Source of the DNA: Microbotryomycetes sp. JL201
Taxonomy: Eukaryota; Basidiomycota; Microbotryomycetes
Reading direction: 5' to 3'
Length of the DNA stretch: 64,000 nucleotides
Assembly: GCA_033819885.1 (NCBI GenBank)
Contig: JAQYUZ010000026.1
Coordinates: forward strand, 1-64,000
Shown here: piece by piece, positions 1-64,000 of the stretch
How the letters are laid out: every line of letters begins with the position of its first letter
Numbering within the stretch: position 1 is the first letter of the stretch
The notes under the pieces: generated by a model
Databases searched by the model: none
Told to the model about the DNA's origin: nothing
The model's input: the letters and a program-made list of their open reading frames with translations, nothing else
Translations under genes and position numbers: made by a program

Positions 1-45
<45 letters not shown>
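1..45. repeat. Poly-C run at window edge
   Basis: The first 45 bases are uninterrupted C. There is no telomere-like repeat unit, and the neighbouring gene is cut off here while still being coding. The run is most simply a contig-end or homopolymer sequencing artefact. Confidence 0.8.
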
Positions 46-46
<1 letters not shown>

Positions 47-72
47 CGCGTGCGCGAGCATGCCCGGCTCAC

Positions 73-1069
73 ATCGGTCTGCCGCGAATCCGTTTTCTTC
101 TTGCTCTTTCGCTGCCGCGTCCTTCATCCGCTGTTCGGCTAGCGCACGCTTGGCTTTTTCAGTGTCCTCAATGTTTTTGAGCTTGCGGCTGAAGTCGCGC
201 GTGCACACTACGTCAGACACGCTGATGGCGCCGAAGAAGACGTCACTCACTCGATCCCCAAATCAATCTCAGGAATGGCCGTCAGCATGGCAGCAGACAG
301 AGTCACGCTGCCTTCCTCAGCTGGCTCTTTCTTTTCGATGCGATACTTTTCAGCCACCTTGAACAACTCGTCGCGCGGGTCGAGCCGGCGCATCTCTTGC
401 TCCGTGTCAATGTCTTGCGTGCCTTTGCGCTTCTTGAGTTCGCTCTCGATGTAAGCCATCCTGTTGTCACAACAGTCAGTTTGCGGTCTGGTTTGTTTGC
501 TTGGAAGCTCGCGCACATGTGCTTGTCGACGTCGACCGTGTTGGTCTGGCCCGTAAAGTTGTCATTGTTGACCACCCTCCTGGTAAGGGACTTTGCGTCG
601 TCTCTGCACGGGCACAGAGCCGAACGAGACCCGTCAGCGCCAAAGACGAAAGCGAGAGTGCAAGCGCTGTGTCATGCTGACCCTGGCGTGCCGTCCCTGA
701 CCCTGTCGCGCAGTCCACCGTGTGTACCTTCGACCATGCCGTCTGCGGTGACCTGTTCGCCGCTGTCTCCTTCCTTGCGGCGCTTCTTGCGGTCGCCGGC
801 GTTGAGCTTGTCGAGCTCGATCCCGCCGGTCGCGCGCTTGAGTTTGCGCAGTGCGATCAATTCCTCCAGTGTTTCACTGAGAATACCTGTCAACGCCGAG
901 CGAGCCAAGAGCCTCTCGTGGCAAGCACGCTTGCTCACCTCAGGTTCTCGTCGGCGCCGTCATTATTGTCTTGCTCCAGAGGCGTCGACGCGCTGTCCGA
1001 CGCAGCCAGTGGCGACTCTGATCTGCTGACTGGTGCCACGCCTTGCGGACGGGCGCGTTTTTTAAACAT
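73..1069 (-). CDS. C9orf78/TLS1-family protein, 3' end missing
   Basis: Splicing-associated protein of the Hep59/C9orf78 family (fission yeast Tls1), a nuclear protein linked to the spliceosome. Exons read on the minus strand: 1069-939, 876-728, 601-517, 460-251, 188-73, then a GT donor at 72 leading out of the window. The join restores the family blocks SETLEELIALRKLK, NNDNFTGQTNTVDVDKHM-MAYIESELKKRKG and EEGSVTLSAAMLTAIPEIDLGI, followed by LKNIEDTEKAKRALAEQR. The start ATG at 1069 opens a basic N-terminus (MFKKRARPQG), as in relatives. The last codons lie beyond the left edge, behind the poly-C run. The splice between exons 2 and 3 is the least certain. Divergent from the AAA ATPase, with about 90 bp between them. 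Confidence 0.8.
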
Positions 1070-1161
1070 TTCGTGTGGTCAAAACCCAAGTTGGCGAGAG
1101 CCGGGGAGACCGCCGCTCATCTTTGCCTTTGCCCTCCTCGTCAGCACCTTCATCGGGCATC

Positions 1162-3835
1162 ATGGCCACATCAGGGGCGAGTATGACGTTTAAACAAGCT
1201 GCTGCACTGGCTGCAGTCACCGCTGGCGTCGCTACCGCAGCGACGTACGCGCTCGCGACTGCTCAGCGCTCAGGCCTGCTGCGCGGAAATGACTCGACAG
1301 CAGCAAAACACAGCACCAAGGCAAAGCGTAAGGAGGCCAAGACGAAGAATATGAACAAGTTCAGGAAGAACGGCAAAGGCAAGAGCAAGGTCATGATGGG
1401 CGAGGACAATGCCGGCGAATCCGACGACAGCTCGGACAATGACGACGACGGTTCTGACAACGGTGAAGGCAAGAAAGCCACAGGCGAACGATGGGACGTC
1501 AAGCACGAATTCTACGACAACAGCATTGGCTGGACAGTACGGGAGCCACCAGACGAGGAGAAAACGGCCGTCTTCACAGTCTCATACCGGAGGTGGCCAA
1601 AGAGCGCAGATTACTCGGGGCAAGAAGATTACACAGCAGTACAGATCTGGTCTTACGCGCTCGTAGACGTGCTCAGGCGAGTGCTTATCGACGTCGAAGC
1701 AGTGCTCGAGGATGAGCCGCAAATCGACGCGAGGGAATTGTTTCTCAAAAAAGCAGAGATTGCCAAGCTCTTGAAAGAGCTCGAGGTGCACAAGGCCCAG
1801 CTTGATGCCAAAAGGGCTGAACATCAAGCAGATGTCGGTGAAAAGTCGACAAATGAGGAGTCGGCCGAAGTCAACGGCGAACTCGAGCAAGCGGATGCGT
1901 CGGTTCTGGATACTGTCGAGGCACAACCAGACGACTCATCACAGGCTGCGGAAGACGACAATCAAGAGCACGCCGCGTCTACAGATGAGCTCGAAGTCCA
2001 GATTGACCACGTTCAGGTCATGCTCCAGTATCTCGATAAGGAGTTTGCGCCAATGTGAGGCACCTGTATGGACACATCCACGGACGGATCCTGACATCGC
2101 TCAAATCAACCTGTGTGCAGCCAATCCAAGCTCGACCGCATGTTGCAGCGTTCGGAAATCTCGTACCCGCTGCTGTGGGCAATCTTCCCGGCGCAACTCG
2201 ACGTCGTCACTACTGATGACGCGTCATCTGAAAAAACGTCGATGCGCGTCAAAGACTGGTCGTACAGCGTGAACCGAGACGGACCGCACTTTTGTCTTTC
2301 CGGCTGGCGCCTCGTGTTCAATGGCGACAAATACGTCCGCGTCTGGTCCGATGTAGAGATTCCGAAATTCAAAGGTCTACGGAACATTGGTGCGCTCAAT
2401 GCTTTCCCGATGACAACACGTTACCGCGAAGAGCTTACCGCGAGAGGCAAGCGCTACACCGAGCTAGCCGGAGTCCATTTCCTCAACTATTCGAGCGTGC
2501 TCATTCAAAGAAAAGGCCACGGCATGGACAGACGCATCATCAAAATGCGCGCAGAAGGCAGAGCCGTCGTTGATGCCAAGAGTTTCAGGAGGATGCAGCC
2601 TGCGATGGCTGCGCAAGAGGTGTGGGAGGACGAGGAGTACGACGACTACGGCTGCACTATTAATCCTGGCAGCAGCGTCATTCCACCGAAAGGTGAACAT
2701 CCGGCAGACACGGAGCTGTGCTTGCTACCACCTTGCGTGTACGGTTTCAGCCTCGTCGCGAGAGAGTTTGGCCTGCTGCTCGTCGTACGCTTGCCGTCTC
2801 GAGGATATCAAGCACCAACTGACCCATTGCCCTGTACAGGACAAATTCACACCAATCGAATTCAATCCTCTGGCGTACAAGCATCTCGTCCTCGATCCGA
2901 ATTACAAAGAATTGATTCTCTCGCTCGTCAAGCAGAACCACACGCTCAGTCGCGCTCGCGCGATCCAGGCCGGCCATCGGGAAAAAGACGCATCCGACGG
3001 TGCTTCTGACGGCCAGCCTTGCATGATCTCAGACGTAATTCAAGGCAAGAGCGGCGGACTCGTCATTGTTCTGCACGGCTCACCGGGAACTGGCAAGACA
3101 TTAACGGCCGAAGCCATCAGCGACTTGCTCGAAGCTCCTTTGTACAGTGTCACAGCTGGCGAGCTCGGCATGAGCGCAGAGACGCTGGAAAAGAAGTTGC
3201 GAGACGTTCTCGACACTGTCGAAGTGTGGTCGGCTGTGCTATTGATTGACGAGGCCGACGTGTTTCTCGAACAGCGCAGCTTGCATGACGTGGCTCGCAA
3301 CGCAATGGTATCGGTGTTTCTTCGCATGCTCGAGCATCACGCCGGAGTCTTGTTCCTCACCACAAATCGTGTGCATACAATCGACCCAGCGTTCCAGTCA
3401 CGTTTCAGTGTGGCTTTGTCATATCCAGCTCTTGATCGCTCCAAGCGTCGCACCATTTGGAAAGCATTTTTGCGAATGGCAGGCGTCGGCATCGAAGACG
3501 AGCAAGACGATGCCAAGGAGCACCTCATTGCAAACGGGTTCAAGGACGACTCTGAGAAGCAAATGAAGCAAACTGCGATCAGGTCTTACATATCTGCTGC
3601 TTACCTCAGCAAGCTTGCCGCCAAAACAGAATTCAACGGTCGAAGCATAAAAAATGTGGTGCGCACTGCTCAAGCGCTCGCCTTGTCAAAAGGAAAACCG
3701 CTCGGGACGAAGGAGCTCGACATTGTCATCGAAACATCGCAAAAGTTTGCACAAGATTTCAAAGAGGCTGATGTAGAAGGCTTGTACCAAGCACCTGGAG
3801 AGGGCTGGCAGGATAGAACGATGGCATACAACTAG
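1162..3835 (+). CDS. AAA+ ATPase with N-terminal DUF7025-type region
   Basis: Uncharacterised fungal AAA+ ATPase. Exons 1162-2054, 2121-2784 and 2804-3835 give about 862 residues. The N-terminus has a short hydrophobic stretch (residues ~9-32), then a basic segment, an acidic segment and a coiled coil. The middle matches the DUF7025 pattern (YPLLWAIFPAQLDV, then GWRLVFNGDKYVRVW, IPKFKG, ELTARGKRYTELAG). The C-terminal third is a AAA domain with Walker A GSPGTGKT, Walker B LLIDEADVFLE, the sensor-1 stretch FLTTNRV and an Arg-finger region FQSRFSVAL. The 66-nt intron at 2055-2120 is ordinary. Joining the two large frames further on needs a 19-nt GT-AG intron at 2785-2803 (see findings) or an indel. 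Partner and substrate are unknown. Confidence 0.75.
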
Positions 3836-4193
3836 ATACACGGATTTGGTGCCTTTGCATGCTGGCATGCTTGCAATGTAGACTTGTGTCGCACAATAGA
3901 AATCGTCGATGTCGAAAGGATCGTCAACATCACGTGACCTCACAAATAAAACTCAGCGTGAAGCAGAGCGCGAGTGCTTTCGATTACCTGCACACTGTCC
4001 AGAGTCTGGCACCTCACTGTCGCTGACTTGTTTGTCGCAAGACCAGTCGCGTCGTCAAGAAGAAGATCAACCGGACGCGTGCTTTCCTTGCGGCCGCCCA
4101 TCGAGGGCACGAGCAGCCCTCACTCCAAACAAGCTGGTCAAAGGAAGGCTCACGCTAGAACGCGAACGACACGTTGGTGCCGACACTAGCGCG
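3836..4193. other. Intergenic, promoter side of coiled-coil gene
   Basis: No conserved coding frame is visible in these 358 bases. They separate the AAA gene stop from the next tandem gene and presumably hold its promoter. No clear TATA box or other named element was recognised. Confidence 0.5.
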
Positions 4194-7100
4194 ATGAGGG
4201 ACGCGCCCAGCGGCGCGACGCAAGGCGCGTCTCCGGTGCTCGGGCCTCTGCCCAATTCGCAAGAGTACACTAGCATCATTCAGTCCATTCATCAAAGAAC
4301 GTCAGCGAGGTCGACGGTCGATCTGGCGGCTGATCTGGCGCTGAGCGCGCAGCTGGGCCAGCAGCTGCTCGACGACAAGAACCAGCTCGAACGCAGGCTC
4401 GCACACGCCGAGGCGGGCACGCAAAAGGTCTTGGACAAACTGACATTGTCAGTCAAAGAGGCTAGCCAGTTGCAACGTGTGGGTCCCTTCCCGCTGCTCC
4501 TCCTCGCATCCCTGGCTCTGATCCCTTGTTTCGTATGTCCCAGCGATTAGAAGAGACGGTCTCAAATCTAGAGCAGGCAGACCACAACAATCGGAGCCTG
4601 CTCGTAACGTTGGAAGAAGACCGCAAGACAATCTCTAGGTTGTCGGCAGAGGCGGCCAAGCACGTCCAGTCAGCCGCACAATTGAAGTCTCTGATGCGCA
4701 CGCACGAGGACGTCAAGCAAGAGCTCGCCTCCGAGCGCAAGAGGTCAACTGCGCTCGATGCGCGGTTGCGCAAGCAGACTGAACGTTGCGCAGATCTCGA
4801 GAAGCGCTGGAAACGCGCCACGTCCGACCTGGAAGAGATGCGGCAAGACAAGGTCTTGCGCACGCGCAAATCACACGACGCGCTCGCCAAATACAGGGCC
4901 AAATACTCTGGTCCGACCTCGCTAAGTTTTGCGTCGGGAGCCGAGGCCTTGGCGCACAATCCAGAAGCTGCCGAGTTGCTCAAACTCGTTGAAACGCTCG
5001 TATCAGAAAACGACATGCTCAGATCGGAGTCTCAGGAGCTGCATGAGCTGCTGGACGTTTCGAGAGACGAACAAGTCAATTTACTGTCAGACTTGACAGA
5101 AAAACAGTACGCTTTCCTTGATGCAGAGGAAGGAGGTCTGCCACCGTCGACTGCTCCGCCACTTGGGTCCAACTTACTTGCCGACGTACTGAATTCGCCC
5201 TCAGTCGTCCAGTCAGTCTCAGGCACGACGACGTCTGACTTTGACGAGTCGCAGCGCATGTCGCCTGCCTCGACCGCGCCGACGTCACACCTGACTTGGG
5301 CAAACTCGACTGTCTCTCATAGTCATCGGAGCATCAACTTGAGCCGGACATTGAGTTCGAGCTCGGCAGCCTCGAATGAGGACAGATCGTTCGTATATCA
5401 GCTTTCGGATGGCAGGAAGACCGCACGAAGGAGCAGCGGTCACTTTGCCGGATTAGCTCTCGGCCCTCCGATCTCGACAGGCAAGATTCCGGTCGGCAAA
5501 GGGCACAATAGGAGGTCTGCAAGCATCGATATCTCGTCTGTGAGAAGTGTGAGTTGTCCTATGTTCTCCCTAGATGGCGATGTGCTGACGCGCTGTATCA
5601 GCTCGACGTGACAGATGGTCCCGGTCCGGAAAGCCTACCGGTCTCGCCATACTGCCATCCGCCTGCTCGCCCTCCATCTCTCTTCTCTATCGGAAGCGAA
5701 GGAGATGATCATCCGCCTGTGAGACCGAGGCGACATCATCGTCCGCTGTCATTGTCAATGGGTCCTTCAATGTTCCCGCTCGTGCCAGAGGACGAACAAG
5801 CTGCATTGCAGTCTCCCAGGATCCCCATCTCGCGCTCAAAATCGCCTCGACTTGTCAAGGGCAAGGATGACGGCATGACACATTCGTCGTCAACGGAGAT
5901 GTCGGTCGCTTCAGCTCCAAGCGGAATGGGGCTGAGCTCGCCACAGAAACGGCCGCGGACAGATTCGAGCTACGACACCGGCACAAAAACAGTTGACAGC
6001 GCGACACAAACGTCACCCGTGATGGCATCTCGGAGACCTTCGATTCCGTCCATGTCAACACCGAAACAAACGACGTCAGTTCGTTCCGCTTCGCCGCGTC
6101 CGGAAGCGACTCGCTCGCATACGTCTTTGTCAGAGTTGTCTGACCAAGACCGCTTCATGAACGACGTGACATCATCCGGCAATCCCGATAGCCGAACCAT
6201 TTCACTTAACAAATTGTTGCAGCACGCAAGCAAGCTGCTCAGTCGGATCCAGTCATCTGACATAGCTTCGCAAGAGAAACGTCTCAAGAAGCAGCATTTG
6301 TCTGGCGACGTAGGTCACTTGGCGCAAACGAACTTGAAAGACATTGTGAGTTGTACGATGGTTTGCAACATGGTACTTTGTTGACGCTAACTGTCGACGG
6401 CAGATTGTGGACGTCGAAAATCTACGACATCACTTTCGCAAGGTTCTTGAAGCGGAACGGATCGTCTTGCGCGGTGCGGAGCCTGATTTGCACGCCAATG
6501 AGTCACTCGTTCTGCGGCGCGACTTTGTGACGCTCGTCAAGCTGTTCCGGGACATCTTGTTTGAGCTGTCGAGGCTACGAATGCTTGTCAACAGGGTCCA
6601 GCTCGACCCTCATTTGGCCAGCAGCTTGCGTGCCCTCGATGTTCCAAACAATGTCACGCCGGAGGACACCCAACCTAAAGCCTCTGCAGCAAGCGGTCTG
6701 TTGGCGCCGCTTACGCGATTCCTTGGAGCAGCGCTGTCCAATGAGCCAGAGCCAACCTCACCGACTTCTGCCCCTTTGGGTCCGCGACCTCATCCGCCGA
6801 AACGCAGCGTTTCGAGCGCAATCAGCTCGACGGCTGTCAGTGTCGAGTTTGGCAGTGGAGCTGTTCGGAGAGCAGTCGCAAACGAGAACGAGCCGCCTAG
6901 ATCTATGACGACAGAGTTTGATCGAGCAGCGCAACAAGCTTCACTTGGACGCAAAGGCGGCCAGCAAGCTCGACGTGACCTGAACAGTATTTTTGCTGGG
7001 GCTCCGACAGTTGTCGCACCGAAGGCTCCGATCAGCGCTTCGTGGTTCAGCAGGGCAGGTCCTTCGAGTAATCCGATCGGTCGATTGCTGGCTTCGTACC

Positions 7101-7909
7101 GTCCGGCAACAGAATCAACGGTCAATGCGGTACTCGATTCAATTCCCCATGCTCCGCAATCGACTGCCGAGCCTCCCCCGCCATTGCTCGAGCGCGAGTT
7201 GAGACGCAGAGGGCTGTCGGATTCATCCATCCGCAGCACCTTCGTTGCTCATGCCAATCCACATCACCGTATCATTTCACCGGCCACGCTCGCCTTGTCT
7301 GGCGAGCCTGAACCAACGTCGGCCGTCCCGATACTGGTGCGCACGACAGAGGATGGTGGTCATGCGGATGCTGTCGATGGAGCAGAAGGCCCAATGACCA
7401 ACAGGCCTTCGGCTCAAAGTCAGCTCTCGGCATCTCTCATGGTCACTTCAAATCTTAGTAAACGACCTTCTGTCGCGCAACTGCGAAGCAAAAAGTCGAC
7501 GCCTCAGCTTCGTTCCGTCAGCGCAACTCGATCAGACATGTCTGTCTCGTCGCCACCTCTGCCCGTTCAGTCAGTTCCAGTCAAAGTTCGAGATGACAAA
7601 CCGCCCTTGTCGTCGATTGCTTCGGCAGTTGCGATTCCGCGGAGCTTGTCTCCGTCTGAAACACAGTGCGGCCCAGCGTCAATCGCTTCAACTTCTTTGC
7701 TGGGCAACTTGTCTCAGTGGGCTAGCAAAGCAAGTGGATTATCGCCATTGGCAGCGGCTGTAGAAACAGACGAAGACGAAGCGCAGAGCTCGATGCTGGC
7801 AACGTCGCCACGGACGAGACCTTCGATGTCGAATAACCTGTCGAGAAGCGCCTCGGGCAGAGTCAGCGGGATGCCGAGTCCGACTGAACGAGCTGGTCGT
7901 GATTGTTAG
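4194..7909 (+). CDS. Large coiled-coil, Ser/Pro-rich protein of unknown role
   Basis: Four exons, 4194-4478, 4544-5548, 5602-6345 and 6404-7909, join in frame to 1179 residues. The N-terminal ~300 residues are heptad-rich coiled coil (QRLEETVSNLEQADHNNRSL onwards). A second short coiled coil follows (ELLKLVETLVSENDMLRSES), then a long low-complexity Ser/Pro/Thr region with many SP/TP sites. A helical block lies near residues 560-690 (LNKLLQHASKLLSRIQ, then LRRDFVTLVKLFRDILFELS), and the tail is disordered. Each intron starts GTG and is 53-65 nt long. I do not recognise a named family. The architecture suggests a cytoskeletal or cell-cycle scaffold, but that is a guess from shape only. Confidence 0.75.
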
Positions 7910-8020
7910 GCAGACCTTTCGGATATTGTACTGTGAATAAGGGACCCTGACTTGCACGATTTGGATATACAATGTTGCCATGCTAGCTGTGCATTGCATA
8001 AAGAGCCTAAAAAGAAATGC

Positions 8021-9411
8021 TCAAGCCTTGGACTTTCGCCTCTCCGACTTTGCCTTTTTCTTCGCCGCACTGGCGTCCTTGTCTTCATCTTTCGAGTCGC
8101 GCGTTCGCTTTGCCTTTTTTACGCTTGGCGGTTCCAACCTCGGTGGCGGACTTGGACTCCTCGAGCTTTCAGTCCCAACCTCGTCTTCGCTGTCCCTGCC
8201 TGCGCCATGTTGATCGTCCTCTTCTTCTGCTTGTTCGATCTGTTTTGCGCGTTGCTTTGTAGACGATTTGACTTTTGAAGAGGCAGTCTTTTTGCCCTTG
8301 TTGGGCAAGGTCGAAGCTTTCGCAGCGACGACGGTAGACGCAAAAGGATCATCCAAAAGTGAACCCGTGACCGAGATCATCGAGTTTGCGATTGTTATCC
8401 TGTCACATGATGAACGGTCAGACGAGCTGTCTAGCAGATGCAAAGCGCACTTGCCCAACTATCGTAAACTCGATTCGAACTTGTTGTCCTCCAAGGGGCT
8501 TTTTGTTGTCCTTCCTCAACCACCACCCATGTTGCCTGTACATCTGCTCTTCCTCTTCAACCTGATCAGCAATCTTCTTTGCCTCTTGCTCCTCCTCGTC
8601 TACGTCATCCTGATCCTCGTCTGCTGCATCTCCTGTAGCCTCTCCCTCGTCCTCGGCCTTGTCTTGCGCGACAGGTTCGGCAGTTGGGAACTCTAGCTTT
8701 TGCCGCTTCTGGACGGCGTCTGGGACCGGATAGTCAGGGTCAAAGTAATATACGTCTGAGGGAATGTGAGTGGCGGGGATTGACGCGTTGAACAAATCGT
8801 GCAGGAGCAACGAGATGTGGGATGGAGTTGACAGCGTTGGTGAGCCAGCTGCAAGTCGCAGAGACAGCAGTCAGCTTCCTGTCGTCTTGCAATCGATAAA
8901 GAAAGGAACGGTGGCACGGACAGATTGTTTGCCCGACTCGCGGTCTCCAGGCTGTTCCTGACCAGTTGACATGGGCCAACGTGAACCCACTGCCTTGAAT
9001 CATTGGCAACACCTTGAGTTGCACCTGCTTGTGCGTTTCTTGCTCGCCTTCGTCTTCGCTGTCGCTGTCGCTGTCGAGGATCCTTTGTCCGAGTTTACCA
9101 CCAGCCTTGGTCGAAGAGAATGGAGATGATTTCGCCGGAAACGATTCTGTTTGGTGTGCGTACCGTGGTTGCGGGTCAAACGTCAACAGAACGCCCTGGA
9201 CAGGCGGCAAGTACCGCATAACCCAGCTTGCGAGCACTTCCTTGACGCCCTCGAGCCCGCCTTGGCCTCTGTCGTTGCCATGTGAGCCGTCTGCGGCCCA
9301 GCATGGTGCGATTGGCATACGCATGCGCGCCTTGAACGCGACAAACTCGTTCGCTGGCGAAGTTGCGACGATGCTGTCGATGAGCAGCTTGGACGACGAC
9401 GCGTGAGCCAT
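8021..9411 (-). CDS. RPA43: RNA polymerase I subunit RPA43
   Basis: Stalk subunit of nuclear RNA polymerase I, paralogous to RPB7, acting in rRNA transcription initiation. Exons 9411-8922, 8848-8470 and 8399-8021 give 415 residues. The N-terminal RPB7-like part includes VLASWVMRYLPPVQGVLLTF and GSGFTLAHVNWSGTAWRPRVGQTI. The S1-like part follows with LSTPSHISLLLHDLFNASIP and, after the second splice, QQVRIEITIANSMISVTGSL. A long acidic insert (residues ~240-280) and a Lys/Ser-rich, probably disordered C-terminus follow, as in fungal homologues. The second intron starts GTTTAC, a weak donor, but it is the only one I found that restores the S1 strand. Convergent with the coiled-coil gene. Confidence 0.88.
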
Positions 9412-9576
9412 CGTTGTTCGAGCTATTTAGCTTGAGCAAATGTTGCTAGAGTCTTGCGCTCTGGCAATGACACCCTGCAAGGGCGTCCGACCCGTAAAGA
9501 TCAAAAAAGTCGTGCGCAGCACTCTCGCGACTTTTTGAAACCAAAGATCAGCGGCACAGTCTCCAACCACGACACG

Positions 9577-11001
9577 ATGAGCGGCAACAGGCCGGAACAT
9601 ATTGCGCCGCCCCAGGTGGTCAGTCCTTTCGCAGATGGATCGCGCGGACGAGCAATGGCTCAGCGCACTCGCTCGTCGCTTCAGCCGCCCTGCTGCCTGT
9701 CACGACCTGACACATATGACCGCAGTTTTACAATCAAGCCGAGGCGAAAAAGTACTCGAACAACACGCGGATACAGACAGTACAGGCAGACATGACGTAC
9801 CGATGCCTCGAGTTGCTCAGTCTGTAGGTGACATGCGCGGGCTCCGGCATACCGTAAAACTCGCGGTCGAGGTACTCCAGCTCACCATTGGTGCAGTCCT
9901 AGGTCACTTGACGATGAGGACGAGCCGCAGCCAGCATTCTTGCTCGATGTTGGCGCGGGCTCAGGCCTCTCGGGCGAAATCTTGACTGAAGAAGGTCACG
10001 AATGGGTTGGCATGGACGTGTCTGGAGGCATGCTCGGTCAGTTGCGGATCTATAGCCTTTCAATTCATGTCGTCCTCCACCGACTGTCGTCCGCCACTCT
10101 CAATCGTTGACCACGAGATAATGATGCAGAGGTCGCTCTCGATCGTGAAGTCGAAGGCGACTTGATGCTCGCCGACATCGGACAAGGTGTTCCGTTCCGC
10201 GCCGGAGCTTTCGATGGAGCCATCTCGTGAGCAATCTAGTCTGTTTATCAAGTTGCGGTCCACCACTCTGACCGATGCGTCCGCCAGCGTCTCTGTCCTT
10301 CAATGGTTGTGTAACGCCGACAGCACATCTCATTCGCCAGCGCAACGCTTGTCACGCTTCTTTACAGACTTGTTTGGCTGTCTCGCAAAAGGCGCTCGGG
10401 CCGTGTTTCAATTCTATCCGGAATCTGACGAGCAAGTCAAATTCATCATGGAGTTTGCTACCAAGGCAGGCTTTGGTGGTGGTCTCGTCGTCGACTACGT
10501 CAGTATCCGCACCAGACTTGTGTCTCGCGTCACTGTCAAGCTGACTCGTTTCGCGCTTTGACTTGACAGCCCAATTCGACCAAAAAGTACATTCGCTCGA
10601 TACGAATGCTTAGGTCATCTGCTCACACAGAACTCTTACACAGGAAAAAGTTCTACCTCGTCTTGTATTCCGGCCAACCTGATCCTTCTCAAATGCCTCG
10701 ACCACTTGGCGTTGAAGGGTCAGAGGAAATGGACAGCGACCGCGTCGCGTTTGAGAAACGCAGAGACCGAGCAAAGTCAAGTGGAGGACGACGGAATAGC
10801 AAGAAACGTCAAAACGTCAAAGACATTGATTGGATTTTGAAAAAGAAGGAAAGGTATCGTCAAAAAGGCAAGGCAGACGTTCCCAGGGATTCAAAGTAAG
10901 TGAAACGGTTCTGTATGGTGTCTTGGGCAAGCGTCATGTGTGACTGATTCTGATCTCTGATCTACAGATACACGGCCCGCCCGCGCAAGAACCGATTCTG
11001 A
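9577..11001 (+). CDS. BUD23: 18S rRNA (guanine-N7)-methyltransferase BUD23
   Basis: SAM-dependent enzyme that makes m7G in 18S rRNA, normally with TRM112, during 40S biogenesis. Eight exons join exactly to 293 residues: 9577-9615, 9726-9823, 9903-10036, 10130-10226, 10288-10498, 10570-10586, 10644-10895 and 10968-11001. Landmarks are the start [13 protein letters not shown], the helix [20 protein letters not shown] motif [16 protein letters not shown], motif [13 protein letters not shown], the catalytic-region stretch [10 protein letters not shown], and the basic C-terminal domain ending [16 protein letters not shown]...RPRKNRF. The sixth exon is a 17-nt micro-exon. The start ATG lies 165 bp from RPA43's start codon, so the two ribosome-biogenesis genes share a divergent promoter. 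Confidence 0.92.
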
Positions 11002-11274
11002 AACTTTGCTTTCGCTGCCATTGCCGTTGCTGCTCTGCTTTGTTCTCGGTTCATCAAATGTTGTCATTCATATCACGCTTGTCACGCTTTCGTCTCAAAA
11101 CAGTGTCCAATTCAGCGCAGATATACGGAAAAGCAATACAACGATCAGGACAGATATAGACAAGGAATCGCGAAATGACATCAATGAATCTAACTTTACT
11201 CGTAGTTCCGACGGCGGGGAGATTGTGGCGCGAGAGAAGGATTGGACGGCTTTGATGGCAGAGACACTGAAAGG

Positions 11275-14200
11275 TCAACCGGACGTTAGGTGCAGCTTCT
11301 GTGAAAATTCGATACGGCTCAACTCACTCCTGCTTGGATGCGAGGGGAACGAAGGCAAGGCATTGATGGCCCTCGAATCGCGCAAACTCTGGCGGTGCAC
11401 GCCGACGATCGACTCGTTATGGTCGCTCGATGCCGCTTGCGCCAGCTCGCGCTCCATCTGAGCGTTGTTTCGTTTCAAGTCCTTGAGTTCGGATGTAACA
11501 GCGTCATACTGCTTCTGCATATGTGAGACGTCCGACAGCAAGCGTTCCTGCTCCGCCAGAAAGGTACGTCAGCAAGCGAGCGAGTTGTGTTGGACTACAA
11601 TAGCACGCACAACGTTGAGCTCGGCTAGTTCCCGAATCTTGCGTTCCTCGCGCAGAGCATCTTCGACGCGAGTCGGGCTCTCCTTCTTTGCCGGCTGCCG
11701 ATTGGCCCAGGCTTGGCGTCTTTCCGTGTCTCGTTCGTGTTGAAGCTGGAAAAAGGCGCGTGAGCTCTAAAAAGGCCTAAGGAGGACTCGTGCACACACA
11801 TCTTCGACCGTGCGTGTGAGCTGGTCCTTCGCTCGCTCGAGCGTCGTGATACGCGCCTCTCGTTTGTCGCGATCGCTTCGAATGCGATCCATCTCCGCAT
11901 TTTGAAGCCTAAATTATGTTGTCAACAGCGAACAGAGCTATGTTTCAGATTTGGACTGACCGAAGTGCCTCTTCTAAGACACGAACGTGCTCCACGACAG
12001 TTCGTCCGGCCTTTTCCTCGGCCACGGCCAGTCGAGCTTTTGTCGAAGCAAGCTCGGACCGCAAGTCGCCATTTATCTTGTCCAAATCATTCAAAACGGC
12101 GTATTGCTGGTCGACTTGGAGCTCGAGCTTTTGACGTGCTTCCTCAGTTTTGGCGTGCGTGTCTCGCTCGGCTGCGAGCTGCAACTGCACTGCGCTCGTC
12201 TCGCGCCTAGCTGCATCTGTCTCCCGCTTCGACTCGACGGCAGCGTCCTCAAGAACTGAGTACTGAGCCTGAACGTCTGCCATGCGCTTCTCGAGCGTCT
12301 CCCTCTCCTTGAGCATCTTCTCAGACATTTCATTCCGAACAAGCTCGACTCGCAGTTCGTGAGCGTTCTGTTGACGCTCCAGATCCTCGACGGTGAATTC
12401 GAGTGTCTTGACACGAGACGCGAAGACGCTTGCTCGCTTTTCGGATTCTTGGTGCTTGCCCTTGAACTCTATCGCTTCCCGCCGCGCCGACGCTACATCC
12501 GCTTCGTACTTGCTTACTGTCGCCGAAAGAGACGTTTGCAGATTCTCGGCGTCTGCTTTCGCCTTGATCAGCTCTGCTTGTAGACTCTTGACATCAGCTT
12601 CGCGGAACCGGTGCAACTCGGCTATTCGTTCGTGATCGGTCGTCTTTTCTTCGAGTAGATGTTGAAAGTTGGCTGCGTCCATTACAGCCTTTGCCTGAGC
12701 CGCTTCTGCTTTTGACAATTTCTGTCGAGTGTCTGAAAGCTCGCCATTCAGTTTGAGAAGCTGGCCTTCGAGATCTTGAGCTCGTGCCGATGCCTCTTGC
12801 TGTTGAGCCACTGCCGATGCCATGTCTGTCCGAGAGACAAGTCAACTCAAAGGTAACAACTTTCTGCGCTAGATACACTGACCGCGTTGCACCCGAGCAA
12901 GCTCAGAGCTCCTGAATGTCAGATCGGCCTCCAAGGATTTACTGCTTCGTTGCAGCTTGGCGAAGTCGTCGTTCCACCGTTGTCGTTCGCCTTCAAGTAA
13001 CAAAACATGCTTGCGCGCTTTCTCTGTTTCTGTGCCCAGCGCGTCCAATTTATTCTCTAGCGCAGTGGACGCTGCGACGATTCGCGCTTCTTCCCGCTTG
13101 CGATCTTGACGCTCTTCTGACAATTGGCGCTTAAGATCGGTAATCGTCATCAGATTGCTGTCGCGCTCCGAGATGACTCTTTTCCACTCCTCCGTCTTGA
13201 CAGACGTCTGCGACGCGAGTTGGATCTCTTTCGCCTTCCAAGCAACCTGTTCCATTTGCAAAGTCTCGAGCAGCTTGCGTTGGTTGCATTGGGCAGCATC
13301 GAGGTGTGCGATCCTCTCGTCCAAGCTCTTCTTGACCGTGCTGGCTTCGTCGAGCTCTTGCTTGACCGCGCTCAGTTCCGACTCGACCGCAACGAGTCGC
13401 TCTTTCAACTCTGCCTCTCGCTCGACCCCCCGTTGCAATGCCGCGTCACGATCCGCAAGCAGAGTCCTTTCGCCAGCCAACAGCTTTTCTATAGCTGTTT
13501 TCTGAGCTTCCATCGCGGCCGCTGCCTCTTGCAGCCTCTCTCGCTCGGCGGCTTCTCGTTCCGCTTTCTCTTTTGCGTGCGCCAATTCTTGCTCTTTGCG
13601 CTTCATCTCTTCATCACTCCTTGCAGCAGCCAGCAACGGCCTCACCTGCTGGTACAATTTCCACCAAGGCCATTGTCGCAGAGCCAAGTACACTCGCGCA
13701 TTGCGTTGGATTGTCTCGACCGCCGCTGCACGATTTAAAACGCGGTTCGCCTGCCGGCGCACAATGTGTCGACGACACGTAGCTTGAAGACGAGTGACAA
13801 TGTCGGCGAGTCTGTCATCTCTTCGGCCTTCGAGTTCGGCCAAGATGCCGGCTTTGAAAAACACTTTGGTCAAACCAAGTTTGAACGACTGATCGTCGAG
13901 CTCGAGGGCACGTAATATAGTTGAGCAAGCCTCTTTGCCGTCGATGAACGTCGATCGATGAGACGGCACGGAGGGCGCGAGAATGCCAAATCTCCGACGA
14001 AACTCGGCAAATGGCAGGCGGTTCGGATAGCCGATTCGAGCGATGCGGATACCTTCCAGGACACCATTGCACCTCAATTGTGTCAGCACGAGCGGAATAT
14101 CCACAAGGCCAGGTTGCTTTCTGCTGTTTGGCACGATACACCTCACAAAATGTGGTTGTGTCGCATTGAGCTGATTCATGAGCGCTGTCAAATCCTCTTT

Positions 14201-16613
14201 GTGTCGCTGTCCGACCGTCCTGAACGCGCCACGCCTGACTCGTGCGCGTGGACCTTCGACTAAGGCTGTGTCTTGCTCAGCAAACTCTGAGAATAGACCT
14301 GCGATGAACATGTCTTTCGAATTTGCCATAACGGACGCAAGGTTGTCGTTGAGCGGATCTCGGTTTTTTGTGAGCCAGCCATCCGACCGATACTCAACCT
14401 TGCCAGCGTAGTGTGAAATTGTGAAGCCCTGCTCGATCCTGGATGGCGTGTACTTGGCAAAGGCCGGCATTGGTGGTTTCGCCTTGGCCAACGTGTCCAG
14501 TTTTTCCGTAAACTGCGGAGCCTGGCGCGTGAGTATTGTCCTGCTTTGCTATCCTGAACGACTCACCTGCTTGTCAGAGCCTTTCGGCATGAATGTTTCA
14601 TCGTCGAGACAGCTGAGAATGCCCATTGGGTTTGTCGACTCGATCAAGTCGATCGTTGGTTGCAATTCGAGGCCAAAGTTGACAAAGTCCCATGAGATCT
14701 CTTCACGGGCGTACTCTTCTTGCTCGAGCACAAAAGCCTGATGGTTGAAGAATTGTTGCAGTTTCTGATCGGGGATGATATCGTCAGCGCGATCGAGAAA
14801 GCAAGTTATCACGTTGCGCACCTCGTTTGTCAAGTTGATGAGCAGCTGTTCAAAGCCTGTTGATAGTGTGAGATGAGCAACGAGGGCGCCTGAATGAAAC
14901 GAACAACTTCACTGTTGGTCTCGAAAATCTCAAAGCCTGCAATATCGAGCACGCCGATGAACGTCTTTGTCGTGGGTTGTCCGAGCGCCGCGTTTATGAT
15001 GTCGACGATAGCGCCAAACATTTTCTCATATAACGTTTTGCTTAGAGCCGCGAGCTCGTCAGCGACCTGTTTTGGCGAACGCGCTTGCGTGACCCATTCT
15101 CGACCAGCTTTGACTTTTGGCCGCACGAGCGCATTGCCCAATTGACTCTCATTCAGACCGAGCAAGTACGCAATCTTTTCGAGTTGAGCGGGATTGACGA
15201 GGTGGGCTTGTTCAGAGCCTGCTACTTGGACGTTGCCGAGGTGAAGAATGGCGGCGACCACTCTGAAAAGATTATCTTGCTCAGTTGAGGAGAAGCCTAC
15301 GGTTTGGAGCGCGCTCTGCAGATGTGCTTGAGATGAGCTACTGTCATCTCAAATGCGCGCCCGTCTGGGAAAACGCACGCAAAGATGTCGCCACTCGACT
15401 CCGTCGTCGATACCCGCCACCTGGCTTGACGAATGCTTGAGGTATTCGTACAATGCTGCCTCGGGTTCGAGAAGCAATCGTTTTCGTGTGGCAGCGTCCG
15501 CTCCTCGAAGCAGTTGATAAAACACGTGGTAGTTGCGCTCGCCGGGGGCTCGTCCGGTCACTCGAGATTTTTCGAGCAAGTACCAGTCGATATTGGCTCC
15601 AACAATAGCTCCGGCGGCGTTGAAGAAAATGCGTACGAACTTTCCCTGTTTGGAAAAAGGCGATCAGCGGATTGAAGAGGACCGCGCTCGTCGGGCTCGA
15701 CATTTACAAAACGAGACGAGTTATCGTTGCGCATTGTTTGAGCGTTGCCGAATGCTTCCAAGATTGGATTGGCTTCAATGATCTTGCGCTCGAGCTGACC
15801 CAGTCCATTCAGCGCAGGCGTAGCCTCTGCTTGAACCAGTCGGTCGAACGAGGACGAGGCGGGCAAAGAGCCTGATGCGATCGTTGCGAGGTAGTGGATG
15901 ACTTTCTTTGTTGTTTCTGTTTTTCCAGCGCCAGACTCTCCGCTGCCAGAGGAGAGCTATTCAGCCAGAGTTTTTTTGGGGGGGGGGGGCTGTGGCAGCG
16001 CGACTCACGTGACTAGTATGCTCTGACTTTCTCCATGAGCCGTCATCTGTTGCCAAGCCTCCTCAGCGACTGCAAAGACGTGTGGAGGGTTTGCTGATCT
16101 TCGTCCGCGTTTGTATTCTGCAATGACGCTCAGCAGTGTTGAACCCGCAAGGTGTATTGGGTTGACCTACGAGCTACAATGTCGGCAGTGTACAGGGGTA
16201 GTGGTCGGTAAGGGTTGACGGCGACGAGAAACAAGCCAGAGTAAGTCTGGCAGCCCGTATAGCTTGTCAGCAGTGCCAACGCCACCGCCTCGGCTCGCTG
16301 GGACGTACGTAAATTGTCGCTTCCTCGTAGCGCGTTTTTAGGTTGTGCACGACGCTCGCTTCATTGAGAAATGTCAACTCTGCAATGTCGTCGGCGCCAT
16401 CGAACGCTGGCGGGTTGACTCGCGAGAGCTCGACTGAAGGTATTTGGCGGACCTGGTTGGAAAGACGGGAGCGTCAGAGGCGCCTTGCGAGCCCCGAGGC
16501 GATCCATCCTTCTCACAGACTCTCCAGAGTCGAATGCGACGGTGGACATGTCGTGCTCCTCCTTGACGATCCATCCGCGCACAAACCCCTGCGCGGTATC
16601 GGGAACCCATACT
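11275..16613 (-). CDS. Class II myosin heavy chain
   Basis: Conventional myosin that drives the cytokinetic ring. Minus-strand exons run from the SH3-like start ([17 protein letters not shown] at 16613) down to the stop at 11275. The motor shows [31 protein letters not shown], the P-loop [13 protein letters not shown] (split by the intron around 15950-16010), NDNSSRFGKF (switch I), DIAGFEIF (switch II), the relay region and the SH1-like helix [15 protein letters not shown]. Two IQ-like stretches follow ([30 protein letters not shown]), then a coiled-coil tail of roughly 700 residues, which separates it from class I and V myosins. One intron contains a T run and a G run. The true start codon lies upstream in one or more short exons near 16640-16760 that I could not place. 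Confidence 0.9.
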
Positions 16614-16890
16614 CTGTAGTTTATGACGAAGCGAACAGGCGTCAGCGGGCTGTCTGAAGGCTTTCTGTAGCTTTGTTTGTGACAGGCAGCAGGAAAGGGC
16701 GATGCCGAGGCCGTGTACGCTTGCGGGAATGACGCGCGACAGGCTCATTCAACACGGACCGCGCCGAGCATGAGCAGCCAGCCTGCCGAGCACGGCTTTG
16801 GTTGAAGATGGCGCAGCCTTGTTTGGACATGCCGCTTGGGAGTCCTGTCGTCTATATCAAACCCGTGTTGTGGTCGAGGTGGACGCGGTA

Positions 16891-17504
16891 ATGGGCGCGC
16901 GCCCGGCGCGTCCGTCGACTGCATTCAATCGCGCGACTGACCTCGTTTTGGCGCTCCATTCGGCCAGCAACGCAGCCTCCTTGGCCGAATCTGTCGCGGC
17001 CGCCATTACGCGCCCGTGGCTCGTCGCCGGCATCGTCGTCAGAGACGAAAGGCGCACACAGGAGCTCTCGTCCGAACCCTTGGAGAGGACGAACAATGCG
17101 CGTGCAATCATGAACTGGACAGCGAACAAGGTACTATTACAATCACACGACGACCTAAGAGATACCAAGACCACAATGCTGACTGCTAGAAAGCAGTCCA
17201 GGAGGGCAAGAAAAACACGAGAAAGCAGATTCAAGGGTCACGTGCCGGCGAGGCTCGCCACATGTCCGCACGATCAAAGAACAAACATACAGACGAACAG
17301 GTGGAGATCGAGCATGCACGCATTCAGAGAAAAAAGGGACCGACAGTCGTTCCTGTGCGCAATGAATGGGGGCGCAAGAGGAAACAGACCGGTCTCATCG
17401 CACCGCCGACGTCTACATCGCTAGCTGCGCTTGCAGCTCCCGCAGCTCGGCCTCTTCTTCGTCTTCTTCGATCGCTTGCGCCGGTGTCTTGGCTAATGCC
17501 GTGA
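16891..17504 (+). CDS. Small basic hypothetical protein
   Basis: Two exons, 16891-17130 and 17190-17504, join in frame to 184 residues. The 59-nt intron has a good donor (GTACTA) and a CTGAC-type branch site close to the acceptor. The N-terminal half has an Ala/Leu-rich helix (LVLALHSASNAASLAESVAA); the second half is Lys/Arg/Gln-rich (MNWTANKKAVQEGKKNTR, later VEIEHARIQRKKGPTVV). I do not recognise a family. The gene is divergent from myosin II, and its last ~90 bp lie antisense to the final exon of the VPS32 gene, so the end of the frame may be wrong. Confidence 0.35.
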
Positions 17505-18559
17505 TGGCGCCGCGTGTTAGCAACGTGTGCTTGATCAGGACAACGGGGGCAAACGGAAAGGGCTCTCACCTGCTGGTAGCGAAGGAGCATGGATCGGAGC
17601 AGACTCGGCACCTGCAAGTCTCTTGTTGAGCTCTTCCTGTTCCAATTCTGCCAGCTCGTCTGCCAGCTCTTGATCGTCGACCTGCAGACCAAAAAGGGCG
17701 AAAACCGTCTCGGTGAGTGGAATGCGCACTTGGGCCGTCTGCAAGCATCTCACGTCGATGCCCATCCCTGCCGGATTCGAGATGGCTTCCGAGATTTCGT
17801 TGGTGAGCTCGAGCTGATTTCGAACATCGTCCATGGTTGCGTCCACCTTGTCAACGTTACTGTGGCGTCGGGACAAAGGTTAGCTGGCGTCCAAAGGCTG
17901 AGGGATGGCCAATCCGGCTGCGACTGACAGCTTGCCGTGAATGCCCTTGAGTACATCGGCACCCTTTTTCATTGCCTCGAGCGTCTCCTTGTTCATATTG
18001 GCAGACTCGATCGCGTTCACCTGAACAGAGCGAGGACGTCCATGTCTTCAGCGTGACGCCCGCCTGCCCGGAGAGGCAACAGGCACAGCAACATACCTGA
18101 GTAGTCAGTGTCATCTTGCGACCGGCGATACTCTCGAGCTCGTTCTCGTACAGCTTTCGCTGTCGCAGTGCTTGCTTGGCGACTGTGGCGGCGCATCGTT
18201 AGCAGCTGATCCGGTGTCCCTCCTATGCACATGTGTGCGCCGCTTGGAGTGGCTGACTGTCAGCGGCGCGCTCGTCCGCCGTCATCGTCGCGCCGAGTCC
18301 CGAGTCATGCGCTCGCAAGCGTCCATCGCATCTCACTAGCTGCACACGCGAGCACACACACGGTCTATAATGACTGACCATTCGGTTTCGTTGTCGCGTT
18401 GGCCCTCGCTTTGCGCGTTTCGTCTTCAATCTTCTTGGTCAGATGCTCCTCCTTCTTGTCGAGCATCAACAGGTGCTCGCGCAAATTGACAATTGCCTCG
18501 CGCGTAGAGTCCTTTGACGCCGTACCGCGGCCGGTGATGTAAGAGAACCAGCCGCTCAT
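17413..18559 (-). CDS. SNF7: ESCRT-III subunit VPS32/SNF7
   Basis: Main polymer-forming ESCRT-III subunit, working in endosomal vesicle budding and membrane scission. Six exons give 218 residues, the usual family size: 18559-18379, 18182-18097, 18020-17929, 17859-17754, 17681-17570 and 17492-17413. The N-terminus (MSGWFSYITGRGTASKDSTR) leads into the basic helix hairpin (LREHLLMLDKKEEHLTKKIE, then ALRQRKLYENELESIAGRK). Then come VNAIESANMNKETLEAMKKG, GIHGKLNVDKVDATMDDVRN and the acidic C-terminal helices ADELAELEQEELNKRL and EEDEEEAELRELQAQLAM. The last block is the usual MIM2/ALIX-binding type tail. All introns are GT-AG, 69-196 nt. Confidence 0.93.
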
Positions 18560-18905
18560 GGTGGGCTACAGCGTGTGCGCGCGCACCGGCGACGGCGCAA
18601 GTGACGTTCGTTGATTGACCGAGACCGCACGCCTACACGCACAGCACTCGGTACAGCGTCGAGTGGGCGGGATAAATGTGAAGCGTGAACGCAAGTCGTT
18701 GACGACCGGATGTGGGCCGGTGCGGGTCTGGGTCCAAGACGACAACGCCATGGAGCAGTCGTTTGCGCAGTCAGTGATCGGTATTGCAGAAATCCGCTTA
18801 ACAGTAAACAAAGTATCATTCGACGAATGCAAGCCACTACCCAAGTTGTGCGCACTAGGCATGATACTGATAGGCAGTTCAAGCCATTTCGATCGATCCA
18901 CGTTT

Positions 18906-19937
18906 CTACTCTGTCATCTCGAACAAGACAAATTCTGCATCCTTGTCACCGACGTTCTTGAAAGTGAGCGAGCGACCCTCACCCGCCTCTTTGTCAACCT
19001 TGACGAACGCTCCGTCTCCTTCTTCGAGCACCATACCCTCATTTACAGTAACGTGCGCGCCACCATCTGGATACGCTTCTGCGGCAGACACATCTGGTTT
19101 TCTGTAGCCCGACTTCATTGCCAAGTGAATGTAACCCCTGACTGCATCGGCAGCGAGTTCGTGTTTGACTTCCTTGCCTGCCTCGAGCACGCTCGCAAAC
19201 ACGGACAAGTTTGCGTTGATCGGGGTCGGCCCCGACGCGTTGTCTCGCTGATCAACGACTCCGGGAGCGTGTTTGGGTGCGACCACTTTGACGAGCTTGT
19301 TGAGCTTCGACTCTCTTGGAAAGTGACGGTTGTAGTAAGCCGGAGCGAGCTGCCTCTTGCTCGGAACCGCCCAGCATTGCAGAAAGTGTACCCGCTTTGA
19401 CGGGTTACGATTGTATTCAGAGTGCGTGACGCCCGTGCCGGTGGACGTCATTTGAACCTCGTCAGGCTTCATAATTTCCAGGTTGTTGAGCGAGTCCTTG
19501 TGTTCGAGCTCTCCATCGAGAATCAAAGAAAAGATTTCGAATTCTCGGTGCGAATGTGTACCAAAACCTTCCCCCGGCTCAACTCGGTCCTGTATATGGC
19601 CCATCAGATCTTGCGGCTTGGCTATAAAGCCCAAATTAGACTCGGAACGGGACTGACCTCGTTGATGACCCTCAAAGGGCCCCATGACATAAAGTTAGGG
19701 TCTTGGTAAGATGCAAATGACTAGATAGCGTAGTCGCGTACAGCAGTGAGCAAGGATTCGCGTAGCGACAAGAGAAAGCAGTCGCGCAAGAACGTGACCG
19801 AGCTCGTCAGTCTTTGCCTCGACGTAGCACGAACGTCAGAAAGCACTCACAAACGTGTGCGCCGTTTTCAGCCATCCAAGATCGCTGTGTCCTCGGGCAC
19901 CGCTGCGCCGTGGGATGAGTTTGATTGCTGATGACAT
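18906..19937 (-). CDS. Pirin-family bicupin
   Basis: Pirin/YhaK-type cupin protein; relatives are nuclear cofactors or quercetin 2,3-dioxygenases binding a metal through three His and one Glu. Exons 19937-19851, 19720-19658 and 19589-18906 give 277 residues. The joins restore DLGWLKTAHTF-SFASYQDPNFMSWGPLRVINE-DRVEPGEGFGTHSHREFEI. The metal site HSHRE plus the later GTGVTHSE block are intact. A second cupin half follows and the protein ends in VGDKDAEFVLFEMTE. The long opposite-strand frame over 18615-19400 is a shadow. Tandem with VPS32 on the same strand, with 346 bp between. Confidence 0.9.
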
Positions 19938-20237
19938 GGTCGAAGACCTTGAAGTGGGGCCCAAGCAAGTTGCGATAAACACAGATAGAGCGATGGCCAA
20001 GGCAGCAATGAGCGTCAACAGACGAGAAGTCCCTTGAGAAGCCAGTGCACGCGACTTGTGAAGGAGGACAAGCTTGCAAAGGCGAAGCTTGGTTGACCTC
20101 GCGGAAGCCGTCAGCGTGCTTACGCAACGTTGCCTTGCCTTTTCCGAACAAGGCATGATTGGCAACTGGCACCGTTGTCGTCGCGCAGCCTCGAGTTTAC
20201 AACACATCTATGATGAAAGTCACACCTCACACCCAGG

Positions 20238-22041
20238 TTACAGCTGCTTGCACAATGTTCTGCCTCTCGCCACTTGTGCTTTGCACAACGCCGGCTCGAG
20301 CGCACTCGCCACCAGGCTGGCGCACAAGATGCCCAGCGTGTCTGCAAAGCCGACACTGGCCATCTTGAATTCTCTCTCCAGCGCTATACGATCAGTGTCT
20401 CGGTCCGCCCTATCAATTTCTTCCTCCTCGATCGAATCTTCCAATCCGAGCCAATAAAAGCAATTGACGTACGCTGACCCACCCGCCAGGCCCTCACATG
20501 CGACGAGAAGGAACGTCACCCATGTCGCGCCAGCTTCACCGAGCGCGTTCGAGATAATCAAGGTGGACGCCTGGAGCGACGTCAACGCCAACAACCCAAG
20601 TTGAAACAAGGTAGGCAGAGGCAGGAACGGGATTGGGATCGGAGGGAGCCTCAAGATTGACAAACTGCTGCGGGAGATGAACACGAATGACTGGTATACC
20701 AATTGCCACAATCTGTGAACGAGCTCGAGTTGAGCGGATGAGAGCGGCTGCGGCACAGCGTACAAGCTTACGGGTAGTAGTCACGCAACGACTTGATGAT
20801 GAGCGAGAGGACAGGACTCTTTCGGCGGTCGGGGATCTCATAAAGTAGGGTTGGTGCAACGCCGCTGGAAAGCAAGAGTCATTTCAAAATGGCTTGAGCA
20901 TCATGAAGGTCCCGCACCTGTTGATGGTGTATTCTGCCCACAAAGTGATAAACTAATTTGCGTCTCGTTGCTGAACCGATTTCACTCACCGGCAAGATAG
21001 ACTGCGGGCAAGAGCAAGATCAGTTTGCGAACATTTCAAGGCTTCTGCACGGCGCACCAAAGAAAAGCGGCATCATGTAGCGAAACACAAGAGGTCGGGC
21101 GAGATTTACTTTGTCGTGCAAAGACAATGGCGATGTTGTGGCCAAACCTCTAGTGGCTATCGCTCTGTGCGTCTCTCCATGCTGGCGTAGCGCAGCACTG
21201 GAGACGTCATCGCTTTCATCACCGCCCGTCTCTGAGACATCGTCATCGGTTGCGTCGTCTGGCAAAAAGTCATACACGGTAAAAGTCGACTCGGACATGG
21301 CAGAGACGGGCGGGAGCAGGAGAAAGTACGTGAATGACATGCACAGCGGCAGGAACTGTAAAGGAAAAGGATGAGCAAACTCTATTCGACACACAAGCCC
21401 CCATTGACTGACGCAACAGATCAAGAGGCCTGTCCTAACTCCCAGCCCTCGCAGGATCCACCATAAACCGGCTCCGACTAGACCAGCGGCACCCGTCCCG
21501 CTTGCAAACCATCCAACTGCTATGCCACCCAAGTCTGCTCCGGGCACTGCACCGTACACCGTGGAAAGTTGAAGATAGGTCATCTCGCCCAGACCAGAGC
21601 TGAAGCTGGCTATCGCAATCCCAAACAAGCGTGGTACAAGCGTGGCTGATGTGGCGACAATGATAATACCGATGAACGAAATCGCCGAACAACTGACAAT
21701 GCGCTGGCCGTACTGAGCTTCGCCTTTCACGAGGTACGGCCATCCAACTTTGACCAGCAGTGCAGGTGCTATATTGACGAACAAAATTATGCCCTGCAAG
21801 TAGAACTTGTCAGATTGGCTTTGCTTGTCATCTCGTTGTGGCGGACCTTGGGCGTTGAAGCGGCGTCTACCAAGTCGAGCGCGGCAGAGAGGATGACAAC
21901 ATATAGCACATTGTTGAGCAATCCTTCGATGAAGAATGAGCCGCTAAAGGGCAGCATGCGCGGTATATGTTGGCCGACAGCGGACCTCGGGGACATCACG
22001 TGAGCGGCAGGTCGAGGGGGGTATGTAGCAGCTGGGCCCAT
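20238..22041 (-). CDS. BTN1: CLN3/BTN1 (battenin) homologue
   Basis: Polytopic vacuolar/Golgi membrane protein of the CLN3 family, linked to vacuole pH and glycerophosphodiester export. Seven exons give 489 residues: 22041-21847, 21793-21413, 21355-21058, 21001-20990, 20933-20918, 20864-20772 and 20712-20238. Family blocks include FFIEGLLNNVLYVVILSAAL, SSGLGEMTYLQLSTVYG, GWFASGTGAAGLVGAGLWW and AEYTINSGVAPTLLYEIPD. Ten or so hydrophobic segments are visible, with an acidic loop after SESTFTVYDFLPDDATDDD. Exons 4 and 5 are only 12 and 16 nt, and both are needed to read VYLAEYTINS. Divergent from COQ7. Confidence 0.9.
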
Positions 22042-22432
22042 AGGCTTGCACGTGAATAGACGGAGAACGTCACTTTGGGTCCTTTACCGTCTCAACAGGC
22101 TTGTGAACTCGTGTGACGTTCGGGCCGGATCTGCCACAGCACGCAAGGACAGGGACCACAGAGATTGAGGGTCAATTCCTGTATTGTGCTATGACGGCGA
22201 GCTCAGGTAGCATAAGGGTGCGCGCGAATGGTGCTGATGCGATGTGATTGAGGCCGAAAGCGCTCGGGCTCAATTGCTCTCCAACAATACCGAGCCTACG
22301 AGTGCTAACAAGCCCACAGAAGCCAAGCCCAGAGTCTTTTGATAGAACTGAGTGTCACCGGACCATCTGAACCTTCTCAGCGGTCCGCCGATCGTCAATA
22401 CAGTCGCATCAAGCCTGACGGCAGCTACGACC
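22042..22432. promoter_or_regulatory. Divergent promoter region, BTN1 and COQ7
   Basis: The 391 bases between the two start codons carry no supported coding frame. They are AT/GC mixed with no recognised motif and presumably hold both promoters. Confidence 0.45.
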
Positions 22433-23379
22433 ATGACGACAGTCAGACCATTTGCCTCGACATCGCGTCACATTTACAACTGTACCTCTCGTCTGTGCTT
22501 GCAGCCTGCTGTGCGACTACACTCGTCATCAGCAAAACCGCCAGTGTTCTCGCCGCACGGCATCACTTCTGCAGAGACCGAAATCCCGTATGGTGACAGT
22601 CAACATGCTTCATCGGCATACCTGCCACGAGACCCGGCCGAGAAGGCGTATGGCCCTGCCGATCGCACCGTGCCGTCCGACGCCACCCGGACAACTCCGG
22701 CCAATCTCACTCCGAGGCAGAAACAGTTGCTAGAAGAGATCATCAGGGTCGACCAAGCGGGAGAAGTCGGCGCCAATTACATCTACCAAGGGCAGCATGC
22801 CGTGTTCAAACGAGGGAGAGACAAGCGCGTGGCCGACATTGTCCAAGTAAGCGAATGGGCCAACACTTTAGCGCTGCAACTGACATGTGATACCTATTAA
22901 TCAGAACATGTGGGACGGTGAGAAGAAGCACATTGCGACGTTCGACAAGCTCATTACGCAGCACGACATCCGACCAACGGCGCTCTATCCGATGTGGAAG
23001 GTGGCAGGATGGGCCCTAGGAGCAGGAACGGCAATGATGGGCAAGCGCGCCGCAATGGCGTGCACTGAGGCGATTGAAACGGTCATCGGAGAACACTACC
23101 ATTCGTGAGTAACTCAGGGAAAAACTATCTCGGCAATTCGCGCGTTGACGGTGAGCCGTCACCTCTAGGCAAATCCGGGAGCTGGAGGCGAGCCTACCAG
23201 AAGATCATCCGTCCATTCCACTCCTTAAGCAGATCTTGGAAGAGTTCAGGGACGACGAGCTCGATCATCTCGATACTGCCATCGCCAACGAGAGTCAATT
23301 AACACCGCAGTATGCCCTGCTGAGTACCGTCATAGCATCAGGTTGCAGGCTGGCCATTGCGACAGCCAAAAAAATCTAA
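22433..23379 (+). CDS. COQ7: COQ7 demethoxyubiquinone hydroxylase
   Basis: Mitochondrial di-iron monooxygenase for the penultimate step of ubiquinone synthesis. Exons 22433-22846, 22905-23104 and 23169-23379 give 274 residues. The ATG at 22433 starts a Ser/Arg-rich presequence ([19 protein letters not shown]) suited to mitochondrial import. The ferritin-like fold shows the metal-ligand pattern: E in [17 protein letters not shown], the EKKH pair, ETVIGEHYH, and E...DELDH near the C-terminus. The protein ends [13 protein letters not shown], as in fungal homologues. Introns are 58 and 64 nt. Confidence 0.93.
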
Positions 23380-23434
23380 ACTTGTGCCCAGACTTGATGG
23401 AATGCGAGTTCGTGAAAATTCATTGCAAAAGCCG

Positions 23435-24239
23435 CTATGACTGTGCTGCTTCTGGTGTCGGTGGCATCGGCGCCTTTGCTGCCTTTCCCTGCTTCCATGT
23501 TCTGCCAAATTCTGCTGCATGGTCCTTAATGAGGTTGCCCTCGTATGGATTCTCGGCGTCTGGGAAAATAAAAAGTCGCTCTAATCGTTTGTCCCGCAGC
23601 CGATTCTTTGGAAGCATGCCCGAAACTGCTCTCCGGATGATCTGTGAAATAAGATTCATGAATCAGCATTCGTCCACGGTTCAAAGAGTTCGAATGGGGC
23701 GAGCCGGTGGCGAATCCACAAGCTGTTTAGCAAACGCACCTCTTCTGGTCGCTTCTCCATCATAGTAGCGTATGTGATCTCTTTGAGACCACCAGGATAC
23801 ATTGTGTGATGCCTGTAAAGCTTCTGTTCTGCCTTGCGTCCAGTCACTTTGACGTTTCGTGCGTTGGTCACAACGACATAGTCTCCACAGTCGTCTACAA
23901 AAGCGAAGGACAGTCAGCTGGCGTCAGAGCGCTGAATGTATGACGCTTGGACTTGCTCGCTTGATCATAAACGGGCTTGTGCTTGCCCATCAGAACAATT
24001 GCAATCCGCGTTGCCATGCGGCCAAGGACCTGGTCTGTTGCATCGACGCCTCTCCATGTCCTAGCAAAAGCAAGTGCAGTCTGCAAGTGAAGCGCATTAT
24101 GCATGTCGAGCGTGTCAGCCAAAGGACGGGACACAGGATCTGGAAAAGGAAGCAACAGCAGACTTGCATTGCCAACGGTCATGTTGGGCGTTGAGGTATG
24201 CGGCCGTTGCCGTGCGACCTTTGAGATTGCGCGCGACAT
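23435..24239 (-). CDS. MRPL23: Mitochondrial ribosomal protein uL13m (MRPL23 type)
   Basis: Large-subunit protein of the mitochondrial ribosome. Exons 24239-24219 (21 nt), 24080-23945, 23894-23740 and 23641-23435 give 172 residues. The short N-terminal exon (MSRAISK) joins [20 protein letters not shown], followed by [12 protein letters not shown]-type text, [36 protein letters not shown] and the C-terminal [20 protein letters not shown], the uL13 signature. The donor of intron 2 (GTCATA at 23944) is inferred from frame and is the weakest join. Convergent with COQ7; only 55 bp lie between the two stop codons. Confidence 0.9.
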
Positions 24240-24339
24240 TGTGGATGCGTGTGGATGCTGACGGTCAAGAAAGTGAACTGCCGGGCGCGCGTCTTTTGGC
24301 TTCAAAGACGCACTCTCGGGCGCAGCAGTAGCGACCCAT

Positions 24340-25893
24340 ATGTCGTCGAGCCTGGACCGGTAAAGAATCAGTCGATCAATGGGCCTTGTAGAGCCAGGAC
24401 TGACGCATCCGATCGCGTTGACAGGCAGATCCAGCAGCTCAAAGAGTGGTGAGCTAGTCGCACCTCACAAGTCATCTTGTGCGCGCGCGCACCAAGCTCA
24501 TGACGGTATTTTGTCCTCCAGTCAACCGATATCAGAGCAGCAGGTCAAGGATTTGTGCCTCAAGGCCCGAGAAGTCAGTCACCGATTCGGCATCGGGCCA
24601 GCGCGTGACACCTGACTCCATCACGTGTGCAGATACTGATCGAAGAGGCCAACGTGCAATGGATCGACTCGCCAGTGACCGTAAGTCATCTCGGTACTGG
24701 CGAAGTGCAATCGCGACGACTCTCGTGACTGACATTGCGGGTCAACAGATCTGCGGAGACATACACGGCCAGTTCTGGGACCTGCTCGAGCTCTTCAAAG
24801 TAGGAGGAATGTGTCCAGACACCAATTATCTGTTTCTGGGTGGGCAAGAAAGTCGAATAGGCCTTGCAGCCGGCTGACGCACGGCCGCCACACAGGCGAT
24901 TTCGTCGACCGCGGGTTCTATTCTGTCGAGACGTTTCTGTTGCTACTCGCACTCAAAGTACGGTACCCAGACCGAATCACCCTCATCCGCGGCAACCACG
25001 AATCGCGTCAGATCACGCAAGTGTACGGTTTTTACGATGAATGCCTGCGGAAGTACGGCAGTGCGAGCGTGTGGCGGTACTGTTGTGATGTGTTTGATTA
25101 TCTGAGCTTGGGTGCGGTTGTCGATGGGCGGGTATTCTGCGTGCACGGCGGACTTAGTCCAAACGTCAATGCTCTTGACCAGGTCAGTGGCAACTGCTAA
25201 TGGTACCACGCCGTCGACATTCATCTGATGTAGATCGTCCGCACGGCAGATTCGGCTCATTGATCGCAAGCAAGAAGTACCGCACGATGGCGCCATGTGC
25301 GATCTGCTATGGTCTGATCCCGATGGTAGGTTGTCATTCTCGCGAAGCTACCACTCAACGATTATTGATTTCGATACCTCTGTTACTTGCAGACATTGAG
25401 GGCTGGGGCGTGTCACCGCGCGGCGCAGGATACCTTTTCGGTGGCGATGTCGTTAAACAATTTGCCCACAACAACAATCTAGACCTGATAGCGCGGGCGC
25501 ATCAGCTTGTGAGTTGTGCCTCTTGCCACTTGCTGAGCTCGAGCCTGTGCTCATTGCGGGGGCGCAGGTTATGGAAGGGCACAAGCTCATGTTCGATGAC
25601 CTCATCGTGACGGTGTGGAGTGCGCCAAACTATTGCTACAGGTGCGTCACACATGAAGCTGAGATTTTTTGCGACACATTCGTGCTGACATCGTGCATCT
25701 TGCAGATGCGGCAACGTCGCCTCCATCCTTCAGCTAGACGACAACCTCAACCCGTCATACAAAACGTTTGAAGCAGCGACGCAGGTAAGCTCACCCTTGT
25801 CATTGTGCTATCAAAGCTATCTGCTCAGGTTTTGCATCGCAGGATATGCGTGGAATACCGGCAAAATCGACTGCCTTGCAATATTTCCTGTAG
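24340..25893 (+). CDS. PPH3: Serine/threonine phosphatase PP4 catalytic subunit
   Basis: PPP-family metallophosphatase, PP4C/Pph3 type, acting in DNA-damage checkpoint recovery and nutrient signalling with regulatory subunits. Eleven exons join exactly to 305 residues: 24340-24359, 24425-24448, 24522-24573, 24633-24680, 24749-24839, 24896-25182, 25250-25325, 25393-25509, 25569-25641, 25706-25784 and 25843-25893. All PPP motifs are present: [38 protein letters not shown], and [11 protein letters not shown]. The C-terminus ends YFL, the methylation tail shared by PP2A/PP4/PP6. DLDRQI-type start ([13 protein letters not shown]) and [16 protein letters not shown] favour PP4 over PP6. Confidence 0.93.
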
Positions 25894-26051
25894 TCGTTGC
25901 TTACACTACGATACCCCAGCTCCTCGCGTTAAGAAGCTTTGCATATTGTTGTTCGATTTTAGGACTATCGTTGTAATGTTACCAAGCGAAAATAGGCTTG
26001 TTGCGCTCTTTAGTTTCAGCATCTTCTCACCTCGATCGACGGCCGCCAACG

Positions 26052-27362
26052 ATGTCGCATTCGGTTCCCGAAGCATCAACATCTAGCACAAGTGCGAGAC
26101 CTGTACAGAAGCAGCGCATTCAGCTGCCAACGGACGACCCGCAGGAAATCGTCAAGCTCAACCGCACGGTCGCAGACAGCTTCCAAATCAACAAGCACAA
26201 GAAGGACGCGGCCAGAAATTGGGATATATTCTACAAGGTCAGCTTTGGCGCCTTGATTGACCTTGCATACTGGTTCGCAAAGGGGCGCAGAGCTGATTTT
26301 GGACTCCTGACTTTGACTTGGGCGAAAGTAGAACAACAAGGACGGTTTCTTCAAGGACAGGCATTGGACAGATAGAGATTTCACGGAGCTGGCGAGACTG
26401 GATGCTGAGGATGGCGCAAGCGGCAAGGGTAAAGGCAAATGTGTCATGGAGGTCAGTTAGCACCTGGCCAACCAAGTCTTGATTTGGTGCTCAGATTGAA
26501 CTGGGTACTACAGGTCGGATGTGGCACAGGCGCTTTCGTGTATCCGTAAGCTTCGAGCTGCTCTCCCACGATCAGTGGCACGCTGAACTGACTGTACGAT
26601 TTGGCGTCTCTGCAGCTTGCTCGAGCGGTATCCAAATACACAATTCTATGCCTTCGACTTTTCGCCGCGAGCGGTGGACTTGGTCAAGGTGTGTTGTCAG
26701 CAATCCATGAGTCAGGTTTGGCCACCAGACGCTGACTGCGACAAGGCGTATAGTCGCACTCTTTGTACGATCCAGCACGGGTCCATGCTTTCGTGCATGA
26801 CCTGACGTGTCCGCCTGGCAAGCCGTCTCTCGTAGAGCAGCTCGAGTCTGGGCCGACCGAGTTTAAACCAGACGGCTCGCAATTCAGGCGACCCGATGTC
26901 ATTTCTTGCATATTTGTTCTTTCTGCTCTACCGCCTGGTGCTCAAAAGGCCGCTGTCCAGTCTCTCGTCGACATTCTCGCACCTGGTGGTTCACTTTTGC
27001 TGCGCGACTATGCGCTGCATGATATGGCTCAGTTGCGTTTTCATGCTTTGCCGTCCAAAGGCTACGCCACTGTGCCTTCGCTGTTGTCAGCCGACGCTGA
27101 CGGCAGCACGAGCCAGGACGATGTCGAACGTGGCAAGGCATGGTACAGGCGGGGCGACGGCACCATGTCTTACTTTTTCACGCCCGAGGAGCTTGACCGT
27201 CTCGTGCAAGTTGACGTCGTGCAAGATGCAGCAGACGGAACACGATTCAAGATGGAGGGAAAGTGCGTCGTGAGAGAGAGAGCGCTGGAGAACAAGGCTC
27301 AGCAGTGGGATTGCACTCGAAGATTTGTTCACGCGAGCTGGCGCAAAGTTGTCGTAGAATAG
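26052..27362 (+). CDS. TRM140: tRNA m3C32 methyltransferase, METTL2/TRM140 type
   Basis: SAM-dependent methyltransferase making 3-methylcytidine in the anticodon loop of Thr/Ser tRNAs. Exons 26052-26237, 26332-26451, 26514-26545, 26616-26688 and 26754-27362 give 339 residues. Landmarks are NWDIFYK followed by NNKDGFFKDRHW (the family hallmark), SAM motif I VMEVGCGTGAFVYPLL, FDFSPRAVDLVK, VSCIFVLSA-like motif IV (PDVISCIFVLSALPP), LAPGGSLLLRDYALHD and the tail CTRRFVHASWRK. Unlike budding yeast Trm140, no actin-binding N-terminal fusion is present. Confidence 0.9.
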
Positions 27363-27390
27363 CATCTAGAATTTTCTTGCATATTCAGAT

Positions 27391-28097
27391 TCACGCAAGC
27401 GGGCCATGCTCGCCGACAGAAAGGGCGTGTCCGATGACGGCAAACGTGAAGCCAAGGTTGGCCAACGATGACACTGAGTGGGCGATGCCAAACTTTGTGT
27501 TGAGTGCCGACATTTCTTCAGAGGCCTGAGCGGGCGCGAGCAGTCAGCGCCGTCAGGAGTGATGCCATCTGTTTATTCGACTTGCCGGTTTCTCTGTGTA
27601 AGATCTACCTTCTCGCCTCTCGAGCCGGTGACGCTTGTGCATGATCCCTATTGAGTAGATTGTTAGCGATCTTGAGGCGGGGCCAAATGACATCATCGAC
27701 GCACCCGTCGTCCATGGTCCGACGATGAGCATGTTGAGCGCTCCGGTCGATGCCATGATGGCCAATAGCCATGCGTTCCAGCTCGACTTGACAAGCTTGC
27801 CCGCCTTGTGGTGCCACCACAGGAGCAAGCCGGCCGTCGCCGTCTGCAGCGCAAAGAAACGGGGAAATAGCTTGCTCTGGAGGTTGCCAAATTGCTGTTG
27901 AAAGCAGAATCCAAGGTCAATGCGTGTTTCTCGTGCAAAAGCAGCAGCATGCGACGCACCTGTCGCGGCAAATGCTTGAACGCGATCGGACCGTTGATAA
28001 GTGTGTGCCAGCACGTCGAGCCGAGTGCGATACCGAGCACTACATTGTATGCGCCCTTGAGCGTGCGCGCACTCGTTGCAGGCTCGAACGACGACAT
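27391..28097 (-). CDS. TMEM205-like (DUF4149) membrane protein
   Basis: Small multi-pass membrane protein. Exons 28097-27960, 27894-27705, 27647-27609 and 27515-27391 give 163 residues. Four hydrophobic segments are visible, starting with GAYNVVLGIALGSTCWHTLI, then FALQTATAGLLLWWHH, WLLAIMASTGALNMLIVGPW and a C-terminal SLANLGFTFAVIGHALS. The linker HKRHRLERREE and the EMSALNTKFGIAHSVSSLAN block match the family pattern. Function is unknown. Convergent with the methyltransferase gene, with 28 bp between stops. Confidence 0.8.
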
Positions 28098-28333
28098 TTG
28101 TGGCGGAAAGGGAACCGCATTGTGGGGTTTGAAATGTGATCGAAAAGTGGTCGGCTACGCTTTCAACAGAATAGCTAGTTGCTGTATTTTCGTATGGCTC
28201 TTGTGATAGTGTCTCGTTGGCGCTCCTCACTTGTGATTGGAATTTCGTTTTGCCGAGGATGCTGGGCCCAAGCGCAGATTTCACGTCCGAGCTCCGAGGC
28301 TGGAAGCACTCTTGCTACATTCGAACAAAAGCG

Positions 28334-30131
28334 ATGGGTGCCGGAAACGCTGGCCCACCTTCCACAAACAGTCTGACCGTCACAGGTACGAAGCCGCTTT
28401 GCCGCATCGACAGGCAGAGCTTGGCCGCGGCGAGCGAAGAGGCCAATGACCCAACCCGCGCCGAAACTCGCTCCGTGCTGACCACAAGAGCCTCTCTTGA
28501 CAGACAACCGCACGGGAAAGACGATTCATGTACCGATCGAGGTAAGAGGGGCTTGTCACACCTTGTGACTGCAGCCAAGCGCTCACCTCGGCCGCCCGCT
28601 CGCTCCGACTCTCCAGAACAACTCTGTGCCCGCAACGGCGTTCAAGCAACTCAAAAAGCAACAGTCCGTTGGAGAGAGGGACGAAGACGAGGTCGAAAAT
28701 GGACTGCGCGTATATGACCCGGGGCAAGTCACGTGTGCATACACTCCGCGGCCTTGTTGGGGAGTCTGACCCTCGGACGAGCTCTACAGCTACATGAACA
28801 CGGCCGTCATCCAGTCCAAAATCACGTACATTGACGGCGAGAATGGCGTGCTCAGATACCGTGGCTACCCGATAGAGCAATTGGCCGCCAAGTCTTCCTT
28901 CCTCGAAGTGGCGTACCTGCTCATCTACGGCGAGCTGCCGGGCAAGTCACAGCTGAAACTGTTTGAGGCCGAGGTTTTGCACCATTCGTACGTCCACCGC
29001 GACCTCGAAAAGCTCGTGGGCGACTTTAACGACCAGACCCACCCAATGTCGCTGCTCGTCTCGGCGTTTGCCGCCATGGGATCGTTTGATCAGTCGGCCA
29101 ACCCGGCGCTCGCCGGTCAGAAATTGTACGCCAACGGTGGCACGCGCGCAAACCTCGAGGCCATGGACAAGCAAATATTTCGCTTGATCGGCAAGTCGAT
29201 CACGGTCGCCGCCATGGCATGGAAAATTTACAACGGCAGGCAATTCAACTCGCCGCCGACCGGATCAAACCTCGACTATACATCGTCGTTCCTATACATG
29301 CTCGACAATCTCAACGAAAAGGATTTCAAGCCGCACCCCGTCTTTGCCAAAGGTGAGCCCGCCGCATTGTCGGACCACACGGAAAGCTGACACATTGCGC
29401 GTGCAGCGCTCGACATTTTGTTCATCCTCCATGCCGATCACGAGATGAACTGCAGCGCCGCAGCAATGCTTCAGGTCGGATCGTCGCTCGCTGATCCGTT
29501 CAGTTGTGTGTCGGCCGCCACTGCTGCTCTTTACGGCCCATTGCACGGAGGAGCCAACGAAGCCGTCATCAAGATGCTCATCGAAATTGGCAGTCCGGAA
29601 AACGTGCCAGCCTTTATCGAAAAGGTCAAGCGCAAAGAAGCCGTCCTGTCTGGCTTTGGTCACCGCATCTACCGCAAGACAGACCCTCGCTCCGAGATCG
29701 TGCGCAAGGTTGCAGACGAAGTCTTTGCGGTGACAGGCTCCGACCCGCTGCTAGAGACGGCAATGGCCCTGTACGATGCGGCACTCAAGGAGAAGTACTT
29801 TGTCGAGAGGCGCCTGTACGCAAACGTCGACTTTTTCACCGGCCTCATTTATCGTGCGATGGCATTCCCGCCACAGTTCTTCACAGTACTGTTTGCAACG
29901 CCCCGTGTCGTGGGCTGGGTCGCTCACTGGAGGCAGATGATGCTTCAGCAGGCCGGAGTCAAGATCTGGAGACCTCGACAAGTGTACCTCGGCTCTGGAA
30001 AACGGGATTACGTTCCTATGGAGCATCGCACAGAAGACATGACCCGACCGAAGCATCCTAGTGGAGAGCCGACACAGGTCAAGCATCTCTTTTCGAAGCG
30101 ATTGCTGCTCTCGAGGGATGCCAAAATTTGA
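28334..30131 (+). CDS. Citrate synthase, peroxisomal/GltA-like type
   Basis: Condenses acetyl-CoA and oxaloacetate. Exons 28334-28385, 28504-28541, 28617-28723, 28790-29352 and 29407-30131 give 494 residues. Sequence features match the plant-peroxisomal and bacterial GltA-like group: TDNRTGKTIHVPIE, DPGYMNTAVIQSKITYIDGE, LRYRGYPIEQLA, ILHADHEMNCSAAAM (catalytic His), LYGPLHGGANEAVIKML (catalytic His), GFGHRIYRKTDPRS and NVDFFTGLIYRAMAFP. The N-terminus (MGAGNAGPPSTNSL) lacks a mitochondrial presequence, and the last three residues AKI resemble a weak PTS1. I infer a peroxisomal or cytosolic location. Intron 3 has a GC donor (GCAAGT at 28724). Confidence 0.9.
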
Positions 30132-31390
30132 GTTGTACGGCATTGCTCCCGTTGTAGCTCGTCATGAATAAGTGCATTGATGCTCGTAATATGAGGGTGC
30201 TTTTTGTGAACAGAGTAATGGTGTGCGCCTCTGCAAGTCAGTTCCTCGCTTTTCGCCACAAACCCTGATTCAGGCTACGAACGTCAAGTGTATCAAGCCG
30301 GTTTGTAATTTTTCGTGGAATGCTCATGTGTGTTGCGCGACGTCAGAATGATGAGTGTCGCTCATGTAGAGCGCAGCTCGTCAGTATGACCGGTACAAAC
30401 AAACGACGAGGCTGCTTGGTGCACGGGCAAGCGAAAATGGCATCGCGAAATTGAGCACCCGCTAGGATGTCTCCTCTTGTAACGAGATTGACCCATTGGC
30501 GTTACCGACGGGGGAGACGGTGGAGATGACTGAATTGTGTGCGGAAGCTTTGGCTAGGTCATTAGCGGTAGTTACGCCTTGCGACGGAGAATTGTGTGCC
30601 CACGCAAAGGGCCACTCTCTGTCCAGAGACCGCTCTTCACACAGACGCCCTGACATCCACCCTCTTCACCGTTTGCTTTGACCGATTTGACTCGTTCGAC
30701 GAAGATCGGCCAGATTGTCCAAAACATCGTCAGTCTGGAGAGTGGACTACTCGCTGCGGCTGCGATCCCGCAGTACTCCTTGAAACGCATCATATGGTAT
30801 ACCTGCAGTAGCATGGAAAGCCCTACTTTCACCAGCAACAGTCATGGCTCGAAAGCATGCTTCGCCGCCCGCCACTAGCGACTGCCCAGCCGGAGCTGTT
30901 CGCCGACGAGTGTGACGGAATGCAGAGTAGCAGTCGCTGTAGTGCACGGACCCAGTAACGTGTGTGCGAGTTCATCGGCCGCGTTGGTTCGACAAGGAAC
31001 ACGCTCCGGAAATCTGAAGACACGAACTGATCTTCAGCCATCCCTCAATGGTATCCGAAAATGCGTCGACGAAGGCGCTCAAGCTACCACAACATTCGTC
31101 TGTGGTTTGCTGCCCTGTCGTTGACGCTCGCAGCAGTAGAGTCACATTCTCATCTCGTAGCACCGGTACCGTCAAGCGCCTTCACAAGTGGCAGAGTGTA
31201 GCGAGGCACAGAAGCGAGGTGGAAGCAGTAGTCCAAGGTCAAAGCCAACATCACCGAAAAGTATTTGCGAGAAAGTGGCCTCGGCGCTGGAACCCAGCCG
31301 AACCTCTCTGCCACCTCTCACCGGATTGCAAGCATTTTCTATAACTGGGTGCGCCCTTTGCCTTTCATTCCGGTGTTTGTGCCTCACGAC
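30132..31390. other. Gene-poor stretch before the repeat block
   Basis: About 1.26 kb with only short frames on both strands, none with recognisable domains or convincing splice joins. It begins the accessory-looking block. I see no RNA gene here. Confidence 0.5.
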
Positions 31391-31393
31391 CGG

Positions 31394-31620
31394 GAAACAG
31401 TAATCCTTTGCGGACGAAGAAGATTCCTTAGCATTACACGTCACGAATTGAACAGTGTTGGGTCCGACAACGGCAGGCGAAATCGCACGTTGGATACTCA
31501 CTCAGACAAGAAGCCTCAGGTGTTTCGGCATATAGAGTGTTGTCCGCCAACGCCGCTAGATTCTTGGTTGGGCCAGACCATGGAGAATGGCTTCGAATGT
31601 AAATCCAAGCTCAGGGACCG
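31394..31620 (+). repeat. Diverged repeat unit, copy 1
   Basis: This stretch matches 33500-33722 in the same orientation with many substitutions and small indels. Shared landmarks are CGGACGAAGA near the start, AACAGTGT in the middle, GGATAC followed by CACT, and the end TAGATTCT then CATGGAG then ATGGCTTCG. Neither copy has an open frame conserved across both, so a decayed duplicated segment is likelier than a live gene. Confidence 0.6.
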
Positions 31621-31879
31621 TGACTGAACCCTCGAGTACTGGGCGAAACCGTCGCGGTGCCCTTGCCAATGGCCAGAAGTGATGAGCAAAGAGGATGGTA
31701 GGCACGTCCAGGTTGGCATCGTCAGGCTGCACAGGCGGACAGACGAGCCGCTGAACGGGGGATGGACATTCAAGCCCTTAGCGCAGCAAGACATCAGCAA
31801 AATGTTGTCAACAACCTGGCATAGTGATTCTAAGCTCTCCAAAAGCAGCAAATGGCGCTCGGTATATCTTAATCTATTT

Positions 31880-32205
31880 TCACGCGGGTTGCCTACCGTT
31901 TGAAAAACGGAGCGGGTTTTTCTGTGCGTGCCGACACCTTGATGCTGTAGGCTTTGTCCACTGATAAATTTGCACCAAAATCCAGCAGCATGTTTTTCAC
32001 ATGTACAGAAGTCATTCTTGCAACTTTGGCGGGATACATGCCATGTCATCGCCTGAAACCACTTGCGGAAGAATTCTGTGCGTCTGTCAGTGCGTCTTTC
32101 TCGCACCTGCGCTTTGCTCTGCGTTCCTGCAGCAAAATCTGCGTCCTGCATTCTCTGCGTTCCCTGCGCTCTTTGTGCGCGATCTCTGCAGAGCAAACGC
32201 ACAGG
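31880..32205 (+). repeat. Inverted repeat, left arm
   Basis: Reads GTGCCGACACCTTGATGCTG inward at about 31929 and continues through TAAATTTGCACCAAAAT, CATGTTTTTCACATGTACAG and CTGCAGAGCAAACGCACAGG. The reverse complement occurs at 33070-33400. The inner ~280 bp are nearly identical; outside about 31907 the match fades gradually rather than stopping sharply. No clean target-site duplication was found. Confidence 0.8.
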
Positions 32206-32539
32206 CCCCGCAGGCCCTGCGAACCAAACGCAGGGAACGAGCTAAGCACGCGCAGATTCCATGCTCAGGGCTTTGTGGCCTGCCGTGAAGCGACCTCCTC
32301 CAAGATTTTGGCCCCACCTGGTCGATCGCGAAGCTTCATGACCCTGTGACCGCATGTCAAGTCCATGAGACCTCACAGTGGCAAACTCCGCGAACTCATG
32401 TTCGACCTTCATCAAGCCACAGCTTATGGATGGCACGAGCTTGCTTAGCACCGTACAAAATCCTGATCTGAAGCTCAGGAACCACCACAAGGCACGCTTC
32501 GGTTTTGTTCCGTGAGCCTGTACGACGATTACTCCTACT

Positions 32540-32830
32540 GTGGCTGTTCTACAGGCACCTTGCGGTCGCTGTAAGCAACCAGTCCCAGGTAAGCAGAAGA
32601 ATGCTGCTGGTTCAATTTGTGTGTTGTGCACGGAAGTGTTTCACAAGAAGTGCAATCCGGCAGTGCCTCTCCCGGCAGACCAAGGAATGACCGATGGATT
32701 GCAAACGGTTGCAGGACCGTTCCAGGTTTGCGATCAATGTTATCGTCAAACCCACGGCGTCTTCCTCTTGGATGGCGACGCACTATGGACGGGGCTGTAT
32801 GACGACTCAGTAGAGATCATTGGATCTTGA
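32540..32830 (+). CDS. Small cysteine-rich ORF between inverted repeat arms
   Basis: Open frame ending at 32830 that reads CGRCKQPVPG, then ICVLCTEVFHKKCNP and FQVCDQCYRQ, so eight Cys and one His are spaced like a zinc-binding PHD/ribbon-type module. The frame has no ATG. An acceptor-like TTCTACAG just before GCACCTTGC suggests an unseen upstream exon. The pattern C-x2-C-x2-PV ... C-D-x-C-Y recurs in the tail of the recombinase-like protein at 34251. Real gene, captured gene or transposon-borne ORF cannot be told apart here. Confidence 0.45.
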   Translation: MAVLQAPCGRCKQPVPGKQKNAAGSICVLCTEVFHKKCNPAVPLPADQGMTDGLQTVAGPFQVCDQCYRQTHGVFLLDGDALWTGLYDDSVEIIGS

Positions 32831-33069
32831 TTAACTTGAGTTTGAAATGGTCGAGCTGCATTTGTATTGCTTCAACATGTATGCAGTTGTGTATGCGCAT
32901 CATGTCAGACGTGCAATCATAGTACAGACGTCGGTGCAGTGGCTGTGCAGAATGTGCACAAAAAGAGCGCGTTCTCTGCGTTTAGTGCGTGTGCTGTGCG
33001 AGGCCTGTGCGGTTGTGCGGGGTTTATGCGTTTACCCTGCAGCGAGCGCGCAGAGAGCGTTCAGTGCGC

Positions 33070-33400
33070 AGATCTTGCAGAGGCCTGTGCGTTTGCTCTG
33101 CAGAGATCGCGCACAAAGAGCGCAGGGAACGCAGAGAATGCAGGACGCAGATTTTGCTGCAGGAACGCAGAGCAAAGCGCAGGTGCGAGAAAGACGCACT
33201 GACAGACGCACAGAATTCTTCCGCAAGTGATTTCAGGCGATGACATGGCATGTATCCCGCCAAAGTTGCAAGAATGACTTCTGTACATGTGAAAAACATG
33301 CTGCTGAATTTTGGTGCAAATTTATCAGTGGACAAAGCCTACAGCATCAAGGTGTCGGCACGTACAGGAAACCCGCCCAGGGCTTCAATCGCGAAGGCGA
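33070..33400 (-). repeat. Inverted repeat, right arm
   Basis: Reverse complement of 31880-32205. The two arms are about 860 bp apart and enclose TGCG-rich degenerate sequence plus the small cysteine-rich ORF. Together they span about 1.5 kb. They could be the ends of a non-autonomous DNA transposon or an inverted duplication. Confidence 0.8.
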
Positions 33401-33420
33401 CAATGGGCCAAGTCTCGCTG

Positions 33421-33448
33421 ATTTTTTTTTTTTTTTTTTTTTTTTTTT
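33421..33448 (+). repeat. T homopolymer run
   Basis: An uninterrupted run of more than 25 T directly precedes the first copy of a ~30-bp direct repeat. No reverse transcriptase or SINE-like promoter is seen next to it. Confidence 0.85.
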
Positions 33449-33449
33449 G

Positions 33450-33480
33450 CTAAATAAACTATCCATTGCAATTGATCACT
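33450..33480 (+). repeat. Direct repeat, copy 1 (copy 2 at 33736-33766)
   Basis: The core AAACTATCCATTGCAATTGA with CTAAA before it and TNACTTG after it occurs at about 33450 and again at about 33736, each time behind a T-rich run. The two copies bracket the second diverged repeat unit. Confidence 0.75.
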
Positions 33481-33499
33481 TGGTCATCCTCAGGATAGA

Positions 33500-33722
33500 A
33501 CGGGGGAAGAGCAAAAATCCATTACGGACGAAGAGGAGTCCTCAGCTTCACATGCCTCGGCTTCAACAGTGTGGGATTCCGACAGGCGGTCGAGTCAATC
33601 GCCTGTCGGATACCCACTAAAACGAAGAGCCCCTCGTTTATCGGAGTCTTGCATGTGCTCGGTGGTGTAACTAGATTCTGGATTGGTCCATGTCATGGAG
33701 GATGGCTTCGGATGTGGTTGCT
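33500..33722 (+). repeat. Diverged repeat unit, copy 2
   Basis: Partner of 31394-31620 in direct orientation, as described there. It lies between the two ~30-bp direct repeats. Confidence 0.6.
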
Positions 33723-33917
33723 TTTCTTTTTTTTCTAAACAAACTATCCATTGCAATTGATTACTTGTGGTTGCCGACACGGCAACTAGCCAACAAGATG
33801 ACGAAGTACGTCTAGACATTCACGCCGCAGGTCCTGGACCTGTGAAAGAAAAGCTGCAGGGAACTGTTTGTGGAGTATATTTAAAGTCTAAAGCTCCCGA
33901 TTATCCACCGAAGACAC

Positions 33918-34016
33918 AGCGTTGTGGCGCAGCTGGAAGCGCGCAGGGCTCATATTTTCCGGAGTGTGTGACCCTGAGGTCGTGCGATCGAGACGCACCG
34001 ACGCTATATGTTTTTT
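33918..34016 (+). tRNA. Initiator tRNA-Met (CAT) with 16-nt intron
   Basis: Folds as a cytoplasmic initiator tRNA. The acceptor stem pairs AGCGTTG with CGACGCT, giving the initiator-specific A1:U72 pair. The D stem is GCGC/GCGC. The anticodon stem CAGGG/CCCTG supplies the three G:C pairs typical of initiators. The anticodon CAT is at 33951-33953. The T stem GTGCG/CGCAC carries the loop ATCGAGA, with A54 in place of T54 as in eukaryotic initiators. An intron of about 16 nt (33955-33970) sits after position 37. A run of nine T at 34021-34029 is a good Pol III terminator. The exons closely resemble yeast initiator tRNA as I remember it. Confidence 0.88.
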
Positions 34017-34020
34017 TTTG

Positions 34021-34029
34021 GCCCTGTCG
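34021..34029 (+). terminator. Pol III terminator of the tRNA gene
   Basis: Nine consecutive T begin five bases after the discriminator base of the initiator tRNA. Confidence 0.75.
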
Positions 34030-34250
34030 CTTGAAATGGGTGCTGCCAGCTCAACGGTATGGATTTCAGGCTTCTTAAAAGATCTATACCAGCGTATCTA
34101 CACTAGCTTCACGTCAGCCACCTGTGCGCGCGCGCTTCTCCGACCCTATGCTTCCCCAACAAGTCGAGCACTTTGACGACAGGTGGGTAATTCGGACACG
34201 GCGCGCCATGTACGGTCTGTGTGCACCGCTTTGGAATTGTTCCATGTTGT

Positions 34251-36114
34251 TCACAGTGGGCGACGTAGTGCTCTGTGGAACACCACTTGTGCTTGCGGGT
34301 TCGCTTCTTTGTACAGCTTCCAAGTGCGCACCCCCTGATTCATCACCTCTTCGACCTGCTGCGCCTTGTAACACTTGTCGCATTTTCGATGGCCTTGATG
34401 CCTTACTGGGCCGCCACACTTTTCACAGTTGCGATCCACAGGTTCGGGCTGCAGCTGCACGCCGGACTTTCTCTTTTTACTGCTCGTATGATGTCCTTTG
34501 CAGCGACAGATGCAGAGCTCGGGGCAGTCTTGATTAGTGTAGCCGGGACAAGCCTCCAGACGACGAGTCGAAAAAAAGTCGCAAGAGCATCGACAGCCTT
34601 CCAAGTGCCCTTCCTCTTCACATGCGCAAAAGAACGAGCCGCCGCCAGAGAACGTCTCGCATGCGACACCCCGGCATTATAGTTCTTGGACACGTACTCG
34701 ACCCAGCCCTCTTGTATTGCTTTGACCGCTCCTTTTCGACCTTTCGGCAAGACGGACGCAGGCAGTAGAGCATGATTGTCGCCTTGTCGGAGCGACGACG
34801 AAAGGCCGACGAGGAAACGCGATGCCGCATCAGCTCGCACACGCGCCAGATTGTCGATTGGAGTCGTCTGATTGAAGTCGACAGCCAGGGGTATCAAGAT
34901 AGACAATGTGTCTGTACAGCCGATCAGTTCGTCAAACTTTTTGAGCCAGCGCCGAGCGGTGCTTGAATGCAGCACACTGCGAATGTCAAAAGAGGTCAGG
35001 CAAGCCTTTCAATTCGGGGAACAGGAGAAAGACTGACCGGTGCGGAGCCTTGTCCCTAGCTGCGAGCTGAAGCACGTCCAAACGATCCGAAGGCCAGACG
35101 GTGCCAGACAAGTGCACGTTATTTTCATCGACGTAGTCAGCTAGCTCGTCTAGACCATATGTCGAGCGGTCGAGGCGATCGATTGACGTGAAGAGGACCA
35201 ATGTGTTCTTGAACTTGCGCCTGATGAGAGTATCTTTGATCGGCGTACCTGCCGCGCCAGACACGCCTGCGTACTCCGCATGAATGACTCTGAGCTCAGG
35301 TGGTAACATAAGAGAAAGCCAGGCCTGCTGCCGCTGTAATGAGTTGTCGGAGCCGGCGCGTGACGTTCGAGTGAATAGGATCGCGTGCTTCAGACTTTGC
35401 TTGCGAGCGAGCTGAGATAGTGCCTCTTTGAAGTCGGCCAGAAGACTCTGCTCTTTGAGTCGAGCTTCAAGCAAAACACGAATGAGCATCTCGGTGGAAC
35501 TTCCGTAGAACGAGCTCTCTTCGACTAGCAGCATTGCGTTCTCGATATGTGTCTTGGCACGATCAGCGTTGGCGCAAAGGTCGACCCAGACGTCATTCTC
35601 ACGAAGGCTCCGCTCGTCGGCTTCATCATCGCCATTCAGGCTCGCGTCCGCACTGTCCTCTTGCTCTGACTCTGGCTCGTCGCTATCAAGCTGATGTGAC
35701 TCGTTAGCATGCTTGGAGAGCATGAACATGCAGCGCATGTCTGAGTCTGCCTTCTGAAGCGCGGCGCAGAGCTCATCGATGTCCTCGACTCGGCGTGTGG
35801 CGCGGTCTAGATTTGTGACCAGCACGATCGTCTCCGGCTCAAGCAAATCATGTACGTGCTGGAAGGCACGACGCTGCTTAAAGGCATGCCGGAACGAGCT
35901 CCCGTGCTCAATCACGAGCTTCAAGTCGCCGACATTAGACCAGTCGGTCTCAATGTCGTCCGGCGGACTTTCCAGCATCGAGACGAGCTGACGGGCGAGG
36001 CGCACGTGCGAAAAAGGAGAGGTGCGAGGCTGTGATATTATGGCCTCAGCCTCTACCGGTGACAATCTCGGCGAGGGATGGGCGACTAAGCGGCAGCTCA
36101 GTCCAGCGACGCAT
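34251..36114 (-). CDS. Tandem serine-recombinase-like protein with Cys-rich tail
   Basis: Predicted 576-residue protein from exons 36114-36064, 36029-35038, 34976-34694 and 34655-34251. Domain 1 (residues ~18-130) reads PRTS, then RLARQLVSML, HGSSFRHAF and NLDRATRR followed by DIDELCAAL. Domain 2 (~230-335) reads AILFTRTSRAGSDNSLQRQQ, EYAGVSG and SIDRLDRS followed by LDELADYV. Each fits the resolvase/invertase catalytic pattern: R-x-S nucleophile, RQ, DRxxR. An acidic linker separates them. A helical basic region follows, then a tail from residue ~443 with 14 Cys (CRCSCDFF, LCICRCKGHH, NCEKCGGPVRHQGHRKCDKC), likely zinc-binding. The first exon and the 38-nt third intron are inferred from frame only. 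Naming as a recombinase rests on motifs, not on a database search. Confidence 0.6.
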
Positions 36115-36628
36115 CAAACAACGAAAAGCACGTCTGTGACGACCAGGTCACTGCTTGCATGACAATGGTGGCCGACCGCTAGCTATCGTGCCCTAGCGAT
36201 CGGTAAGTTCTCGATTTCAGGCGCGCCCGGAAAGGAGTTGTTGAGCTCGTTTCGATAGGTATGTCATATTGTCTTGCAACGTATCTTAAAGTCAGCGTCG
36301 ACGAAACGGTCCTTGCGGTCCTTGGTCGTCGCTCAGTAACAGCTTGATCCTTATTGGGGATCGACGTCGACAGTGACGATGATTTAAGCAGAGTCAAACT
36401 CTCGTTGCCAGCCATGCATCTTTGGTCCGAGACGCACAGCAAGACACCTTCTGCTGTGCCCAAAGCTCGTGATGTTGCGTTCTCGCCCTCGAACTTCAAA
36501 TGAACAAATTTTACGAGCTCCGCGAATCCTTCCGTAGCTTGCTCGTCAAGAAGAGAACCTTGGGATCTTGCTTTTTCGGTCAATGCTATCAACACCGCTT
36601 GAACTTTGCAACAAGTGATCTAGAGAAG
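36115..36628. other. Spacer between recombinase-like and ABC-F genes
   Basis: A minus-strand frame is open over 36179-36595 (ending KSRTYRSLGHDS) but has no ATG near its start and no recognisable domain. It could be an extra 5' exon of the recombinase-like gene or 3' UTR of the ABC-F gene; I cannot support either. Confidence 0.35.
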
Positions 36629-39153
36629 CTATCGGCTTTGCGCTGGCGCCGGCCTTCGCTTGAGCGCTTTCTCGACTTGCCTTACGTATGCATCCACGCC
36701 AGCGACGACCTGCAGCTGCCCTTTGTGCAGACGATACGTGACACCCTGTTCACTTGCCTCGTCCTCTTCACTCGAGCTTTCCCCGTCGTCGTCTTCATCT
36801 TCGGCCCCTGCGAGACCAGCCGTGGCCGTCTTGACAGACTCGCCCTCAACTACGACTCGCGAAAGCCATCGATCGTGAGTGATCAAGCAAATACCTCCTT
36901 GATAATGCCTCAGTGCCTGTGCTAGCGCAAGAACTGTGGCGAAATCCAGATGGGTTGAAGGTTCATCGAGAATGAGCGCGTGCGGTGGGTGGTAAAAGAT
37001 GAGAGCCAGAGCGAGGCGGACCTGTCACCAAGCTCAGCGAGGGTTCAAAATCATCATCTGTCAGCTTACCTTTTGCCCGCCACTGAGCACGGCAAGCGGT
37101 GTATCGCTAGCAACTTTGCCTTGCAGACCGACGGCGCTCAGGCAAGCGCGGGCTTCTGCCTCTGTCAGCTCGTCGCCTTGCTCCTTTGCGCGCATGCCCA
37201 GGTACGCTAGAGCAGTCATGGCCTCGCCCGTGTCCGTTTTGAGACCAGCATCCGTAGACAGTTGCTCGACAGACTCTTGCGCAAAATATGCAATGCGGGC
37301 CTGACTATGACGCGTAATTGCTCCCTTGGTCGGCAGCAGCTCTCCGACCATCAGCCGAGCGAGCGTCGTCTTGCCGGCACCGTTTGGTCCGAGTATCGCG
37401 ATCCGGCCCTTCGGCGACAGCGTTAAGCTTATGTTTTCTAGCTGTGCCCGGCCTTTGCGGGCAAACGAGACGCCATCAAGCGCAATCAAGTTGCCTGCCG
37501 CTCGTAGGTTAGACGGCGTGCCAAGCTTGATGGTGACCGACTTTTCGGGCGCTTCAATCTCGACTGCAGCTCGCCTCGACAAGTGGTAGCCGGCCATGTC
37601 GCGATTGACCTTGAATCGGGTACCCTTGGCGCTTGTTTCGACGCCGAATCGCTCGTCTAGCTTTCTCTGCCTCGACTTTGCCATGCGTTGTTTGTTCTCG
37701 TCTCCAGTCTTGCGGGCGCTGCTTGCCGCTTGCTGGATCGATTTTTCAATCTGCCGAAAAAGTCTCAGCAACGATACGCGAGGTCTTTTTGCTGGCTCAC
37801 GTGCTCGCGTTTGCGGTCCAGAGCGTCCCGAGTCTTGAGTGCGGCGCGGTACTTTTTGCGCTCTTCGAGCTGAAACGCAGCCGGATTACCCTCAAAGTAT
37901 CGCAACGACGCATCGCGGAGCACGATAGTCTCGTCAACAATATTAGACAAGAACTCTTGGTCGTGAGAAACGAGTACAACGGTTCGAGTCTGCTCTGACA
38001 AGTAGCCTTCGAGCCTGCAGAACACGTCAGATCTTGGCTATAAATGCAGATGACGCCACTTGCCAGAGAATCGCATCAAGGTCGAGAAAGTTGGTGCACT
38101 CGTCGAGCAACAGAATGTCAGACTCTATCAGAAGAGCGATGGCCAGAGAGCTTCGAGATTTCCAACCGCCAGAAAGGTGTTTGACGGGCGCGTCTATCTG
38201 TGCAGTGGAGAACCCGAGACCTCTGAGGATTGATCGAGCACGAGCCTCTCGTGTCGGACCGTTGAGCTGTGCACCGTTGCATGTCAGTGGCGGTCTCGTG
38301 CCTTGTGTCGCGCTCATTTACAAGTTCAAACTCTGCTTGCGCGTCTTGCAACTTTTGAGCTGCCAAAACGGGTGCCTCGCTTGCGTCCGGCGCCTCCCGT
38401 AGCCTTCAAAAGTACGATCAGCATCGTCGAGGCGTCTTCGAGCGCCCGACTCACTCCTGCTTTGCCTCTGCCACTTTGGCCTCTGCTTCGAGTTCCGACA
38501 GCCGGGCTGCCTTGCCTCTTGCACCGGATCTCCGTTGAGCAATCATTCTAGCTGCGTCTAGCTGTTCTTCTTTCTCTTCAAGCGAAAGTTTTAGCAGGAT
38601 CTCTTGCGTTTCGCGAATATCTGTCGATTCGACAGCCCTGTTGAGAACTTTCGAAGTAAAATTTTAGCTCTGGTCTCGTGCTCGTACACGAAACGTACTC
38701 TGACATCTTTGTTCTGCCTTGAGAGCTGCTTTGTCCCCCTTGATGACGTGCTCGAGCACTGTCGCCGTCGAGTCGATGACATCCTCGAGTTGATCAATTT
38801 GGCTGAGCAGACAGATCTTGAGTTTTGAATTGAGACCAGGAATCATCTTGTTGTTCAGTGCCTCCAACAATGTTGATTTGCCGGTCCCGTTCCTGCCCAG
38901 CTTTGAGGTTCGAGCGCACTCTCACCTTTGTCGAGCCGCGAATTGTCATTGCTCACCTGCCGACGAGCGCGTACTTGGTACCATTCTTGATCCTAACGTG
39001 AGCGTCCTGGAGCAGCACTCGCTCAATTTTGCCTGCGCCGACCGAAATTGTGACGTCGTGCAAGTCGACTTCGTGCGAGCTGTCGAGCGTATCGACGTGG
39101 AATCGCGACTGCTGGGCTGTGCAGTGAATCTGCTTCTTGTCGGCTGGTTTCAT
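36629..39153 (-). CDS. ABC-F family ATPase (twin cassette)
   Basis: Soluble ATPase with two ABC cassettes, of the ribosome-associated ABC-F class. The start MKPADKKQ at 39153 leads into SRFHVDTLDSSHEVDL and the first Walker A YALVGRNGTGKST. The first signature region includes VKHLSGGWKSRSSLA and the Walker B LLLDECTNFLDL. The linker is basic (KTRDALDRKREHVSQQ, MAKSRQRKLDERFG). The second cassette has ILGPNGAGKTTLARL, VLSGGQKVRLALA and ILDEPSTHLDF followed by ITHDRWLSR. An acidic insert and a C-terminal QVEKALKRR helix end the protein. Exons run through at least six short introns; not every border was fixed. The closest pattern I know is the poorly studied fungal group that includes fission yeast SPCC825.01. 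Confidence 0.85.
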
Positions 39154-40066
39154 CGCTCTGGCTTGCAATCGGGAACAAACGCTTCCATGGCGCGCAAGAA
39201 AAGAAAGCCAAGCCGCAGCCGCGACTGACTCGACGAATGATCTTCTAGCAAACATCTCACGTCGAGTCGACGGTATCTCAGGTGATGACATCATTAATGT
39301 GAACACAATGTTCCGTCAAGAAAATCAAATCGAACACAAATGTGGAAAAAGTTCTGCTAATCCGTCCGTCGTCTGCTCATCAGTTGCCCCGGGCGCCTAA
39401 AGCTGCAAGCTTGAATTCGTCAGACACTTTTGCTCGAGTATCATGCGATGCTCTGCAGGTTTTGCCCGCGTCGCACGTCCGATGTCGAGGCTTCTTTGCG
39501 CGACAGCTTGTAGGACCACATCAATTTGGCCCATTAACGAGCCTTAAACAGCCCTTGCTGCTGGACGTCAAGAAAGGAACGCCAGCGCGCTGATTTCTGA
39601 GCGCCACAAAGCGTCCATGCGCCTCCACACAGTCTCGCTTCGTTGGCCTGAGGCTAGCCGCGTCAATTTTGGCCCCTCGAACCGATAATGAACTGCAGGA
39701 TGCTGTCTCGATCAGTTTGAACAACACACGGTAAACGCTTTACGATCACCACCCTCATTAATCGAGGGATAACCACCGCAGCGCCACCTTCCTGAAGCGT
39801 CCACTCGGCAATTTGTCGAAGCCCTCCGACCTTGGCCAGGCGAGCATTTCAGAGCCACAGCGGGCTGTCCAGCGCTTCGAGAGTCTGATTGCAATTGAAT
39901 CTGCTTGTGACGATCTCGTTTACTTGGGGGCCTCGGTCCCACGCATCTGGCTCGACGGCTGTGCCCGGCCTCGTCACTCCGACAGAAGGAACAGTCTCGA
40001 GCTCCTCATTCCTCCTCCTTCCTATCGTCTCTGTTGGCTGCAGGCAGCCCTTCAAACATCCGACAG
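39154..40066. promoter_or_regulatory. Divergent intergenic region
   Basis: About 0.9 kb between the ABC-F start and the hydrolase start. Several frames are open but none shows a conserved motif or a convincing splice join. It presumably contains both promoters and 5' leaders. Confidence 0.4.
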
Positions 40067-41648
40067 ATGCCATTCGTCTCGGTTCCCGGCGGCACGAGTC
40101 TCTATGTCCAAATCTTGCGTGCTGGCAGGCCGTCGCAAACTTCTGGGAGCACGGCGGCTCCAGCGACTCGTCGGGGCCTCAACAGTGGCCTGGCACCACT
40201 ATCTGTCCATGATGCATCAGACAGTGACTCCGACATTGACCGCACTCGTCCGACGCTCATTGTCCTGTCGCACTTGTTTCAAGATATAACTTCCCAAGGC
40301 GCGGTGGCCTCTGATCCGAGGATTCGCGCCGAGTTCAACGTCGTTTGCATCGACCAGAGACATCATGGACGAAGCAAGTGTCTCTCAAGACCAGAGTATG
40401 ATGGGACCGTTGGCGCAGCCGACATTGCTTTCGTCGTTGAAGCGCTTTTGCTGCCACCGTCGTTCGTGTACGCTCCAAGCTGTACAGCGTGGTCGATCGC
40501 CGTCAAGCTGGCCGTATTGTTTCCCGAGCTCGTTCTCGGTCTCTTTGGAGCAGGCATCGTCGGCATGCACTTTGAACCGCAGAGATTCACGTGAGCAGGC
40601 AGGCCAAGGTGGAGTTGTCTGCAGATGACTGAGAATGCAGACAACAGGGACCTCGATTCGAGCTTCATGACACCTTTGGATGAGGATGATTTCGATGATG
40701 CCTTGACCGCTTTTGGTGAGTTGGACTGAGCACAATGCAGACGCGCAGGATCCTGACCCGAATGCCGCAGTCGGCTACTTGTTCCCCGACCCCTCGAGGA
40801 TGGACAAGGCCATCATTGACGAGCATATCGGTGTCCTTGTGCGGCGATATGGTCCTCCAAATGCCTCGGCTTATGCGTCCATCCGGACGCATTGTCATCC
40901 GTTCAAGCTGTCTCCTGCAACACTCGCCCAGATCCGGCAACCAATTATGGCGCTCGGAGGCGAGAACGACCTCGCGTTCACTCCGTCAGACATGCAAGAG
41001 GCTGTTAACGCCTTCACATCGGCGATCGAAAAGACGTTCGAGGCGGTTGATGGTGGCAGCCACTTGATTGCAGCAAGTCACGCCCAGTTGATCGCGGACC
41101 GCGTGTACGAGTTTGTTGCTCGACACAGCGCCGGCCGGCCGATCGCAACTCCCGTTCAGATCGACTTTCATCGAGCTCTGCGGACCGTCTCTGATTTGAC
41201 TCGAGATCCGAGCGTGTTGAGGCGCAACGTGCGGCGGCCAGAGTCGTTCACTGTGCTCGATGAGACTGAGACCTCAAAAATGGCGCAACTCCTCGCCCGC
41301 GTACGTGAGTACCAGCTCAAGTGCACGACCGCCTTTCCTGGCTGCTATGAGCCCGAGACATGGATGGTCGAAACAACCACTCGACGACGACCCCGATGGC
41401 GCTACTCGACTAGACACGACGATACTCCTATCAGACCTGCATCGTTGCGTCGTTCAGTCACCGACTCGATCACGATTGCCGTTGAGCGAGCTCAAGCGGA
41501 AGAGTTTGACGACAGTGAATCTGGCAGCTCTGTACCTTCGACTCCAACCACTGTACCATCGCTGGAGCTCCTCAATTATGGACTGAGGGAAAAAGATCAA
41601 ACCAAGCGAGCATCCGTGCCTTTCCAGCTCTATCAAGTTCGGATCTGA
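40067..41648 (+). CDS. Alpha/beta-hydrolase fold protein
   Basis: Exons 40067-40590, 40648-40715 and 40741-41648 give 499 residues. The N-terminal strand-loop region reads PTLIVLSHLFQD, then FNVVCIDQRHHGRSK, as in the AB-hydrolase-1 family. The nucleophile elbow reads FVYAPSCTAWSIAVKL, so the usual G-x-S-x-G is replaced and Cys may take the place of Ser. The acid (GGENDLAF) and the His (GGSHLIAASH) are in the expected order. A Ser-rich C-terminal extension of about 170 residues is unlike simple hydrolases. The second intron (40716-40740) is only 25 nt. Substrate unknown; loss of catalysis is possible. Confidence 0.75.
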
Positions 41649-41910
41649 GGACTGGCGTCGAGCGAGGCTGGACCTCTTGAGCTCGTTATTTATCTGCATT
41701 TGTATGATACCCTCCTATCAGTAGAATGATTACGATGTTTGTTGTGACATATTTGGACATGAATCTCGGGGATATTTCGAGTCTCACCCATCGTTTGCCT
41801 CCGGGTTGGCCGCCTCGAGTTCTTAGAGAACGCTTCCGTGGCCCACTCAGCTCGACTTCGAGTGGGTGTACACGTTCGAGTCTTGAGGACATTATAGCCC
41901 GAGACCGGCG

Positions 41911-43329
41911 ATGCGCGACGAGCTGCTGCTGCTTGTGTTCGTCCATGGCTTCAAAGGGGGAGGTGAGACTCGTCGAATTTGACACTATGTGAACAACACA
42001 CTAACCACAACATCGCAGCCGACACGTTTGGAGCCTTCCCCGAGCGCGTAGGCCACATCTTGAGCCAGTCACAGCCAGCTGTCGATGTACAGCCGATTGT
42101 CTACCCTCCATTCGACACGAGAGGTGAACTAGTAGCCGCTGGTGTGTCCGTTGCAGGCTGTCAGGTACTGTCAATCTCGGCTGACGGCTCGCTTGTCCCG
42201 CCACTCTAGTCGACAATCACGTGTCATGGCTCACGACGACTATCGCCGAACGCAAAGCTGCATTTGAAGAGAAAGGAGGCAAAGGTTCAACCCGCGTCAT
42301 TCTGCTAGGGCACTCGTGAGTCATCACCATCCTCCGGTCGTCGCACAGGACGCCAACCTTGCGAGTCTCTGCAGGATGGGCGGCCTCGTCATAGGCGACA
42401 CATTATTGTCAACAATGGGAGCGGGCTCGTTGCCGATTCTCGGCCTGATTGCGTACGACTCCCCTCTGCTGGGTTTGCATCCAGGCATGTTCAAGGCGAG
42501 TCCGCCGAGGGGATCTTGCCATGACCGCCAAGACTGACGACCATCGTCCCCACTCTAGAACACGTTCGACAAAGCTCTCGGATACGCATCACAAAGTCAG
42601 GCCGTCCTGGCTGGCTTGGGTGCAGGTTATGGCCTTTTCAGGAACGCTACCGGCGGCAAACCGTCGGATCCTCCCGCTAAACCTGTTCAATCTGACAAGG
42701 CAGCCAAGGGCAAAGGCAAAGACACGGCCGTTGCACCTCCCGCTCCCGACGCCGACGGCAGTAACCGAACAAAGTCGTCGTGGTTGTCATTCAAGGCGGT
42801 AGGCCTTGGCGCGGCAGCCGTTGGAGCACTAGGAGCAGCAGGGGCAGCGTACTTGCATCGAGACGCGATAGGCAGCAGCTTGTCATGGGCTACGAGTCAC
42901 CTCAGCTTTGTAGGCGAGTTGTGGAAAACGGCTGAGCTCGAGCGGCGGGTACAGCGAATCACAGCCGCCACTCACGAGGGTGTCGGCTTTCATTGGTGCG
43001 TCTCGTTCCCGCGTTCTTCGACATCGGATCCCGGAGCTGAATCGCGCTTCTGTCTAAGCTTCTACACGCTGCTACCACCGACAGCGAATGCGGGAGCCAG
43101 AACGTTTTGCGTCTTACCGACGACGCCAGATGTCTCTGCCCTATGGTCACCAAACACCAATACTCGCGCCGATACCGAGATTACGGCGCACATTGAAATG
43201 TTTACAGAAAAGTCTGACGGTCTGTACAGTCTTGCGCAAGAGTCTTCGGCTTTGATGTCGTTGTGGCTGGACGAGGCGCGAGCGGGACGGATGAGTGGCG
43301 CAGAGGGTATTCAAGAGAAAATGGTGTGA
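41911..43329 (+). CDS. DUF676-like lipase/serine hydrolase
   Basis: Exons 41911-41962, 42019-42141, 42210-42315, 42375-42495 and 42559-43329 give 390 residues. LLLLVFVHGFKGGADTFGAF is the oxyanion-loop region, and VILLGHSMGGLVIGDTLL gives an intact G-x-S-x-G nucleophile. YDSPLLGLHPGMFKN matches the fungal family of predicted lipases related to ROG1. A Gly/Ala-rich hydrophobic segment (VGLGAAAVGALGAAGAAYL) about two-thirds along may be a membrane anchor. Intron 4 (42496-42558) uses a GCGAGT donor. Tandem with another hydrolase gene, but the two share little sequence. Confidence 0.82.
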
Positions 43330-43458
43330 TGGGGGGTCCACGTGCTGTCTCTTGCTGTAGTCTTCAGTGTTGTATTTTTCACATTGAGTACTCGACGCAA
43401 TCAGTCCGACTATGCCTGCGTTTCGCTCCACCCATTGAGCGCGAGGCCAGGCGTCGCC

Positions 43459-44832
43459 ATGTCGAAACGCGTTGGCGCCGACAGCGACGCGCTGATCAAG
43501 CGACAACGGGTCGAGGACGATGATCCGGCGCTGCAGCAGCTCGTTGTCGCGAGTGACGGCAACAGCAGCAACAAGGGCGCGCTCATTCAGACCGTCAGGC
43601 GCACATCCGGACTGCAGGCGCCCATCATGTGCTTGCAGGCAAGTCCCGAGATACACTGTGCCGTGTCGTGCTAGTCGTCTGGCCCGCTGACGCTTGTTCG
43701 TGCAGGGCCACCAAGGCGAAATCCTCGATGTCCAGTTCTCGCCTGACGGAGACTCGCTGGCCTCATCAGGCATTGACAAATGTATATACCTCTGGAAGGT
43801 CTACGGCAACTGCGCCAAGTAGGTCCATTGCCGACGAGGGATTCCGCGCGCGCGCGTGCGCTTCTGTGCCTTCGCGGCCCTCGTCACATGCGTACTCGTC
43901 AAGTGTCGGCACTGACGCAAAATAACCCGCAGCTATGGCATGATTCGGATTCCGAAAACAGCAGCGACTTGTCTTGCGTACGTCGACGACCACCGATTGC
44001 TCGCGGGCGCGACGGACCACACCTTGTTTCTGTTCGAACTCAAAACTGGCGAGGTACTCAGACGATTTAGAGGGCACAGAGACATTGTCAACAGCATCGA
44101 TGTGCAGAAAGGAGGTGCAGGAAGGGGCTTGTTTGCGAGCGCAAGCGACGACGGCACGGTCAAGGTGTGGACACCAGACTCGAAAGAGGCGCTCGACACT
44201 GTCGATCTTGGGTATCCTATCACAGCGGTATGTGCATGATGGTCTGCGGTCAAGTTTGCGGCGTTGGCGTCTGACTGGCTTCGTCACGCACCACGCAGGT
44301 CAAGTGGTCAGAGGACGGCCAATCCTTGTTCATCGGCGGTGTCGACAATGACGTACACGTTTATTCCCTGAATTCACGAGCCATCTCTTACTCTCTACGA
44401 GGTCATTCGGACACAATATCGTCCATCGCTCTGCATCCGACCTCGTCGCAAATCCTATCTTGCTCGATGGACTCGACCGTTAACTTGTGGTCGGTGCAGC
44501 CGTTTGCACCTTCACTCAATACGAGCAACCCTGCTCTGCACCCTCGGCTAGTCCGAAGCTTTTACGGCGCACCTGCCGGTTTCGAGCAATTGTTGCGGAA
44601 AGCGAGTTTCAGTCGGCACGCGACGCTCGACGGAAGAGGCGGAAGCATGGTCGCGGTTGGAGGTGCGGATCGAGCAGTGACGGTGTGGGACGCGGCGACA
44701 GGAGAAATCAGGTACAAACTGCCTGGTCACTCTGGCACGGTCGTCGCAACAAGTTGGAGTCCGAAAGAGCCGATTCTGGCGTCAGCGGGCGTTGATGGTG
44801 TGATTTACCTCGGCGAGGTCGACACTGTCTGA
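43459..44832 (+). CDS. SNRNP40: U5 snRNP 40-kDa WD40 protein
   Basis: Seven-bladed WD40 protein of the U5 snRNP that contacts PRP8 (SNRNP40; Spf38/Cwf17 in fission yeast). Exons 43459-43638, 43706-43818, 43933-44227 and 44299-44832 give 373 residues. The basic start MSKRVGADSDALIKRQR and GLQAPIMCLQ-GHQGEILDVQFSPDG are family-like. Blades then read GIDKCIYLWKVYG, ATDHTLFLFELKTG, SASDDGTVKVWTPD, GGVDNDVHVYSLNS, CSMDSTVNLWSVQPF and GGADRAVTVWDAATG, ending SAGVDGVIYLGEVD. Intron 1 has a GC donor (GCAAGT). Confidence 0.9.
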
Positions 44833-45191
44833 GCCTGCAGATGACGTTGTGCTTGTATGAATAGAGTCGGGCGACTGCTGTAGATGGGCATTGCGTCCCT
44901 CGCGCACGCGCGCGCGATTTGTAGATTAACAAAGCAGAATGGTGCTTGCACAAAATTTTTCAAGGGCGAGGCTGGCTTCATTACGACACAGTGGGTTTCA
45001 CTGGTGCTGTTTGGTCATTGGCTGTATGGAAAAGCGGGCCAAGAGACCGGTAGCTGTCTTAGCCGGTGACGGCAGCCGCGCATAGGTTCAAGTGCGTCTG
45101 TCCAACACCCGCTGTGCACGACTGCGACCGACAGTCTCGTTGATCGTTCCCAGCAGACGCCGCTCTCTACTGTCCAGTCTGCACAGAAGCC
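44833..45191. other. Intergenic region
   Basis: No coding frame or RNA gene recognised in these ~360 bases between two plus-strand genes. Confidence 0.5.
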
Positions 45192-46832
45192 ATGTCTGTC
45201 GCCCAGTTGTCTCCGTTTGGGATGGCGTTTGCCGGCGCCGTCGGAGGTTGCGTCTCTAACGCCGTTGTGTGAGTACCCGGGGCTCCCCGCGGTCTGACCA
45301 GCTTGTTCTCCAGCTGACAAACAGCCGCGTTCCCACAGCTATCCTCTTGATACGTGCGTATCCGACTGTGTTGGACTTGTGAAAGTGGCCATTGCTCGCT
45401 CGAAACTGACGACATTCGATCGGTATCTACCTCTGTCTCGCGTGCATTTTGTCCGCGCATTAAACGTACAGCGTCAAGACTCGTATTCAAACTGACGTCT
45501 CACATGCCAAGAAGGAGAGCGCGGCCGCTGCCGAAGCGTCTCAAGGCCCTTCCACCCTCAACCGACCTGGGGCACCACGCCAATTGCCGCTCGCTCGCAA
45601 CGTATCTGCGCGCGCAATGTTTTTCAAAATACTGAAACAGCAAGGCATCTCGGGTCTGTACAGAGGCTTCGGAGCGAGCATGCTCAACACGTTCAGCATG
45701 CAGTTGTCAGTCTAGTGTTTGTGATCAAATCTCAAGTCACGCCTCTCACGCGCTAACTGTAAACGTCCACCTTGCAACGTCACAGCGCCTACTTCTACTG
45801 GTACACCGTCGTCAGGCGGACGTACCTGAAACGTTTCCCGACGATTGGCGCTCTGAGCACGGCGTGAGTCGCACGGGCTGATACTCAGCCCACTGTACAG
45901 ATCTGACCCGCTGCTTCGTGCAGCACCGAGCTGGCACTTGGCGCCATTGCTGCAGCTTGCGCCCAAGTCTTTACAATTCCCGTTTCCGTCATCGCCACTC
46001 GGCAACAACTCTCGGACAAGGCAACAACGTTCTTGTCGACGATGAGAGACATCTTGCAAGATGACGGAATCACAGGCCTCTGGCGAGGACTCAAACCCTC
46101 GCTCGTGCTGTGTGTCAATCCTGCGATCACGTACGGCATGTTTGAGCGCCTCAAGTCGCTCGTGCTCAAAGACGGCGAAAAGATGACGCCAGGCAAGGCC
46201 TTTTTGATCGGCGCGATGAGCAAGACGATGGCTACTGTCGTGAGTCTCAGATCTCATTAGCAGGTTAGCCCGCCTTGCGCTAATCTTGACTTTGCCTCGC
46301 CACAGGTCACCTACCCTTACATGTAAGTCGTGACATAAATGGACCGTTGCGAATTTTTGCTGACTGCCCTTCCGTCCGCGAACAGCATGGCCAAGACCCG
46401 ATTGCAGGCCAAGTATGAGGATGACGAGGAGGCCGCGATCGGCTCGACGCCCGCCAAGCCTGCAGCTGCTGGACGCTACAAGAAGAAGGAGAGGTACAAC
46501 GGCGCCATTGACGTCTTGCGCCAAGTACACAAGGAGAAAGGATTTGCTGGCTGGTACCAGGTTTGTTTCTGCTCTTGCTCAAGTCCGCAGACTCGCACAC
46601 TGATTGCATTCGTCGCTCATCAGGGCATGCAAGCACAAATTACAAAGGCTGTATTGTCGCAAGCTTTGCTCTTTGGCATCAAAGATATTATCGAGTCATG
46701 TACATTGAGGGCAATGCCGAAACCTGAGGGCTCGCGGCTGACTCTTTTCTTGGCACGCCTGCAGATGTTGTTCTCGCGCTCGTCTACTCGAGCAAGCTGT
46801 CTGGCAGGTCTGTCGGTGTCAAGGCTGTATAA
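45192..46832 (+). CDS. ANT1: Peroxisomal adenine nucleotide carrier (ANT1/PMP47 type)
   Basis: Mitochondrial-carrier-family protein that imports ATP into peroxisomes for fatty-acid activation. Nine exons give 351 residues: 45192-45268, 45339-45353, 45472-45705, 45786-45863, 45924-46239, 46306-46322, 46386-46560, 46624-46699 and 46765-46832. The three carrier repeats are visible as YPLDTVKTRIQ, FTIPVSVIATRQQ (a variant signature) and YPYIMAKTRLQAK, with GLYRGFGASM and GLWRGLKPSLV after them. A long loop lies between helices 1 and 2. Two exons are micro-exons of 15 and 17 nt, one at each P-x-D/P-x-I signature. The last intron (46700-46764) restores helix 6 as SYVVLALVYSSKLS. Confidence 0.85.
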
Positions 46833-47102
46833 ATTTCTGGTTGATAGATAGAGTGTGCGCTGTCATTCACGCGTACGGTTTCAGCAGAGGTTGGCTTTCG
46901 GTGGCACAGAGAAAAACAGGCGTAAACATTGATTGCTGTAAACACCCTTATGTATGAAAAGATGATGATTGCTGTTCTCTGTTCACTAGCGCTTCAAACG
47001 ACTCGTAATTGAGTGGCTGCGCATGTTTCAAAAAGTCAAGCAACGCTTCGCCGGTTTGCGCGTTGAGCTCACCCACGCCAGTGTCGGGCTTGTTCAGGCA
47101 CG

Positions 47103-50100
47103 ATGGCGGGTGCAAAACGGTACTTTGACGCCGACGACAGTGCGAATGGGTCGCCCAACAAGGCCGCTCGTCGTAATGCGAAAAACGAAGGCGACTCGGG
47201 TGCGCGCCATTCGAAGGAAGGGGGCCGCAACCGTGGCAAACCTGCGCAGCAACACAAGGAAAGCTTCATTTCGGCTGGATTGAAGCAGTAGTGAGTGGTG
47301 AAAGGGCGGCTTACGCTTGCACTCGGACTGGCAGTTTGCCGACTCGGCGCCGAGCGACGAGTCTTAGACAGTCGATGGCTGACGAGTCTCGCTTTGCACA
47401 CATAGCACTGAGGCTGCAGAGCAACAAGCTGAAGCCAAGAAGCAGAGCGCCGGGACAGGTCAGTTGCGAGTCTCCATTTCTTCGGCCGAGCTGACCACAC
47501 CTCTTCTGAGCAGAGGATGCAAACATGCCTCACACGACGCTGTACCTCACCCGGCTACCTCCAAATCTCACCTCGCCGCAGTTGACTCTAATCTTTTCGT
47601 CGTATGCGCCCATTCGAGCTGCTTTCGTTGTCTCGTCTTCGGACGGCCCGAAACCAGATCGCAAAGATGCCTCGAGCGCCAATACGGTCCCACTCGGACC
47701 AGGACGTGACCGCACTGGCAAGTCAGTGTCTCGCGGCTTTGGTTACGTCAGATTCGTCCTCCGCGCAGACGCCGAGAAATGTCTGGAAGAATGGGGTGGC
47801 AAAAATGGTTTGCCTGTGGACGCCGTGTCCGAGTTGAAAAACACTGAAGGACTCGAGAATGTCGAGTGGGACAAGCTCTGCGGCAGAGACGGCGTGAAGA
47901 TGTCGTGGGCAAAGAAGAAACTGAAGGAAGGCGAAAAGCCAGAAGGCTCTTCGTCCATGGCGACGGGCTCGAAAGCTGAAACGAGGAAACATGACACCGA
48001 GCGCAAACCTGCTTTCGACCGTAATGCGGCGAGGTCGGTATTCGTTTTTGGTTTGCCACCGCCGAACAATGCAGAGAGCGATTCAGAAGACGTTGCCAAA
48101 GATGAAGCGGAGACTAAAGACGTCGATGACCATGAAGACGATTCAAAAGAAGACAAGAATGTTGATTGGAAGAAAGCCCTGCGCCAAAAAGCTCGCAAGA
48201 TTGGCGTGATCGAGGACGTCAAGTGGCCGATTCGTCTCCCGAGCAAAGAGCACGCTGCGCTCCTCGTCATGAGCTCTCCACGGGACGCTCATGAAGTGAT
48301 GAAGCGTTTGAACAACCACGTCTTCAGAGGTCATGTCGTCAGTGCGACGGTCAAAAGCACTTGGGATCTCACTCAACGACTCGGTCAAGCTCGTGGCGGC
48401 GGTCGATTGCTCGTGCGAAACTTGGCTTTCGACATTTCAATTCCCGATTTGCGAACCGTTTTTGCACGATTCGGACCTTTGCATTCGATCACGTTGCCCA
48501 CGGACGCTAAAACGGGCAAAGCTCGAGGTTTCGCTTTCATTCACTTCGTCGCAAAGACTGACGCCGAAAAGGCCTTGACGACCATTAACGGAACTCGAAT
48601 CTATGCTGGAATGGCAGCAGAACGCGTCGCGAGCGAAGGTGGAAAGGAAGGCAAGAAGAAGGACGTTCGTGAAAAGAAGAAAGCCGAGAGCAAGAACAGT
48701 CAGACGAACGAGCGTGGCAGGCTTGTCGCTGTTGATTGGGCGCTTGGAAAGGACGAGTGGGAGAAAGCTCAGCAGGAGGATGGCGCCTTGGCAGATGACA
48801 AGCCCGACCAGGACCAAGAGGACGAGGACGACACTGAAGAAAGCTCTGACGATAGCGACGAGGAAGAGTCGGAAGAGGATTCCGATTCGGACCTCGAACC
48901 AGTCGCGCTCGGCGCCGAATCAGAAGAGGAAAAGAGCCAAGACGACGAAGACGAAGACGAGGAACACGACGCCAAGGACGACACGAAGGGTACGACGCTA
49001 TTTGTCCGCAACCTGTCCTTTGAGGCGACAGAGGCCGAAGCGTATGACTTATTCAAACAGTTTGGTCCTCTGCGCTACGCACGCATCGTTTATGACCCTA
49101 CCACAAAGCGGTCCCGCGGAACAGCATTCGTCCATTTCTGGAACGACGAGGATGCTCACGAGGTGTTGCGCGAATCAGAAAGCCTCAACAATGGTATTTT
49201 TAGTGGCGAGGTGAGCAAATGGTCATTTGAAGCGAACTCTATGTCCGCTGATTTCACCTCAACGGATAGACGTCGGACAAGAAGGCAAGGACGGCGACTA
49301 AATCGCTATTGACGGCCGACCCTGGCTCGTCGCAAGCGGCCAAGCTGACGCTGCATGGCCGTGTCCTTGCTGCTGTTCCAGCGGTCTCGAAAGATGACGC
49401 TGACAAATTGAGAGAGGATCGCGACAAGAAAGGCGGCACCAAGACTGACAGGCGCAACTTGTATCTGATGCGAGAGGGCGGTGAGTAGCGTCTCATCTGG
49501 GAACAAGTCAGGTGACTGATTTTTCGCCCGCACAGTCGTGTTCCCATCGTGGCCGCTCGCAAAAGAGCTTCACCCTGCCGACATGAACGCGCGACAGATG
49601 TCGTTCGAAGCGCGCAAGTCGCTGCTTCGCTCAAACCCGTCTCTGTTCATCTCTCGAACGCGTCTTTCGATCCGTCAGATTCCACTGTACGTCACAGACG
49701 GCATGCTCAAGCGCTTGGCCAACCATGCCGCGAAAGAGTTTGAGCGTGAGGTCAAGGCGGGCAGGCGCAAACCTTTGACCCGAGAAGAGTTACAAGCGTT
49801 CGTCGCCGACGCTTCCGGCTCGGCCCCTCCCGCTGCTCCGGCCGTCAATGCCAAAGGTATTCCTCAAAGTCGGATTAAGCAATCCAAGATTTTGAGACAG
49901 ACGGACCGCGTTGATCCGTTGACGGGACTCGGTCGATCCAAAGGTTACGGTTTCCTCGAAATGGCTACACATGCGGACGCACTTCGCGTGCTGAGATGGG
50001 CCAACGCCAACAAGGAAGTCGGCAGACTGTTGCGCGGCTGGTGGAGGTCAGAACTAGATTCGATGATTGCAAAGACTGAGAGCGGCGAGGGTAAACTTGG

Positions 50101-50723
50101 CAGAAATGTCGTGACGACTGACAAGGCCGAACGGTTGAAGAGACTGAAGGAAAAAATGGCAGAGTTGCAAGAAGAGGAAAAGCAGGCGAACGAAAAGGCC
50201 GCAAAGAGGGAAGCCGAAGGCCGAGCACAGAACGAGACCTCACGCAGCGTCAAGACGCTCATCATCGAATGTACGCTGGACTTGAATCACTTGAACCCAG
50301 GAATGATGTGCTTACTAGCTCGTTTCGACGACAGTCTCGATCGAGAACGCTGTTACGACCAAGCGACGCGCAGAAAAGGTAGAAAAGGCTCGAGAGCGTG
50401 CACGACGATCAAAGGTCAGTGTTGTCCAGTTCGGAACAAAGCGCGGTAGCGCTAAAGTTGGTTTGCTTTAATGCACTCAGAATGCCGACGAAGCCGGCGA
50501 CGGCAACGATGATGACGCTGAAGACTCGACCGACGAGGGCGATGCCAAATCACCGAAAGGCAGCAAGAGACGAAACAGCACTGCATCAAAGGTTGGCGAA
50601 AAAGGTGCGAAAAAGGCCAAGATCAACGACGCGGACGCGGAGCAAACAAACAGGCAAGGCAGCGCAATTGGGTCAATCATTGCTAGGAAGCGCAGAGAAA
50701 AGAAGCAGGGCAAGCGCAGGTAG
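47103..50723 (+). CDS. NOP4: Nucleolar RNA-binding protein NOP4 (RBM28 type)
   Basis: Four-RRM nucleolar protein needed for 27S pre-rRNA processing and 60S assembly. Exons 47103-47290, 47406-47458, 47514-49210, 49270-49480, 49536-50270, 50335-50414 and 50481-50723 give 1068 residues. RRM1 begins TTLYLTRLPPNLT with SRGFGYVRFV. RRM2 is divergent (ARSVFVFGLPPPN). RRM3 is RLLVRNLAFDISIPDL with KARGFAFIHFV. RRM4 is TLFVRNLSFEATEAEA with SRGTAFVHFW. A final degenerate RRM follows with TRLSIRQIPLYVT and SKGYGFLEMATHADAL. A long acidic stretch (EEESEEDSDSDLE) precedes RRM4, and the C-terminus is Lys/Arg-rich like other nucleolar factors. Confidence 0.92.
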
Positions 50724-50930
50724 ACGCAATGCGGACATTTTCAGGTTGCAATTGACGCCAACACACGGCTTCCGAATAATTGCGAGCGAAGGGTGATCAC
50801 GTTGCACAAGAGAATGATGAAAACGACAATTGACTTGAGATTGAAATGGGAAGAAGTTGAAGTACGCTACAGCTGATGACTGGCCGCGCTCGAGTCGGCA
50901 AGCTGTCGTCTCGAGAATGAGGGTGACTCC

Positions 50931-51474
50931 TCAAGCTCGTCGCCGCTGCCAGTCGCGGTAAATTGGGCTGACTGCGACGTGTTGCAAGTTTGACGAATCT
51001 GGTTGTTTGTGCAGACTCTGCGCGAGCAGTGTTCTCGTTGCCTCTGCCGTCAGCAGGCCTGGCATGTCCGACTGAGTGCGAATGACGGTGCCGATCGACA
51101 TGAAGAACGCAAAGGTGGCTCCGGAGCTGAGCATGTAGCCAGAGAGAGATGGCAGGAATCCTCGGGGGCCTGCGCCGTTCCTGGCACGACAGGCGTGTGT
51201 GAGCGAGCGTGCGTGAGAGAGGGCAAGAAGGGCCAGAATAGACGTTTACCGCAGGATGGCAAAGCTGCCGAACAGGAATCCGATTGTCAAGCCGACCATA
51301 CCTCCCATGGTTGCACCCATTTTCACTGCAAATGCGCGACACGCCCACGAACGTCAGGAAAATGGTGGGAGCCTGTTTGCGCACAGGACGGGACAGCGTG
51401 ATGTAGCGTGACGTACTCTTTTGCCATATTGTGGGCTCGTGTGCGCCTTGCATCGCTTGCGGTGGCGGCGGCAT
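50931..51474 (-). CDS. MGR2: ROMO1/MGR2 inner-membrane translocase subunit
   Basis: Small mitochondrial inner-membrane protein associated with TIM23. Exons 51474-51417, 51325-51250 and 51180-50931 give 127 residues. MKMGATMGGMVGLTIGFLFG, SFAILRNGAGPRGFLP and YMLSSGATFAFFMSIGTVIR are the two membrane segments and their Gly-rich loop, clearly matching the family. About 45 residues follow the usual end of the family (after VIRTQ); this tail is Ser/Gln/Arg-rich and unmatched, so either the protein is extended or a last intron was missed. Confidence 0.88.
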
Positions 51475-51726
51475 GATTGTGTGCGCCTGAATCAAACGGC
51501 AGAAGCTCGAGGGGCATGAGCGCGCGCTCGCTCGGGGTTTGGCTTGCTGCTCGAACGACGTCATCGACACGCTTGCGCCGACAGCGGCAAGTGCATGCGC
51601 ACTCGGATCTCCAGGCATTTTCTGCTTGCGCGAGCCTGCGTCCGCAACCATCGTCGCCTGTTTCGCAACCCGGAGCAGCCGGGCCTTGACCGGTCTCTGT
51701 CACCGAATACAGCTCGCACATTGGCA

Positions 51727-54103
51727 ATGACGGCACCGGTCGCGTCCTCATCCATGTCCGGAGGCTCAGGCATCGCTCCAGTCATACATTTGAACGACAG
51801 CGAGCGACAGTTGGCAGATTTGCTCGTCGAGTGCGCAGACTGGGTCGACGCGAACCCGCATGAAGTAGATGCGCTCAGGCTCAGAGACGAGCAAGGCAAA
51901 TGGGTTGGAAAACAAAGAGGGAACGAACACGTCGAGCTCCGAATCGCTGGCGGATGGGTCAGGGACAAGGTGAGATCGCACGGCAGGGCCTGAGCGTCGC
52001 AATCGAGAGACCAGGCACCGTGGTGCTCGACAACACGTCGATGTCGGACGAGGCATCGTCAAGAGCTTGTCAGCTTTGTATCGCACCTCGCTGACTCGGC
52101 CATGACAGCTACTCGGACGTTCATCAGACGACATCGACATTTCGACGGCACCAGATCCCATCACTGGGGCCAAGTTCGCAGCCTTGTTTGAGAAGCATCT
52201 AGAGCTTCGAGGACAACGTCACCTGGTCCGTCGACCCCTCTCTACCGCTCACTGCATCATCGACTGACATTGACTAAACTTCAGATGGGCAAACTAACAA
52301 AAATTGACGCAAAACCGGACCAGTCAAAGCATCTCGAGACTGCAACCGCAATTGTCTGCGGACTGTCAGTCGATTGGGTTCAGCAGCGAGGGCAGGAACA
52401 GTACTCGGAAGACAGTCGGATACCGACCGTCGTAGGTCGGACACGAAACGAGCACGAACGATGGACGAGAACTGACCTGTTCCGAGTCGTGCAGGCTTTC
52501 GGAACACCGCTTGAAGACGCAGAAAGGCGTGACCTGACCATTAACGCGTTGTTCTACAACTTACGGACAAGGTCAATCGAGGACCAAACTGGCAAAGGTC
52601 TAGCAGACCTCGGACTTGTGCCGGGCGCGCAGAAACAGATTCGCACGCCGCTAGAGCCGTTCAAGACATTCCATGACGACCCGCTGCGAGTGATTAGGGC
52701 CGTCAGGTTTGCGGCGCGTTTTGGTCGAGAGTACTTGCTCAATGACGAGCTTGTCAAGGCTATAGGCAGCGAGGAGATAAGAGTGAGCAGAGATCATCTG
52801 CAAAAGATATCAGCATTGCTGAAAGCTTTTTCTTGCAGGCGGCCCTTAGAGATCCAAAGAAAATTAGTCGAGAACGGGTAGGTATCGAACTCGAAAAGAT
52901 GCTAGCTAGTAAGTGTATCCGATCGCCGCTGCTGTACATGTCTCGCTGAAACGCGCTGTCCCAGGTACTCGGAGTGACCCTTTATACGCTATGGAGCTCG
53001 TCGCCCAACTACACCTTCACGACCTCGTCTTTTTGTACGACCCGCAAGAGGTCAACTCTTTTTCCAACCCAGGACATCCCGAGGTGCCCAATCTCTCGCT
53101 TTCATACGCGGCTGCAAAAGTCCTCCACTCTCTTCTCTCGGCAGACCCGTCCTTTCCACCGTTGCACAGGGTTCTCCACCTAGAACGTGTCGTACCGGCA
53201 GCCGATGCTACTCCCTCGCCCTTCCCGTCCGAGACAGAGATCTATCGGATATATCCGGTTACCATCAAAAGGTTGTATTTGTCATGCGGATTGCTCCCGC
53301 TGTACGACCTCTCGGCGCCGGATAAGAAAAAGGTTGTCTGGGTCGGAGAAAAGATCGTCAGAGACGGCATCAAATGGCCAACTCACGACTTTATTTGGGC
53401 GAAAAAGGCACGAGAAGCGTCAATGTTATTGAGCGAGGGCGTCAGACGACACGCTCGTGCGGATGCGACTGACTCGGCCGCCTCGCGCGTCGACATTGGT
53501 GAGGGTGATGTTTGCACTTTCAATCAGTCGTGCTGATTTGTCTATGGTTTGCAGGCCTGCTATTACGGAATGCATCCGTACACGACATGCTTCACTCGAG
53601 GTGGAACGTTAGCGTGCTTTGGAGTCTCATCGTGGACATTGTCAAAAGTACGCTCGCAGATGACAGTTGACATTCGCATACTGATCGCGAACACTTTGGA
53701 GTAGATCCCGTCTCTGCGTCCGAGCTCATCCAAAGCTACAACGCCTTTGTGGCGAAAGTCTTGGCACTTGGTCTCGACGTGGGCGCTTTTGAGCCTCCTT
53801 TGCTTGACGTTCGTGCCCAGACTGTGCGTGTTACTATCAAATTAGCGTCTGACGTTTATTCTGGGCGAATAGGGGAAACAAGTTAACGACCTCTTTCCCG
53901 ACTCTCGAGGCTCGCCTGCTATGACGAGCATCATGGCGCTTGTCATAGAGTTTCAGCTTCGGAATCCTCTTTCAACCGCAGAAGATTGCAAGACATACCT
54001 TTTGGCCAACACGGACAAAGTAGACGCCTTGTTGAGCCGGTTTCCGAAGAAAGTGGCGCAGCCAAAGAAGAAGAAGGTTGTTGGCAAGGCACGAGAACAA
54101 TGA
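51727..54103 (+). CDS. CCA1: CCA-adding tRNA nucleotidyltransferase
   Basis: Adds the 3' CCA to tRNAs. Eight exons give 634 residues: 51727-51969, 52109-52225, 52285-52782, 52839-52908, 52965-53498, 53555-53647, 53705-53823 and 53873-54103. Class II motifs are present: LRIAGGWVRDKLLG with SDDIDIS (two catalytic Asp), ERRDLTINALFYN, FHDDPLRVIRAVRFAARFG and ISRERVGIELEKML. The N-terminus has no clear presequence before MTAPVASSSMS, though one isoform usually serves mitochondria, so alternative starts are possible. The C-terminus is Lys-rich (PKKKKVVGKAREQ). The donor at 52226 (GTCCGT) is inferred from frame. Confidence 0.9.
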
Positions 54104-54660
54104 TTTGTCTTTGCACGACCTGAACATGTTGTTATTTCACGACCAAGAGCCATGTTCAATAGCCACGAAGTGTGACGGAGATTTGCGAGTAGTTATTTCT
54201 TTCGCCTGGTTCCAGCAGCCCGAATGTATGATAATTAACATGAGAACTTTGATCTACCGCAATGTGTGCTTAGGCATTCGGGCACTCGGTGGGGCTGAGC
54301 ACTGCGCACGTCCCCTCTTTCCTGCCTAAGCGTCATGTCGCGCACCACGGCGAGCAAGCGCGCGTCTAGCAGCACGCAGGCAAGTTGTATCGAATGCGTG
54401 TCCCACTGTCGTTCGGCCAGCCGCTTGTCGCCAGGTCACACCGCCTCCGACCGTGATTGACACGCGACGCGAGCCTGGCGTGGTGTACGCACGCTGTCTT
54501 CAGTACTTCAACACGATGACCACGTCGCGGTGGGGCTCAATGATGGGACGCTGCGCTGAAGCTGCCTAACACGACAGCGCTCAGGACGCGCACAAGTGTG
54601 GCTCAGTCACAGAAGCACAGGAGCTGACGCTGTCTTTGGGCGTTGACAGGCTTTTGAGGA
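54104..54660. other. Unresolved stretch upstream of CHS5
   Basis: Probably holds the CHS5 promoter and its first exon or exons. A short open path also exists: ATG near 54335 (MSRTTASKRASSSTQ) joining 54435 through a GCAAGT intron to a stop near 54569. I cannot show that it is a gene. Confidence 0.3.
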
Positions 54661-56342
54661 TGATCCAGCGACTCAGAGATTCGTCATTGGCAAGATTGAT
54701 GGCAAGTCGAGCAGACGATGCGCAAGTGAGGCTCGAGCGCTGACTTGCGGCCCTGCTAGCTGGCATCGCTGTCCTCATCTCGGACGTAAGGATGCCCGCC
54801 CAACTCATACCTTGGTCCATGCCTGACCAGCCATTTCTTCGTAGTCGGTCCATTTGATCGAGTTTCCTTCGCTCTTGCTACCTTCGGGCGTTGGACCAGG
54901 CTCGATTGTTAATATCACGTGCACGCGCAATACTGTCGCCGAGAAGGATACCAACAAGGCATTTTGGGACTTGCAGAACGACATTTTCACAGAATTTGGC
55001 GCTGAAGAGCCACAAGCTCCAAAGCTCAGGATCAGAAACACGACGCAGACGAGCGTGAGGCGTTTTGTAAAGTCGAGCCCGCGCGAAAGGTACTGATGGA
55101 CTCTCTTGGTAGGTCACTCTCGAATGGGACAAGCTTGAGCTGGCCAAGGCCAAACTGCTTGGCCTGTCAATCTGGCGCAACGGTCAACGCCTTACAAGTA
55201 TTCCAAACCCTTTGCATAACACGAGCACAAAGCTGTCAGGCCTGTCGCTCGATACAGACTACACGTTTCATCTCGTTATGAAGACGACTGCCGGCACTTT
55301 GAGCTCTCCTATTGTCAAAACTCGAACGCACACGATCAATGACACGTCCGGCTTGTCAGTGTGCTTCGGCCATGTCGAGCCAGAAAAGCTTTTAGATGAA
55401 GCACAGACCGCTATTCGAGACATGAAGGCCAAATACAGCGACAAGATACAGATCGACACTACGCATTTCGTAGCAACGAGTCCGGCAAGTCCATCGAATC
55501 CGTCTGGGGGACCGGGCCCGGAGTATCAAAAGGCGTTGCAGCTCAGCATTGTGAGTGACGTCTGCGGTCGCCTCCCTTTTTAGCGTGCTAATTAGCTGCG
55601 ACTCCTCCGCCAGCCCGTTGTAAGTCCAGAATGGGTCCTAGCCTGCCACCGCGAACAGAAGATGGTGCCTATCTCGAATTACTACATTGGCGCCGTCAAC
55701 CACGCAGCGTCGCTGTCATCAGCCCAACTCGTCACTTCAACTGGCCAGATACCGCCATCGAAACCGGTCGCGCGTCGTGCGACCGCAGCCAGTATTCCCG
55801 AAGAGGGCGCCGGTCCCGCGGAGAATGCGCCGTCGGCTACAGCGACGGTCAGACCTGCAGTCCCTCCCGCCCCAACGTCTTTGTCGCGGACGGAGCTGGC
55901 AGAGGAAGAGCCTGAAAGGCCGCCAGCAGATTCAGCTGTGGCCGGTCCGGCGCAGTCGGAGACTGCCGAAGACATTGAAACTCGACCGCCGGCAAAGGCC
56001 GAGTCGCCTACGATCACAATCACCGCTCCCGAAGAGACTCAATCTACCCGAGTTGATGCTCCGACTGGAGCGAGTGAGCCGGCTCGGGAAGAGGACGAGA
56101 TTGAGAACGAACAAGTCAATGATCTAAACGAGGCGACGGAAGCCGTTTCTCTCGCGGATGACAGGGACGAGTCTGTCCTGGTCGAGACTAGCAGTACAGA
56201 TGCTGTGTCTTCTGCTGCTGCTGCTGCTGCTGCTCCTGCTCCTGCTGGCGACGACGATACAGCGACAGTCGCAGGTCCAGGCGCCCAAGACGAGAACAAG
56301 GTTGAGGACGATGACGAAATGGAAGAAGTGGGTTTGCAGTGA
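54661..56342 (+). CDS. CHS5: CHS5 exomer scaffold (FN3-BRCT)
   Basis: Scaffold of the exomer coat that exports chitin synthase and other cargo from the trans-Golgi. Supported exons end at 54701, then 54760-54785, 54845-55054, 55113-55550 and 55614-56342. They read RFVIGKIDAGIAVLISD, SLLLPSGVGPGSIVNITCTR and the FN3 domain LRIRNTTQTSVTLEWDKLEL. STKLSGLSLDTDYTFHLV is followed by the BRCT domain SGLSVCFGHV to IDTTHFVATSP and PEWVLACHREQKMVP. The tail is acidic and Ala/Pro-rich with a run of eight or so GCT/CCT codons. The first intron seen (54702-54759) needs a GC donor. The start codon was not identified, so the 5' end is approximate. Confidence 0.85.
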
Positions 56343-56468
56343 TGTAATAATCATAGAATGATTGCTATGGCGACACGATATGTCTTGTCTTGCCATGCCG
56401 AGAGAACCTTTGAAACGGCCGCGCGTCGCGTCGCCCTTGTTAGCGCACGCGCCTCTCAGCCGAACTCG

Positions 56469-59400
56469 ATGCCGCCGCCCGGCCGTCGCGCGGCGCCAGC
56501 AAGTGATTCAGAGTCTGATCAACCAGGCGCGAATCCATCCCCGCGTGCGCAGAAGCGTGCGCGTGTGCAGCAGTCGCGTGTTGAACGAGACGACGCGGCC
56601 CGTGCGTCCGAAGACGAGAACGAGCAGCAGCAGAGCGATAGCGTCGACAGTCAAGAGGATGATGGCGACTCGGACAGCGACGTCGAGCGGGACAACGTAT
56701 CGAAACTCGTGCGGGACAAGGACGGGCAAGTCTACGCTCAGTGTAGGCGTCGCGCGCGTTCAGAGCTCGCTGCTGATGTACTTCGACGACTGCATCTGCA
56801 GCTTTGTGATGGGCTCGATCGTTCGCATCGCGTGTCGCAACTTTTTGACGTACGACAAAGTCGAATTTAGGCCGGGACCGTCAGTATTCACTCGCAGCCC
56901 TTGAACAGCACAGTGCTGACTCGACAGACTTTATAGAGCTCTGAACATGGTCATTGGTCCCAATGGAACGGGTAAAAGCACGATTGCTTGCGCCATCGCC
57001 ATTGGCCTCGGCTTCAAACCCGAAGTCAGTCGCTTGTCTGGTCCGAGATTTTTTTTTTCCAGGTAGCTGACAAGGTTCCTACAGATTCTCGGACGTTCGC
57101 CCAAGCTTTCTGCCTTTGTAAAGCAAGATTCAACGGGCGACGTTTGGGTCGAGATTGAGCTGAAGGGAAAGCCGGGCAAGAAGAACCTCGTGGTTCGCCG
57201 AGAGCTCGTCCGAGACAGCGACCGTTCCACGTTTACGATCGACGGCAAGTTGCAGCTACACGTCGAGATGAGGAATATCCTGAAGTTGTTTCACTGCAGG
57301 CGATCAAGCTACCGCTGCAAAAGTCAATGCTCGCATGAAAGAGCTCGATGTTCAAGTAACGAACCTCTGGTTAGCCAAAGGCTCTCCTCCCTCTCGAAGC
57401 ATGTAGCAATTGACTACTGAGCACAGTACTTTTCTGCCGCAAGATCGAGTAGCCAGCTTCTCCGCCATGACGCAACGCGAGCTGCTTAAAGAGACGGAAC
57501 GAGCGGCGGGCGATCGCAGACTCACAAAGTGGCATGAGGCTCTCATCACGAACCAAGGAGCTCATCAAAGATTGCAAGAGGTAAGCTGACGCGTGACCAC
57601 GCGCGGATGAGCCTCTTTCTGATGGAGGAAGTCCAGGATCTCGATAGGCAGAGTGAAAAGCTCAAGCGTCGCGAGACCAAGCAAGTCGAGAGCGAGAAGG
57701 AAGTGCAGCAGTTTCAGCAGCGACGTGAACTTGAGGAGAAACTGGCCATCTTGCAGCTACTCATCATGTACGCTAGGTACAACAAAAAGCGCGAGGAGTA
57801 CGAAGAGGCAAAGGGAATGCGCAACGAGGCGCAAGAGCAATTGAAAGAGCTCGAGGCGGCCAACGTGCCTTTCAGAGAATCCGAAAAGTGCGTCCTGGCT
57901 CGTCAAGGCCTTTTATCGATGTTCCGGATCTGAGATCAAAGCTCTTCTCTACAGCGCTCTAAAGGCGATTGTCAAGCACTTCAACACCTTGAAGGCGCAA
58001 GTGCACAGCAAGACACGGGAGACGAACAAAGAGATCAAGAAAAAGACTGAAGAGATCAGCAATTCCGTGCGTGCACGACAAGTTCTGATCTGCCGAGCGC
58101 AGTCTGACTTGGAGTTGGGTTTCCCAGGAGGCGGCGGCCGACACAGCTCGCTCGGCACTGAAAGACCTTGCCATGGAAGAGCGCAGTCGCAAGGAAGCTG
58201 TCAAAACGTTGAAGGCCGAGATCGCCATGCTCGAAAGAAAGACTCAAAAGGAACCTGAGAAAGTTGATCCGCTGCCCATCAAGAAAGAGATGGTCAGTGC
58301 GCTTCCGCCTGTCGCCTGAGAATGACGTTGACATGTGCTCGACCTCCGAAGGCTGCCAAGAACGATGAGATCAGCGTACTGAAGGAGCAATTCACAGACA
58401 AGTCGGGCGAAGCACGAACTGCCAATACAGATCTGGAGAGATTATCGAAGGACGAGAAACATTTGCAACAGCGGTAAGCAAATGTTCTGTCGCCAGGGCC
58501 CTGTCATTGACGACGATCAACTTTGCAGCCTGGCCAGAACTAGCGACCTTGTGCATCAACGCGAAAAATCGCTTCAGCATTTCGAACCAGACACGTGGAA
58601 GGCGGTTCAGTGGATGCGAGAGAACAAGCATCTGTTCAAGGGAAAAGTCCACGAGCCCGCTCGTTTGACTGTGTTTGCCAAAAGGAATGACGTCCAAACG
58701 CTCAGTCTGATCGAGGGTCCGATCGCCTTGCATGCTTGGAAGGTACGGACCGTGCTCGATGCGCGGGTCAATTTGCAAGACTGACTCTACATGCTTGGTT
58801 CAGACGTTTTTGTTCGAAGAGCGCGAGGACTACGATTTGATGATGTATGAGCTTGGTGACAGGCGCAAATGGCGCATCAACGGTGCCGAAATTGGACGCG
58901 ACCGCAGCCCTGACCAGTCAAAAGCACGACTTTCGATCGAGCAGGTTTGTAACGGATCTTACTCCTTGTCCGGGCCGTGTCTGATAAGGATCCTGGTTGA
59001 CAGTGCCAAACAATTGGTTTCGATTTTACGGCCATCGACATGCTGCAAGGTCCTGCTCCAGTACTTGCTTACCTGTGTGACGAACATTCAGGCGGCCGAG
59101 TTGTGAGTCGAACGCCAACAATGCACTACTGTTCACTCATCATCATTGGGTTGTCAGCCTCTACAATACAAGCGAAGGCCCGTTGCCTCTCTTCAAGAGC
59201 TGGCAAAATTGAATGTTCGAATGTACTATACTCTCGATGGGTCGCATGTGATTAGGCAAGCCAAGTATGGACAGAGACACGCGCAGATGGAGCAGCGCAG
59301 CTTGAACCCGGCCAAGATTCTGTCAAGTGGAGGTAGATTAAAGCCAGAGAGGCCTCGCGACTGTGCGAAATACTGATTTTATGGGCCCTCGCGTCATAGG

Positions 59401-61240
59401 GGACAGTTCACAGACTGACCAGATGCAGCAAGACCTGGCTCGAATCATCGCCGAGAAGAGCGAGAGGACCGCCGTTATTGAACAAGCGCAAGCCGTTATG
59501 CGCGACTTGAATAGCCGGATCGACGTGCTGGAACGGGAGAGAGTGAGTCGCACCGCGCTTTGCGGGATCTCGTCGAGATTCTGATGGTCCTCGCCATCAG
59601 ATGCAACTCGACCAACGCAGGAAGGATTTGACCAAGCCCATCCTTGCGTACCAGAGGCACAAACTGGAGCTTGGTAGGTTGAGCATGAGAGTATGTCAGT
59701 ACGTCGTTAGTGACGGATGATCGTCGTGGCAGAACAAAAGAAGCAGGCACTGGAAAAGCGTGAGAAGCAGCCTTCAGGCGAGACGAAGCGCAAGCAATTG
59801 CAAGACAAGCTCGTCAAAATCACCAACAAGCGCGTCGAGCTTGTTCTGCAACTCAAAGTGAGTTGCACGAGATTCTCGGCGGCCCAGGAATCTCACCCCT
59901 ACTGTCCGTAGCAATATGCGAGCAAGCTCATGATCCTTCAAGCCGATTACACGGAAGTTATGCTGCGCGGCATGCAAGCCGACACTGATCTTGCCGCAAT
60001 GAAGAATTCGTCGAGCGAGCTCGATCGGCTGATGAACGAAAAGAAGCAGTATTGCGAAGAATGTGAGTGGTAGTCAGCTTGCGATGTCTGCACGTCTGAT
60101 CCACTCATCTGTTTGCGCAGTGGCTGCCGGCATGAAAAAAGCCAAGAAGGATGCTCTAGAGGCAATCAACACTATCAATGAAGCGACGGAAACGGCGAGC
60201 CCAGAAGTTCTCGCTGCGAGTGAGCAACGTCGTGAAGAAGAAGATCTCAATTTGGATTCGTTGATCGAAGAGGAAGGTGCGATCCAAGCGCAAATCAACA
60301 TGACGAGCAACATTAGCGAACAAGTATTGCGCAAGTACGAAGAGTTGTTGAAAGAGGTGAGCAGGTGGTGCCTGTCGAAACTGGAATGGTGGCTGACGAA
60401 CAAGGGCCCGACAGATTGCAGAGCTCAAGGAGAAGGTCAAAGAAGCTGAAGCCAGACTGGAGGCTTCGACCACTGGCATCAAGCAAATTGAGGTGAGTGT
60501 CATCTGCTTTCATGTGTTTACGACTCGTGCTGAGCGATGAATCGTGCTCAGGACCGATGGCTGCCGCGATTGCGAGCTTTGGTAAAGAAGATTGCCGAAA
60601 AGTTCAAGGAGGCATTCGACAGTGAGCCAAGCATTGCGCAGTGAGATGAGACATGGCTGACGATGGTTTTCATCAGAGCTTGGCGTTCTGTCAGACATCC
60701 AGCTTGACGAAACAGGAGACTATGACAAGTGGGGGATCAAGATTCTCGTATCTTTCCGGGACAATGAGCCGCTGCAAGTGTTGACTGCGCAACGCCAATC
60801 TGGTGGAGTGAGTCGAGTTCTGGCAAATGCCGTGAAAAGAATCGACAGGTCGCTGACGGCAAACGCTCGCGAATGCTGACCGCGCCTGTCAGGAGCGCGC
60901 TTTGACGACCGTCATGTACCTCATGTCCCTGGCCGAACTTGCGCAATCGCCTTTTGCGCTCGTCGACGAGATCAACCAAGGCATGGACAAGCGAGTCGAG
61001 CGCAGCGTGCACAACGCGCTCGTCCAAACGACTTGCAAAGACGACGTTGGTCAATACTTTTTGTTGACTCCAAAGCTGTTGCCCGACCTCGATTACCATT
61101 CAAAGATGAAGGTCTTGGTCATCAACGCTGGCACGTACTTGCCACCAAAGTTGTCTTTGGCCAACGTGGTCAAGCAGAAAAACATTCGCAACCGTCAGCA
61201 GCCGCAACAAGGTGCACGAGCTGCAGTTGCTGCTCATTAG
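56469..61240 (+). CDS. SMC5: SMC5, SMC5/6 complex ATPase
   Basis: Structural-maintenance-of-chromosomes ATPase for recombination repair. Start taken at the ATG at 56469; an in-frame ATG at 56358 is also possible. An acidic Ser-rich N-terminus leads to [16 protein letters not shown], then Walker [21 protein letters not shown] and [15 protein letters not shown] long coiled coil follows, interrupted by a hinge around 58600-59350 ([30 protein letters not shown]). The C-terminal head has [19 protein letters not shown], the signature [15 protein letters not shown] and Walker [16 protein letters not shown], followed by [22 protein letters not shown] is diagnostic for SMC5. About twenty short introns split the gene; many borders are clear from frame but not all were fixed. 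Confidence 0.9.
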
Positions 61241-61388
61241 AGGTCCAGAAATGGCGTGTCCTTTGCCTTGTCTTTCCTTCGTTTGGTTATGTTGTTGTTT
61301 TGCGTGTTATCCTCTGTTTTCCTTTGAAATACTGAGACAACACGGTGGTGGTTTTTCAACATACATTATGGGCTGTCGTTGCTCAAAT

Positions 61389-62752
61389 CTATATCAAACT
61401 CTTCAAGGTTTGAGCTCTGCTCTTTGCCAACGAGATGCAAGCCTTTAATTGATCAGCACCTGCCACTTTTGCGGTCTGTTGAGCTCCAGCAACCGTAGAA
61501 CCTGCTTGTGAGACCGAGACGAGTTTGATGGTGTCTGTGGATGAATGTTTCGACGATGATGAGCGTTTGCGGTTTGTTTGATCGAGAGGCATGGCGAGAG
61601 TGATTGTGATTTGGGATGTGCACAAGGTCGATTCGAATTGCGTTGGGTCTGGCAGCAATTGGCTGTATGTTTGCAGTGTCAGTACACGTTCTTGTGTCAA
61701 AGGTGAACATCTGGCTCACTTGTTGACGATGCCGAACGACACCGAGATTGGAACAGAAGAGATCGGTAGAAGCGTGCCGGGTTGAGAGGGGTCGCAGATG
61801 ACTGATTGCGTGTCTGGGTCCCACGTCGCTTTTGGTAGTTTGACTAAGAAATTCATCTTGAGAGTTAGCCAGGGATGAGATCAGGTTCGAGCTAGGTAGG
61901 ACTTGCGATTTCGTAATGCGGCCGAGCAAGCCAGTACGGCCGCATCAAGGATTCCTCCATCATAGTTGAGGCAGACGACGTCAAGATAGACGACGAATAC
62001 TGCCTTGCCTGGCTCGATGACCAAGGCCGACAACGGCAAAACGTTTGAACTGTCCAAGCGAAGCGTCAGAGGGGTGACAAGCGTGCGGCAAGCGAACGGC
62101 AATACTTGCGCAATGATGATGTCTCGCAGCCGTGTGGCGAGTGCTTGTGCCTCATCTGTTGGCGGCCCAGGTCTGAACCTACCCGAACACAGTGGCGACA
62201 AATCGACGTTTGGCACTGTAAATGATGCTCGGTCAGACAAGAAGTGCAGTCAGCCTTTGAAACGTACCTATGAAGCCTAGGTGGGGTGCTGCGATGTCTG
62301 GCGGCGCGGTTTCGAGGGTGATTCCGCACACGAGCGTCGACTGGCCAAACCGGACGAGCGCCGAGGACGGAGCAGTCGAGATGGAGCCTGTCAGCATGTT
62401 GTCGGGTCAGTTTACGTAGGAGCTGTACCAGCCTGTGGGCAGTTGCCGGGGGTGTTGCACACAGGAACGAGGCCCGAGCTTTGCCTGTTTCGTGCTGCGT
62501 TTGCGAGCCGTGCAATGCGTGCACGACGGAGCTGGATCCGGAGTACTCACCAATGTTGACGCTTGCGTCTCTGTACGCGTCTTCGTGGGCGTCGCCTGTG
62601 CCGCCCGTGCGCCTGCCGTCGGGGCGAACTCGCTGCTCGAGAAACTTGTCGAGAAACGGCCGCGGATGCAGCCGCTTGAACAAGGCAGGGGTCAGAGTCG
62701 ACGCTGATACGTCCTTGGATGCCTCATGCGCTGCCGGTGCGGCTTGAGCCAT
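61389..62752 (-). CDS. RRP43: Exosome core subunit RRP43 (EXOSC8 type)
   Basis: RNase PH-like, catalytically inactive ring subunit of the RNA exosome. Exons 62752-62551, 62387-62268, 62215-62110, 62049-61907, 61843-61720 and 61662-61389 give 322 residues. They read LFKRLHPRPFLDKFLEQRVR, NIGSISTAPSSALVRFGQST, VPNVDLSPLCSGRFRPGPP, ASSNVLPLSALVIEPGKAVF, DVVCLNYDGGILDAAVLA, LKLPKATWDPD and LLPDPTQFESTL, all expected for this family. Two of the five introns (62109-62050 and 61906-61844, minus strand) need GCAAGT donors. Convergent with SMC5, with about 150 bp between stops. Confidence 0.9.
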
Positions 62753-62818
62753 GGTCGCGAGTGCGTGGCAGGACTTTGAACCTCTCGCGGCCGAAGCTTT
62801 GCCCTTTCGCGTCCGACC

Positions 62819-64000
62819 ATGACACCAGGCGGCGGTGACGCACGAGCACACAACCGTCCGCAAGACGTCTCTCTGTATAGATTGTTTGCCAACCTGTCGG
62901 CAGACTTGGACCGGAACGAGAGCTCTTCAAACCCGGCGAGGCTCGAGCTGGCCGAGCGCATCGCCGACGCGGGTCCGGCGGCGACGATCCTCGAGCAAGT
63001 AGTGGCTACGCAAGCCAAACGAGACTGCAAAACCAGCCTCAAGGCGTCAGTCAACACTCAAAGGCGATACCAGCGCCAAACAGGCCGAGCACAGAGGCCG
63101 CTGCGCACGGACCTCGAAGCCAACAGCGACGAAGAGGCTAGGGATGCAGGCGACGAGGTGTCGGAAGGGGCAGCCTTGCTCAAAAGGCGACGAACGACTG
63201 CTCGCGCCGGGCGATTGAGAGCAGACAGGCGCAGCAACACGTCCAATGTTCTCGAGGCGCCACGAGTGGCAAGGCCGTCTCGCGCACCACCAGCATGTGA
63301 GCACAGTCGAATCCGATTCCATATATTCTGCTGACCGTCAACTGTACTTGGGCTCCCCGTCATTCGCAGACCTGCCTTCATCCGCAAGTTCTTGCATTGC
63401 CCAAGAGCTCCCGGCTAAAAGCTGATTCAGCGTGTAACATTCTTTTTCAGGACCTGCTCTGGTCCATCTTGACAGACGCGTCAAGATCTCTGACAGAGTC
63501 GTTCAATATTCTGCCTCAGCTTTCATATCGAAATCCTCAACTGCCACCTGGTGCACTCGCCCACATCGAAACCATGCTCGCGAATCAAGCTCAAGAAGAG
63601 GAAGAACAGTTGAGGGCACGGAGACTCAAAGCAGAGCTGCAACGAGTTGAAGCTGCCAGGATCAGAAGACACAAGGACGAGACTCACAACAGGGTCAGAG
63701 GCAAGAGGAACAGTTGGAAGAATTGTGACAGGCGGTTTGAAGCGTCTGCGCTCATTGCGATCGGTCAGTCGAGGTTCTACAAACGATCTCATATTGGTAC
63801 TTGGATCTGTGTCAAGATTGACCGATTTGAACAGGCACGCTTATCGAGCTGATGGCGGACGAGTTGGCGAAACAAGACGCTGCAAATCGAGACGCTCACG
63901 CATTTGACGACATGAACATAGAAGGAGATTCCGTCACAGATGCACGTGCGCATTCGAAAAGTCGAGCGGGCCATCAAGCGGATCAGGGAGACGAAAGTCG
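62819..64000 (+). CDS. Unknown charged protein, 3' end missing
   Basis: Exons 62819-63296, 63370-63383 (14 nt), 63451-63763 and 63835 onward stay in one frame to the window edge. The N-terminal ~160 residues are polar and Arg-rich with an acidic patch (SDEEARDAGDEVSEGA). Then comes a predicted helical region (DLLWSILTDASRSLTESFN), a basic coiled coil (EEEEQLRARRLKAELQRVEA) and LMADELAKQDAANRDAHAFD. I do not recognise the family. Divergent from RRP43 with only 66 bp between start codons, so a shared promoter is likely. The intron after the micro-exon has a GC donor. Confidence 0.6.

Follow-up and report, generated by a model that had tools for sequence, protein, structure and literature searches.

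On the minus strand of the window (the 64,000-nucleotide stretch of DNA analyzed, which lies within a genome of 17,152,241 bases in 92 contigs), one long exon encodes two resolvase-type domains, a real and unusual architecture of uncertain integrity that was probably captured from bacteria. On balance, we slightly favor reading the locus as a single-copy eukaryotic (probably fungal) gene derived from bacterial serine recombinases, made up of two resolvase-type domains, a segment of ~90 residues, and a Cys-rich tail, which was captured, diverged, and probably partly decayed. The segment and the tail probably lie downstream of the two domains, and the novelty resides in the tandem domain order with a probably dead first half.

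Two Resolvase-Type Domains in One Open Frame

The minus strand is open from 36113 to 34986 (375 codons), and the following features were delimited in this frame:

35038..36113, minus strand: exon 1, holding both recombinase domains; the frame stays open to 34986
35727..36029, minus strand: domain 1, resolvase core, residues 29-129
35394..35726, minus strand: linker, residues 130-240, an acidic stretch followed by predicted helices (low-confidence model)
35079..35393, minus strand: domain 2, resolvase core, residues 241-345

Pfam Resolvase (PF00239) matched the ORF 34986-36113 twice, with an E value of 9.3e-12 for the whole ORF. When its halves were scored separately against the curated cut-off of 23.3 bits, the C-terminal half reached 25.6 bits (E 1.5e-5) and the N-terminal half 24.9 bits (E 2.4e-5), the latter from profile position 37 onward only. 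PHROGs profiles agreed, placing a DNA invertase at residues 79-125 (E 9.2e-5) and an integrase at residues 180-334 (E 1.4e-4). Hence, the two separate serine-recombinase blocks that the initial annotation had described were recovered, each passing on its own the Pfam search it had proposed. Between ~36060 and 35040, codon scores favored the ORF frame; the initial ~50 bases of the ORF were not coding-like, and near 35880-36000 a plus-strand frame scored equally. No match was returned by phmmer for the ORF against PDB sequences, and an NCBIfam scan gave only XisF, at 15.4 bits for a cut-off of 375. A search for helix E after the domain 1 core left residues 195-242 within the shuffle range for all six references.

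One stretch of 21 residues is common to the two domains, with a score of 49 that none of 1000 shuffles attained, and BLASTP and shuffles were weakly positive for an internal duplication over 21-23 residues; the second recombinase domain may possibly have arisen by duplication. In a tree of nine references and both domains, six of the eight inner branches were open and the end branches were very long, so that descent from bacteria cannot be demonstrated by this means.

Domain 1 Resembles Plasmid Resolvases and Seems to Lack the Catalytic Serine

Residues 29-129 aligned with plasmid resolvases of alphaproteobacteria, with local scores of 91 (L013), 98 (L015), 85 (L034), 87 (L035), and 88 (L036) against shuffle means of 25-28, and with two phage integrases (73 and 70 over 42 and 48 residues); these scores are selected, because the references were picked as best matches, the plasmid sequences with the whole ORF and the two phage integrases with domain 1. 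The scoring comprised eight references with 200 shuffles each, and the score against Gin, 32, fell inside the shuffle range. Identity to L013 and L015 was 31 and 33% in one comparison and 26-29% in two others, and the L013 and L034 plasmid resolvases adjoin Tn3-family transposase genes. A database search with the whole ORF matched 81 records with a best E value of 0.06, and all matches listed (the best 20 of 81) fell in the N-terminal half. Phage searches yielded nothing useful for domain 1. Its MSA-free fold was a poor model (mean pLDDT 47.1), and a structure search with that model gave no recombinase among the 50 listed of 56 matches.

The domain 1 match is secure from strand 2 onward. In the best gap placement against L013, PRTSPFSHVRLA stands opposite PRT--FAYVRVS, which puts RTS (residues 30-32) at the PRT before strand 1, makes Arg38 the equivalent of R8, and leaves Ala40 at the serine position, the bacterial R-x-S lying opposite R38-L39-A40. 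The gaps differ in the L015 alignment, where the bacterial serine lies opposite R38, and neither alignment puts a domain 1 serine at the catalytic position. The R-x-S that the initial annotation had read in block 1 is probably not catalytic, as RTS aligns at or beside the PRT that precedes strand 1 and the serine position is occupied by Ala40 or R38. The catalytic serine of domain 1 seems to have been lost, with Ala40 in its place, a placement that is not final because the profile alignment misses the first half of the domain. R38, R81 (the R45 equivalent), D103, R104, and R107 are kept.

Domain 2 Keeps the Serine and Lacks the R45 Equivalent

Domain 2 carries the motifs FTRTS (247-251), RQQ, GVSG, and IDRLDR, its R-x-S being R249-T250-S251 and its D-R-x-x-R being D312-R313-L314-D315-R316. 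At the gamma-delta R45 position, active serine recombinases have an Arg with a role in their activity; in the alignment with the phage DW2 integrase, Thr290 stands opposite this R-P arginine. The description of block 2 as close to a textbook resolvase was accordingly right for R249, S251, D312, R313, and R316 and failed at Thr290, whereas the catalytic pattern assigned to both blocks was found in block 2, with the same five residues, but not in block 1, which seems to be without a serine at the position. DW2 integrase was also the best of the eight references for domain 2, with a score of 60 against shuffles of 27 ± 5 (maximum 50). In structure searches, domain 2 matched recombinases at a nonsignificant level: none of 1279 Foldseek matches had E ≤ 0.001, with unrelated folds reaching equal Z, and serine recombinases (identified by title or through PMC6188088) made up 13 of the 50 VIA-align matches listed, with Z no better than that of unrelated folds.

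Gene Models and the 5′ End

The exon 1 frame contains no in-frame ATG before domain 1. The frame has its first ATG at residue 46, which falls within domain 1 and is also where the public protein P0001 (the window's own) begins. In the best-scoring 5′ candidate, an ATG start at 36160 is joined to 36029 through an intron whose donor is weak (score about 0); the resulting exon would begin MQAPRTSP, which may suggestively resemble the MPRT start of bacterial resolvases. Targeted gene-finder runs gave no secure start codon or 5′ exon. The gene finder started at 35729 (residue 129) in all six settings and predicted a single exon, 34986-35729, in four of them; this start leaves out domain 1 and counts against the full gene model.

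Downstream of the two domains, the proposed gene continues as follows:

34977..35037, minus strand: predicted GT-AG intron of 61 nt between exon 1 and exon 2
34698..34976, minus strand: exon 2, frame VLHSSTARRW..., matched on another contig (C20)
34254..34676, minus strand: Cys-rich tail part 1, homologous to C20:1522-1208 (minus) and C20:1556-1864 (plus)
34193..34336, minus strand: Cys-rich tail part 2, in a different frame (CALGSCTKKRTRKHKWCSTEHY...), with homology to the last part of the C20 tail

The intron 35037-34977 has a good donor and acceptor. Targeted runs found no good GT-AG intron from exon 2 into the Cys frame, and the ab initio models joined nothing to the Cys tail. Codon scores weakly favored the exon 2 frame to about 34680, and exon 2 matched no Pfam family.

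One gene-finder model joined the recombinase gene with the ABC ATPase gene of the window; it was rejected as a fusion despite plausible splice consensus.

Exon 2 and the Cys-Rich Tail Have Decayed Relatives on C20

The ORF 34254-34676 has 16 Cys in 141 codons and matched C20 genome-wide at E 0.0012 and 0.0023 (3e-12 against 6 kb). Within the window, the homologous stretches are 34422-34613 (E 0.002) and 34193-34336 (E 3.2e-5); the second is read in another frame and reaches beyond the gene end given by the initial annotation. Near the start of contig C20 (locus L022), the Cys tail occurs twice, head to head, in the arms of a palindrome (929-1516/1556-2143) that agree at 89% over 588 bases and are separated by 39 bases; the palindrome continues as 840-934/2139-2233 (86%). 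Between the two tail copies, dN/dS was 0.25 (dS 0.27, dN 0.07; 171 codons, stop codon excluded), which indicates past selection on the tail as a domain. One of the copies carries a TAG.

On the minus strand of C20, 2760-2602 matches ten residues of the exon 1 end and 41 of exon 2 uninterruptedly (score 67), crossing the exon 1/exon 2 join without the 61-nt intron; parts of exon 2 farther along are matched by 2534-2364. The frame-aware score over this stretch was 99; 60 shuffles gave no score above 47, and 48 other pieces of the genome none above 48. As most of the score comes from exon 2, exon 2 is tied firmly to the C20 family and exon 1 weakly; upstream of C20:2760, no domain 2 remnant was detected, the alignment being at shuffle level. 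From the exon 2 Trp codon to the first tail Cys codon, the distance is 77 nt both in the window (34705-34628) and on C20 (2453-2376), so that both diverged copies shift frame by an equal amount at an equal place. Independent sequencing errors would be hard to reconcile with this match, which possibly reflects damage inherited by both copies, or an intron-like or frameshift feature that they share.

From these comparisons, the Cys-rich tail likely, though not securely, belongs to the recombinase gene. Placing such a tail on the gene, as the initial annotation did, was correct in that the tail is a real domain with decayed C20 relatives, but it is split over two frames and has no clean splice to exon 2. 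The tail is presumably zinc-binding. The zinc-binding, DNA-recognition role proposed by the initial annotation would be a prediction from the Cys spacing; neither the tail pieces against Pfam nor the tail profile against PDB gave a match. Among 1654 candidates from the protein collection, none matched the tail alignment at E ≤ 1.

The Recombinase Exon Lies among Eukaryotic Genes and Next to Repeats

Pfam matched seven of ten long window ORFs at E ≤ 0.001 (AAA ATPase, myosin head, pirin, CLN3, DUF4149, ABC ATPase, and RRM), and the AAA ATPase ORF also had a subthreshold match to the fungal lid domain. These Pfam-matched eukaryotic genes flank the recombinase exon on both sides, showing that the contig is not a bacterial contaminant. 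A fungal source is suggested by this gene content, the subthreshold lid match included, and by the short introns. Within its own genome, the PF00239 profile found two places only, both in the ORF 34986-36113 on the minus strand, and the ORF as query gave a sole further match (E 0.29, with four internal stops). At the DNA level, 34200-36640 matched only itself in this genome. Codon scores also marked 36438-36619 on the minus strand as coding-like; this stretch, which lies between the recombinase exon and the ABC ATPase frame (ending at 36629), fits no clear gene.

The repeat-rich setting noted earlier was borne out in the adjoining 31.4-33.8 kb, which holds two features:

31915..33374: inverted-arm element, with 293-bp arms that are 98% complementary
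33422..33722: dispersed repeat, defined by the matches of query 33376-34260

Complete and partial copies of the element lie at C45:239626-241099 (94%) and C28:5175-5643, respectively, and the query 33376-34260 gave 46 matches including itself, on many contigs and mostly at 33422-33722. Both repeats adjoining the recombinase gene thus occur elsewhere in the genome without it. In the middle of the element (~32570-32830, plus strand), a short Cys-rich, PHD-like peptide was noticed by eye. A 5S rRNA search of the 17.15 Mb assembly returned no match (47 of 715 first-look candidates scored).

Relatives in Public Collections

Scans of 5.8 billion proteins, with either the ORF (5125 candidates) or domain 2 (237 candidates) as query, returned only the window's own protein or nothing. 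Pattern matches on viral contigs (4) and on prokaryote genome contigs (26) yielded none that was confirmed. These scans reach close relatives only and few eukaryotic gene models seem to be included, so they permit no inference of absence in other fungi. In open-licence literature, listings and abstracts gave no described eukaryotic tandem-domain serine recombinase.

A Probably Captured and Partly Decayed Recombinase and Its Alternatives

Capture from bacteria, as the initial annotation proposed, is in part substantiated: the domain 1 scores of 91 and 98 exceed shuffle means of 25 and 28 (for selected references), but the best database E value was 0.06, no PDB sequence matched, and the tree was uninformative. 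Serine recombinases cut with a serine nucleophile, and passages in PMC6188088 describe IS607 with that serine replaced as giving no transposition. By this rule domain 1, if Ala40 is correctly placed, cannot cut; catalytically dead itself, it may serve, or have served, for pairing or as a scaffold. Domain 2 keeps the serine and would have been the only possible nucleophile of the chain, the half that cuts or once cut. One chain would then imitate a recombinase dimer with one cutting half, while the Cys-rich tail may recognize and bind DNA. We consider it more probable that the present copy is a former recombinase, decaying or strongly diverged, than that it still works as a transposase, because domain 2 is without the R45 equivalent, the tail changes frame, and the gene has no secure start. 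The long open exon argues against advanced decay. Against the favored reading as a whole stand the C20 link to exon 1, which amounts to ten residues, and the lack of any homologue elsewhere that would show the exons to form one gene. A bolder version, in which the gene is the founding member of a eukaryotic family of single-chain recombinase dimers with one dead and one live domain and a zinc-cluster tail, once self-moving and with C20 as its relics, strikes us as rather doubtful.

Domestication of a captured recombinase as a host factor that binds DNA or acts in chromatin, and in which neither domain cleaves DNA, would accommodate the single copy of the recombinase domains, the Ala at the domain 1 serine, the Thr at the R45 position of domain 2, and the selection under which the C20 tail copies once evolved (dN/dS 0.25). 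We nevertheless regard it as unlikely, given the tail frame changes, the lack of a secure start, the TAG in one C20 copy, and the retention of R, S, D, R, and R in domain 2. It is quite unlikely that two or more neighboring genes or relics have been joined here, exon 1 being a captured recombinase gene of its own and exon 2 plus the Cys tail part of something else: the good donor and acceptor of intron 35037-34977, the C20 continuity across the exon 1/exon 2 join, and the same strand and order all speak for one gene, even though there is no clean splice to the tail, single-exon models arose in four of six settings, and C20 has exon 2 and the tail with ten exon 1 residues and no recombinase domain. 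The initial annotation had also called the recombinase mobile, which was not sustained, as no element ends were found and the C20 locus is a decayed partial copy. An active or recently active eukaryotic mobile element, with the two-domain serine recombinase as its transposase or integrase, is very unlikely; the dispersed repeats that adjoin the gene, the related partial copy with an inverted duplication near the start of C20, and the nucleophile kept in domain 2 favor such an element, but 34200-36640 has no other DNA-level match, the recombinase domains are single-copy, no element ends surround the gene, and the adjoining repeats occur elsewhere without it.

Comparison with Known Serine Recombinases

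Bacterial small serine recombinases have a single catalytic domain and a C-terminal helix-turn-helix. The window gene resembles this group (Tn3/gamma-delta resolvase, Gin) in that domain 1 aligns with plasmid resolvases and domain 2 passes PF00239; it differs in having two domains and probably a Cys tail, and in the apparent replacement of the domain 1 serine. Large serine recombinases (phiC31, phage integrases) have Cys in their C-terminal part. Domain 2 resembles them in that its best reference of the eight is a phage integrase (DW2), whereas the window gene is without matches to PF07508 and PF13408, both unlisted at E ≤ 10 for exon 1, exon 2, and the tail pieces in searches whose HMMER filters drop most matches above 0.1. 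By its profile matches, the gene can be assigned as far as the PF00239 superfamily.

Like the yeast IS607-type genes, the window gene is probably a prokaryote-derived serine recombinase in a fungal genome. Passages in PMC2715888 describe six such genes in Saccharomyces kluyveri, whose proteins have a DNA-binding domain at the N terminus and a single catalytic domain, Gly replacing the catalytic Ser in two of the six; passages in PMC3627910 describe IS607-like Fanzor2 elements, a second fungal precedent. The relevant passages of PMC6431247 mention serine recombinases for bacterial elements only. In contrast to IS607-type genes, the window gene has tandem domains and probably a C-terminal Cys tail. 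Pfam found no IS607-type N-terminal helix-turn-helix in the exon 1 frame, for which no secure start codon was found. The eukaryotic serine recombinases in this literature are IS607-type with one catalytic domain, from which the tandem form differs. If true, tandem domains of which the first is dead would make a single-chain recombinase of natural origin; it could help to address why both halves of a dimer need to cut, and it would represent a further way for bacterial recombinases to enter fungal genomes. Even as a decaying relic, it would document a capture unseen elsewhere in the collections searched.

No TnpB/Fanzor gene lies beside the recombinase, and a PF07282 search of the genome gave two subthreshold places, both on contig C21: L032 (G000:C21:529-600) and L033 (C21:218253-218324), each at 21.4 bits for a cut-off of 26.3. 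Both show a Fanzor1-like C-terminal motif by eye and lie ~530 bases from either end of the contig (218,852 bases). Matches on C21 occur in mirror pairs (529/218324, 103331/115522, and 104227/114626), so that the whole contig looks like one large palindrome, either real or an assembly artefact.
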